The notes beneath the pieces are model-generated. The model had not been told where the DNA came from, made no database searches, and was given only the letters and a program-made list of their open reading frames with translations. A DNA stretch of 64,000 bases, from contig CM057165.1 of the NCBI GenBank assembly GCA_029962745.1, positions 3,626,340 to 3,690,339 of the forward strand, given 5' to 3'. This document shows, piece by piece, positions 1 to 64,000 of this stretch. The stretch comes from Echinometra lucunter. Lineage: Eukaryota > Echinodermata > Echinoidea > Camarodonta > Echinometridae. The position numbers were made by a program, and so were the translations under genes. How positions within the stretch are numbered: the stretch's first letter is position 1; each line of letters opens with the position of its first letter.

Positions 1-1598
1 GACATTGCATTTATTTGGAGATGCTCTTTTTTGCCTGTTTGAGTGCACTTTGAAAAAAATCTAGGAACTGACACAGAATATTGTTTCTGTTTTTATTCCT
101 TTATCCTGAGGAGTGTTTATAGAAGCAGTATGATAAAGGTTTTCTGCATCCTCTATCCATCCAGAACATTTTGTTTTTGCAATATTTCTAGGGCCATGTT
201 ACAGATAAACTTTGAAGATGTTTCCAGTATGAAATTGCTTGTACTTTGTGCTGTTGGCAATTTTCAACATTTCTTGAAGTTAAGTGTGGAATATTGGGTA
301 CATATAATAGCATTGTCATGGCAACTGGTACACAAATCTAACAAGATTGTTTGTGTCTGAAAATGATCTTGATCAGGGTAAACTTATGAAATAATTGAGA
401 TGCCTTGACTTTTGCTCTACATCTCCACTTTAAATGTAAGCACTGGATGGAAATTTTCTGTTTCTACATCACCCAAACCACCCGACCAAGATGGCAGAAT
501 TTATATCGCTCTCCAAAAACAGCTGCATTCTCCCCGTTTCTTTTCTTTCCCTGGATAAGATGGAAACGCTTTGATGACGCTGTATGCTCCACTTGCCATC
601 GGATAGCTATACCAGTGTTGCTAGGGTCCGCAGACATTTGTAAGTGAGGGTGTTATTAATTGGAAGACGGGGGAACGCTGTGTCCTAGGAAGCATGGTTA
701 TGTGCAAATTGAAGGGTAGGTCTCGTCCTAAAATGTATTAAGAAAGTTCGCTTATGGGCGTAAAGCATGTATGTGGCATTTTGAAAAAGAGGTTTTTAAT
801 TTAAAGATAAAGTGGTAGTTTCAAGCATTCAGAAATACAAGTGGTTCTGTATCAAAGCTGAAATTAATATTAAAGAACTTATATTATTCTCTATTTGTAA
901 TGTCAAGTGCATGTACTTCCTGTGTTTAATAAAGGATATATTAAATAGAGGATAACCAGAGAATAGAGCTACTGTTTTTAAATCATACATTGTTATAACA
1001 GGAATATCCCTGTATTCTGCAATAAGTTTGATCAAAGCTATCCGGTTAAGTGTTTGATAAACTTTATTTACTCAAAGCTTATTGCTTTCAGAATAAACTG
1101 ATATGTAATCAGAATATTACATGTATATGATAAAACCACTCAGAATCATCGGGCGTGTTATTGCGCTGGAGTGAGTTCCAGTTGTCTACTTCACTTCATC
1201 ATGCATTGTTGATGTTTAGTCAGTGATGTTTACAGGCCGTTGTCATGGCGATTAGTCATTAGGTGGGTCCCTGCGCCTTGCTTTAGTCATGTCGATTCAG
1301 GACTTCATTAATTAACTAAGGTTGATGAGTTATCACAGTCATCATTTTCACTCATTATCTGATACTTTAGAAAATGATATTCACAATCGGAGAGTGATTA
1401 ACATGCATTCATAATGAAAATGAATAGTTGATTTTAAAATGAGAGGTACTCTGCTAAATTAGGTGAGCTGATTTCAAAATCACATCCAGTGAGGTATGAA
1501 AGCAATGTGATTTTACCTTTGAGAGTATTATATTGTCCAATTGAGTGCCAGAAGGCCATTAAGTCTGTAAATTGTAATGCCTTATACATCAGGACTCC

Positions 1599-1622
1599 CC
1601 CCCCCCCCCACCCCCTCCCCCC
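1599..1622. repeat. C-rich homopolymer tract
   Basis: A nearly pure run of C with one A. Similar C or G runs recur through the window, for example near 5160, 5311, 10407, 14686, 15011, 17716, 33660, 37442, 39302, 49869, 58062 and 62968. At least some belong to dispersed repeats rather than being independent microsatellites. Confidence 0.9.
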
Positions 1623-1689
1623 ATCTAAAGGGAATACTTTCCGTTCCATGATATTTGATAAGAAAACAATCTTTGGCTTTGATGAGGAA

Positions 1690-1975
1690 GTTAATAAGGA
1701 TGATGAAGATGATTACAATGATGAGTGCAATTATGATTGTAATAATAATGAGTGCAGTTGTAATTGCAATAATGATTGCAATTATGATTGTAATAATGAG
1801 TGCAGTGATGATGGCAGTAGTGAAATTGACCATGATGATTGTAATTATGATTGTAATTATGAGTGCAATGATGATGGCAGTGATATTCACCATGATGATT
1901 GCAATGATGATTGTAATTATGATTGTAATGGTGGGTGCAGTGATGATATTGACCATGATGATGGGATGGTTGATT
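1690..1975. repeat. Degenerate GAT/AAT-type minisatellite
   Basis: Imperfect repetition of GATGATTGTAATTATGAT-like units, with larger blocks of about 60-70 bp that include GCAGTGATGATGG and GACCATGATGATTG. All frames of both strands look artificially open (Asp/Asn/Cys-rich one way, His-rich or Ile-rich the other), as expected for a repeat based on three bases. No coding role is supported. Confidence 0.85.
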
Positions 1976-2274
1976 AATCAATAGCTAAGACAGGAGGCAC
2001 CATGGTCAGCGCTCTCACTGGAGGTCATTGAATATGACCTTGAAATCGACATCAAGTCTGACATTGACTACAATAATGATCACAAGGTTGACTGAAATAA
2101 TTGTAAAAATGATCAGTTGCATTGGAGATGTGAGAGGAGCATGCTAAAAGGCCTTAGACTAACATGTAGAATGAACTTAGAATGAGCAACTTACGAGTGC
2201 AGAGGCACAAATCCCCTTATTTCAAATCATAAGAAATAAGAGACTTTGCATTTTGAAAAACTAGAGTGGGTTAA

Positions 2275-2650
2275 ATCCTTGCGTATCCACCGCTGACGTG
2301 GCCTGACATTGATAGGCGGAAGGTCGGATCAAACATAAATTCCAAAGACCCTCCCACCCCTGCTTAATATGCACGGCGTAGCCATCGTAGGATGAGCACA
2401 GAAACTCAAAGTAATCTCAGAAAAACAACATTGACATTTTCAGCTGGCGGGTTAGGATCCTTTTCTTATCCCAACGGAGATTTCCACCGCTTGTCCCTCT
2501 CTATTATATCCTCCTCGTCTCGCAGCAAGAGCGACCAAGGCAGTGGGCGAGAGAGAAAATACCCTCCAAAATTCTAAGTATGGAGCTTTAAGAGAGGGGG
2601 AGAATTATGTGCACATTTTCGCGCCGCAATCCTCCAGGATTACACTTCTG
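2275..2650. promoter_or_regulatory. Candidate noncoding regulatory block
   Basis: This segment is richer in GC and more complex than its surroundings, with several CpGs (for example CGTATCCACCGCTGACG and GCACGGCGTAGCCATCG). It has no long conserved-looking frame and no splice borders. A Pbx enhancer or an unannotated 5' exon is possible; the call rests only on composition. Confidence 0.25.
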
Positions 2651-5600
2651 TTTCATGGGATTTTTATCAAATTTCATTGCATGTGTCAAGGGATAACCGA
2701 AGCTAAATGACGCTCAACTCGTCTCCAGATCTGTCAAGAATCTCTTTTTGCTCATCTTTGAGCTTTTATTTTATCTGATGGGGGCAATTGTCTGAGCTCA
2801 TTTTCATAAATCTATTACCCCCCTCCAAAAAATGCACCAAAATCCACTAGATTTTCTTCTCAAGAATTTTTTGTATTAGGAATACACTTAATGCATTTTT
2901 TATAAGGAAGATACTGCTTGATGTTTGTGAAAAATAATGTGAACTTTTTTTGTTCCCGTGGTATGCAAGAAGAGAGATGTATATAGATTTAGTGTCAGGA
3001 ATGTGAACGCTAACATTATTCCGGATTGGGAAATTGACACTTGTTGGAATCCGAGATTCTATCTTCAAACTTCTCACTTGCCCTGAGAATTGACAGAATG
3101 AGAGGAAGATGAAGAAGGAGACGAAGAAGATGAAAAACAAAGATGGGGTTGGAAGAGATCTTTCTAAGGCCATGAAAAAATCAGGAGATTGGTTCACACA
3201 AAGTCTTCAATACATTCATAGAGAAAACTATGGAATGTTTTATGCAATAAGTCTAAAACTTTTAACAAGAAATTCACTGGGAAGCATCAGATAGCAAAGC
3301 ACATAATGCAAGAATTATTACAATTCCCTGTTGTAATGCAGATTTTCTAACACAATGAAGTTCTTGATAAACAGTTAAGATGGACTTGTGTAAACATTGT
3401 ATGTTATGACAAATATATGCAGTCTTGTGCTCAAACTGCCAATAGATGTCTTAACATCAAATTCGGTTCACGTTTTAAAAGATGAATACACAGATGAAAG
3501 TGTGAAATGTAGATAAGTCTCTTGAACATTGTCCTTGAAATTTAGGTATTTATGAGGTTACATGACAGACAATGCTTTATACTACTCATCAATGCAAGGG
3601 ATTTCAATTTTATCCTGTAAATGTCTTGCTATGGTATCTCCTCAAGATTTCCCCAGTTCCCAGGAAAATTGGCTTTGTAATTTGTGTACATCTTTCAATT
3701 CTTTCTTCATTTAGTTGATTTTTAGAATCATATTCAGGATATGTCTTGGCCTTTGGGTAAGAAGAAGAAATGAATATTAATGTAATCCATCAATAAAAAT
3801 CCAGAGCTGGATTGAGATGTATTTGTCATTTTTGCAGTAAAAATTTGGTGATCTTGGTGAAATATTCTTATTCTGATTGCCCTACAAATTATTGGGAACA
3901 GTTACAGAACAAAACAAAAACCATTTGTGTCTGTCCAAATTGTATTGATATTACTATCAATTACAGTCACAATTTGAAAACTTGAATGTGACCTTTAGGA
4001 TTAGGATTAATGCTAAATACCAAGTAGCTAAAAATGGACTGTTGATAGTCTTAACTCTACAGCACCTAGTATCAATATTGAACTGGTTCTAGCTGTTCAG
4101 AACCTTAGTGCTGTGCCATTATGTGTCTTAATTTTGATATATCTACTTTTGTGTGCATTTGTGTAATTTATTTGTAAAGGACAATCAGAAAAAAGAGTAT
4201 TGATTAATGGTAAAGCTTTATATGGAAAGAATTCTTTGTGACATTATTTTTCTGATTTTTGCATTTCCATGTAGAAAAACAGTGTTTGTGGGAGAGTGTT
4301 GTATGAGAAGTTTCACGGAACAGTATGTCTCATGTAAATTTGAGTGTTGAGTGCCAGAATGACATGAACATCAACTCTTGTTCTTTAGTGCAGTGTTAAT
4401 GACCTTCTTGCTCAAAGTAGAAAATGTGTTCTCATAATGACCTGTGCTCTACATGTTGACGATCACAAAGACTTAATTTTTTTTAAAGAATCAATCATCG
4501 GCACTTTCAATAACCTTATGCAAATTATATTAAGATATGCAAACATGCAAATGACAAGTATATATGTAATTCAAGACTGATTTCTAATGGCAGTAGAATA
4601 TGGTATTGAAGTTGATTTGATTTCTCAAAAGTTTTTTGCCATGCTATGAATGTATGGTACACCAGGTAGGGAACTTTTGCCCCCCAGCGTAGTTTGAAAT
4701 GTTGTGATTTTATTTCCAATCTCCATGAAGCTCAGCCATCAACAGGGGGTGCTAACTCTGACAGGAAATGTTTCATTCTATTCACCTTGAATTTCACCAG
4801 TTGCTCCCGTAATTTCCCTTTTCCTGTTCTCATTTTTCATCAGGTTAGTTGGTAGGGGCAGGTATATAGGCAGGTACCCCGTGATCGTGATCACTGTCCA
4901 CTCCAAAATGAGGTGCGTTCCCACTGCCATCATGGTGCCAAGGGGCATATCCAGGATGTTCCATTTTAAAAAAAGTGGGAGGGGGAACACTATTTTAAAA
5001 AATTTATCTGACAGGGGCAGCAGATGGTTTTCAATTTTTCTGGTGCCTTTTGGTTCAGAAATTTGTTTGTGTGTGTTTAAGGCAGGGTTTATACACTAGC
5101 AGGTGCCCAAACAACATAATGGGCCCCTTATGTGTAACTCTGGGCCCCCATAACGGAGGGGGGGGGGGGGCTGATGTGCTTTTGTATACAGAACCTAGAA
5201 ATTTAACTCTTGGCACCTTCTCTCAACAAAATCCATGTTAAGCCATTTTTTAATGTATAAATACATGTGTACTAGTTGGAGTTTTAGAGAGGGGTACAGG
5301 CTGGTTATTACCCCCCCCCCCCCCCCCCCACCTCCCTCAATCTGCCACTGGTCTCCTGTAAATTCAAAATATGGTATACCTATATATAGGAGGGGTATGA
5401 GTCTTACCTGTGATATAAACACAAGCTTGCCTCCTGCCCCCCCTCCCCCTTCCCCCATGCCCTCGGCTGTCACCATAGGAAGCCTTCAAGGAAATTATGT
5501 CATATGTCAAGAAGGTAGATTTTAAAAATTATGTCTGAGTGAAATCGATTCCCATCAAAGGGAGCTTGACATTCAGATCCCATGTATAAAAACCTGATCA

Positions 5601-5730
5601 CACCAAATGAGAATAAAACCAGACTAGACTAAACTTTGCTTCAATCCAATGTCCAAGATTTGGTTTGGGTTTTTTTAAAATTGCTTTGACAATATGACCG
5701 AGGTACCGGTATTAGCTTTAAAAAGCTTTA

Positions 5731-6139
5731 TACAATTCATGACAGGAGTCATTAAAAAAATTATATCAGGTTTTCTTCCTCAAATTGGCAGCACTAGTAT
5801 TTCTCTTGTACTGTTACATTTTTTCTTCCAAGAAATCATGTGTCAGTAATGAATGTAAATTGATGGGAAGTTTGTTGAGAAGTTAAAAAGTTGCCAGTTT
5901 GTTGGGATGAACAGTGATTTTTAGTTTTCATGACATTGCCAATTTAAGAATTTTATTGCTTGTTTACCTAGAAAAAAATTTCACCATCAAACAACAAACA
6001 CTGATGAACCAAAATGGCACTACATGTGTAGAATGATCAGCATTTTCTGCTCATGTATGTGGTATAATTTTTAGGGCTCTGCATGGTAAGTTCTTGGGCA
6101 AAATCACACAAAGTGGACTCCCTGTCACGAATGTGTTAA
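5731..6139. mobile_element. MITE-like element, family A copy 1
   Basis: It is about 410 bp and related along its length to 57253-57670. Shared blocks include TTGCCAATTTAAG, ATCATGT and TTTTTAGGGCTCTGCAT. The right end CCTGTCACGAATGTGTTAA mirrors the left end of the second copy (TTAACCCATTCGTGACAGG), so this is an inverted-repeat element with a TTAA border. Its own left end (ATTCATGACAGG) is eroded. No transposase is encoded. Confidence 0.75.
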
Positions 6140-6689
6140 TATGCATTAATTGTTTAGATTAGAAACATATATGCCTTTCTCTCTTTCACATAATGTTTTT
6201 AGATTTGAAAAGAACCCCAAGGGTAGAAGGGAATTGTAAGGGTTGTTGATGATTTTTATTTTCTTTAATTATTTTCCTGAATTATAGAGTAATATTTTGA
6301 GGCATATTGATAGAAGAGACCTAAGATCGTCGGTGCCACCGTTTTGTGATTTCATAGATATTCAAACTGCCATTTCCACAGCATAGCCCTAGGCAAGTTG
6401 AATTTGTAACAGTATAAAGAAATAGAATTGAGGATAGATGATGATTTTATCATCTTGAAGTATACTCTTAAATCATCAGAGTAATATTTCAATTACATTA
6501 TTATAGAATTTTTGGAAGACGCTGGAGCCCTACAACATTATCAATTCTGCATTTTAATGTTTTGTAGATAGGTAAGCTGTCATTTCCACAATATGTACAT
6601 GTATCTCAAGGCAAGTTGAATCTTAAACATTTATAAAATGGGAAAGCTCAACTCATTTTAAGTATTCTGAGAATGATACTTCCCATCAA

Positions 6690-6960
6690 CCCCTGCATGA
6701 CCCCAGGAGGTCACGGTGAAAGAGAAACGAGGGAGGAGATCTTTGGCAAGCGGATGGCAGTGTTTATCTTGGATTCCATTTAGCTCCATCAGTCCGATTA
6801 CTGGCCTTCTCACTGTTAGTAATGGCGATAGGTAAAAACGCTTTCAGTAGCGTTTTAACTTCCACTCCCCAAAACAAATACGCCGACTTGCTGCCCCCGC
6901 TTCTTGTTCACCTCCATGCACAAGTGCTCGCTCTGACAAAATGAGCAAAATCCAAGTTAA
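6690..6960. promoter_or_regulatory. Candidate noncoding regulatory block
   Basis: A complex, non-repetitive segment inside AT-rich DNA. It includes the palindrome-like AGGAGGTCACGGTG near 6706, then TTTATCTTGG, CCATTAGCT-like motifs and a short hairpin AAAACGCTTTCAGTAGCGTTTT (arms at about 6836 and 6848). It has no open frame. Composition is the only evidence for a cis-regulatory role in Pbx. Confidence 0.22.
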
Positions 6961-7251
6961 TTTTTTATAGCGCAGATGTAGTATGGCCAGGTTAAGCACT
7001 ACAAAGCTGATTTCGATGAAAATTAATGTTCAGTATCGATGCATAGTGGGAGAAAGTCACGTTCCAGAATATATCACTGTGATGTGTTTTAAATTTGTTC
7101 AATTAACTATAGCTTCTGATTTAGTTTTGTATGTTTTATTCTGTTTTGTTTTGTTTTTGCTTTTGTATTCATTTTCTGCTTTTTTTCCTTAAGATGTGGA
7201 ACTTGAAGTAATCTTTGATTTACACCCAGTTCAGTATTCTTCCCTTCAGTA

Positions 7252-7331
7252 TATTGTCTGTTCAGAGCTCAGAAGGGCATTAACTCATTTTTGTACAGAC
7301 TGAATGCCCTTCTAGTTCCAAGCAGACAATG
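7252..7331. repeat. Short palindromic element, family E copy 1
   Basis: Inverted arms surround a central region of about 16 bp. The left arm is ATTGTCTGTTCAGAGCTCAG followed by AAGGGCATTAA. The right arm is AATGCCCTTCTAGTTCC followed by AAGCAGACAAT. The same core (AGAAGGGCATTAAGTC) and layout occur at 58323-58405. Confidence 0.7.
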
Positions 7332-8299
7332 TTTCTTTTGAACTCTCTCTTCATGCTTAGATTGATACAAAGCAAAACTGTCATTTTCTGAAAGAAAAAA
7401 CCCTCACTTTTTAAACTTTAATATCCACCATCGCCTCAATTTTGTAGGCCCAATATCAAGGCTGTTAAATCTTGGTATTTTTAATTGCTAATTAATGCAA
7501 AAATCGGATGAAACTAAAACTGAAGCTGTAATGTGATATTGCTACACTCAAGGGTTTTTGTCATAAAATTGTACATTAAAGGTTTGTAGCTGGCCATATG
7601 AGGATATGCTGACTTCAAATTTCAAGTTTGATCAGATAATTTTCATAGCTGTGATTTGAACTTTACCCACATCTGGTTAATATTATAAAAGTTAAGTCTT
7701 AATTTGCTGAACTATACTATACTGAAGATTCAAGTGAGTTTTTTCATTTTAATCTCTTGAGCAGGATCAACATTTTTGTGGCTTGGTTAGAAACATTTTG
7801 GGACCTATGGTTTTAATTTTCAGATGCTGAGAATAAAGTGGCTTTGATTATAATGGAGGGAATTTCTTCCCTAAAAATTTTATGTAGGCAGCTCTGAGGA
7901 GTTTTCAATGTTGACTTTAACTTTATGATGATAAAATATATTCATTTGATATGAAGGCATGAGAATTCTTACTTGCATTTTAACATAGTTTATATCATTC
8001 AAATGTTCCATGATAAGCCCTATTCATATTGAAAGTTATTGCTAAGAATTTTTATGTTAATTATTTGAACTTCAGTGCATACTTGGAGGATTTGTGGACC
8101 ATATTTTATGCAAAATTCCATCTCTCCTTTCTAGTCATTCCCCAAGAAACTATAATTGTTTTAATTTAAGGTAACGTTTTGTGTATTATAATACTGTGAA
8201 ATTAATTTATGTTAAACTACTTTCAATTAAGAATGTGCATATGAAAACAATTTTTGTTCGTATGGCAATACTCTTTCCTGATTCTTGTAGATATGCAAG

Positions 8300-8479
8300 T
8301 ACAGTCAACTCTGCCTAAGTCGAATTTCTTGGGACTGAAGAAAATGCTTCAACTTAGAGAAAATTCGACTTATGAGGGGTCAAAAACAATAGAAAATAAA
8401 GGAATGGGACCAAGTACAGATCTTCGACTTAGGCGATTATTCGACTTATGCGACTTCGACTTATGCAGAGTTGACTGTA
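8300..8479. mobile_element. MITE with perfect 15-bp terminal inverted repeats
   Basis: The 180-bp unit begins TACAGTCAACTCTGC and ends with the exact reverse complement GCAGAGTTGACTGTA. The outermost TA at each end would fit TA target duplication, as in the Tc1/mariner and pogo group. Internal GTCGAATTT/AAATTCGACTTAT blocks also occur inverted and repeated. No coding capacity. Confidence 0.85.
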
Positions 8480-9069
8480 TTAAAAACAATGAATAGCCAA
8501 GCAGTATGTGTATTAAAACCCATAATGACTCGACCACGCATTACATGTATCAAGCAAAGCAACCCATATCTAGACCAAGCGGGCACAGCGAAGTCAAATA
8601 CATACAAACTGTACCAAGTACTGGCCTCCCTTCCATACTCTTCCGAGCATTGACCTTTGACCTTGGCCCTTGCCTTACGACTGCCAACTCGGTTGCAGTG
8701 GGGGTTCAATTTATGGAGGAATATCGCTTGGCGGGGAGCTGGTAGTCCCTGCACAGCTGGGCAAAGGAGGCAACGTTTACAAATCAGTTTGGATGGATGC
8801 GTGTGGAATGTACTAATAGCTCATAGTGTATAATACTATAGATAGCAACATGTTTTAGTCCTGGAAACGTGTAGAAGGCAGAAGGAAGGGGCAGTGGACT
8901 GTTTGTTGTGGTTGTTGTTGTTTTTCTTATTCATCGTCATTTTTAACCTTCATTTTAAATATTTGTGGTGATGATTATTTGAAAGTGATAAAAATCTTGC
9001 AGAGATAAATGTCCATCTTCAACTCAGTAAACTGGACATGCTTTCCATATGTATTTTGTAAAGATTCTT

Positions 9070-9345
9070 ATTGCCCACTATTTTTTTTTTTACAAGTTTT
9101 TCTTTTGTTTTTCTTTCTTTCATCTTCTGTCTTTTCTCAGACACCTTTCCTTACTTCCTACCTCTCTCTTCCTCTCCACCCTCTTTTCTATCACTCTGTC
9201 TTGATCTGTCTTCCATTTCATTTCTTTCTATGTTTTCATATCTCCATTCCTCTTTGTTTTGCTAACATTGTTTCTCTCACTCTCTCTGTTCATTTCATGC
9301 TCTCTCTCTCTCTCTGTGTCTCTGTGTCTCTTTTGGCAAGCCCTA
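9070..9345. repeat. Pyrimidine-rich tract
   Basis: A T/C-rich stretch ending in a CT dinucleotide run (about 9299-9320). Open frames across it are compositional artefacts. Confidence 0.8.
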
Positions 9346-10406
9346 GTTTTTAGAACGAAGAATCTGTCCCTCTAGAAATCATATTATGCCTCACTTTTCA
9401 TCTAATGCATCATAATGCAGCCATAAAATAAATCAACCATGTCAGCACCAAATGTGAATACAATTTACATTTTAATCATCATTTACTGACCAAAACACAT
9501 ACTCATATCATGCCTTATATCTTAATTTGTTTTGGTTTAGCCATGATTTAATCTAAGAGTAAATACTAGGTGCCAGTCCAAATACATTTTGTTGTAAATA
9601 GAAATTGCATACAAATTGTCATTGCTAGTCAGAATGATGATATGATATGATAAGTTATCTGTACCTTTGTGCCAATGCTCCAAACTAACTTTCTTTGAAG
9701 GGGGTTCAGATTGTTTTTTAGGGCCTGTTTACACTGAGCCCTATATAACTCTTTTTTTTTAGCATTGGGAGTGAGGTCTGGATTCTGACCCCTACATAAT
9801 TTTAATTTTTTATTTTTTTAATTTGGGAGTCTGAGAGCCCTGTGTATTTTTTGTTTTGTTTTGTTTTATAGATTGTGGATGTCTGGGGTCTGAGCCCGTT
9901 TCATTTTTTTCTTAGATTTTGGGGGTCTTGACCTGTTGGTTTCGAGCCCTGCCTAAGCACAAACAGAAGTCTTCATATATTTGATTTTAAAATGAATAAC
10001 AATTTTCAAGTAATCAAACGTTGCTCATAATCCTTAGCACTTTCAGGGCCGGTTTGCTTTTTCTTCTCTTTAAAGATCATGTGTCAATAAGCAGCTATTT
10101 TCAAATCAAACCAAATCGGTATCTAGTTACTTTAAATGTTCAGTAAGTCTGACTTACGTGAAAGTCTGAGCTTTTCTTTAAAAAGAGTAAATATATTTGA
10201 AAAAGCAGTCAATTCTTTCTGATTCCACTGAGCATATCCCTTTAATGTAATATCTGTGCAAATGAATCCTTATCTGCCTCCTCTAGTCAATATTATTCTT
10301 TTGTGATAAGATTGTTTTATAATTGACTCAGTGAAAATAAACTTGCAGATAACAGCATAGTTTTCATATTTAGGGCAGTTATTTCTGTCATGGCTTCTGC
10401 AATGAC

Positions 10407-10423
10407 CCCCCCCCCCCCCCCCT
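10407..10423. repeat. Poly(C) tract
   Basis: A run of about 15 C within unremarkable AT-rich sequence. Confidence 0.9.
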
Positions 10424-10656
10424 CCTTCCTCACTGGTTTTTGAATGGCTTCCCTATTTCATGTTTATGTATGTGAATTATTTTTGGATGATTCTTTTTAA
10501 AGAAATAATTTTTCTTTCCACAGACATTGGACAGAGTTCAGTCATTTTCTGTACTGCTTGGCATATTGTTTTGTAGAGTTTCTTATATGTCAAACTGTTA
10601 AATTAAATACAAGTTGTTTTCAAAGTTTAGTACCATTAATTTTGTACCATGGGTAT

Positions 10657-10658
<2 letters not shown>

Positions 10659-10690
<32 letters not shown>

Positions 10691-10778
10691 TAATAATAAT
10701 AATAATAATAACAATAATAATGATAATAACAATAATAATAATAATAACAATAATAATAATAACAATAATAATAATAAC

Positions 10779-10813
<35 letters not shown>

Positions 10814-10829
10814 TAATAATAATAACAAC

Positions 10830-10865
<36 letters not shown>

Positions 10866-10926
10866 CATAATAATAATCATAATCATAATCATAATCATAA
10901 TCATAATCATAATCATAATAATAATC
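10659..10926. repeat. (AAT)n microsatellite with AAC and CAT interruptions
   Basis: About 265 bp of ATA/AAT repeats, interrupted by AAC units and ending in a run of AATCAT. It abuts a retrotransposon-like coding fragment. The apparent poly-Asn, poly-Ile and poly-Leu frames are not genes. Confidence 0.95.
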
Positions 10927-11215
10927 ATCGGAGCCTTAGGAACTGTAACAACCAGACACAGAAGCTTCCTGGCTGATCTAGGAGTCGAGGTGTCCTTTGA
11001 AACGATACAGAAGGCAAGCTTGCTTGGGACAGCTCACATCTTACGAAAGGTCTTGAACTAGAAAGAGAAATGAACAATGAAAAGAGGACTTGTTTGATAG
11101 AATAGAGAACAGATAACCCTAGATTTCTGGAAGAAGTCCGGTTGCTGTTTAATATACCAACAGAACATCAAGTTGTGGATAAAGGAAATAATAATAATAA
11201 TAATGATAATAATAC
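10918..11215 (+). mobile_element. 3' tail of a non-LTR retrotransposon (truncated)
   Basis: After the AAT repeat an open segment reads IIIGALGTVTTRHRSFLADL, then a spacer, then SLLGTAHILRKVLN and a stop at 11061. From memory, the pattern GALG-x(n)-QK-x-x-LLG-A-x-ILR-x-VL is typical of the extreme C-terminus of reverse-transcriptase polyproteins of invertebrate non-LTR elements. A short untranslated stretch and a second AAT run (11189-11213) follow, as at the 3' end of such elements. The catalytic RT domain is missing, and its 5' side has been replaced by the microsatellite. The family assignment is an inference. Confidence 0.6.
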
Positions 11216-12479
11216 TTGGTTCTTTTATAGCGCATAACACATTACAGGAAAGCGTGTCCCCATATATAGATATATATTTTTCAAATACAAGTAATGTCTT
11301 TATTGTTAATTTGTGAATGAAAAGAAATTGAATCAATGGTTTAGAGCAGTGTTGTACTTGAACATGACTTAGCATTTATTGTACTCCTTACTAAACACCC
11401 CCTCCCCCCTTGAGAAAAAGAGGACATCACCGTTTCCCCCTTTTTTAATATATTTTCTCTGAAATCTCATGGAAAAAATGAAAAGAAAATTCCCTTATGC
11501 TGAAAGTTTTTGCTTTAAACTCTCCCCCTCCCTCCCTTCTCATTTTCTTTCATTCTTTTGCTTGTCTCCCACCCCCTTTCTCCTTTTCCCCTTTCTCCTT
11601 TTCCCCTTTCTCTTTCCTCTTTCCCTTTCAGTCTAATATTTTCCTTTCTTCTTTTTCTTTCTCAGTTCATTATTGAGCTGACAAGGCAGGCCAGCCTTTT
11701 CTACTCAGCCAATATTTGACTTTAGTTAATCATTACCAAACCTAAAAGTGGGACTGCAAATAATTGGCCAGAAATTTCACATTTTTAAGAGCAGGGGGAA
11801 AAAATGCAAGTAGTTGTCTGGCAATACAGGGTGCACATTGAACATTACGTGAATGTAATGTTTATTATCATCATCTCTATGGAGATTAAAATCAAACAAT
11901 TTCTGTAGCATTCAAACACTGAAAGAAAAATGGTGAATTATGAATAACATTTGAGAGCAATATCCCTATAAATACCTTATGCAAATATCTCCACCCCAAA
12001 TGCACTTGTAAAGCATTATTTTTTTATCATAACCATGATACTGTGCAGTTTATTTTTATGTTTTTTGTTAACTACATGAATAGTTCAAACTGTAGCAATT
12101 ACAAGACAAATCTATTATTTGGCTATTCCAAAGGATGATATATTTCAAAAATTATTTTCTATATTATAAACAATTTTTTAGTACTTGTTTGGAATATAAG
12201 TTTGCCTTTTACAGTCTGGGCAAAATGCAAAGCAGGTTTGTCAACTGTGATTTGATTCATAACAAGTCTGTTATCAAAGTGTTGTTTCAGTGGGCTCATA
12301 TAAGGGACTGTTTTAATTTTAATAATCAAAAGATGGCAAATTTTATTAATTCTTTGTAAGATGGATTATGGCAGGGTTGCCAGTATTGCTAATTGTTTCA
12401 AGTTCAGGTCCATTCCACACTCTCTAACCATGTATTATATGGCTTCCTTTGTTATTACAGTGTTTATCCTCCAGGTATA

Positions 12480-13215
12480 GTATAGCATTGGAGTTAATTT
12501 GGTGTACGCATCCAGAGTGGATTTCAATACTGCATGTGTCCCAGCGCTGCGGCAGCGCCCCGTGTCATTTCTCACGCGGCCGTCTTACTTTCTGCACCCC
12601 GCGTCTGTGTGGATCTTCCCGTCATGTGTTACCTTACCGTGCTAATTGGTCCCAGTGCTGTAACATTAGTATCAAGGGAGGGCTAGAATTTCACGCACAA
12701 GCTGCAGCCGCGAACGTCGCCCTCCTTGGGTCGTTTATCGACGTTATTTCTTGTCGCCACGGCGCTCGGAGCCGGCGCGAAGCCTTCCCGTCCCCTGTGA
12801 GCCTGCAAAATAAAAAATTTACACATAATATGTTTGAAGAAATGATGTGTGTTCTTGTGGATGGGATCCCTGCACAAGTCGGACGTTGATGTCATCTTTT
12901 CGGAAGAGTCGATACATCGGGAAATCCGATTGGCCCTTATGATTAGCGGTATTACGTTGACGTATTGACAAGCGGGAGAGATAGGATTTCAAAGGGGAAA
13001 GATGGGCAAGGGTCAAAAGAGGATTCTTTCTAATATTCATCGCCATGAGCCAGTCGTTTGGGATGCGAATATCAATATCGCAGAAGCTGGAAATCTGATA
13101 CGCCCGTCCTCCCCTCCAAAACCCTAGGCCCCGTTTGCGGAAATATAAGCATCGCAATATTTGATGTCTAATGCCAAAGATTAACACACAAATATCGCTG
13201 GGGTATTGGGAGCTG
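12480..13215. promoter_or_regulatory. CpG-containing GC-rich island, candidate regulatory element
   Basis: This is the most GC- and CpG-rich block in the left 20 kb, with clusters such as GCGCTGCGGCAGCGCCCCG, CACGCGGCCG and GGAGCCGGCGCGAAGCC. It continues into a complex segment of about 400 bp with ATTGACAAGCG and GATTAGCGGTATTACG motifs. No frame looks conserved and no splice borders stand out. It could be an enhancer, an alternative promoter or a noncoding first exon; I cannot tell which. Confidence 0.35.
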
Positions 13216-13354
13216 GTGCAGGGATTATTAATTATTAAGTAAAATAGCCAAATAGAGAAGATTGTGGGAGAGGGTTGTATGAGTTGAGGATGAATAATGG
13301 AGAATTATTCCAAGGTATAACACTATTGAAACCGATCCCATTACTCAATGGGGC

Positions 13355-13490
13355 TGGAGAGAGGGAGGGAGAAAGAAAGAGAGTGAGAGAGGTGGGGGAG
13401 AGGGAGAAAAGAGGAGGGAGAGAGAGAGAGAGAGAAGGAAGGAAAGGGGAGAAGGAGGGAAAGAGAGAGAAAGAAGGGCCAAGAAAGAAT
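13355..13490. repeat. GA-rich purine tract
   Basis: An imperfect (GA)n/(GGGA)n tract. Frames on both strands are biased (Arg/Glu/Lys or Leu/Ser/Pro) and not credible as genes. Confidence 0.9.
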
Positions 13491-13592
13491 GGCATCAAGT
13501 TCGGTTTGTAAATGGAAACTCACATGGAGGCTGTGGTAGGGCATGGTAGATTGATTCATGAGATGCCATTTTTGACTGCTCAAGTTTAGACA

Positions 13593-14086
13593 TTAAAGGC
13601 ATTGGTTAACATTGTTACAATTTACAAAGCACTCATTTTGCTGCTTGAAAATGGGATAAACATAAGGGTTATAGTGTAAAAATACCAGTCTGAAAGTTTC
13701 AAAGAATAATATCCACAGGAAGTGTTTTTAAATATTGAAAATGTGAACCAATGTTTGATAAATATATAAGGGTCGGTTGCACGGACTAGACGTAAGGAGT
13801 GCGCATGCGCACATGGCTTACGGACCGTACTGTGTGTATTGGCGTATCACGTGGAGGGAGGCAGATAACGGTCTTTTTTAATTCAAGCAAAACGGTCCTC
13901 TTATTTCATTGTCTCTGAGACCAAAAATAATAAAATCATCGTTTGCGTCTTACTAACAGTTTTTCATTTCAAATTATGGTTGGTTTCAGGGTTTTCGAGC
14001 ACAGACACAAGTGCTCATACACATGTTTTATCTCAGTTTGAGAGTTCTTTAAATCGGCTGCCCACAAAGTTAGCCATTGCCTTTAA
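13593..14086. mobile_element. MITE with TTAA ends, family B copy 1
   Basis: A unit of about 494 bp bounded by TTAA, with inverted ends TTAAAGGCATTGGTTAAC and GTTAGCCATTGCCTTTAA. An inverted copy lies at 60518-61001. The two share GTGCGCATGCGCA (centre), CCAGTCTGAAAGTTTC, GTGAACCAATGTTTG and TCTCTGAGACCAAAA-like blocks. The ends and TTAA target fit a piggyBac-type non-autonomous element. Confidence 0.85.
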
Positions 14087-14683
14087 GAGATATCAGTGGA
14101 TTAAAATTTTCTTGAGCCCTTCAAGCCAAAATGTCAATAAACTGAAATGATTGTCTGGAAATTTTTGTGGTTGACCTGTATTATTCTGTTTTATTGTAAG
14201 ATTATGATATGGCCATTGAACCATAGGAAAAGTTTTTGGCTTGAGCACAAGAATTGAAGATACTCTCACACAGAATTTTGAAGTTAATTGAAATATTTCT
14301 TTTCGCTTTGTCTATGTTTTGCTCAAACATTTATTGGTATTTTGTGATATAAACTTGCTTGATTCCCTTTAAAAGTATCTATTGTTAACAGATTTGAAAT
14401 GATGATGGAAATGACCCTGCTTGAAGCTTTATAACTATTGTTGATATTAGTAGGGATGGTAAAATATTCATTTTATAAAATTTTGAATTTCCAATCCTTT
14501 TCAATTCTTGTTTTGCCAAATTTGCATACAAGAGGGGTCTAATTGACCAAACATGATATGGGAGAAATTAGGTTGGATGTTATAATGTATCTCATTTCTT
14601 GAGAGCCAGATGGGCATGACTCAATCCTCTTAAAGCTTGTTCACATATGAGGCCGCAAATCCCCAAGGGTTACCCCAACGGCT

Positions 14684-14808
14684 ACCCCCCCCCCCCCCAA
14701 ACCCCAGCATTTTTTAAATGTGTAAATGAATGATATATTAAGCAGCAACCCCCCCCCCAAACCCCAGCATTTTTTAGATGTGTAAATGAATGATATATTA
14801 AGCAGCAA
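14684..14808. repeat. Two tandem copies of a ~65-bp unit with a poly(C) head
   Basis: The unit is poly(C), AAACCCCAGCATTTTTTA, then ATGTGTAAATGAATGATA and TATTAAGCAGCAA. The two copies are nearly identical and differ mainly in C-run length and one base (AAATG versus GATG), so the duplication is recent. Confidence 0.9.
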
Positions 14809-15550
14809 AGAAAAAAAAAAGATAAAGCTGAGATGAAAGGCCTCTGTTTTGCATCTTGGTAGTAAAAAGGTTGGGTCAAAAGTCAAAAGTTGGTGCAAAA
14901 TATGACGTCATGAGTTTGTGCAGATTTTTACAAAATTTTCTTTTATTTGAATGTGTGTCATTGACTTAATGCGCATCTCATTTTCATAAGAGGCACAGTT
15001 TTAAAAAAAATGGGGGGGGGGGGGGAGGTTCTCCAGGATATACCTCTGGTTATTTGAATGAGCCGTTACAATGAGTTAATGCCCTGTTGGCATTTACATT
15101 TCGTTAGTCAGTGTACAGACACACAAATCCATCGTATAGCTATAGGCCCTACTATTTTGGTATAGCCATATGACGATTTTTTTGTGTGTCTGAACACGGG
15201 GTACATGAACAGTACTGTATGTGGTCCCAACCTGTAAATTGGTTAGGGAAGGAAGAATATATGTACATGGGTTAAAATTTACTATTATGGGTAATAGGTA
15301 GTATTTACCTTTAATTGGCGTATAAAAAAAGGGGGAAAGAGTAAAAAGACCTGGAATGGAGTCTAGCACTAAACCCCTGTGGAGGGTCAATGTGCCTGAG
15401 GGCATAGTTAACCTCATTGACCAGGAGTTTTCTTGATTAGAACCAGATAAGCATTCTTGCTGATATGATGTCATAGAAGAATTGCTTCTGAGTTTGGGAG
15501 ATGAAATAATGGGGTAATGAAATGAATGTGGCATGATGTGGGGTACGTTG

Positions 15551-15592
15551 GAGAGGGAGGGGGAGGGTGGGGTGGAGGATTAGGGAGGGGGC
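15551..15592 (+). repeat. G-rich tract with G-quadruplex potential
   Basis: It contains more than four separated runs of three or more G (GGGAGGGGGAGGGTGGGG, then TAGGGAGGGGG) within about 40 bp, which satisfies the usual sequence pattern for an intramolecular quadruplex on the plus strand. No function is implied by position. Confidence 0.55.
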
Positions 15593-16769
15593 GCTAGTAG
15601 GAGGAGCAGCAGGGTGGATGGGAGAGAAGTATTCATATCATTATAGTATGAAATAGCAAAGAGGTCATGTTGGGGAGACAAGGAGACGGAAAGGGGATTT
15701 CCAGCAAGGAATAAGTGGTAATGAACAGGGAAAAGGGGGGTATGTCACTCCCTCCAGATGACTCCTAAGGGGTTTTGGGCTGGGGCAGGGTAAGGAAGAG
15801 GTATTTATATTATTGTAGTTTGGAATACCAAAGGGGTCATTGGGGGAGGGAATTGGGTTTACCAAGGTCAATAGAGGCTTAGGTGGGTCCATGTTAGAGG
15901 GTAAGACTGGTGATTGACATGCTCCTCAAGTCTTTCATTATTCTACTGCTTCTTTTGATAGGGCCAATACTATATATTTGTGGAAGAAGTGATAACAATC
16001 TTCCTTTATTCTCTTCTTGTCATATTCAGAAAAGCATATCACTGTAGGCATTAATATTGTAATGGGTTTGTGCTGTTATGAAATTATATTAATTGCTGAA
16101 TTAATTGTATCCCTATTCGAGCACAGGTATAAGAGTAGACATAAGGGTCATTCAGTTTGATAAATTGTAATTAAAGAAAGAATTTCAAAGGATATAAGTA
16201 GAAATAAAATGTATCTGAGTAGCAGTTATGATGAATATCTTTTTTTAATTGTTGATTGTGACTCAAGAAGGTTATATGTTACAGCTAACTGGAATCAGAC
16301 TGTTTATATAAAATATGTTGTTATCCTTACTTACTCTTCAGAATTAATCTTCAGAATTCCCTATAAAAATGATTAATGATATGACTGAAAGAAGATAAGA
16401 GGTTATGAAAAATTTCCATGTAGATCATTCAGTCTTCCTTCTGTTTCATTTGATGGTTTGATTAGGAGGCATCAAGGGTTTGGGTGTCAGAGAATAGCCC
16501 TGGCCAGTTTCATCTCCTTAAATTTTGAATAATTGCAAATATTGATAACTATTATGAATGAGAAGAATAAGTGAGAAATTATTAAAATCTTCAGGTGGAT
16601 GGTTCGTTTGTCCTTTCTGTTCATGATCTTTCATTTGTCGGTATGGTTTGAAGGCATCAAGGGGATGGGTGTCAGAGGATAGCCCAGGCCAGCTGCCTAC
16701 AATCCTCTCTCATTAGGCTCTTGCTTCATCTCCGGTTTATTGGAGCATGCATAGGCAAATCCCAATGCT

Positions 16770-17205
16770 CCCTCTTCTCCTCTTCTTTTATCTTTTTCTC
16801 ATCTCTTCTTTCATCTTTTTCTCATCTCTTCTTTCTTCACCTCTCTTCTTGTCTCTTTCCTTTTCTCTCTTCTTTTGTCTTCTGTCTTCTGTCCTCTCTC
16901 TTATACCCTCTTCTCTCTTCTCTCTTCTCTTTTCTCTTTTCTCTCTTCTGTCTTCTTGCCTGTTCTCCATCTTCTATCTTCTGTCTTCTCTCTTATCCTC
17001 TCTTTACTCTTCTCTCTTCTCTCATGTCTTCTCTCTTTTGTATTCTGTTTCTGTCTTCTCTCATATCCTCTCTTCTCTATTCTCTTTGTTCTGCATCTTT
17101 TGTTTTCTTGTCTTCTTCCTTATTTCATTCTTGTTCTCTTCTATTTACACTCCCTTCCACCTTCCTTGTTTGTTCTTCCTTTCATTTGTCAGTTCATCTC
17201 TGTCT
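16770..17205. repeat. TCTTC/CTCTT-rich polypyrimidine block
   Basis: About 430 bp of imperfect CTCTTCTCT/TTCTGTCT repeats. All three plus-strand frames are open (Ser/Leu/Phe-rich), which is compositional. Confidence 0.9.
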
Positions 17206-18534
17206 GCATTTGTTGCCAATTTGCCATTTCTTAATTAGAATTAAAATACACTGTAGTATTTTCTTTTCTTATTCAGCAAGTAGTATCGACCTGTCTCAAG
17301 TAGTATTGACAGAAAATAAAAACATCAAGGAATAAATCACATTTTTAAAGAAACTGATAGTTCAGTGTTGACTGAGACTTAGGAAGAATGATTAAGAAAG
17401 TGGTATAAATCCCTTCCCCTCATTTCTATATTTTCTTTTTTTTTCTTTCTGTAATGAATGTACTACATATAGTTTTTATCTTCATGTATGCCCTTATCTT
17501 ATCACATCACCCATTTCATATCCAATTTACTGCCATAAAAAATTATGCTGACTTTCACTCTCTGATCACTAGAGGGGGCTATGAGTAAAATGCCTGTGGC
17601 ATAAATCTACCTTGTATCCTGTCTATATTGATTATCATGTACATTGACATGCTCTGTGGTGCATGCACACATACTTGTATATGGCAAATGTAGTCCATCT
17701 GTGTCTTACTGCTCTCCCCCCCCCCCCCCCATTATCATTTAAACAGAAATGTCCAAAGAGAGAAGATTTGAGATAGATAATGAATTCAGACAGGAATATC
17801 AGTTGAACCTCTGACCAGCTTAACGAATTTCTTAAAAAGTAATTCATTAATTTGATATGCATGAATAGGGATAATATGTAGAATTTCATTTATTTATCAT
17901 TTTAAAAATAGATAAAAAAAGGATACTCATCTAAAATCAAAGAGCATCATGTAAATCACTAAAAAGGGTATTAGATACCTGAGGGCAAATCTTTGTATAT
18001 TCATGCAAAATATTTCAAATTGGGCTGTCATATTTTCCAAGCAGACCTAAAAATGTCATGACCCTGATTTCCATATGACAATAAGTTTGGCACGAAGTAA
18101 AGATGAGAAACATGAAGTGAAAGTCACAAAGTCAGACAAGCTGGAGATAATTTTTGACAACTTGCAAATCCCTGTTGATAATCTTGGAGGGGTTTTTAGT
18201 TGATTGCTGTTCATTTCTCTGTCTATTGCCTGAATTATATCTGTCTACTCGATAAAAGTCTCCCAAGATTCTTGATGCTGGTTTGGATGACCCTTTGGGC
18301 TAGGCTTGATTAAGCAGACATCTCTGGGATACATGTCAGCATGCAATCGAGAGAGAAGTCCCGGAGACTTATCAATAAAATTTACTCTTTGCTGTCTATT
18401 TCTGCCTTTGCATGTAAGAAATACAAAACCCTGATGTAAAACTTTTTATTTTGACCCATAGAAGTTGGATTATCTGTCAGAATTCTATGTAGGGAGTACA
18501 AGGGAAGAGAAGGGGGAAAAGATGAGTGAGGAAT

Positions 18535-18600
18535 ATAGAGTTAGAGGAGAGGAAGAAAGGGAGAAAGAGAGAGAGAAAGAGAGAGGGAGAGAGAAGATGA
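18535..18600. repeat. GA-rich tract
   Basis: An imperfect (GA)n/(GAAA)n purine run. Confidence 0.85.
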
Positions 18601-20212
18601 GATAATTGAGATAGAAAGGGGGAAGCATAATGAGAAATTGATTATTACACAAAAGAATAGCATCTTGTTTCTTTCATTTTCTTACAACACAAAATCTATC
18701 TCATAGCCAGAATTATATAAACTCTACAGGTATTCATTCATAAGCCAATCCAAAGACCTTTCTTACCGTTTTTTCTAGTGTATCACACATACATGTGGTT
18801 TTTAAGACTTGTGCATCTTGCCATAGTTTTATACTTGGAGACTGAAAACTGAGAGAGAGAGAAAAGGAAAAAATCTCTTGGGTGTTATGATGGATTAAAC
18901 TTGACTGGTTTTGATGTAAAACCCATACCTTGTGGCGATGATTCAATTAAACCCCCCCCCCCTCCAAAAAGAAATTCTCGGTGGTTGCGTTTTATAGAAA
19001 AGTAGGGCATTGACCCCTCTCTGAATCTGTCCCCCTTAATTCCATGAAGAGGGGGAAGGGACTTCCAAAGCCCCCGTCAACATCAATTAAACCCTCAATC
19101 GTTATAGCAACCATTTGTGGACTGTTCTAATTTCTTTCCCATTTCTCACTCCATCTCTCCCAGTCTGTCTTCCCCGCTTCCTCCGAAATATTCAAATTTG
19201 GTTACCATGGATGAATTTCTATCTATCCCCTAAAGCATCAGAAACAATTTCATAAAATAGCTTGAAATGCCCAGTTTGAATTGCGGAGTTTTGGAAGTAT
19301 GGTGACGCCAACGACACGCATTTGTGTTCGCCCCCCCCCCCTCCCCATCCCTAATTTGTTTGAGATTCTTTTATTAGTTGGCTTTTCTTCTTGAAGGATT
19401 GTATAATATAGTAGCTAAAGATTAGACTTGATGAGGTATGATCCATCATGCTGCGCCAGACCATGATGATGCGGTCAGGCTATTTCTCCCATGCTCTTGC
19501 ATAATTTACATTACTTCCTCTCATTTCGCTTTTCCATCTCTCTAAAACTCACTCATACTCTCTCTCTCTCTTTCTCTGCTTCTTCCTTTTTCATTCCTTC
19601 CTCTGATTTCCTTCCATTCTCCAAATCTGGCATATTGATATTCATCATTTTGAGGTTTTCTAGGCCAGATATCTGATTATGTATGGGCTCCGTTGGCCAA
19701 CTTACAAGCTCGTTTTCCTTGCGTGCCATAATACATCGTAAAATGACTAATGGCAAGAATTAGATGATGCCTTGTAATTGAAATCAAAAAGCTTGAATCA
19801 AAAGCTTTGTCATTTGGCCTGCTCATTGCTGAGAGCCAGATGGACGTTGACTCATTTTATGCCTTTCTGGCCTGTAGGTGGTAGTGTAACATAATTTTAA
19901 GTAGCCTTAATGATACTTTCTAATGTTCTTAGTCTTCATGACTATGACAGGAAGTAAAACTAGTACCATAATCACATAAAAGCATTATTGACGTTGTTTC
20001 GGTATATCATACACTATGCAGAAATGGATCATAATATTTGAAGTGTATGACACATACTCTGCCGTCCATTGCCTGACAATTACCACATTCCATACTCCAA
20101 CTGAAGACCTAACACTATGCCTATTTTGTTATTTTAAAAAATGGAGTACTAATTAAGGTCTTAGACATGCTTATTTATCCAAGTCTTTGTTTTCTTGTTT
20201 CCTTCCCTCCAG

Positions 20213-20463
20213 TTCTGAGTATCCGTGGAGCACAAGAGGAGGAACCTCCAGACCCACAGCTGATGCGGTTGGACAACATGCTGATAGCAGAGGGTGTGGC
20301 TGGTCCGGAGAAGGGCGGAGGATCAGCAGCGGCGGCGGCAGCAGCAGCAGCATCAGGCGGAGGACTGGGTCAACCGGAGAATGCGATAGAACACTCAGAT
20401 TACAGAGCCAAGCTGGCTCAGATCAGACAGATCTATCACACAGAGCTGGAGAAATATGAGCAG
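20213..20463 (+). CDS. pbx: Pbx/extradenticle homeodomain protein, first exon in window (PBC domain, part)
   Basis: Encodes [19 protein letters not shown], the [18 protein letters not shown] block, a poly-alanine/glycine linker, and [20 protein letters not shown] ending EKYEQ. This matches animal Pbx proteins almost residue for residue and spans the end of PBC-A, the Ala/Gly linker and the start of PBC-B, the region that binds Meis/Prep partners. The acceptor is a pyrimidine stretch ending CCCTCCAG and the donor is CAG|GTGAGA. The exon starts in phase 1 (two bases complete a Val codon), so a coding exon upstream is required and is not in the window. Pbx is a nuclear TALE-class cofactor for Hox and Meis proteins. 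Confidence 0.97.
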
Positions 20464-20514
20464 GTGAGAATTCATGAAGAGGAGCCAACAGCTCCTGGAT
20501 GTGTCCAGGACTCA

Positions 20515-20675
20515 AGGGCCCCATTGTGTAAAACTTACCATTAATGGTAACTTTGCCATCAGTGGTAACTACCATGGTAACATTGCTCAACAGCCAATCG
20601 AATTCAAGGTTTCCATGGAAGTTACCACTGATGGCAAATATACCATCATTGGTAAGTTTTATGCAACAGGGTCCA
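20515..20675. mobile_element. Short inverted-repeat (MITE-like) element in Pbx intron
   Basis: Inverted ends of about 33 bp. The left end is GGGCCCCATTGTGTAAAAC followed by TTACCATTAATGG. The right end is CCATCATTGGTAAGTTTTAT followed by GCAACAGGGTCC. It starts about 50 bp after the splice donor at 20463. The termini resemble family C (23677, 53545), but the centre differs. Confidence 0.75.
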
Positions 20676-21089
20676 GGTTACATTACTTTAATATCAAGAA
20701 CTTCCATGTTCAAAGAACTTCTTAATTCTTCAAATGCTGCAGCTTTGTGCTGGTTCCAACAAAATTTATAAATCACAACAATGAAATGTTGCTATTTTTT
20801 AAAGCTTTTTTACATTAAAAAAAATCTGTCATTAGGAATTTGTTTAATAAAGTTCTGTGCTTTAAAAGTTACTGGTGTTATGTATTTGAAGGAAGCATGG
20901 ATAGAGAGCCTCAAAGGTGGCGAAGTCAGCGTATTTGCTTTGTTTTCATTACTTAAACATGAAACAACAGGGACTGCCTATACTTTGCAGAGTTGTCAAG
21001 TTCTAGGTCTGTGATTGTTGATATCTGTGACAACACTATGCAACATTTATCATACCAACTTATGCCCTCTTCTTCTGACTCCCAAGCAG

Positions 21090-21280
21090 GCCTGTAACGA
21101 GTTCACAACACATGTCATGAACCTTCTCCGCGAACAGAGCAGGACGCGACCCATCGCCCCCAAGGAGATCGAACGCATGGTCAGCATCATCCACCGCAAG
21201 TTCAATGCCATCCAGGTTCAACTGAAGCAGAGTACCTGTGAGGCTGTCATGATCCTACGCTCACGGTTCTTGGATGCCAG
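21090..21280 (+). CDS. pbx: Pbx, second exon in window (PBC-B)
   Basis: Encodes [20 protein letters not shown], then [18 protein letters not shown] and [20 protein letters not shown]. This is the highly conserved PBC-B block that leads to the homeodomain. The acceptor is CCCAAGCAG|G and the donor GCCAG|GTAAG. The exon ends in phase 2, and the split codon AG|G (Arg) is the first of the arginines that open the homeodomain. If the donor is not used, the frame reads AGG TAA and stops at once, removing the homeodomain. The last 50 bp and the donor are copied three more times downstream. Confidence 0.97.
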
Positions 21281-21845
21281 GTAAGATCCTATCCTTTTTT
21301 ATTCCAGAATGTCTGAGTTCAGGGTTGTGAGTTCTGAATAACCCAAGTGGAACTCGCTGGCTCAGTGGGGAGCCACTGAGGAGGCCTTGATGACTCAAGT
21401 TGAGCACCTGTGAGGCTGTCATGATCACGGTTCTTGGATCTTCCATGTGATTCCAGAATGTTAGGGTTCAGGGTTCTGAGTTTTGAAGAACTAGTGGAAC
21501 TCAGTGTCTCATTAATGTGGTTGTCTTTGAAATGGGAGCCCCTCAAGTAGAGCACCTGTGAGGCTGTCATGATCCTACGCTCATGGTTCTTGGACGCCAG
21601 GTAAGATCTTCCATATGATTCCGGAATGTCAGGGTTCAGGGTTCTGAGTTCTGAATAACTGGAGTGCAACTCTTTGGCTCAGGTGGGAGCCACTGAGGAG
21701 GCCTTCATGACTCAAGCAGAGCATTTGTGAGGCTGTCATGATCTTACCCTCACGGTTCTTGGACGCCAGGTAAGATCTCCTACATGAGTTCCAGAATGTC
21801 GGGGATCAGGGTTCTGAGTTCTGAAGAACTAGTGGAACTCTGTGT
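21231..21845 (+). repeat. Four-copy tandem array of an exon end plus splice donor
   Basis: The last 50 bp of the Pbx exon ending at 21280, its donor and about 110 bp of intron recur in tandem. Units begin at about 21231 (authentic), 21403, 21551 and 21720, with spacings of 172, 148 and 169 bp. Copy 2 has lost CCTACGCTC and its donor. Copies 3 (donor at 21601) and 4 (donor at 21770) keep GACGCCAG|GTAAGATCT and an open exonic reading with one or two changes each (SRF to SWF in copy 3; T to I and R to P in copy 4). Intronic parts share CCAGAATGT, AGGGTTCAGGGTTCTGAG and AGCCACTGAGGAGGCCTT. Confidence 0.92.
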
Positions 21846-22480
21846 TCACATACATGTATGATGCGGTAAACCATGCCACTCATCGTAATGAGACATGCAT
21901 GAATGCGCTAACGCAAAATAAAAAAGAATTTTGTCAAAAGTTGCGTAGACAAATTTGTGATGTCATATTTTTAAAAAATCTTTATAAGACTTTGATTGGT
22001 CTACATCTTTTTGCCGCCAGGGGGCACAAAATTTGCCTCTTGCCTAGTGGTCCCCCCCCCTTCATATCCCATTCATTTTTTCTAAATAACAAAAAAAAAA
22101 AAACATGGGGGATTACCATGAGGGTTTCTGCTTCATATCTACCAGGGTTCAGAGCTCTTACTATACTCAGCTTGCCCATGTTGTGTTTTGTAAATGGCTC
22201 AGTGGAAGACCTTCATGATTCATTTGATATACCTGGAATCCAGGTAAGAACACATAAACACCTGTTTACTAATCCCTTGTAAAGGATACAAGAACATCAC
22301 AAAGCACTGATAAATAACAAATTGCGGGTGCTTTATAGAGTTCACATCTACAGCAGTAGTACTGTAGTACAATGCTTTTAAAAGAAAAAGTGGGGGTTTT
22401 GCATTAATAATGCTGAATTTTTATGTCTTGCAACATAGTTTTTCTATATTCAAAGAAATATTCAAATTTCCTTCATAAGA
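21842..22480 (+). other. Intron interior between the two duplicated arrays
   Basis: AT-rich intronic DNA with a C-run and an A-run near 22050-22100. No gene or clear repeat family was recognised here. Confidence 0.7.
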
Positions 22481-22990
22481 TAAATATGACATGTCTTTGA
22501 TAATGTCATTACATTTGTTTTCTTCTGTTACCTCAGCACCTAGAAACATAGTATTAGGCGCGTTATGATTGTCTCTATTTTCATTTTCTTTGCAGGAGAA
22601 AACGAAGGAATCTCTTCTAGCAAGCAACTGAGATTTTTCACCAAATTTTTATGATTTGTTCTATATTAAATAAGAGCAACATTGTTAAAACCTCATAAGA
22701 TAAACATAATTCAACTTTACTAACCTCATTACATTTGTTTCTTCTGTTACCTCATTGTCTTTGCAGGAGAAAATGAAGGAATTTCAGGAAGCAAGCAATG
22801 GAGTTCTTCCAACAAGTTTTTAAAATTTCTTCTTTATCAAAAAAACCCCTTAACATTTTTAACATTTCTTTGATAAGAAACATACTTTACTTCACTAACC
22901 TCATTACATTTGTTTTCTTCTGTTTTCTTTGCAGGAGAAAACGAAGGAATTTCAGCAAGCAAGCAACAGAGATCCTCAACGAGTACTTCT
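22480..22990 (+). repeat. Three-copy tandem array of splice acceptor plus exon start
   Basis: A unit containing CATTACATTTGTTTTCTTCT, CTTTGCAG and GAGAAAACGAAGGAATTTCA is present three times. The acceptor AGs end at 22595, 22766 and 22934, so spacings are 171 and 168 bp. Only the third leads to the full homeodomain exon. Using the first gives RRKRRNLF and a stop; using the second gives RRK and a stop. The array overlaps the authentic exon starting at 22935. Confidence 0.92.
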
Positions 22991-23070
22991 ACTCTCATCT
23001 TAGTAACCCCTACCCAAGCGAAGAAGCAAAAGAGGAGCTAGCAAGAAAATGTGCCATCACAGTAGCACAG
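22935..23070 (+). CDS. pbx: Pbx, third exon in window (homeodomain, helices 1-2)
   Basis: Joined to the previous exon it reads [20 protein letters not shown], then [20 protein letters not shown] and CAITVAQ. This is the N-terminal arm, helix 1, the three-residue TALE loop extension (the PYP motif) and helix 2 of the homeodomain. The TALE pocket formed with this loop receives the Hox hexapeptide in known Pbx complexes. The acceptor is TTCTTTGCAG and the donor GCACAG|GTACAA. It starts in phase 2 and ends in phase 0. Confidence 0.97.
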
Positions 23071-23263
23071 GTACAAATACTTTTTGGCAAAATTATGTTT
23101 GTCAGCTCTGAATATCATCTACAAGTCAACTAGACATAACTCAGAGGTCTAATTGTTTACTATGACACAAGAGACGGGTAATTTCTCTTTTTTATTTTTG
23201 CAAGTTTGGATACAGTTGTGAAGTTTGCAGAAATGAAAGCGTCATGAAAGTTATTGAATATCA

Positions 23264-23533
23264 GGTAGACCTGGTGGCTCAATTGATAGAGCGTCCGCCT
23301 CATGAATGGGAGGTCGTGGGTTCGATCCCCGGCCGAGTCATACCAAAGACTTACAAAAATGGGACCTTCTGCCTTCTAGCCAGGCGCTCCGCATAATAGA
23401 ATGGAGAAGGGTAATAATAACATATTACGTTATGCAGGGCCCGCTGGAAGATCAGCTGATAGCTGAAGTGGCTACCCTGGGTAAATAAGAGTTATTATTA
23501 TTATTATTATTATTACTATTATTATTATTATTA
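23264..23533 (+). mobile_element. tRNA-derived SINE ending in (TTA)n
   Basis: The head looks like a tRNA with RNA polymerase III promoter boxes: box A in TGGCTCAATTGATAGAGCG and box B GGGTTCGATCCCCGG, about 33 bp apart. A body unrelated to a tRNA follows, with a terminal TTA repeat (23492-23533) typical of SINE tails. A functional tRNA gene is unlikely because the 3' acceptor half does not pair with the 5' end. Confidence 0.8.
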
Positions 23534-23676
23534 GACCAACTGATGAATCCACTGAGGGATAGATAGATGTAGTTATAGATTGATAGGTAACAATAGCAAT
23601 GAAGTAGCAGGAAATTAATCTTGATGAAAGATCATCGTCTGCATAGACTGAGAGGAAACCTGAATTACAGATAACC

Positions 23677-23826
23677 AGGGCCCTGTTTCATAAAACTTGT
23701 TGTCAATAACAAGTTGCAATAACTGTCATAAGCTACTGAAATCCTTGCATCTGATTGGCTGAGAGCAAATTGGTCACCGAAATGTGGCAGTTATTACTGA
23801 TAACAAATTTTATGAAATGGGGCCCT
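23677..23826. mobile_element. MITE-like element, family C copy 1
   Basis: Inverted termini GGGCCCTGTTTCATAAAAC and the mirrored TTTTATGAAATGGGGCCC, followed inward by TTGTTGTCAATAACAAG-like repeats. The core CTACTGAAATCCTTGCATCT followed by GATTGGCTGAGAGCAAAT is nearly identical at 46719-46855 and 53545-53694. It lies about 75 bp upstream of the acceptor of the next Pbx exon. Confidence 0.85.
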
Positions 23827-23901
23827 GATAAAAATTACACGTGTACCACCTTTTCGTTGCTGTATAGAGTGGTCATTTGTTATTTTTATCATCTTTTACA
23901 G

Positions 23902-24222
23902 GTATCCAATTGGTTTGGTAACAAGAGGATCCGCTACAAGAAGAATATCGGCAAGGCCCAGGAGGAGGCCAACCTCTATGCTGCAAAGAACGCCGCCTCG
24001 GCCGTCTCCAGTGTCAACCCGTCCAGCCAATCACAGGCCTCGGCCGGCTCCCAGGAGGGCCAGTCACCGGGCACGCCCACCTCAGGCTCGGGAGGGGGCG
24101 GCGGCTACGGCATGTCATCGGGCGGGGGCATGATGGGCAGCGGAGGAGGAGAGTACATGGGGATGCAGAACGGAGACAGCTACCAGCTACCAAATCAAGT
24201 GGGTGCCAACGTTCAGTCCCAG
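23902..24222 (+). CDS. pbx: Pbx, fourth exon in window (homeodomain helix 3 and Gly/Ser-rich tail)
   Basis: Begins [20 protein letters not shown], the DNA-recognition helix with the [11 protein letters not shown] signature. It continues through [17 protein letters not shown], a Ser/Gln/Gly-rich linker with a glycine run, and [18 protein letters not shown]. That last block matches the conserved [15 protein letters not shown] region in vertebrate Pbx. Phase is 0 at both ends. The acceptor is ATCTTTTACAG and the donor CCCAG|GTATTG. Codons are GC-rich compared with the surrounding introns. Failure to splice would add six residues and stop. Confidence 0.97.
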
Positions 24223-25612
24223 GTATTGAGATGTGTGCGGTGATGGTAGGATAGATTAGTTTAAAAAGAAGGGGAGAGGGGGTAGGTTAGAAGGGCTTTT
24301 TAAAGTCGGTTTTCATTTACCTTCTTCAAGTTATCAATCCCAAAATTTGTTAGAGTTTAGTACAAGGAGCAATGAGGCTAATTAAGAAAGGAGAAAAATA
24401 ATTCAATGCGCTAATTGCATTATTATGAAAAAAGGCTTTTTGGTCTTTTAAAGCAGGGTTACTTTCTCAGTTATTAGGGGTGGGATAGGATGATGAGTGG
24501 CATGGAACCGATGAGATGTAAAATAAGAGGAGGAAGGAGGGGGTGGAGAACTTACTATGACAGAATTTTGTGTGGACTGTGAGGACTGATGTTGTGTGAA
24601 TGGGTGTGTGCGAGTTGATTTGGGGATAACATTAGATAGTGACCTAAGGAAATGAACACAATAGTGCTTTTTTCAAGTCTGCTTTAGGAGAGGGATCATA
24701 GGTTATGCAGTTCATGCAGTCTTGCAGAAGATGATAGGAATACAGTGTGTTTGGAGTGGAGTGAATGTTTGAAACTTTCATGTTTGTATCGCCTTGATTT
24801 CTAAAGTATGATTTTAATCTTCATTTATGCTGCTGTTCTATGAATACTGAACGGAATTGCAGTGGGAAGGTAACTTCCATGTCTGTTCATTCAAAACTTA
24901 ATTTAAAGATGGTACATATGACATATTTTTTCATTTTTATGAATAGTAAAATTCATTTCCCACAACAGCTTAATATTTGGTATGCCCTTTTTGTTTTATC
25001 GAACCGAAATCATTGAAATGGGAGCTCATCATAGCGTGGACGTGCTGATACAGTTATTTCAACTCATGATCATAAAATTTAAGTACATGTAGGAGTATAC
25101 TATGTTTTGAAAATTAGCCTTTTTGGCACAGAATATGAAGAATTTAGTATGAGTCAGCAAGAGATGATGAGTTTTATTTTTTGCTATTCTTCTGCCTGAA
25201 TTGAACATTTTGTAATAAGTTTTATTCTTATTTTTTCTCTTATTCCACCCCTCTTTACCCACACCCTCTTTTATTATACTCCCCTGCTCTTTCTTCCCCC
25301 CTCTCTCTCTCTTCCAATGTATTTTCTCTCTCTGTCTCTGATTACCCTTCTCTCTCTTTCCATCTTTCTTTCTTCCAATTTATCTTCTTCCCCCTCTCTC
25401 TGTCTCTGATTACCCCCCCTCTCTCTTTCTTTCTCCCAATTTATCTCCTTCCCCTTCTCTCTGTCTCTGATTACCCCTCTCTCTCTTTCCCTCTTTCCTT
25501 CTCCCAATTTATCTTCTTCCCCCTCTCTCTGTCTCTGATTACCCCTCTCCACCCCCTTTCTCTTTCTTCTCTTTGCCTCTCTCTTCTTCCTTTTCTCTCT
25601 CTCTCTTTACAG
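24223..25612 (+). other. Pbx intron before the fifth exon in the window
   Basis: AT-rich with G-rich patches near 24275 and 24530. Nothing gene-like is seen until the pyrimidine minisatellite at its 3' end. Confidence 0.8.
25290..25612 (+). repeat. Pyrimidine minisatellite forming the splice-acceptor tract
   Basis: About four imperfect units of roughly 60 bp, each containing TCTCTGTCTCTGATTACCCC, a CT run, and TTCTCCCAATTTATCTTCTTC or a close variant. The array runs straight into CTCTCTTTACAG at 25612, so it makes an unusually long polypyrimidine tract of about 300 bp for the next exon. Confidence 0.88.
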
Positions 25613-25750
25613 GTGGCAAGCTTAAGGCAGGTGATATCTCAGACCGGTAGCTATAACAGTGACAGCCTGCCACCCCACTCCCAGCCGCCGTCCATCTACA
25701 ACCCCACCTCTCTGGGGCAGTACCCTTCAGGGAGGGCTAGCGGGGACATG
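25613..25750 (+). CDS. pbx: Pbx, fifth exon in window (C-terminal region)
   Basis: Encodes VASLRQVISQTGSYNSDSLP, then PHSQPPSIYNPTSLG and QYPSGRASGDM. The LR-VISQTG-Y core is conserved with vertebrate Pbx C-termini; the Pro/Ser-rich part is lineage-specific. Phase is 0 at both ends, with donor GACATG|GTAGGT. Reading through the donor would add VGAT and then stop, so a shorter C-terminal isoform is possible but unsupported. Confidence 0.93.
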
Positions 25751-25873
25751 GTAGGTGCAACATGACCCCCCTCTCCTCCTGTTCCCCTATCATAATCATC
25801 ATCATAACCACCACCATCATCAGAATCATCAGCAACCTCACTACATCACCTCTCCACTAGACGAAGACACTTC

Positions 25874-26197
25874 AGGGGGTGTTTCACAAAGCTGTGCGCA
25901 AAGTTACGCATGACTTTAAGAATGACTTGAATATGGAAAGCCAAATGGGATTCTCAATCATATTTAATCACATAAGCTAAAGTTGAAATATCTGTTCAAA
26001 TTAACATAATTAGTATTAACAAAACATTTTTAATGTAATTAGAAATTTTGCCAACAATTTAATTGAGATTTTGATAAATACTGTCACACTTTGTTAAAAC
26101 AAAAGGAAAAACTTTGGAATTCCAATTTTGGCTGTTCATAGTTAAGGCGTTCTTCAAGTCATGCGTAACTTTACACACACCTTTGTGAAACACCCTT
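25874..26197. mobile_element. MITE with ~50-bp inverted ends in Pbx intron
   Basis: The left end is GGGTGTTTCACAAAGCTGTG, then CGCAAAGTTACGCATGACTT. The right end, reverse-complemented, is AGGGTGTTTCACAAAGGTGT, then GTGTAAAGTTACGCATGACT. The length is about 324 bp and the centre is AT-rich and noncoding. Confidence 0.88.
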
Positions 26198-29100
26198 ATT
26201 TTCATAGGGGTGGGGATTTTACATTTGAGAGGGATGCAGCAGTTCATGTCTTGTTTACACCACTGAGTGTAATAACTTCTACACTGTTTGTGTTCTCTAC
26301 AACCCTCTTAGCATATATAATATCCTTTTTAGACTTATGTTTGAACATTTTCAAGGCAGTTGGATCCAAAATGACAGGATTTTTTTCTTCATCTAATTTT
26401 GCCTTTTCTCCGCTGAGAGCCTGGAGGGTGTCTACTTGATTTCTAAAACTGAGCAAACATCCTTGTTGCTTTCAGTTTGTCGATTTGATGAGATGGTAAA
26501 CCTTGAACAGACTATTATGTGAAAGAAAAGCAACCTTGGTTCATATCTGCCATTGAGTCATGCTCAAATTTCCAAGCTCAAATTTCCTATACCCTGTTTT
26601 GGAAGAGGCACAAGTGAGAGCGTAATGGACTAGATATCTCCAGTTTTTTACATTAATCTCAGTGCTGGAACATGCTTGACTCCAATTTATCAAAACATGA
26701 ATATCAGTTAGATACTAAAGAGGGTTTCTAATCGATGCCTAATGAGACAATTAGATACTCTCTTTCTCTCTTTGGTTCATCAATCGTGAGAACTTTGACA
26801 GCTTTGAGCTTCTCTCTTTCTTTGTCCATCTTTCATACTAAAGCTGCATCCCCCTCGAATCCCCACTTCTTAGTACCAAAACTGATGCCGGAACATCTGA
26901 TCCACAACTATAAAATGCAACATAAAATCCATTGTAAATTATGCCAAAACTAAAGACCATGTAAAATAGGAGAAGTTTACCACCGAAATCTTGACGCAAA
27001 TGATCTTAGAGTTTAGTGTAAATCTTTAAAAGGTAAAGACGAGGCACAGACCATTTTTTTTTAGAGTGCCAAGAAATTTTTTTAGTGAAATCATTGGCAC
27101 AGGTTTGCTTTAACATATTTGGATGACACTTTTCTAAAAGATATTACCTGGGGTTTTGTTAGTCCTTTTTTTTATACTTCAATACTGTAACAGTGGAATT
27201 TTTGTGCAATTGATTTTTTTTGTGCTGATCTGAGTTAAGCACAATCGATCATATTTAATTTTGGCGGACAGTTGGGATAACTGTATTCACATGCAAAATA
27301 AACAAAATATTTTGCGCAGTTAGATTTTCGTGCAAGTGTCGTACCACGTGAAATGCGGGAAAATTTCCACACCACGAAATATTCCATGTTTACAGTCATA
27401 GACTGTCATGTTTATTCAAAATCAGTTCCCATATTTATTCACATGTATGTTCTGTTTTACTTGATACAAGCAGATGATAATGCAGTTAATCATGTAGACA
27501 TAATTAGAAACATATTTCAACATGACAGAGTGGACAGGCTTTCTTGGATTGTTACAAATTGATATTATATATGAAATAAATAACATCTGAGCTGTTTTTA
27601 TGCAGTCTCCTAAATTTTCTTTTAAGGCTGGCCTTTTAAGCTTCGAACCTTGCAAATGGATTTCAATATACATAGTTTTTCTTGTCACTGTTGACTACTT
27701 GTGCCAATGATTTCACAAAGTTTTAAAGCAACAATTTGTCTTACATGTATGTAAATATATAACTGTGGTAGATTCAATTGTATGTCCACTTACAATATCC
27801 ATGTAAGGCATTTGTGCCAAAAAATATTGATTTTATTATCGGTGTATGATTACTAGGCAAAATTTTTCTCAGACGTTTTAAAATGTCTTTTTATGAGCAT
27901 TTTTTTTTTTTTTTTTTGCCATCCTTATTTTGAAACTGGGTCCACATGCGACTGTCAAATGAAAATTAATTTTTCGGGGAAAAATCTGTGTTAGATTTGA
28001 AACAATTTTATCTTATACTACTCTATTTATGCTTATGCTGTGCTGCGGCATGGCTTTTTGTTTAGAAATTCTTTCATGGAACTCCATTTTAAATTTATTG
28101 ATTTGTTAATAGGAGAAAAATAGACATGCTTATTCCTCATGTCTCCAGAAATGGAGATACATGTATTTGTGTTCCTGCATAAAAGGGCCATCTTCATGTT
28201 TCTCAAGCAAATAATATATTACTCAAGGTACTTTTTGGACTATGGAAAAGTAATTTTGATTTATGTTTTTGCCAGGCTGAATTTCATTCAAGATACCAAA
28301 AATAATTTTTGAATCAATAGATGCCCAAATTTTATTTCATTTTAATTGGAAATGTAAGTTTGAAAAATAATACATTTTTCCACAATTGAATAGTTGATAT
28401 ACATAGAACTTTATCTATTTTTATCTATTTATCATTATGGATATAATGCAAAAGGGTATAAACTGAATTGCAGGTTTTAAACTTTATTTGATGACACATA
28501 TTTATTACTTAGATTGGAGAAAGATTGAACAGTCACTCCAGTGGAGTTTGGACAGTTTATTAAGCTATGAGTTTTGCAAATCAGAAGCCCTTAATAACAC
28601 TTCTGCGTAATATATTTGATGTGGAAAAGAATTAACTTATAAACTCAGTTACACATGTCATGCCGATAGAGCAAGCCCAGACAATGTTCACTACCAGTGC
28701 ATTATTAGAGCTCTAGGACATTTTTTGTATGAATCGGATAGATAAGGAGTATCAAAATCTTTATCAGACATATAATATGTTGTTTTCTTCAATTCATTTC
28801 ACTTTCCTTCAAATCAGTGTTAATCTTGATAATTTACTTAATATGATTATCGAAATTGACAAAGTAAAGGGAATTTTAAATATATCTTCCAATGAAGTTA
28901 ATTTGAAAATGAATTGTATAATATTTATCTAAACAGTATCGTTCTTTTTTTATCATGCAATTGTTATGGTGGAGAGAGGAAATGTGACTGTTATTACGAC
29001 ATGTATGGTGATAGCAAAGCTCACTCCACACTTTATGGTCAGACTGTGAAGCAAATTTTGAAGAAGTTATGAAATATAAAGTTCAAACATTTAAAAAAAC

Positions 29101-31091
29101 CAGCCATTTAGATGTTTCAAATCATTATATGAATAATAACATTGCAAGATGTGAGGGTATTTTTGGCCTTGGAATTCCAGGAAATGCCAGATTGACTGTG
29201 ATTGTAGTGACATCTACTGGTTACAAATTTGTTCCCGATTCACAGCGGATTTGACCTTTCTCCAACTGAAAGGCTTACAGTAACTCACAATTTTATTATA
29301 CTATTTACATAACCATTAGGAACCTCAATCAAGAAAGCTTTTAATATTTTTATATTAACATCCGACATCGTCATTTAACGATTTTATGATTTCTTTCGAA
29401 ATCGGATCATAGTCAGACGATAAAGAGTGGGATTGGCCTGAAATGATAATTCTATGTGAATATCGAATATTGCAAGAATTCAAGAATATTTCCTTGGTTA
29501 TTTGACTTTTAATTTCTCTCCTATAGCTGTTGTAAATGTGACTCCTGTTTTTTTTTTCTCTCTTGATTTTTTGACTTGTATTTATGCCGTGTACATGTAT
29601 ATTGTATAGTAAATGGTCAGCACATGTAACTAAAAAAATAAAAACAAAAATCAGTGCCAAGAAAATCTCCACCATTTTGATTTGTGTTTCTTGAAAGGCC
29701 GCAAGCTAGTGCTTAGCAAATGCCATTTCTGAATTCAGTGATGGATATTTTCTTAAGATCAAGTTGCAGTAATTACTTTTAAATATACAATGAATTCATG
29801 ATCATACACATGACAGGACGGTTTCTTTTGAACAACATACGTTCTTACATATGAACAGAGAAATACTTAGCAAAAATGGATATATTTAGCCAAATAACTC
29901 TTTTGTTGACAAAAGTACCTTCAGCAAATTAAGTTCGCTTTATTGACATTAGAATGAGAGAAATAGGTCATCACAAATTTGAGAAAAATCAGTAATAGTT
30001 GAAGGAACTTGTAAATTGTGTTGGTTATGAAGATTTTAGGCAATTGGCAACTCTGATTCCATCTTCAGTCTTCTCTTCTTTGTTCTTTTTTATGTCCATA
30101 GCATGTAGAGAAAAGCTCACTTTTAAATGGAGTTGCCAATTTCTGATAAGTTGTCATGACAAACAAAAATCTTATTTTCTCCTTTAGTACATGTATTTAG
30201 ATTAAGGACTTAGGATTAAGTTAAAGAATTATATTTGATGATCTGTCTGATTTATTTCTTTTATTTTCTGCTTTCTTAAAAATAACTTGATACGAGATAA
30301 GAAGGATTTCCCCTTTAATATGCTTACCAATATTTCATATCATTGTCATTACTATCAATCATCATTATCATCATAGTTATCATAAAATGTTTGTTCTCGT
30401 ATTTATCATGTATGTTACTTCATGAAGATCGTCAAAAGAAGATGAATGAAAGGATTTTCCAGCTCAGTTTCTGCAGCTTATTACATTTTAGAAATTTTAT
30501 CACAGTTACATGTTCATAAATTTTGTTATAAAGTAGATCTACCAGAGCTAAAATTTCACTTTTAAGTCCCGCCAAAAGTGATTTGCATTTCCTAGTATTT
30601 CCCTGACAGATGAATGCAGCCATTAACATGTAGTTTGCCTCTAATATTGATATCTATGAAATCATGTCATTTCCTCCCAACACCCAAATATGAAATAATT
30701 TGATAGATGACAGAGGAGACAATGACGACATTCGCAAACCATTCACATGATAGATGGTTTGAACTTTTTTTTAATGATTTCTGACATCAACATCATAAAG
30801 ACTGTCCTTCAGATCATTTCAAACCAACTTAAAGGAAAACATTCTCTTCTTTTTGTGGTACATGTTAAAGCAAAACATGAGTTGCCCTACGTATTTTTCT
30901 TTTAAAAAGAATTTCTTTAGAAAACAAAAAGAAAACCTTCTGCTTCAATACTCTATGCATGGTGTTTAACCCCTACAACCTCACTAACATGCTAACCGTT
31001 TTCCCCCTCTTTTCAAAACCATTCTATCTCTCTTGTATATTACCCGCACTTCAATTATCTTTCATCAAATTATTCTTTAATGCATTGTCTG

Positions 31092-31406
31092 TAAAGGCTG
31101 ATTTTCATGGGTTTGCGGATGAATCACGAAGGATGCCAGTGTCACCAAAAATGGCATGGTCCAACATTAGTATTTTGGGCTCTAGAAGTTTGCCAAACAT
31201 GCACAGGGTTCATTTTTATTTGGGTGGGAATTTTTTAATATAAAGTTTGAATTTCCAGCATCCCATGAACAATTGACAATACTTCTGAACCCTTGTGCAT
31301 GTATAGCAAACTCGGAGCTTAAAACATGAATGTTGGATTTTGCCATTTTTAAAATATTCACATCCTTTGTGAATCGTTCATGTACCCTGTGAAAACTGGC
31401 CTTAAA
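31092..31406. mobile_element. Long palindromic MITE
   Basis: Nearly the whole 315 bp folds on itself. The left arm starts TAAAGGCTGATTTTCATGGG and carries AATCACGAAGGATG, TGGTCCAACATT and ACATGCACAGGGTTCA. The right arm, reverse-complemented, carries TTTAAGGCCAGTTTTCACAG, GATTCACAAAGGATG, ATCCAACATT and ACATGCACAAGGGTTCA. Arms have diverged, so the insertion is not recent. Confidence 0.8.
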
Positions 31407-32564
31407 GAGCAAGAAGGATGTTGACTCTAGGTAAAAATATGAGTTAATGCCTTTTGTGTCTCAACAGATGATATCTAAATGTCCAGAATACTATTTGATT
31501 TTATTTGAGAGTATCAACAACCTTTCAGGAAATGCTAGAATGAAGAAGTAAGAAATGAGACATTGAAAGGATTCCTGTATGACAATATTGAAGTTCATTT
31601 GATTGAAAAGTTTTTCAAGGTTTCCTGATAGAATCTAGATCCTATAGACTGCTGGCTTCATGTCATATCATAAAGGAGTTCCCAACAAATATTTGGCCCA
31701 TCTGTATTTAAGTCCAAACATCACGATGAGGCATTTTCCATCATAACATTGTGATATTACTAAAAAATTTTGATGTTTGGACTGTCAAATACATACACGT
31801 AGGCCTGATAAGAGATGTTGAGAGAACAAGAATAGAACATCCATTGAGAGTTAGAAAAGTGTCGCGTAATGCGTTTCTGACTCTCGTTGGACTAGTGTAA
31901 TGATGTGTTATGTAATAAATGAGCTCTTGCCCCACCCCCCATTTGATTCTAACTGTATACCAGTAGTACTCATTTCACTCATATTGCATGTTTGCATGAC
32001 AGTAGACCCCCCCCCATACGTTTTATACCCCTCCCCCTTTTTTCTTTTAGCTTTTAGCTCTTCAGAGATTTTTGAGGAAGAGAGGCATCACAATTAAATG
32101 CATGGATTAAAATACTTATGTCCTTAACTTCTTTAAAGATGTAGGAGAGAAAAATGGCTAATGGATTGCATGTTTTGCAAACTATACTGCATGTTCACTC
32201 TGCTTTTGTCCCCATTCTTTTCCAGTATATACCAACGAAATTCATTTTATTTCTTCCCCTAAAATGCATGAAGTCATTGACGTTCATTCTACCAGTCATT
32301 CATTCATTCATTCATCCAACTATCTTTCATTGAAATCAATCCAGTCAGGAATGGTTTCCAATTCTCGGTCTATTTTCAGGTAAAAAGGAGAGAAATTAAA
32401 TGTCAGGAAATTATTTGTATTATAACTTTTCTCAGGCCTTTGAAATCTTTACATCTTTTATAATTAATTTATAGTATACCTTTGTATCTTAAAAGAAGGA
32501 TATGTATACTGTTAAATACCCCCTGCAATGTACTCCATCTTTGTGAAAAGAGCTCATTTATTGA

Positions 32565-33233
32565 AACATGTCATTACTCTTCTTTCTTTTGTTCTCTCCT
32601 TCTCTTATTCCTATCCCCTTCCTGCCCTCTCCTCCTCCTCCTCCTCTCTGTCACACCTTCATGTATCCATATCCCAATATGCTCCTTTTATATTTGTTAT
32701 CCTTTACCCTCGTCTGTCCCCAATCCATTCTCTATTACTCTATTACTCTATTACTATTATTTCTTTCCCTGAAATATCCTTCTACTATTTCCCCCAATGA
32801 TTGGACCCCACTTCTGCTTCTTCTCATTATCCTCCTTTCTCTACCCCATTCTGTAATCTGCTCTCACCCTACCCTTCCCCCTCTCTACCACTCCAATGAC
32901 CCACTTCCCCACCCTTCTATCATTCTGATGCCTCATCCATCCCCATACCATTGTGATGCTCTCCTTCCGTACCCCTTATACCACTCTGATGTCCCCCATC
33001 TTTCTGCCATATCACTGTAATGCTCCCTTTCTGTATCCCTTATACCACTTTGATGTCCCTTCTCTCTCACCATCTACCTCTCACATTCCCCATTTCCTCA
33101 CTCCCTCATGACTCTAATGCCCCCCTTCCCTATTCTTCTACCACTCCAATGCCCCCTTCCCCACCATTCGACCAATCTGATACCCCCTTATATCCCCCTC
33201 TACCACTCCGATGCCCCCCTTCCCCACCCATAG
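32565..33233 (+). repeat. C/T-rich intron end with CCACTCTGATGC-like units
   Basis: About 670 bp biased to C and T. Short degenerate repeats such as CTACCACTCCGATGCCCCC, TACCACTTTGATGTCCC and TACCACTCTGATGTCCC recur roughly every 30-50 bp. It runs into the acceptor CCCCACCCATAG at 33233. Open frames here are not supported as genes. Confidence 0.8.
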
Positions 33234-33449
33234 GATACCGGGTCCCATGACCGTATGGGCAGCGGTAGCGACAGCCAGCACACCTCCCCCCGCGGTGGGG
33301 GCGATGACCGTAGCAGCAACGGTAATGTCAACGAGGACGGGAGTGCCAGCTGGGCTGGCGGCCAGTCTAACCTCGACTTCAGTATTCAGCCGATAGAGGG
33401 CGCTTCCTTTGACGACGGCCGGGATTCACGCAGCAGTAGTAAACACTGA
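33234..33449 (+). CDS. pbx: Pbx, last exon (C-terminus and stop)
   Basis: Reads DTGSHDRMGSGSDSQHTSPR, a Gly/Asp/Asn/Ser-rich stretch, then SNLDFSIQPIEGASFDDGRD and SRSSSKH with a TGA stop at 33447-33449. It joins in phase 0 to the previous exon. Its G+C content is much higher than the flanking DNA. There is no recognised domain; this is a divergent, probably disordered Pbx tail. The six exons in the window together give 416 complete codons after the split first codon. Confidence 0.9.
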   Translation, partial: DTGSHDRMGSGSDSQHTSPRGGGDDRSSNGNVNEDGSASWAGGQSNLDFSIQPIEGASFDDGRDSRSSSKH

Positions 33450-35344
33450 GACATTGTTGAGGAGAGACTGAAACCTATGGATTGGAGGACTTTCGTTTTA
33501 TATCTCTTTCACTTTCTCTCTCTCTGTCACTTTCTAGTTTTTATTTTACTTATCATAGCCAGTGTCTTGAGGGATGTTAACATGATAAATTTACAATCTG
33601 TATTCAACTTTTATTAGAATACCTCTTTTAATTTTTTTTTTCAAGTAGTCCGTTTTTTTACCCCCCCCCCCCTTTTTTTTTTTTTTTTTACAGATTGCAG
33701 CTGTTGACTAGGTTCTATAGGAAATTTCATTCAGGTCTTCATACATTTAACACAGTTTTGTTCACTAAGCATATTTCATGTTACTTGATTTCCATTATGA
33801 TTTTTAAACATCTTTCCCCCCTCTGTCTGTTTGAATAGAAAAAAAAAAAAAAGAAATGAGTGTCCAGTTCTAAAAACTACAAATATTGTTTTACAATTTA
33901 GCCTTCCTTTCCCGATAAGATGATGAGCAAGTGATTTTTTTTCAGAGAGAGGAATCATAGTCTTAGAGCTTGGACTTTCACTTGTTTTCAAGAATGATGT
34001 CTTTCGAATTAAATTGATATTCAGCTAAACTTCATATTAGTCAAAATAAAGTATAAAGTGAGGCCAACTTATCAGAGGAGTTGCTTTCTTTTATTAAAGG
34101 AAGATATGAAATTATTGAATTCCTTTTGATAGTTGATGGGATTTCTTATCTTACACCATTGGTTGCAAGATGAATTGATAAAATATTCCTTCTTTTAAAT
34201 CCTCAGTATGAGGACAAAATTTGATTTCTCAGGTAGTTTGTACCAGGTCTCAGTTTTGATTGAATCATTTATCTGTCGTGAATCATAACAGCATCAGGAA
34301 ATGAAATTAACAATTTAATTAGCCATTGTCATGAGCAATTTCACCATCCAGGTTCCATGGGGGGGCGGGGGGTGTTGCATTGAAAGGGAAATATCACATG
34401 ATATTGTGGAATTGAAAGCATTTTGGTTATTTTTGGAATATGTTTTCCATGTTTTCCTATCCTGGAGTTTTTATCCTTTCTTTTATGCGACAGGTTTCAA
34501 GTGTACATAAGAATTTCTGAAACCAGGATGTATGCTTTCGTAGACAAATCTTATACAAGTCGCTGAGCCCCAGAGCTATTCTTTATTCACTGGTTGCTCA
34601 CTGGACTTCGCCGTGTGGACATACTAGGGTTAAATACTTTTTAAATTTTTTTATTTATAACCTCCTTGCCAAGTTCATTTTTTTTTTTAATGTAGAAGGT
34701 GTAAAGTATTTGAAGAAATATTGATGACGGTTTGTGAGAAATATGAAATAACATTTTTCAGCTTTATTGTGTCTCTTTCATTGTACAAATCCATACATGC
34801 TTTTAAACAAAAACTCATGTTTTGTATCCTGAAAAAAAAGGTTAACAGTGATTTATGGTTACTGCTTTGTATTTCTGCTCATAGGAATTTGTTTTTGTTT
34901 TTGTTTTGTTAATGTGACTCCATTTAAGGTGCCAAATATCAGTAGAAAGTCCTGGGATGGGGTGCCAAACGATTCCAGATTTAAAGAAAGAAAAGTTCCG
35001 CTTTGGCTACTCATAACGATGCAGATGTACGTGTGTTTACCAGAGAAGTATTCAGTCAAGCCTTGGTGTAGAAAGCTTGATGTTAATTGCCAAAAGACAT
35101 TGATTCTTTCAATGCAATTTCCATGCATTTCATAGTCCAGTATGTCTGTAATTTTGTAGAGATAGCTTGAAATATAGGATATTTTCACCTATGGCTTTCC
35201 ATACTCTCAGGAGTTAGCTCCTCCCCACCCTTGGGCCTTGCTAGTATTTTATTTTTCATTTTTTTGCAAGCCTGTTATTTGTGTTCATTTGGAGTCGACA
35301 GTTATTATGTGAAGGATACAATGTGACATCGTGTAAATAATAAA
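33450..35344 (+). other. pbx: Probable Pbx 3' UTR
   Basis: Noncoding, T-rich sequence from the Pbx stop to the poly(A) signal at 35339. It includes C and T runs near 33660-33690. The extent is inferred. An earlier AATAAA at about 34045 could give a shorter form. Confidence 0.5.
35339..35344 (+). terminator. Candidate Pbx poly(A) signal AATAAA
   Basis: AATAAA followed within 40 bp by a GT-rich stretch (GGTATTTGGTTGATGTTT), the usual arrangement around a cleavage site. A second AATAAA lies at about 34045. Confidence 0.5.
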
Positions 35345-35451
35345 CATTGTATCACTGGAGGTATTTGGTTGATGTTTCTTCTCCAGTAGATTTATCCAGT
35401 TGATTTCAAGAGTGATGCTGAAGATGAGTTAGTGGTATTAGCTTAAAATAT

Positions 35452-35740
35452 GAAGAGGAGGATGATGATGATGATGATGACAATGGTGATGATGATGGTG
35501 GTGGTGATGATGATGATGGTGATGATGATGAGGGTGATGATGACGGTGATGAGGGTGATGATGATGAGGGTGATGATGATGAGGGTGATGATGAAGGTGA
35601 TGAGGGTGATGATGATGATGGTGATGATGATGAGGGTGATGATGACGGTGATGAGGGTGATGATGATGGTGGTGGTGATGATGATGATGGTGATGATGAT
35701 GATGATGATGGTGATCATGATATAGTGATGATGATGATGG
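35452..35740. repeat. (GAT)n microsatellite with GGT/GAG variants
   Basis: About 290 bp of GATGAT repeats with higher-order blocks (GATGAGGGTGATGATGA and GATGACGGTGATGAGGG). Open frames (poly-Met/Val, poly-Ile/Thr) are artefacts. Confidence 0.95.
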
Positions 35741-35744
35741 TGTT

Positions 35745-36955
35745 ATAGATGGATGGTTACAATAAATACATCCATGATAAAAATAGGAAGTTTGTGTTGA
35801 AACGGTTACTACAATGGCACTCTCACTATGAAAGCTTAGATGAAATGGTAATGAAGAAATTCATGCTTTCTTTTGTGGGTTTATGTTTTCACTCCTCTCT
35901 TTTCTCTCTCTCACTTGGTCTCACTGCGTATTTCTCTCTATCTCCTACACCCACTCATCTACAATAGATATGGGGGAGGAACACATATTCACATCAAATT
36001 TCACTGAAATTTTAATTCTATTTTTTCTGCGGTAATGAGTGTTGAATCATGATTTTTATTCCATACTGACATAAATCATTATGCATGACATAACCCTGTA
36101 ACCAGTTACTACTGGTAGTCATTCAATGACAATCTCTAATACTTACCAAGAGATGGCGCTAGACCAATTCGCCATTTGGATGAATGCTGCTAGAGAGGCT
36201 GGAGTCCTGGAGTCACAAACAGAAAGTGTAAAGGCTTGGTGGTTTTACTTTTTTTTTTCTCAATTCTTCTCTTTATCGTTTTTTTTATAAGGAAACCCTC
36301 TCTCTTACTCTCGCATTCTTCCTGCTCTTTTGTCTGTAGAATTACCATCTGATTCTTTCTTACCTCAGCCATTATCAATCATAATTTTCATTAATTTTCA
36401 TTCAACACCTCAAACCTATTGATATAAAATTGGACTCCAACATAGAAAAGAACAATGTAGAAACTATGTGAAAGATTGATAAACGAAGTTTTCTTTTTAT
36501 TTTTTGAGGTGACTTATTAAATATATCAAACACAGAATACAAGAACACTTGGCAATACTTTGATCGCATTTTGAATCATGGTTCCTAACTATCCAAATAG
36601 GTCTAGCACCATCTCTTGTTATAAGCATTACAGTTATTTCTTTCCAAGTTAGTTGCTTGGACCTTGGTTCATACCACAGAACTAGACTAGACTAGAACTA
36701 TGTTTTAGTTCATTGGTTCATACTCCCCAGCCAGGCAGCCACTAACCATCTCAAACGTTTCGCGGACGATGGACATGGGCAGAAATTCTGGAAGGGGGAG
36801 ATAAGATGTTAAATGTACCCCCTCACAGTTTGTAAACCTTGCGCTGGTGCACTCAGAAAGCTGAGGACCAACTATTTTTTGCGTGTAAGTTTTTTGGTGT
36901 GTGTGTTCCTGTGAAATTTCAACTTAAATTCGCACCATCTGGATGTCTAACATTT
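35745..36955. other. Intergenic stretch between convergent genes
   Basis: AT-rich sequence. A few short tandem words occur (ACTAGACTAGACTAG near 36680). No gene was recognised. Confidence 0.7.
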
Positions 36956-37750
36956 ATTTCCATCCATCCATCCATCCATCCAACTACCTACCTACCTATC
37001 CTCCTCTTTCTCGTTTTCCTATTTCAAATCCTCTGCTCATCTCCCACAATCGATACGGTTAATCCCCCCTTCTCTCTCTGTATCTTCCTGCATCTCTGTC
37101 CATGTCTTGCCTTCTCTTCAGATAATCATCTCTCTCTTTGCACGTCTCTGTATTGTTTGTATTTATGCCTTCTCTTCATCTCTCTCCCTCTCCTCTCTCT
37201 TTTCCTTCTGTCTCTTATCTCTTGTGTGCAGTTTTCTCATCTCTTGCTCTCTCTCTCTCTCTCAATGCTTGCACACACACACACACTCTCTGTCCCTCTG
37301 TTGTTTTTTCTATCTTCTGCTGCTCTTCTCTTTTCCTTCCCCCTCTCTTTCTCTCTTTCTCATAACACACATACACACACCCTCGCACACAAGGGGGAAA
37401 AAAAAAGAAAAAAGGTCCTGCACTTTCAGGTGTCTATTTTACCCCCCCCCCCCCAAATTCACTGATATATATCCAAAAAAAAAGTTTCAAAAGGGGGGGG
37501 GGATGCAGACTGATCCCCCCCCCCCCCGATCCACCCGTCTGTCTCTCATGTGTGCAGTTTTTTCATCTGTAGCTCTATGTCTGTCCGTCTCTCTCCAATT
37601 CTTTTATCTTTTGCTTTTCCTTTTTTCTTTTCTCTCTCATCTCTTGCACATCTCTCTCTCTCTCCGTTTCTTTCTCTCCTTTTCATCTCTTCCTCACTCC
37701 GTCTCTCTCTTCAAACACACCTCTGCCTACTTCAGAAAACCCCCCACAAA
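36956..37750. repeat. (CATC)n run and pyrimidine-rich low-complexity block
   Basis: Starts with CATCCATCCATCCATC and CTACCTACC repeats, continues as CT-rich sequence with a CACACACACA run near 37272, and includes two C-runs and a G-run (37442-37529). Leu/Ser-rich frames spanning it are compositional. Confidence 0.9.
37400..37545. repeat. Dispersed repeat with C/G runs, family F copy 1
   Basis: Shares AGGTCCTGCACTTTCAGGTG, TATTTTACCC, TTTCAAAAGGGGGGG, GCAGACTGAT and TGATCCACCC-like blocks, in the same order, with 49797-49920. The C- and G-runs are therefore part of a mobile or dispersed unit. Confidence 0.6.
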
Positions 37751-39332
37751 ATATCCTGAAGAGCTATTCAACAGCCCTTAGTGCAATCCCTCAAAAACAC
37801 AACATACACAAGAGAAGTACATGTAGATGAATTCCAAAATCGTACAAATTTATTAAGCTTTGGATTCATAATCATGCAAGAATCTACATATACTTACAAT
37901 AATTTTGACTTTTCATGTTTCTCTATTTACACAGTATAACATTTAAATTCTCCCAACCAACAGACACATTTAAGTGCACGATATTACAAATTGCCAATAG
38001 ATATATGTATCAAATATTTTCACTTTACACAATAACTCTGTATGTATACAATTATGCTACAGGATCATGAGTGATATTCACACATTGATAAGTCTATACA
38101 TGCACATCAAAGTAGGTAGAGACATTTCAAAAGGCAAACATTTACAATTATTCTGTAATTGAAAAATACCCTATTTTGCTAACTTCTGCATAAAAATGAA
38201 AATTATTAGTTTCCATCTTACAAAACACTGCACAATTCTCTTTGGGAAGTAAAACCCAAATAAATTATGAAGGGGCTTATTAATGTCCATGAATATGACC
38301 AGAAGAAATTCTCCACTGATGACCAATAAATAATAACAAAAATGAATGGGCAATATACACCACAATTTCAAGTATTGCAAATACCTTAATTTACTTAAAC
38401 AAATACTAAGTTTTATTTAGAACACAGTGATAGCTATACAGTAGCATACATATTGCAAAACTTAGCTCGAGTACAGGAACATATTCTCCCTCTAATAAAA
38501 CATAAATAACATTAACCATTTAAGCATATTAAGTCATTTCTTTTAATGAATTTACTCATTTCTAGGCATATATTCCTTATACTCAAAATTGCCAGCAATT
38601 CTGAGAAAATGCCATAAAACTTGCAACAGTTTGTACAGGAACATCATTTATTCTAATAATGCCCTCCCAAGAGATACAAACTGGAAATACTACTAACATT
38701 CAAAATATTATCAAAAGAAGTAGCTCTGCGTATGAGATACCTTTGGAAAATAAGTTCTAATTCGGTGAACCAGTCATAAATCTGTTTTTGTTTCTTTCAG
38801 AAAGTAATAAGAAACAGCAAGAAAGATGAAATGAACTACAAGAACCACAGATTGCCTGAAAAATACCATTTGACAATTTATTCACTGAAACTTTCCTCCT
38901 TTTTTGCTTTTAAAACCTCTTATTAAACCCATCAAGGACAAGATTATTTGATGTGTCAAATTGACCATCTTTTATCAATTTTGTTTTCTTTTTTCTTTAC
39001 CACTGTACTCTTTTAATAAAAAGTTCAAGATCTGTGTACAGTACTTGGGCATATCATATGTTCCAATGCTTGAGAATTGCCAATTTGTATGGGGAAACAG
39101 CAATTTCGAATTTCCAAATGTTACCATTTTAGAGATTGTAATGCATATTTTCCTTGCAAAAAATCCCAGTGTTATATAGAAAGGTGATGAACATAGCACA
39201 ATTGTTTGGTTTTTCTACTAGCATATGGTACTGTTTCTCATACAGATGTTACGTATGTTACAAACATTTCAACAATTGTCTACCCATCTGCCAATTCATA
39301 TGGGGGGGGGGGGGGGGAGGAAGGGGGAGGGG

Positions 39333-39612
39333 TCCTTCACACTATGAACATGGTGGACAAAGAAAGCGGACAAAATAAACAACCTCTCATTCTACCCTTC
39401 ACAATGGTTCTGGTAGTCAAAAGAACATCCCTGCACAGCTATTTTGTTTAATCATGTAGTTCCAGGTGAATATGCATGTGACACCTGTTCCACATATTTT
39501 AGACAATAGCAGTGCAGGGATGTTCTTTTGACTACCAGAACCATTGTGAAGGGTAGAATGAGGGGTTGTTTATTTTGTCCGCTTTCTTTGTCTGTCATGT
39601 TCATAGTGTCAA
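39333..39612. repeat. Large palindrome with ~100-bp arms
   Basis: The left arm (about 39340-39440) contains GGACAAAGAAAGCGGACAAA, CATTCTACCCTTCACAATGG and TTCTGGTAGTCAAAAGAACA. The right arm (about 39509-39606) is its reverse complement with only a few differences. The spacer is about 68 bp. G-rich runs flank both sides (39302-39330 and 39632-39650). No target duplication was identified. Confidence 0.92.
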
Positions 39613-41636
39613 TTATAATGACTAAAATGTGGGGGAGGGGGGGGGGGTGTCCTTGCTGGATTAAAAGAGCCCATTTCCTACAGGGGTCACCATTCTACAT
39701 CTAACTACCGTCTGGAATGTTGTGTATGTTTTGTGCAAATGCCTCTCACATTCTGTGATCCTTAAACACATCTTAAGGAAAAAAGAAGCAAAAACTTGAT
39801 ACGAAAAAAAAAGGAAAGAATTAACATTTTGAAATTACAGGGTGATGTGTTACATGTACAACCTGCCATCCTATCCTCCAAACATCACATATGCACTATT
39901 TTCTGTCAAGGTAAATCCTACTCTTTCTTTGCCTTGGTGAAGAACTCTTGAGTGAAAACACAGTGAAAAAAAATAAAGGTCAACGGTACAAAAAAATGCA
40001 AGACATTAAACAAATAAGGCAGATTATTTTCATTTCTTGAAAGACATAATTCAGGTAAGATTGTAATCAGAGGAGTGCCATGATAGGGCATAACACTGGT
40101 ATTGAATTAGTGATAGAGAAAGTGTCCATTTTATTTTCTGATATAAATCATATGACGCAATATGTGAACAGATCCTGTCATGGAACAACACATTGCCATA
40201 TGTGAACAGAATTCAAATGAAACCACAGCTGTAATAAGCTAGAGACAACTGCTTGGAAAAATTCAGGAATTGAAACAATAGCAATTAGTATGCTTGGTTG
40301 CAAGGAATCTACTGATACAGTAGTACAGTACAACCCAGAAAATTGATAAGAAGCATAAGACTTATTACTATCCCACAGTCCCATAACATGTGTTTAGATG
40401 TAAGCATCTAAAAAATGAAAGCAAGACATCAGCCAAGAGTTTTCAGTAAGATTTGGAAGACAAAAAATCTGAAATGTCAATTGCTAGCTCTGGCAACTAA
40501 ATACTGTGAACATTATATCAAGTATGATTACTAATCAAGTGAAAAAGTGAAAAAGGAAATTTTAAAGAAGGCAAAATACATCATGTCTTAGAAAGCATTT
40601 GGAAGCAATGAAAAATTTCAAGGTGAGTGTGTCTATATTTACTAGAGTATTTCAAGTGCATTAAGAGAAATAGATTTTAAAAAGGAAAATATGAATTATT
40701 TGCATGCATGATATCACTGCCACGTTTATATTAGAAATCTGAAAGACTTTATTTTAATATTGATTAAGAAGGCAAATGTTCCATTTCAATGATAAAGATT
40801 TCTGATCATGACAATATCCTCATCATACTGTGCAGACTGAAAAAAAAAGATAATTTATTTTTTCTTTCTCCTCTCCTCTTCTAATAAAATTAGCACAAAC
40901 ATGACTACACTTACTCCACCAAACTACTAAAGTAATTTCAACATTTTTTCTTTCTCAGCAGAATGGATGAGGAACATCAGATACAGGCATGTAAACAGGT
41001 CATCCTGCCCTCACATACTTTCAACACATTACGATTCAGCTTCATTCTACTGCACCCTTCTATCCTCTCAACATTATTTCATACTTCAAAGAAAGTCTAA
41101 TCCTCTACGATGACAGTTATGATCACAATATGAACCATCCACACTAGTAACACACGTACAGAAATGCAGCACCTCTTGTTAGAAATCATACCAGTATTGC
41201 TAGAATGTATTTTTTACGACACACCCTGTATGCTTCTGAAATCTTTCATCCGAAGGGAAATTACGAAAGAAGTTCTCAAAGTCACAGCGGATAAACTTGC
41301 AACAAAATGCAACTTTGAAGTTAACTTTGAAGTTGCATGTTAAGTATAAAGAGATAAATGCTTTGTTGTTTGGATTTTGAAGATGCAAGAAAAGGGGAAG
41401 GAGAGGAAACTACAGGAATCTTGTTTAAATGATAATTTCAAATCATTCTACTCCATGCTAACCCATATATTAGTAAATCTACATAGAGTTAACACACCCC
41501 TGGCTCAAAGGAGGCATAGTATCTTTGAAGGCAAGAAATTTTCTCCTGAAATCAATCTTGAGACCTTCCGATGGCTAAGATGATCAGATGCGCCCTGCAT
41601 CTGTTCGACTGTTTCCATTTCTAATACTTCAAGATA

Positions 41637-41676
41637 ATAAGGACAGTAGTCACTTTGGTGTCCTTACTGTCCTCAT
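41637..41676 (-). other. Short hairpin in the proposed 3' UTR
   Basis: AAGGACAGTA and TACTGTCCT form a 9-bp stem, with additional pairing possible between GTCACTTTGG and the GGTGTCCTT side. It is too short to claim a microRNA precursor. Confidence 0.3.
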
Positions 41677-41987
41677 CCAGTGGATGTCTTATGTGCGACA
41701 ATAGGCCTTCCAACTCTACATCATTCTCTTGATGCCAACTAAAGAGGGCAGCATATGAATCCCGTCGTGCTGTAACAGTACAAGCCATGAGGTCTTACAG
41801 AGCATCATGGAACATCTCAGAACCAATAAAGTCATTTTCCTTCATCCTGGTGAGGTTCAAACCTCCATACACCAGGAAACCTTGAAATCACATCTGAAAC
41901 TCAGTCAGAGGGCATTCACAGTACTACTCAATTTTCCCTCTGCATCCTCCAAGCTTGACAAAGTACAGTTCCCCCAGGTCATTGACC

Positions 41988-42190
41988 TCATGACCTGTAA
42001 TCTGACCTTGAGTTCAGAGGTCGTACATGCAGCACCAATGCGTCATTGTCCATCATGAGGTCATAGACATCGTCCAGTTTCTTCTTCCTAACGTCCTGGC
42101 CATTGATCTCCAGGATCTCGTCACCGACCTGAAGCAGACCGGCCAGGATCTTGGCAGGGTGACCGTCACCGAGTCGTGTCACAAAGATAC
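41988..42190 (-). CDS. PDZ protein, last exon (second half of the PDZ domain)
   Basis: On the minus strand, after the acceptor TTTTCCTGCAG, it reads IFVTRLGDGHPAKILAGLLQ, then VGDEILEINGQDVRKKKLDD and VYDLMMDNDALVLHVRPLNS, ending RSDYRS and TGA. The block GLLQVGDEILEINGQDV is the classic PDZ betaD-betaE region, and LDDVYDLMM is helix alphaB, which lines the peptide-binding groove. The exon begins in phase 1 (GT completes a Gly codon) and matches the exon at 46967-47193. The protein ends only about ten residues after the PDZ fold. Confidence 0.92.
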
Positions 42191-42268
42191 CTGCAGGAAA
42201 ACAGAAAAATATAAAAACATTACAAGTAATAGCTACAGTTGTGATAAATTCAAATCAAGCATGACTAT

Positions 42269-42520
42269 GCTACCACCCAATGACAAAAGGGAGCAACTAA
42301 TTTTTTTTCTCAAAATTGACTTTTCTTGATTAGGGGCACTTTTTTGTATGCTCCACATGATGATGTAGAAATTAAGGTCACATGACCCCCGATTTCAGAA
42401 ATATGGACATATCAAAAGGAAGCAACTCCATAGATTTCCACATAAAACAGTGATATATTTTCTGCATTTACTAGGAAAATTATTCTACAGAGTTGCTTCT
42501 TTTTGTCCATTGGATGGCAG
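42269..42520. mobile_element. MITE-like element, family D copy 1 (uninterrupted)
   Basis: Inverted ends: CTACCACCCAATGACAAAAG followed by GGAGCAACT on the left, and AGTTGCTTCTTTTTGTCCAT followed by TGGATGGCAG on the right. A copy in the opposite orientation lies at 47510-48098. The pair shares GATTTCCACAT, ATATTTTCTGCATTTACTA-like, GTCACATGACC and ATCATGTGGAGCATACAAAA-type blocks, plus AATCAAGAAAA near one end. Confidence 0.85.
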
Positions 42521-43594
42521 TATGGTAATCACAACTCTATGCTAAAGTAATAATTTTAAGTAATAATTTTTTTCATTTTGCTGGAGGATATTTGATCAGT
42601 CTGAATCAGTTGCCACTCTTCATTAGGACAGGATACTGAAGTCTTTTCTAATATAAGGTATTAAAGCCAGAGCAAACTGGCACCCTTGTATGGGATTTTG
42701 AAATAGCGCCCTCTCAGTCCTAAACTACTGATTTTGTCCCCTTTTTGCTCCCAGCATGCTCTATTCTGATCAATGAGAGCTTTATTTTTTTGAGTAACAT
42801 CTGTTAAAATGTATTTGTATTCATACTATGGAAATGCATGAGAAGCCACAAAGGATATAATGTTTCTAAGAGTCTCTGGTTTTGAGTAGCCGTAAGTTGG
42901 CGCTGTTGTAAATACATCATAATAAAGGTCAGTTCACTGTTGCTTTAATTTGATATAGCAGAAATTACAGATTTAGTACTCCTCATCTCCTCCTTAATGC
43001 CTTGCATGCGCTTTGGTTTTTATAACTCTCTTTTCTGATATGTTTGACATCTGAATCTTGTTTAACCATCCAATAAGAATTTGAATTCTTCAGCTTTAAA
43101 TCAAGAAAGCAACAGTGTACTCAATTCTAATTCATATGTCAAAATATCAGACAAAATAAAATAATCAAAAACAAAAATGTCACGAATGCACGTAACTGCT
43201 AAATGACAGAATTGGCATGGAATGTATACGTGTGACTTTACATTTACATGTAGTTTCTATCACAGTTAGTTTATATTTCTTGCGAAAACAACACCAATCC
43301 GATAACATCAATAAAAACCGTTATCCAGAGCTCCTGATTTTCACTAAAAGGAAACTTGGATTAAAACAGGAATCCTGGTCTAGAAATAGAAATGAAGTTC
43401 TAGCCAAGTTTTGAATCTTGGGAGTTGGTGCCAAATCCCAGATCACATTTCCTCCGTACTTTGTGAAGATCGGTATCAACAAAAGATGACTTCCCTAACA
43501 CCTGGAATATCACTCAGAGGTATCTACCAAACAATGAAATGGCAAAAAAAAATTAAAAGAGTAGACAATGGACAGGAGAACATAGAGAGATAGA

Positions 43595-43597
43595 GAT

Positions 43598-43650
<53 letters not shown>

Positions 43651-43863
43651 GTTGGGGGGGGAGAAAAAAAGAGGGGAGGGGAAGTGAGAGGAAGAAACGA
43701 AAGGACAAGAAATGAATGAAGAGAAAGAGGGGATAACAGTGAGAAAAAATGAAAGGGAGAAAGGCAGAGGAAGGAAGAAACTGAGAGATGAGGCAAGAAA
43801 TATACAGAAAGAGACAGAAAAAAGGAGAGAGTGGGAGAGAAAGAATGAAGATAGAGGGGGAGC

Positions 43864-43900
<37 letters not shown>

Positions 43901-44260
43901 AAGTGGGGTGGGGTCATGACTGCCAGCAAATGAGAAAGCAGGAAGAAAAAGTGGAAGAGTGGCAGAGAGACATTGTAAAAAGAAAGACAGAGAATGAGGG
44001 GGAAAGGTGATTTATAATGTGTAAGAAAGAGACTGAGAGAGAAAGAGAAAGAGGGAGGGAGAAAAAGAAAGAGGGAGAGAGATCAAGAGAGGGTGGGAAA
44101 GAGAGAGGGAGAGAGAGAGGGGAGAGGGATGAAAAGATACAGAGAAGGACAAGTATGCAAAAGAGAAGCAAAGGGAAAAAGGAGAATGGTAATGAAAGAT
44201 GGAAAGAGATGCAGCGCATGTATAAACTCATGCAACACTCCTTTCCTTTCAGCAAGGAAG
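43595..44260. repeat. GA-rich purine block with pure (GA)n runs
   Basis: About 660 bp of GA/GGGA/AAAGA-rich DNA with pure GA runs at about 43603-43648 and 43868-43899. Arg/Glu-rich frames on plus and Ser/Leu-rich frames on minus are compositional. It lies in a PDZ-gene intron. Confidence 0.92.
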
Positions 44261-44336
44261 AGAAGGAAACATGAATAATTTCCTCATGTTCATCTACATG
44301 TCATCAACTTGAACCATAATCAAACTTCCCACCTCA

Positions 44337-44480
44337 CCAAATCTGGGGGCCCCCAAATAATTGTACCTTTCCTTTCAGGTTTTGGGAGTTAATACTGTTC
44401 AAACCTAAAATCTGGGGGCCAAATAATCTTATCTTACCCATCAAGCAAGGGTACAAATACTGTTCAAAACTACCGTACAC
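44337..44480. repeat. Two-copy imperfect direct repeat
   Basis: AATCTGGGGGCC followed by CAAATAAT and TACTGTTCAAA-C is repeated about 70 bp apart. No known element was recognised. Confidence 0.6.
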
Positions 44481-45824
44481 CTACTTCTTTGGCATGTTCA
44501 GGTAGGTACAATGTAGTAATACTGCTAAAAGTTAAAATCTGAAGCCCATAAAGCAGAACAAAAATAAATCCTAGTTTCCTGCCCTTCTCCCTTCCTTTTT
44601 TCAGCCTGCCTCAAAATTTGCTTTATTTTTTAAACAATTGCTTTTCTAAATTAAAATTAAAATTAATCTGAGTACATCTGAGTACATGAACAATGAGGTG
44701 ACCCCAACCCCCAAAACAATTAATATCACATGGTTTCTTGCCTCCTAAGTGCTTTAATATCTAAAAGAAATTGATAAGAAATAAAATTTGTGTTGATATT
44801 GACAGAAAGGCATTTTGATGTACACAAAAAATATCACCTATCAAATAACACTGAACCCCCCTCCTTCTCAATCTGAAAATTTCTGGACAAGAAACTAGGA
44901 ATCAATTTCACTTGGCCTCATAATGATACCCCCTTTTTCTGAGGTATGTGCACATGTCTGCCGCGCAGGTATTACCAAAAATAAATACTTGAGGCAAAAT
45001 CATACATTCATCCTTTGTTTTAAATGGTTTTGAGATAAAAGAAACAATTGGTTAATAATATTAATTCTATTTCAGGGCAGGGAGAAAATGCTATTCAAAG
45101 GCAAAATGTTTATGCTGAGTGATACTACTTATGTCTGACAGTCAATCTTCACAGAAGCCCTTTTTTAAACAGAAGGAATGATTGCATTTGAACAGTTCAC
45201 TTCTGTTAGTAAACCTTGATCATAGATGTGTATGAAATTTCCATACATAAATTCATGTTTGTTCTGAACCAACATATGATATTGTAAGCAGGTCTTTTTT
45301 ATCACACTTATCAATGTCACTACTAAAGAGTGATGACAACTGAAGAAAAGAAGGAAAAAAAAGAGGAAAATATTGAGAATATTGACAGAGTCCTGATCTT
45401 TGCCCCTTGCATGTCTTGATCAATATGTCTTTTTTGTTTGTTTTCTTTCAAGTCAATAAGAAAGAACAAACGACTGTTGTGATTCATTCACCTGAAGGTA
45501 GATGAACTTGCGAGACCAAAAAGAACAAAAGACTATCTACTGAAGAAGTCTTTGCATACAGACATTCCCATAAATGTATAGGTAAAGTTCTACAAACCTT
45601 CAAGTAATATACATGTAGCAGCATACTCTGAAGTTTTAAAAATTGACAAATGTACATTTTGCTTTGTACTAGTGCTATGGATTATGTTGGTTAAAAAATG
45701 AGAATTCCAATAAAATCATACTATTATAAAACTGATGATTCATTTTGCCTCACTGCTATTGAAAGTAGGAAGATGATTATAGGTAAGAAAGCTTGGAAAT
45801 CGTTTCATGGGGGCCTCCAGTTTT

Positions 45825-45965
45825 TAGGTCCTATCCAGTAAACTTAGTAAAGAAGATCAATGCCCACCGAAGGGCAATGGTGCATTGACTTAGTTTTGAC
45901 CCCAGGGCCTCCAGGTTATGAGGCCACTGCCACACCACTCAGCCACTGTGCCTCTCTCAAGATAA
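45825..45965 (-). mobile_element. Probable tRNA-derived SINE fragment (minus strand)
   Basis: Read on the minus strand it starts GAGAGGCACAGTGGCTGAGT, resembling a tRNA 5' end with box A (GTGGCTGAGTGGTGTGGCAG), and then GGGGTCAAAAC in a box-B-like position. The body is short and unrelated to tRNA. Box B is degenerate, so the call is moderate. Confidence 0.5.
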
Positions 45966-46524
45966 CTTGATTCTTCAAAACCGTTAAGGTAGGGCAATTC
46001 AGCACAGAAAACTTCTTACTATCACATGAATTCCGACATTTACTGAAACTTGCTGGAGGATTCTACAGCCTAGCAACAGCCAATAACCTTTCAGTAAATA
46101 CTGAAGGTGACTTAGGATTTGACATGGAATTAGAGGCACACAGAGACTTCTCACTTCTCATAAAATATGACCTATCATCGATGAGTTTGCATAGATTTCA
46201 AAGCTGTTTTACCAGAAGTTAGACTGACCACAATCCTGAGGTTTTGAACAGATGTTGAGGTCATTCCCACCTCTTTGATTTGGTTTAAGTGGACATTGTA
46301 TAGGATATTAGCAAGCACAACTGATGATAGTTAACACCTGGTATATGCCCTCTTGGACATTTGTAAACCTACGTCACTTTAACAAGACAATAACCCCAAA
46401 GCAGGGTCAATGAAATAATTCCCAATGCACCCACATTTCACTCAATTTTTGTCTGCTGTTGGTTTGAAGTTGTGATTTATATATTCCAACAGTTTTTGAA
46501 ATCGATATTAGCTTACTGATTATG

Positions 46525-46718
46525 CTGAGCACCTGAGGTTCACTGGCAAGGACTCTCGTATGAGAGGTCCTGGGTTCAATCCTCACTGGGCGCTTAGATC
46601 CTTGGACAAGGTGTTTTATCCAAGTTTGTCCTTCTCGGCCCAGGTGTACATGGGAACCTGGCAATGCTGGAGTAATAACTGCAGGGCCCTCGGAAAGAGA
46701 GATGGTGATGGCCTGTCC
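46525..46718 (+). mobile_element. Probable tRNA-derived SINE
   Basis: A head with TGAGGTTCACTGGCAAGGAC (box-A-like) and GGTCCTGGGTTCAATCCTC (box B), about 35 bp apart. A body follows with GGTGTTTTATCCAAGTTTG, GTACATGGGAACCTGGCAATG and a GGGCCCTCGG end. It is immediately followed by a family C MITE. Confidence 0.65.
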
Positions 46719-46855
46719 TGGGAAGCGTTTCATGAAGTGTCTTTGTCTGTGATTTTTACTGACAACTGTTATAAACTACTGAAATCCTTGCATCTGATTG
46801 GCTGAGAGCAAATTTGTCTGTAAAAAGGCAAGACACTTCATGAAATGCTCCCCTG
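46719..46855. mobile_element. MITE-like element, family C copy 2
   Basis: The core ACTACTGAAATCCTTGCATC followed by TGATTGGCTGAGAGCAAAT is shared with 23677-23826 and 53545-53694. The ends, GGGAAGCGTTTCATGAAGTG and CACTTCATGAAATGCTCCC, are inverted repeats of each other but differ from the other two copies. Confidence 0.8.
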
Positions 46856-46966
46856 GGTAAAATATGACCATACTGTAATCATAATCACCTGCAAGTAGCT
46901 GTACAGACCCTTCATTGTTTCACATATGAGGCCTTTACCTACAGATTTGACTTAACATGTACTCAC

Positions 46967-47193
46967 CATTGCCGTTACTTGATGTTCCCTTTGCAATGTA
47001 GAATCCAAACGGTCCATTCGGTGGCTTGACGAGTTCTATGACCTGTACACCATCAGGTTTGATGGCCAGCAGACGACCGATCTTACGTCCGTGGGTGGGT
47101 GATGTCACATCGGTGTCTACTGTCGTCCGTTGAGGTCTGGCATGTCTGTCATTGTTGGGTGTGGTCTCAAGGCCTAGCACACTGGCCGATCGC
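46967..47193 (-). CDS. PDZ protein, fourth exon (linker and first half of the PDZ domain)
   Basis: After the acceptor TCTCTCTCCTAG it reads RSASVLGLETTPNNDRHARP, QRTTVDTDVTSPTHGRKIGR, then LLAIKPDGVQVIELVKPPNG and PFGFYIAKGTSSNGN, ending at the donor AATG|GTGAGT. PFGF at about residues 177-180 of the model sits where PDZ domains carry the carboxylate-binding G-L-G-F loop. The exon begins in phase 2 and ends in phase 1. The stretch before the domain is Ser/Thr/Arg-rich. Confidence 0.9.
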
Positions 47194-47509
47194 CTAGGAG
47201 AGAGAACCAGAAAGCAACAGTGACAGCTCTGTCAACTTTTGCCTGTGAATGGATCTTTTTTTCTTAACAAACTATTTTTACATAACAATTATCCCTTTAT
47301 TATCAATAAATCGATCTTAAACTTGACAATTTCAAATCGAATTTCAAATATAACATCTGCTGAAAGCCAGAAAGACACTGTATTCATCATCATAAACCCA
47401 GAGTTAACAGCCTTTAGGCTCTCAGTGGGTGATATTATTCCTCTGCCTATTATTATAATATTATTATAATTTATGTAAGATATATATTATTCATATCTTA
47501 ATATGTATT

Positions 47510-48098
47510 CTGCCATCCCATGACAAAAGAAAGCAACTCTGTAGAATGAGTTTCTTAGTAAATGAAGAAAATATGTCACTCTTTCATGTGGAAATCTATG
47601 TTTGGACATTGAAGGTCATGTGACCATAATTTCTTCATCATCATGTAGAGCATACAAAAGATTACCTTAAAGGTGCTTTCACACATGATGAGACAGTGTA
47701 GGAACACACTATGTCACCACACTTTTTTGTGTACAAGCCTATGGGGTATAGGGCGACAAAAAAATGTCGCCGAGGCAGGACACACTTTGGTTTGCTGCCT
47801 AGATACAAAAAAAATGCGCACCAATCAAATTTCTAAAAAGTTAGCGCAAAAATTGTTGCCATGAGATTGCTTGCTCAAGTTCTGACAATATGCTCTCTAG
47901 CTTATTGACAGTTGACGCTTTAATGCGCGTTCATTAGCATATGTGGTGACACAAAGTCCCATCATGTGTGAAGACAAAACAGTGTGGCGCCACAGTGTGT
48001 TACCACACTGTCGCATCATGTGTGAAAGCACCTTAAATCAAGAAAAAGTCCATTTTGAAAAAAATCAGAGTTGCTTCCTTTTTGTCATTGGATGGCAG
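47510..48098. mobile_element. MITE-like element, family D copy 2, split by a nested insertion
   Basis: Outer ends CTGCCATCCCATGACAAAAG and TTTTTGTCATTGGATGGCAG are inverted repeats. The sequence up to 47666 and from 48038 onward matches the uninterrupted copy at 42269-42520 read in reverse. The middle (47667-48037) is a separate element. Confidence 0.87.
47667..48037. mobile_element. MITE with TTAA target duplication, nested in family D
   Basis: TTAA borders both ends. The terminal inverted repeats are AGGTGCTTTCACACATGATG and its exact mirror CATCATGTGTGAAAGCACC. The length is about 370 bp and it is noncoding. Shared middle words (TGGGGTATAGGGCGACAA-like, ACCAATCAAATT, GTTAATGCGCGTTC-like) link it to the element at 53959-54313. 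Fits the piggyBac-type TTAA class. Confidence 0.9.
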
Positions 48099-49740
48099 TA
48101 TTACGATCCTCCCCTCTTTCTCTGTATGAGTCCATGTGATAGAACTTCTCATATGAACTTTATAAATGAACTATATTCTTATGAATGAACTCATGAAATA
48201 TACAGTATCCTAGTTTACACAATAACACAACATTTTCTCTGTCTGGTCCTCCTCTAACCCTTCATATACAGACACTTCCTTGCAAACACATAAATTTAGA
48301 TTTGTTTGTTCTACAGGTAATAAACTTGATAAAAACCACCATCCACACCCTTAAAAAAAATCACCGGTGAAATATGTACAGCAAATCAAACTAGACACTG
48401 CACTGAACCAACATATTTTTGTACTTTGCTCCAATTTTCATGAAATGGAGCCCCTAAAAACTGCAAAATGTTTCATTTCATTCTTGTTGAAAATGCTCAG
48501 AAACACTCAGAAACTATATGCATTGTCAGTAATGTAAAACACACCCCTCATTCTGTTCTGAAAGTCTTTCTTTATAATTTCTATATTACACATGTTTTTT
48601 GACTAATTTCTCACAAATTCTGGATGCACTCTGTTCCATTCTAAGCTCTACTCTATAAAAATATTTGTATTTTATAATAATTTTTTTTTTTTACTCCTGT
48701 TAAATTGTTTAAATTCATTTTTAATTAAGAGCCATGTCAGTTCAGACAGCAATTATGTAATTTCAATAAAATCTTTCAATCAAAATCAGTCAATACCAAT
48801 GTCCATGTACATGTACTGAAGATGCATGAGCAGATGCTTACCAAACAGTGCAACAAAGAAAACAACAAAACAAAATAAACAAAAAAATGATAAAAATAAA
48901 AATAAATAAAGAGTACACCCATAGTGTGACAGTGAAGAAGTAAACTGAATAAAACCATCCACTCACAGATTGAGAAAACAGCCAGCTACACTCCAAAGTA
49001 ATTTCTACCTAAGTTTCTTCAAAGGAGGTCTTTGTTTTTTTTTAAATTTCAAAAGAAGAAGTGAAATTTCCTCAAAATGATTTTCATATAAGTAAAACAA
49101 ATTCTCCCAACTTCTTTTACAAAATTTGTAAGGATAATTTTCAAGCTTTCTGGAAGTGATAACTATATCTTCCTTGCATGAAATATTTCTGTTTAATCAA
49201 TATATCACTGACAACATGGTACAAACAACTGCCAACTGGAAATACTACTATTTTAGAAAGGAGGATTAAATAAATAAACAAACCTTGATAAGTATTAAGC
49301 CAATAAACTCATAAAAAGAACACTTTATGAAAGTAGGAAGGACACTTTATGCCTGATCTTTAAGTAACACTTCCTAATTCCTGCCCCTTCTCAAACTCGG
49401 AAACTCTAAACAACCTTTGATGAATCATTGATGCGTGATGATAAAAAGTATTTTAGATCTCCTCGCTGTCCCTCTTTGAGATTGGGACAGCCTTGGACTT
49501 GGAGAATTTCTTCAGGACTTGGCAAGGCCAGGTCTGAGACTCATCCAGGAGTCATCGGACATCGGAGGCAGTTTGGGAGAATTCTGGTCACTGATAACTA
49601 TCAACTTGGTAAAAGTACAGAGTCGGGTTATCCCCGATAAAAATATGTGACTCTTGGAAGAATCTTAATATCTGCAACTAGGATATTTTTCTTAAAAAAG
49701 TGACTCCTCTCATTCAGTCTTAAATAACTGATCAGGGCTG

Positions 49741-49925
49741 AATCCAGAATTTTTCAAAAGGGGGGTGGAGTGGTTGGCTTGTTCAAGTGCCTGTTATATC
49801 AGAAATATAAGGTTCTCTGCATTTTCAGGTGTATTTTACCCTAAAATTGTGCTTTTTCTGCTTTTCAAAAGGGGGGGGGGGGGCTGCAGCGGATTCAGCC
49901 TCCCCTTGGATCCATCCCTGCTGAT
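49741..49925. repeat. Dispersed repeat with G-run, family F copy 2
   Basis: Near its ends it has GATCAGGGCTGAATCCAGAA and GGATCCATCCCTGCTGAT, an imperfect inverted pair. Internally it has CTGCATTTTCAGGTGTATTTTA, matched at 37427 apart from small changes, and a 14-G run. Confidence 0.6.
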
Positions 49926-50354
49926 GAAATATTATAAAGTGTCATGGAAAAAATGGAGCCATATTACTAAACACTATCAATCAACACAGATAATGACTGA
50001 ATTTAAGATTATTTAATATTCAAATGATGAGGTAATCATTAGTACTCAACAACAAAAAGTCATTCTTTGAATAATTATGCAATCAGTTGGTCATTCTGCT
50101 GACTAACATATTTGTAAATTAGTCAGTATAAAGGTAGTCAGTTTTTTTTTATCCTAACAATTACGCTTCAATTTATCATGCAAGGTAGTCACCAATCAGT
50201 CAATTAGCATTAAAAAAAAATCATGCTATTTGTCAAAAGTTCTAAGTCACATATCTGTTGAGGATTTAAACTAACCAGCTAGGCACCATTTCTATACTCA
50301 TTTTATAAATTACTAAATCAAGTTTTCTGATACCAAACTCTTTCTGAATTTTAC

Positions 50355-50443
50355 CTTTTTGTGAATGCTCCTTCTGTTTCACCCTCTTTGTCCTTCTTCT
50401 TTAGTAAACCAGTCAGGGATCTCAAAGAGGGTGATTTCTTGAG
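50355..50443 (-). CDS. PDZ protein, third exon (basic linker)
   Basis: After a CT-rich acceptor ending TCTCTTTAG it reads LKKSPSLRSLTGLLKKKDKE and GETEGAFTK, ending AAAAG|GTAAAA. It starts in phase 0 and ends in phase 2, exactly complementing the exons at 55533 and 46967. It is Lys/Ser-rich with S-x-R-S-type sites that could be phosphorylated (inference). The short length means the call depends on phase agreement and codon content. Confidence 0.8.
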
Positions 50444-52639
50444 CTAAAGAGAGAGAGAGAGGCAGAGAAAAAAAAAGGACATAATATGACAGTGAAACAT
50501 AAAACATTTTATTTGTATAGTCACTTAGTTATGCAGCAAATATATCTTCCTGGTCTGTTATCCTTGATGATGACAAATGCTTGTCTTAGGTGTACCTGGC
50601 AGTGCAGCCCTTGTTGTATGCAGATTAAGTAGCATACTATCTACACAATCACAATTTCTTCACCATAATATTTAAAATCGCATTTTGTAGTAAGAACTCT
50701 ATAGCCTCATTTAGCCACCTTCAAACTCGCATACCAAAGATGGATGATGATCGACACACCATTTCCTTTGGAACAAGGATTTAAGAAAGGCACAAGTGAT
50801 TAAACATGCTTAATACACAAACCTCATTTCCATCCAGATATACATGTAAATGAGGTGCAGCCAAACTCTGAGCCCTTCTCCTCTTCTTGTACGACATGAT
50901 GCCAAGCACCGGCCACACAACCAAATCATTCAAATCTAACAGCCATGACAAGACCACATGCTTTAACAGACAGTGGTATTTTAATCCAAATAATTCAACT
51001 GGCAACAAACATTCCCAGATCTGTGGCCCTGCTCATATATAAAGCACAAGGAAATAAATAGTTTTCTTTGTAGAAGCTCTTTGATTAAGGTGAAGACAGT
51101 GTCTGGTTCAGAATAAATTCCGTCTTCAGGTTAGGCTCACACATTCTTGCACCAAAAGCCACGTGCTCGATGCCTCCACATACATGTTCTCTTCCAGCGA
51201 TTGCTACATTTGGAACTCAACCGTAACGAGCTTCTAATGATCATAAGTCAACACTTGCAACATAAATTTGCTAACTTGAAAAATGATGGACTTTCACCTG
51301 TTATTAACACCATATTCTCACACCCCCTTTTAATTGAAGAATTAAAAACGTTAGTAAAAATGGTAGTTCAACAATCTGATTTTAAATTAAACATGACAGA
51401 CTCAAAGGTTGTTTTACTTGTTTACTTGAGACAAACATAAAACACAGTGGGTTTCCTTTTGCAGATAGGAGTCATAATTTTGTCATTTTTGTGATAAACT
51501 AAATTTCATTCAGATCCATCAAAGCAGGTTTACGTCGTGTATATTTCTTCACAAACCCATGCTATTATTCCTTCATTTATTAACCATTCATTCATAAATA
51601 TTCATAAGGATGGATCTACCTTCCTTTTCCAAAGTTTCTGTTAAAGCATATAGCTAGGCTTTTATACAAATGTTTAGACAGCATCAGAACGTTATGCAGA
51701 ATTATGACATATACTAAAACTGAAGAAAAATGAACTTATAAGAAAATTCTTATATTCTTTTAAAAGTTTGTCGCACAGGACAAGACAAATTGCTGCTGGT
51801 GATTGTCTTGTCCACTGCTTGGTTTACAAAGTCTATAAGTTCACTGACAGTTGATTCTTCAAAATTTCATATCAAAGGTTTAAAAATTTTCCCTTTCAAC
51901 ATTATCTACTGAATTAGATTTTAATTTCTATAATCACACTCTAAAATATAATTGTTTTAGGTTTTTTTCACTTCTTGTTGATTGGGGGGAGGGCCTTTTG
52001 AAAGTTTAATGATGCTTTCCTGTAATAATGACAGGTACACTGCACTTAAACAAAAACTGGCATCTTCCTCTCTTCCCAATTTCCTAAGTTGTCCCACTCC
52101 AAATTATATATGTGATGAAACTTCTGTACAGATTTAAACTTCTTTGATCTTACTCTCGAAATATCATTAATTTCGCACCTAAGAGCCAGCCTTGCCCTGA
52201 TTTTAGAGAAGACAATTTCAATTTGGCATTAATTTTGTGTGTAACTAAAAGTTAGATTAGTGACTCAATCTAACTTGGCAAAGAGATCCACACCAAGGTG
52301 AGCTCGTAAACATCAGCAGTACAGATCAGTGACTAAAATGAATCATTAACAAGAAGCCCAAATTGTGCTGTTCCTGCTCAGCAGATGGATGAATGAAATC
52401 ATCACAGATTACAATCTAAGTTAAAGATTACAATCTTAGTAAAAGATTAAAAGATATATCCCATTTTTTATTGATTAATAGCATATTTTCTTTCATTTTT
52501 AAATCATATGATACATGTTTATGTATAATGCTCTGCTATCCACTTCATTATTAAGGAGATATCCCTATTTTCAGCTCCTCCATTCATCATTCTATCAGTG
52601 TAAAGCTGTCTATTTCTTTTGAGCTACATGTCACTTAGT

Positions 52640-53375
52640 CTGTTTGTCTATTTATTTATCTATCTATTCATCTAGCTATCTATCTGTTTATTCATCTTCA
52701 TTTCTATCTATCTTTATATATTTCTATCTATCTTCAACCATTCATCTATTCTATTTACGTATCCCATCTATATTAACCTATCTATTCATCTATCTATCTA
52801 TCTACCTACCTATCTATACATCTATCTATTATTCTAAATCTTTATATCTTCACCTATCTATTCATCTGTCTCTTTTTATCTATCCCTCATCTATTTATCT
52901 AAATAGATGTTTGGTACTGTAGAATCAAAAATAGCATGGAACATAGACATACTTAACCTTTTTTTTTGACATGTGCTCAGAGTATATTCCACGAATGCAA
53001 AGAAAGTCTAAAATCATTCATGCAATATACTGTAATGTGTACATATCACAAAGCTTATTAAGTGTGTGTGTTCAACACTATTTTCCAATCTATTCATCTA
53101 TCTTCCCATCTGTATTTATTTTAAGCTTTTAATCATCATCACCATCTATTAATCTATCCAACTACCTACCAACCTACCAAACTATCAATTTTATCCATCT
53201 TTTTATCTGTCTGTCTATCTCTGTATCATGCTATCTATGTATCGATCTATCTATCTAACTATCTATTTAAAATCAATCTATACATAGATCTATCCATCCA
53301 TCTGTCTATGTATCTATGTATGTATGTATGTATGTATCTATCTATCTATCTATGTAGCCATTCATTTATTTTTAG
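52640..53375. repeat. (CTAT)n-type tetranucleotide repeat blocks
   Basis: Two blocks, about 52640-52905 and 53085-53370, of imperfect TCTATCTA/TCATCTAT repeats, with a TATG variant near 53310-53335. They are separated by about 180 bp of non-repetitive DNA. Confidence 0.93.
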
Positions 53376-53544
53376 ATATCTTTCTATCATTTTGCAGTGA
53401 TTTCAAGAAGCCTGAGATCATGTTTCTAGTCTAGCAGTCTTCCTTTTTTCTCTCTTACTTCCTTTGTTTTTGAAGACCATACTGCTCTAGAATTGAACCC
53501 TTGCTAATCTCATGACTCAAAACTGTCTTCATCATAGTTGGAAC

Positions 53545-53694
53545 AGGGTCCTGTTTCATGAAACTTGCTATCAGTAACAAGTTGCAATAACTGTAAAAAG
53601 CTACTGAAATCCTTGCATCTGATTGGCTGCGAGCAAATTTGTCATAGAAATGTGGCAGTTGTTACTGATTACAAGTTTTATGAAACAGGGCCCA
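53545..53694. mobile_element. MITE-like element, family C copy 3
   Basis: Ends GGGTCCTGTTTCATGAAACT and AGTTTTATGAAACAGGGCCC, with TATCAGTAACAAGTTGCAAT inside. The core is nearly identical to 23677-23826. Confidence 0.85.
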
Positions 53695-53958
53695 GGTCTG
53701 GGGGGAAACAGCACGTTCCATCTCATGCTTCCACTCCACCGCCACATGCTGACGCATGCAGTATTTTTAGGCTCACAATACAAGTGTTGTTGGACCAACA
53801 CAGGTGTCGTGGAAGACATAACAAATGTCTGCAATTAGTCCTGTTCAAGTTTATCTATTACACACATCCTCTCACAACGCCCCACCCTTGCCATAAATTT
53901 TGTACCTCTTATTAACACTGGTTATTCATTTCAAGTCTGAATTAACCCACTGAACACT

Positions 53959-54313
53959 AAAGACTTGTTCAGATATGAGGAGAAAAATCCCCGCAACAAA
54001 TCCCTGTGACATTATTAGTGTACAAGTCAATGGGGTATGATGCAACAACAAAAATTTGCCAAGGCAGGAGACATTTCTTTTGGCTGCAAAAAGCTATGAA
54101 CCAATCAAATTCTTTAAAAGTTACGGCAAATTATGTTGTCATGAGCATATGTCTGTGCAACTTCAGACAAAAGTCTTGTTTATTGAGAGTTGATGAGTTA
54201 ATGTGCGTTCGTTAATGTAAGTGGCGCCACAATGTTGCGCCATATCTGAACACTAAAAAATGTTGCGGGGATTTGTTGCGGGGGCATGTTGCCTCATATC
54301 TGAGCAAGCCTTT
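53959..54313. mobile_element. MITE related to the nested element at 47667
   Basis: Inverted ends AAGACTTGTTCAGATATGAG and CTCATATCTGAGCAAGCCTT; a second inner pair is ATCCCCGCAACAAATCCC and GGGGATTTGTTGCGGGG. The length is about 355 bp. Internal words such as ACCAATCAAATTCTT, GTTACGGCAAA and GTGCGTTCGTTAATGTAAGTGG parallel the element at 47667-48037. Confidence 0.85.
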
Positions 54314-55532
54314 AGACAGTACATTTCTATCAAACCATTAGCTTTCTAGGGTACATAACATACTAGGAAATACATCTGACAACAGCTAATATTTGCGAAA
54401 ATGCAAATCAAATAAAATGAAAGGTTAAGTCTTCTACTATTGATACAAACTTATTTCAGAAAGGTTGCAAAAGAGAATTCTTTTGTCTCTTACAAATTAA
54501 AAAAAAAATGATTACTATAACCATTAAAGGAATTTTAAAAAGCAAAAAGAAGCATCAAGAAAAAAAAAGCTTGTAAAAAGAACAAACAAGGTGGAATGTA
54601 ATATAAATATGATAGGATGTATTGGTCAAAAGCAAAAAGAAAAGTAAGGAAGAATCATATAATACCTGGAAAACTGAATGAATTAGCCGGAATGGTGAAT
54701 GTTATATCTTATTTTTCAGAACTTTACCCTAGAAGGCAATTTTCAAAATCTTCATAGATCTCTATTCACATTATTCATCATATCCATTCCAGTTCTATGA
54801 TACTTAATTCAGCAAATCAACTAAATTCTCTAAGAAGATTCAGAGGATTTGCAGCACTTCTTCTTTGCACTAAAATGGGAGTAACACGCTTAAATCACAT
54901 TATCCCAAGGTTAATTCAGTCCTGAAAAGCAGTGAAAATTCATCCTAAATTGAGTTAAACTATGTGACATTGATGCTGTCATCATTAATTAGAGAATTAA
55001 GGCGAAAATCCAGGACTTACTTGCGTTTCTCCAGTAAAAGAAGTCTTTTTAAAAAAAGCAGTCTTTTAAAAAGAGCACATGTACCAGCATGCACTTTTTG
55101 TTTGTTGTGAAATGATTCCTGTTTCTTGATTCATACTCCCAGAAATGAATATTATTTGTTAAACACACACGCTCTTTATTTTCAATGATTCCTGTTTCAT
55201 AATTTAAATATTTTACAAATAAGTAAAAATAGTATGTTAAAGTTGAATGATGAAAAATATGAGTTGTATCTGTATATAATCTGAACAATTCTGATTTTTT
55301 CAATCCTTTATTAAAATTCTAATTGAGCATTACCAAATTTAAATCCTCTAAGCTACTGCATCTCTTTTTAAATTCCTGGTGTGCACCATTGAGATTAAAT
55401 AGTTTTATAACAAAAAAAGAAAGAAAGAATGAATGAAAAAACAAAAATACCAAATACATCAATCAATCAAACAAACATAAATAAATAAATAAATAAATAA
55501 AAGATGTAAATAAAATGAAAAAGCCATAATAC

Positions 55533-55698
55533 CTTTGGTTTTTCGAGGGAATAGCTCTCTTTATTTGATGTGGAAAGTTTATCCAAGCTGAGAGCTCGCC
55601 GAAGCTTCTTTTTCGTCTTCTCGACCTTTTCTGATATTGATGTTCTGGAGAGGATGGAGAGTTGTGACCCGGAGAGCTTCTTGTAGCTGTCATAGTCA
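55533..55698 (-). CDS. PDZ protein, second exon (Ser/Lys/Arg-rich region)
   Basis: After the acceptor TTTGTCCGTTCAG it reads DYDSYKKLSGSQLSILSRTS, ISEKVEKTKKKLRRALSLDK and LSTSNKESYSLEKPK, ending CAAAG|GTATTA. It starts in phase 2 (one base completes a Gly codon if joined to the exon at 61493) and ends in phase 0. LRRALSLDK is a basophilic-kinase or 14-3-3-like context (inference). No catalytic domain is visible. Confidence 0.82.
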
Positions 55699-55779
55699 CT
55701 GAACGGACAAAGAAAAGACACAAAGAGAAGAGAGAGTTTCATCATTAGTTATTATCATTCATCATTATTATCATCATTA

Positions 55780-56146
55780 AGTGGTGTCACGTAGGTCTGG
55801 GAGGGGAAAAGTGAACTTATTCATTGCGACCCTAATTGGGTCTCTCCTCCCGATACACCTAATTGGGATGTGCAGGTGTACCACTTCACCATGGTTTCCC
55901 CCTACACTTCTTTGAATACCGGTAGTACAGTGTGTTCTTGATTTGCAAAGGAGAACTCTCCCTGACATGGGGCCTCCATTTAACATCCTATCTGAGGGAC
56001 ACAGTGTTTTCCATTGAAACATAGCCTGTGTCTATGAAACAGGAGAGGGGCATGTTAACATAGCCATCTGCCTGGGGTGGATCCCAACCCACGATCTTTG
56101 ATTCCATAGGCACAGGCTTTATGGACTAAGCCAACCAGCATCCTCT
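55780..56146 (-). mobile_element. tRNA-derived SINE (minus strand)
   Basis: Read on the minus strand the head is GATGCTGGTTGGCTTAGTCC (box A) and AAGATCGTGGGTTGGGATCC (box B). A body of about 290 bp follows, with ATAGACACAGGCTATG, GGAGGCCCCATGTCAGGG and AATTAGGTGTATCGGG. It ends near the H/D-rich 55760 region. No intact tRNA fold is expected. Confidence 0.7.
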
Positions 56147-57252
56147 GCAGATAAATTAAGATAAAAGCAGAGATTTTAATGGCAATCAGAAATTGTAGTA
56201 ACTGAACAGCATTTTAGTCAAAAATGGCTAAAAGTCATACTGAATTATAAATACTGAAAGTGAACAAGTATATGGTAATGATCCAGTGTCATATAAACAA
56301 ATGTGCACAACCACCCGCTCTGAAAAACACAGCAAAAATAAATTTGGCATATGGGACTGTGTCTGGGAGTTTGATTTTTTCAAATTTCTCTGTCCTATCT
56401 CTGCTACCATACATTTATCACAATTCATTGAAAGACATCATCAAACTTTATTTTAAGATTCAGTGTAAAATATGTTGAACTCTCACATCTCTTAGTATTT
56501 TATATTCTACCACTGCTCCATCTTTGTTCATTTTTATACACCACTTACTAACCACCAGAATTTTTTTTTTTTACTTAGACTGCATTATCAAAAAATAACC
56601 TTAAGTCAGCACAATACAAGCTTTGCTTCTTTAAATAGACTCCTCCACTAATTTATTTTTCTTAATTTAACTTAACACTTACAAACAGTAAAATGAATTA
56701 TTTTTCATATGCAACTTTATTTTAAATATTGTTATTCCAAGAATAAGAATATGTATGTTTATTTAATTGTGTTACTTACATTATGTGGAAATAAAAGAAA
56801 CTTCAAGACTTCAAACTTCAAGACATATGTGAGAAAGTTCAATGGTTTATTCATTGCGCAAGGATGGAATGACGTCAATAGGAAATTTATCAAATAAGAT
56901 TTTTCTGCTGCTAGGAAATTGACAGGACCTTGCAAAATGGGCAAAATTTGAGCTACAGTCAGGGAGCCCCATATAAAAAACATCTTCATAGAGTTGTCAA
57001 TATTAGTTGCATATGTTTGTTACATTTGATGTTACCTTTCTTGTACCCCTTTAATTCCTTTTCCTATATGCATGCTATTGTTTTATTTGACCTTCCTGGC
57101 TTGGAGTGGGGAAGGTAATGCTTTATGAGGATTATTGATTTTAATTGCTTTTGTCACCCCTACCTAGCTTAAAAGCATTTTCTTTGAAAAGGGGTTCCCC
57201 TCTCTATATTCTTTTTAAAAATAAATTCTTGGTGATCTTAATCATTTCTATA

Positions 57253-57670
57253 TTAACCCATTCGTGACAGGAATTATTTAAAGCCTAATTTGATCAGATT
57301 TTATTCTTCAAATTGGCAACACCAACATTTTTATTTTATTGCTACATTTTTCTTATAAAACATCATGTATTTGAAATGAATATAAATTGACAGAAATTAT
57401 GATTAGAAGTCAAAAAGTTGCCAATTTGCAGGGGAAAAGAGTGATTCTAAACTTTCTATCACATTGCCAATTTAAGGATTTTAATGCTTATTTTCCTTTA
57501 AAAACTTTTCAGCATCAAACAATGAATATTAACGCAACCAAAATGGGCACAGCTTGTGTAGAATTTTTTTACTCTTTCTGCTCATATATTTGGTATGATT
57601 TTTAGGGCTCTGCATCAAAAGTTATTAAACCAAACCACAAAATGTGGACCCTCTGTCACAAATGGGTTAA
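57253..57670. mobile_element. MITE with TTAA ends, family A copy 2
   Basis: Bounded by TTAA, with inverted ends TTAACCCATTCGTGACAGG and CCTCTGTCACAAATGGGTTAA. Related along its length to 5731-6139. Noncoding. Confidence 0.85.
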
Positions 57671-58057
57671 TGATACATGCTCTCTATTTGTACAATATAT
57701 TGAAATCAAGTCTCACAAATGATGATTGAACTTTCTCTCATATATGCTGACTTAAGGTTAATAAGTCATTAAAGCATTATGCATCCATGACTATATTTGT
57801 AAGATGATGTCAAATGAAAAAGGGAGATAAGGTGATGTTTGAAATTCAATGTTATTCATTCTTCACAGGTATTGAAGTAAACACTGATGCTTCTAAAATG
57901 AAAATATGAAGTCACTTTTTGATACATATATTTTGTTCACTATCAATTACAGTAATATGGGATCAAACATGCCCTACTTCAAATCAAATGCATTTTGTAA
58001 ATCCATTTTTTCCCCCACTTGTCGCAATGTAATGGAACTAAGATTCAAACTTCTCCC

Positions 58058-58072
58058 CCTCCCCCCCCCCCC

Positions 58073-58106
<34 letters not shown>
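58058..58106. repeat. Poly(C) plus (CT)n run
   Basis: About 14 C followed by a CT dinucleotide run of roughly 15 units. Confidence 0.93.
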
Positions 58107-58109
<3 letters not shown>

Positions 58110-58322
58110 GGTCTCACATATAGCCATGTACATGTATCTAACATCTATCTCAATCTCCTGAATTCCCCTCTCTTCCCTTCTCTCTTCCAGCCCTTGAAGT
58201 TGCAGCCATATTCAATATCACAAATTAAGGCTCAAGAACAGTATTCAATCAAGAGGACTCTCACAGATCATCAAAGTACAAATGACCCCCTATACAGGCT
58301 GGTGGAAGATCATCTCAAGTCC

Positions 58323-58405
58323 TGATTCTGTTTGGAGCTAGAAGGGCATTAAGTCTGTATAATATGATATGACTTAGTGCCCTTCTGGCTCAAAACAGAC
58401 AATAT
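58323..58405. repeat. Short palindromic element, family E copy 2
   Basis: Arms ATTCTGTTTGGAGCTAGAAG plus GGCATTAAGTC, and the mirrored GACTTAGTGCCCTTCTGGCT plus CAAAACAGACAAT. Same layout as 7252-7331. Confidence 0.72.
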
Positions 58406-58515
58406 GATATTAGATGAGGGACAGAAGAAATATGATACACCTCATCTCTTAATTGATGTCAGTATCTATGTCTTGATTCTTCCATGATAAGCACTTGACA
58501 AAGATCTTGAAGAAG

Positions 58516-58738
58516 TCAACCCGACAAAGCTTTGCTCTGTAACATGACGTGGACAGGAAACTGGAGATCAATGGTTGCCGAGACGTACAGTCTGTCGGTC
58601 AGAGTCGACTGAACAACAAACTTGCAGAAATATTCATTATGTATCATCTTAAAGACAGCCCGTCCCTTTTGCAGACCCAATTCTGAAAGTTCCCTGACTC
58701 TGTCATCATTTGAGAGAGAAAGGCTATATAATCTATCC
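58516..58738 (-). CDS. Unrecognised open exon, possible alternative last exon of the PDZ gene
   Basis: After the acceptor TTTGTCAATTTCAG the minus strand reads DRLYSLSLSNDDRVRELSEL, GLQKGRAVFKMIHNEYFCKF, VVQSTLTDRLYVSATIDLQF and PVHVMLQSKALSG, then TGA. The frame is open for 73 codons with balanced, protein-like composition. It starts in phase 2 and so joins cleanly to the exon ending at 61493, as does the exon at 55698. Used as a terminal exon it would give a protein of about 104 residues without the PDZ domain. It could instead belong to a separate gene. No family was recognised and no poly(A) signal was found close by. Confidence 0.55.
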
Positions 58739-60517
58739 CTGAAATTGACAAAGCGTGAAATACGGTTTTAAGGAAATAATCTTAGATAATTCATCAAAGC
58801 TTTCTTTTTTCATACCACGAAAAAAAGACCTGAAGATTCGAGATTCACATTACAGCGCCGCTATATCATGTACGGTATGTGTCGTGGCTGCGAGCTGCGC
58901 GCGGCTGAGCTAGCTAGTTATATACAGCTGGCTGTGCTACTGCCGGTGAGCTGATCCGACTTGCTTATTCAAGGTTGGTAGCCAGATTTTTCATTTTACA
59001 TTAATAACTTAAGCAATGTATGACCGTAAGATCAAATGAACAGTATCAGAAGGGCATATCCTAAACTCATGCCAAGTTGTATGGATTTTCGTCGATTTTG
59101 CAAAAGGGACGAGTTACCTTTAAAGGAGTTTTGTAGAAAAAAGTGCATCAACTTCAGAGTTCTACGATGTAAAAATCTCAAGACCCCACTAGAATCCCAA
59201 TGTTACATTTGCCAAGGAGATATGGGTTTCAGCATGTGAGTGAAATACTTCAAAGTTTCATTTGCATGTTTTGCAAGTTAGCTGGATGACATTTCAAATG
59301 AAAATGCAGATGAACAGGGTACAACATACATGCTACAGCATATGAACAAAATATCAATTTTACCTTTGGCTGAAGATGATAAATATACATATATCCTATC
59401 TTTCTAATTCTCATTGAACACAATAAAAACTAACGGTACTTTCGAAAAATCAACTCAAGCGCAATTTCGAAAGCCCACTGTACTGCCCATACAAATCATA
59501 TTTGGATTATATTTCAAATCCATTGATAAAGAAAACAATAGAGTGGGAAGAATGCTCACATATGACCTGAAATTTCTGTATTTTTGACAAGTTAATGCTT
59601 CTTTTATTAGATGAAAAAAAGTTGGCAGAGTGACAGTGCTAAATCAAGACAAGCCACACAGCTTCTGAACACAGGTGATGACAATACCAGGATCGACTTC
59701 TAAAACAGAATCTGCAAACTCATTTTACATATTGCTTCACACTTTGAGCCCTAAGATGCAAGTTAAAACTCAAATGCATGCATGTCTCAGAGCTTTCAAG
59801 CAAAAAAGTCATTTTCAACACAGAATCATGACAAGCACTCTTTGGAGAGATCAGAGTGAATACTACTCTTCTTTCAAACTTCACCAGTTCGAACAATACA
59901 ACAGGAATCAAGTATACTTATAAATTATACATTTCAATGTTCTTGAAACTAAATTTAATTTTTCACATGGAGTGGAGAATGGAAAACTACCACTTGCCTT
60001 GTTTCTGACAAGATGAAAAGATGTGATCAGGTGATGCCACATATTTTTCAACGAGAGTTAGAAGGTTGCTAACTCAATGTAAAAACATGACCTAATTGCC
60101 TTTTAGTTCTGAGAAGATCATAAGATAACAATAAATTCTTTGACCAAGAGGTCGGGAGAAAGGGGGGGGGAGCAGAAGTTGGTCTAGCACTAATGTCAGC
60201 TCTTTGTCTTTGCCTACAAATTGACTCTGATCCGACCCAGGTTCAAACCCCGGTTCACATCTTTCTGATGGTGACGTTAAAGTTAGGTCCCAGATTAAAA
60301 TAAATAATCATATCTGATTGATACATGTCTCTAAAACCCAAATCACACACACATACTCTTATTTTTTAAAAAATCAATTTCCCTGGATGGATAAACATCC
60401 TTCGTACATATTTCAACAAAGATCCTACCTTACGACATCAATTCTGGTTAAGAATTTCACAATCAATCAACTGCCTGCAGAACATGGGCCCTGTATGGTA
60501 TATTTAAACCAGTGTAA
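58739..60517. other. Intronic stretch with a CpG-containing segment
   Basis: The part at 58850-58960 is unusually CpG-rich (TACAGCGCCGCTATATC, GCTGCGCGCGGCTGAGC) and carries TATATAAC on the minus strand, so an internal promoter is conceivable. The rest is AT-rich. A box-B-like GGTTCAAACCCCGG lies at about 60240, but I could not define a SINE around it. Confidence 0.35.
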
Positions 60518-61001
60518 TTAAAGGCACTGGCTAACTTTGTGAGCAGCTGATTTAAAAAATTCTCAAACTAAGATGAAACATGTGTATGAGTACTTGTATT
60601 TGTACTCAAAACCCCTGAAACCAACCATAATTTGGAATGAAAAGCTGTAAGTTAGACGCAAACCGCGATTTTATTAGCTTTCGTCTCGAGAGACAATGAA
60701 CTAAGAGGACCGTTTACACAAATTAAAAAAATACCGATACCTGCCTTCCGCTGCGTGATACGTCAATACACACAGTGCGGTCCGTTGAGTCATGCGCGCA
60801 TGCGCACTCCTTACATTTGGTCTGTGCAATATTTTTCAAACATTGGTTCACATTTCTAATATTTATGAATACTTCCCGTGGATTTTATACTCTGAAACTT
60901 TCAGACTGGTATTTTTACACTATAACCCTAATGTTTATCCCATTTTCAAGTAACAAAATGAGATTTTTAAAAATCATAACAATGTTAACCAATGTCTTTA
61001 A
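60518..61001. mobile_element. MITE with TTAA ends, family B copy 2 (inverted)
   Basis: Opposite orientation to 13593-14086. TTAAAGGCACTGGCTAACTT starts it and GTTAACCAATGTCTTTAA ends it. Shares the centre GCGCGCATGCGCACTCCTTAC and long flanking blocks with copy 1. Confidence 0.87.
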
Positions 61002-61096
61002 GTCGAAGTCCTTGGAAAACCCTGAAGACACATGTTTTAGAATTAACACATGTTTCAGTAAGATGTCTATGAACTTTAGATGATGGTTTAAAGAAA

Positions 61097-61361
61097 GAAG
61101 CCCCTCCCTTGTAAATAAGCAACATGGTACCCATGGCAATTTGACAAAATTACCATCAAATCATGGTAATTTGATGGTATTTTATTATTATTCTTACTTG
61201 TTTGGCATCACCTGTGCCTGGGAGGCAAAAAGCAAACTGAATCACGGTAACCTTTACACACAACGTAGACTTCAGTTACCGACTGAGCCAACTCGCTCCC
61301 TCTTAAAATTCATCAAATTACCATGGGTACTATGGTACTTTTTTACAAGGGCTGGTTCCTT
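61097..61361. mobile_element. MITE-like inverted-repeat element with a tRNA-like core
   Basis: Outer arms: AAGCCCCTCCCTTGTAAATA with ACATGGTACCCATGGCAATT, mirrored by AATTACCATGGGTACTATGG with TACAAGGGCTGG. On the minus strand the interior contains GCGAGTTGGCTCAGTCGGTA, a box-A-like sequence, and a weak box B (GGTTACCGTGATTC). A SINE fragment may therefore sit inside. Confidence 0.7.
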
Positions 61362-61492
61362 CATTATGCCCAGAATGAGAGAATTTAGTAGCCAATAGGT
61401 TAACCCATTGCCTCTGGGAACTTGGTGATCCCTGCACAAAGCCTATGGGAAATAGAGAATTCATTAGTCAATGGATTAAGATGTGATCCTAC

Positions 61493-61584
61493 CCTTCAGC
61501 TAACCAGCACTGCCAACAGAAGAAACTCTTCTCGAATCGCAAGCCCATTCTGTACTTGTAAAATATCCTGCGTAAAATATCCAT
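61493..61584 (-). CDS. PDZ protein, first coding exon (proposed start)
   Basis: On the minus strand the proposed start is in the strong context GGCACCATGG. It reads MDILRRIFYKYRMGLRFEKS and FFCWQCWLAE, ending at GAAGG|GTAGGA in phase 2. It joins in phase to both 55698 and 58738. The segment is basic, with a Cys-Trp-x-Cys-Trp cluster. The frame stays open upstream to 61690 (TGACACAG precedes it), so a longer N-terminus, or an acceptor at 61690 or just before GCACC, is possible. A 13-codon upstream ORF overlaps the proposed leader. Confidence 0.6.
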
Positions 61585-61758
61585 GGTGCCTGTGAGAGGT
61601 ACCCAGTACCACAGCTCAAAGTTGGGAGAGTTGTGGGAAAAACTGTCGGTCAAACATCCTCCAAATTTTTGACAAAGAGCAGAATTTTCACTGTGTCAAT
61701 TTAACAGAGTAATATGCAGAATACACTTCAAACAAGTTGTTAGTATGCAAAAAGATAT

Positions 61759-61786
61759 GGGCGGAGGTCTCCGTGCAAAGTATATA
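61759..61786 (-). promoter_or_regulatory. Candidate core promoter of the PDZ gene
   Basis: The minus strand has AATTATATACTTTGC (TATA-like at 61781-61786), followed about 20 bp later by a GC-box-like CCGCCC (61759-61764). This would place a start near 61750, giving a leader of about 165 bp before the proposed ATG. Only motif spacing supports it. Confidence 0.35.
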
Positions 61787-61789
61787 ATT

Positions 61790-64000
61790 CTTTCCTCAAA
61801 ATTCTAGAATCAAAAAGACGAATCCAAAAATCTCATCTATGCGACTTTCCTAGATCACACGAATCACAGCTGCTGATCAGAGAGTTAGCAACTATCACCG
61901 AATATTAGAAAGCTGCTGCTTGGAGGGGGTCTAAAAGATGCCAGTTTTGAGTGCAGAAACTTACAAAATGGCAGTTTTTAAGAAAGTATAAGAAAACTGA
62001 CGTAAATCCCCAAAATGTCCAATTTTAGCTCGTATCACGATGAGGAATCTTGCTCAGGGTTTAGTCAGATGAGGTTTTTCCCCCAAGTTCTCTTTAGATC
62101 TCACACTCACTCTCTCTCTCCCACCTTCTCTCTCTCTTTCTTTCCCCCCCCCCTCTCTCTCTCTCTCCTTCACTCTCTTCTTCCCTCATCATCTCTCTTC
62201 CTCCACTTTCCTCTCCAAGTTTATGTCATACCTGCAATATGACAAGGCCAACTGGCTCATTTCCAAAATCAAAGAAATGAGGATGAGAGAGAGAGAGAGA
62301 GAGAGAGAGAAAAAAAATATATATATATATTTTGGGAGGCAACAAGGGCAAATGAGATCCTCAAATACTGACCAATATTTGACTAAACAAAGACATTTGA
62401 AAGCCTGAACCATTTCCTTGTTAAGAAATCAACTTAAAGTTAAATTTGATTCTATGCACATTTACCTTCTTTTATCATCAGAAAATGAAGCTTATTTTGA
62501 ACTTTGAAAATTGCATCACTCAGCATTGAGTTAACACCATTCTGGCTTTCTGCAGACAAGATGAAATATCAGGCAAGCGAAGTTTCACTATAATTTCTAT
62601 TTTAATTACTTCAAGCGGTATGTCATTACCTCACATGGACCGTTCTTAATCATTTGATGTCTAGGCCGGACTATCCGATTCCTTCCTGTAAATACAGAAT
62701 TCCTAATCATTTTCTTACAACAATGAAACGGGAGCCAAATGTTTCCAAAAAGTTCCCTTGTGTCATGTGATCATGTGATCATGTCACGAAATCATGTCAC
62801 GAAATCGTGTCGTGTGACCAGGATGGCAACTGTCGAATAAATAATTTAAAATTCCTACCTGTTTTGAACAGAGACAGAGGCCTTCTTGTAATTACTGTCA
62901 ACACATCAACTCTAGGCCAATCCCAATACTAGCCTAGCCAGAAATTAGAGGTCTGTTCTTATAAAACACCCCCCCCCCCCCCCCTCTGTCCTTCACCTCG
63001 CCAACAAAATCTACTAGCAATACCATATTGAATGCAGAATCCTACAAAGAAGGAAATATTCCTTTTTTTTCAAAACACATATAATTCTTCTCTTAAAGGG
63101 TCTACCCTGAAAATAAGAGCATTTTGAAGAGATGCAGAAAAATGAGATGAACAGGGCAGTGAAAATTTGAGCAAATTCCGATTCAAAATACAAAAAATAA
63201 TTCATTTTTGAAGTTGTGATCAATCAAACACAAATTGGAAACTCTGTGATGTAACATATGAGCTTAGCTTCCATTTTCCCTGTGCATATAATTCCATAAA
63301 ATCTTGGCCCCTTTGTAATATTTACGATGGAATATATTTTTCCATGCAGAGGCTATTAGCAGAAACAAAAGCAATTATTTTATATTAAGGCCACATGTAT
63401 GATTGCAAATTTCTGGAGTGGGACAATGATTTTTAATTTTTGTAATCAATACTGAGCAAAAGTGAGGTGAGCTCACATGTTATGTCACAGCGTTGCCACT
63501 CTGTGTTTGACTGATTACAACTTCAAAAATTCATAACTTTCTTATTTTTAATCAGAATTTGGTAAAATCTTTATTCTGTCACATTCCTCTCATTTTTCTG
63601 CTTCTCTTTAAACACACTCATTTTTAGGGTAAACTTCCTCTTTAAAGAGCACTTTAGAGAGGAGACAAGATCTAGAGAAAAGAAGTAGGAATTTGGAATT
63701 AAAAACATCACCACTTCCATAATCAGAATATGGAAATGATATGAAAGTGGTGCTTATTTTTAATCTCCATGTCTCTTCCTTTTCAGGGATGGATCAGACT
63801 TGCTTGTCAGAGATGGATTAGACCTACTGTGATTTCTGGATGGATCATAAGATATTTTCTCTAATCTAGTCTAATCTAGTTTACTAGGGCAAATATCATT
63901 TAAATGTTGTTGGTTTGAAAAGAAGTCGGTTTACCACTTGAGCTGATCTCTAACCTTTTGAGATAATTGAATTGAAATAATTAGATCTATCTCCTTTCGG
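61790..64000. other. Right flank, no gene supported
   Basis: Contains CT-rich DNA (62100-62215), a (GA)n run with A and (TA)n runs (62287-62330), a TCATGTGATCATG-type direct repeat (62764-62812) and an 18-bp C-run (62968-62985). On the minus strand, 62631-62686 has an acceptor (TGTATTTACAG), 56 open bases and a donor-like GTGAG|GTAATG. Its phase does not fit the PDZ exons, so it was not called. Confidence 0.55.

Follow-up and report, generated by a model that had tools for sequence, protein, structure and literature searches.

One intron of a sea urchin Pbx gene carries tandem copies of both of its borders, namely the upstream exon end with its donor on the left and the acceptor with the downstream exon start on the right. 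The copied splice sites look perfect and are probably unused. The arrays are best explained, with good though not complete confidence, by a recurrent tandem duplication which proceeds in steps of about 140-205 bp, sometimes strikes exon borders and is tolerated there. Similar border copies in two other genes of the genome make an ordinary, recurring event seem likelier than a device peculiar to Pbx.

The Pbx intron and its copied borders

The window is the whole 64-kb stretch of DNA that was analysed, and the features described here lie on its plus strand. It contains at least six Pbx exons, located by tblastn with two urchin Pbx proteins as queries. The gene is identified as Pbx by PBC and homeodomain domain matches, and the best named match of its translation (within the best 120 of 3055 matches) is Strongylocentrotus purpuratus Pbx, with 98% identity and 93% query coverage. 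The true upstream exon (21090-21280, 191 nt) encodes the end of the PBC domain (PBC E 3.1e-31; tblastn with urchin Pbx), terminates in LDAR and is followed by a donor GT at 21281. The true downstream exon (22935-23071, 137 nt) encodes the homeodomain start (Homeodomain and Homeobox_KN matches; tblastn), and the intron between the two exons, 21281-22934, is 1654 nt long. The acceptor of the 191-nt exon, AAGCAG at 21084-21089, is a tandem NAGNAG; an extra Q occurs at this junction in the urchin Pbx record P0002 and not in P0001, a difference compatible with the use of both AGs. Downstream, a tRNA-like sequence at 23268-23340 (Rfam tRNA, 39.8 bits; ARAGORN without a call) is probably the leading part of a SINE derived from a tRNA.

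In the left array (21221-21857) the upstream exon end and the intron start stand four times in tandem; a copy comprises about 60 nt from the exon and about 110 nt from the intron. By self-alignment the copies start at 21221, 21393, 21542 and 21711, at steps of 172, 149 and 169. The copy alignment identifies the first of them, L1 (21221-21392), as the real 60-nt exon end with the true donor and the intron start. In L2 (21393-21541) a deletion of 12 nt has taken away the donor, and a further 8 nt are missing nearby. L3 (21542-21710) has a decoy donor, CAG/GTAAGA (the slash marks the splice point), with its GT at 21601. L4 (21711-21857, end approximate) has a decoy donor GT at 21770 and is truncated by an insert. 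The GT donors at 21281, 21601 and 21770 all read CAG/GTAAGAT. The exon copies are free of coding constraint, as seen in an in-frame TAG in L3 and in replacement changes in L4 (alignment, read by eye). L1 resembles L3 and L2 resembles L4, both in a shared indel and in best matches; following an initial doubling, two units were probably copied together as a block.

The insert which breaks the left array (21846-22140, bounds approximate) is a dispersed repeat recognised by searching its own genome. This search gave 1717 first-look candidates, of which 40 were scored; 39 of the 40 lie elsewhere, at 70-84% identity, and the scored relatives mostly match about the first 200 of the 306 query bases. 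Beyond the insert follows L5 (22141-22290), a decayed further left copy found through the repeat families D6, D7 and D8 and by alignment, in which CAG/GTAAGA is intact at 22241-22249 with its GT at 22244. Four intact CAG/GTAAGA donors are thus present at the intron (21281, 21601, 21770 and 22244). The sequence CAGGTAAGA occurs five times on the plus strand of the 64-kb window, four times at the Pbx intron. The left unit is locus-specific, as all three of its genome matches fall at this intron.

The right array (about 22440-22980) holds three copies of the acceptor with about 45 nt of exon start. The acceptors precede 22596, 22767 and, at the true site, 22935, and all read TTTGCAG/GAGAAAA. Ra (22439-22640) has the decoy acceptor before 22596, a pyrimidine region lengthened by an insert of about 40-50 nt, and an in-frame TAG in the exon-start copy; upstream, its homology begins at about 22439, with 22439-22535 aligning to 22656-22754 at 74% in the self-alignment. 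Rb (22656-22811) has the decoy acceptor before 22767 and an in-frame TGA after RRK, and Rc (22856-22980) is shown by the copy alignment to hold the true acceptor and exon start. In a 294-kb sample of the same genome, the right unit has no match beyond the window.

The original prediction, made from the letters of the sequence, had held that both intron ends are tandemly multiplied. Self-alignment confirms this with E values of 1.6e-74 and 2.3e-72 for the left array and 2.8e-45 for the right one, and a chance origin of the similarity is excluded. The three predicted copies of acceptor and exon start, at spacings of 171 and 168, are present in the alignment. The four predicted exon-end copies exist as well, but not each with its donor: L2 lacks one, and L5 beyond the insert has one. 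Outside the splice cores the copies are 68-95% identical by aligned segment (5-32% divergence). The short donor and acceptor cores are 94-100% identical between copies, and past the end of the right-unit homology identity is 48-78%. The copies are adjacent, head to tail and in the same orientation, as in local tandem duplication, and the duplicated segments cross the exon border. As originally noted, the left and right units show no similarity (best E 0.24 between them), and a common origin of the two was rejected on that ground.

Tandem arrays elsewhere and the duplication process

We infer that local tandem duplication at the DNA level copied both borders of the Pbx intron, mostly in steps of about 140-205 bp. 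The first duplication at each border would have produced an inner copy of the exon edge and its splice site. Later duplications would have multiplied these inner copies, on the left probably by a two-unit block, and slippage or unequal exchange at the already doubled sequence may have driven this later growth. The inner copies, now intronic, would have shed coding constraint and would be decaying, apparently as neutral sequence. Since the duplication spans the exon edge and the outermost copy stays joined to the intact exon, the protein is unchanged.

The frequency of such arrays was assessed in a survey of 230 kb (L006-L028), which comprises a 10-kb locus at one fixed position on each of 20 contigs and 30 kb beside the window; together with the 64-kb window, 294 kb were scanned. 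L001-L005, which are copies of window sequence, were excluded from the scan, and L006 shares 340 bases with the window. The count omits two arrays with units of about 30 bp (L027; L028 at 4379), harmonic rows of one array and the arrays of the window itself, and an array in L033, with an offset of 229, stands outside it. The 22 survey arrays thus counted are distributed by offset as one below 120 bp, 12 at 120-210 bp, four at 210-400 bp and five above 400 bp. The class of 120-210 bp is the commonest (12 of 22), in a small survey in which L023 alone supplies four of the 12. Ten of these 12 arrays have no other match in the sample, and five of the 22 lie within 15 bp of 171. Simulated two-copy duplications (25 per point) were recovered in 28-80% of cases at 80-100 bp, in 84-92% at 120-140 bp and in 100% from 160 bp. 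Because recovery is 84-100% from 120 bp upward, the fewness of arrays above 210 bp is real and not a detection effect; the fewness of short offsets is partly technical.

L026 carries a satellite of nearly 9 kb at 1218-10000, with a period of about 295 bp and repeats about 87-89% alike. A five-copy 200-bp array at L008 4140-5143 has no other matches in the sample. L023 (C15:3000001-3010000) has four arrays in 10 kb of a single gene, among them a five-copy array at 1116-1919, with a unit of 154-161 bp, between exons.

That a single mechanism acted at both ends, as originally proposed, gains some support from the 12 of 22 arrays at 120-210 bp, and the step size may be a property of the process itself. 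Because these offsets are the commonest in the survey, two arrays with steps of about 170 bp at one intron need no special cause. The arrays of 120-210 bp take up 2.65% of the surveyed sequence, and random placement would hit both edges of a given intron with a probability of about 7e-4. The introns of such a genome number on the order of 1e5; random placement would be expected to leave dozens to a hundred introns with both edges copied, and Pbx appears as a single instance of a process that recurs. The steps of 140-205 bp recall the size of a chromatosome or an Okazaki fragment, and a nucleosome-like step is possible, but the nucleosome repeats of sea urchins exceed 170 bp.

Three or more of the 12 arrays at 120-210 bp coincide with exon edges, arranged as in Pbx, and they belong to two other genes. 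The gene in L023 is presumably EVI5-like, judging by motif order beside its TBC matches. Here, on the minus strand, the exon end KKSKQLK/GTAAGG has four further copies in the next intron, at spacings of 222, 178, 191 and 160; these donor-edge copies read GTGATA, GTAAGG, GTGAGA and TTAAGG, the donor of the last being lost. In this array (L023 5954-6883), as in that of the window at 21221-21857, the best matches are two units apart, as if two-unit blocks had been duplicated in both. In the same locus the acceptor of a TBC-domain exon is doubled together with about 100 nt, at 145 bp and 87% identity. The TBC Pfam match (E 7e-8) came from the upstream decoy copy (L023 260-442), whereas the real exon, judged by reading frame, is the downstream copy, in which the domain carries on. 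The third case, in L011, is an exon end, GAG/GTAAGA, repeated 174 bp downstream at 91% identity, with the copy frameshifted. We take this gene to be amino-acid-kinase-like, partly from protein motifs; its AA_kinase Pfam match (E 0.0093) is below Pfam's cut-off. In all three cases the outer copy may be read as the one joined to the continuing exon, as in Pbx.

These cases raise the question of whether exon edges are preferred targets, for example if chromatin or replication made a unit of one chromatosome or Okazaki fragment prone to re-copying. The three or more edge arrays among 12 would agree with such a preference, as would the edge copies found in two of about seven Pfam exons against 0.37 expected (P 0.054), but the latter statistic is borderline and post hoc, and its exon count was made by judgement. 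It was drawn from 508 frames out of 3235, 434 of them outside the window; after removal of 19 frames from the L026 satellite, 415 of the 434 were Pfam-scanned (sets of 150, 150 and 115). The seven exons, assigned to multi-exon genes, are HTH_65, NAT, AA_kinase, BRCT, two TBC and Ldl_recept_a, and the count omits reverse transcriptase, matches that are weak or of low complexity, and 7tm receptors, which were taken as intronless. The frame that gave the match is identified for AA_kinase and for the two TBC exons. Ten extra frames, most of them over other arrays, yielded nine without a match and one TBC exon (L023 4112-4480). Against the preference, one of the two edge hits, in TBC, was found through the frame of a decoy copy and the other, AA_kinase, falls short of the Pfam cut-off; the arrays cluster in L023, and the other nine were not seen to touch an exon, exon detection being incomplete. 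A preference for exon edges is thus possible but unlikely. Equally doubtful is the broader proposition that replication- or chromatin-linked re-copying, in steps of about one chromatosome or Okazaki fragment and with a preference for exon edges, shapes sea urchin genomes; numerous genes would then carry identical competing splice sites whose silence would reveal exon definition.

The agreement of about 170 bp at both ends may also be coincidental, the product of unrelated accidents in a genome with no favoured step. The left and right units share no sequence, and with five of 22 survey arrays within 15 bp of 171 such a match is not rare. However, 12 of the 22 arrays fall at 120-210 bp although longer offsets are detected equally well or better, and a mere coincidence is given a rather small chance.

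Splicing and selection at the copied sites

Every donor was joined in silico to every acceptor. Stops are met in 11 of the 12 combinations, and only the joining of 21281 with 22935 remains open. With decoy pairs the stops fall just past LDAR, RRK or RRKRRNLF, that is, before or within the first homeodomain residues. A decoy donor on the left would extend its exon to 511, 680 or 1154 nt, and a decoy acceptor on the right would extend its exon to 305 or 476 nt. No GTRAG motif occurs between 22244 and 23100, so that none follows the decoy acceptors up to 23100; the scoring covered donors of the consensus form and the acceptors of the right array. Coding alternative exons, either cassette or mutually exclusive, were rejected on account of the stops in 11 of 12 combinations and the lack of a consensus donor past the decoy acceptors. 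A pairing of the docking/selector type between the two arrays was also considered, and no inverted match was found in 20700-23700 at E 1e-3.

In exon definition, splice sites are paired across the exon. The outer pair of sites would win because exon definition favours the short true exons of 191 and 137 nt, and the inner decoys are, to judge from this arrangement, probably ignored by the spliceosome. Since the left decoys read AG/GT, the segment between decoy donors starts with GT and ends with AG. A left segment retained through decoy use could in principle be spliced out as an intron, a self-repair like that seen with dual-specific sites (PMC10809524). However, the pyrimidine tracts before these AGs are weak: the pyrimidine fraction from -20 to -5 is 0.50-0.56 at the four AG/GT sites, whereas the three right-array acceptors reach 0.81-0.94.

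A selected decoy function, which the original prediction had offered as an option, would have the inner sites maintained as decoy or poison sites, whose occasional use would yield a Pbx without homeodomain or lead to nonsense-mediated decay and so tune the dose of Pbx. The stop that ends every decoy choice would suit such a role, as would the four CAG/GTAAGA donors and three TTTGCAG/GAGAAAA acceptors that are still intact. Clustered conservation was scanned for on the copy alignments in windows of 30, 40 and 50 columns, with p values uncorrected for multiple tests; the Ra insertion was excised beforehand, which biases toward conservation. On the right, acceptor cores outdo their flanks at 50 columns both in Ra-Rb, the sole right decoy-decoy pair (p 0.007), and in Ra-Rc (p 0.001; 0.005 at 40 columns and 0.016 by longest run), and Rb-Rc gives p 0.05-0.11. 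On the left, L1-L2 (p 0.0375, 30 columns) and L1-L4 (p 0.029, 50 columns) are nominally low.

However, the value for Ra-Rb rises to 0.10 at 40 and 0.28 at 30 columns, and Ra-Rc, L1-L2 and L1-L4, like Rb-Rc, each contain a real site, which is constrained. The left decoy-decoy pairs L2-L3, L2-L4 and L3-L4 show no clustered conservation (p 0.14-0.61 over the three window sizes). Moreover, the L2 donor is lost, one EVI5-like decoy has TT instead of GT, and the same exon-edge geometry occurs in other genes. The signal of selection on the decoys thus appears absent for donors and weak for acceptors, and maintenance as decoy or poison sites is improbable; the better preservation of the Ra-Rb decoy acceptors, at 50 columns only, stands as a counterpoint to a neutral reading. 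A false duplication of single copies in the assembly, which would have undone the original prediction, is very hard to credit, because the copies, at 68-95% identity by segment, are too diverged for a mis-assembled single copy, their decoys carry private deletions and stops, and a dispersed repeat has been inserted within the left array.

Comparison with known systems

To probe the choice made by the spliceosome, competing splice-site copies are usually constructed artificially. The Pbx intron, in a gene that regulates development, offers natural competing sites with identical cores at both of its ends, and two or more other genes show copies of a single edge. Should such copied splice sites prove common, they would be a ready test of exon definition. 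Among the literature matches listed, mostly the best 12-15, no paper deals with multiplied exon edges in echinoderms.

Minisatellite-like local arrays consist of diverged head-to-tail copies at a single locus. The Pbx arrays share these features and differ in that their unit includes an exon border and a splice site. The ratchet points of recursive splicing are juxtaposed AG/GT sites within an intron. The left sites of Pbx are likewise AG/GT inside an intron; they differ in the evident duplication origin, in an intron of only 1654 nt and in the want of a good pyrimidine tract, which is missing at all four AG/GT sites (0.50-0.56).

Human UBC has an array of dual-specific AG/GT splice sites in coding monomer units, with read support (PMC10809524). 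The left copies of Pbx are similar in having AG/GT at unit spacing (21281, 21601, 21770 and 22244, with one unit lacking it). They are unlike UBC in that the units are mostly intronic, the pyrimidine tracts are weak, the right side reads AG/GA and a dual use of the sites is hypothetical (PMC10809524).

In the potato RdRp gene, one duplication across an intron-exon border gave rise to a new, RNA-supported intron and exon (PMC4974935). Pbx departs from potato in its several copies, at both ends, with stops in the inner copies and no new exon evident. It agrees with potato in a direct duplication that takes in the 3′ part of an intron together with the beginning of the exon that follows, whereby the acceptor, the pyrimidine tract and the exon start are all copied (PMC4974935). 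The copied borders of Pbx show splice sites multiplying without harm to the protein.
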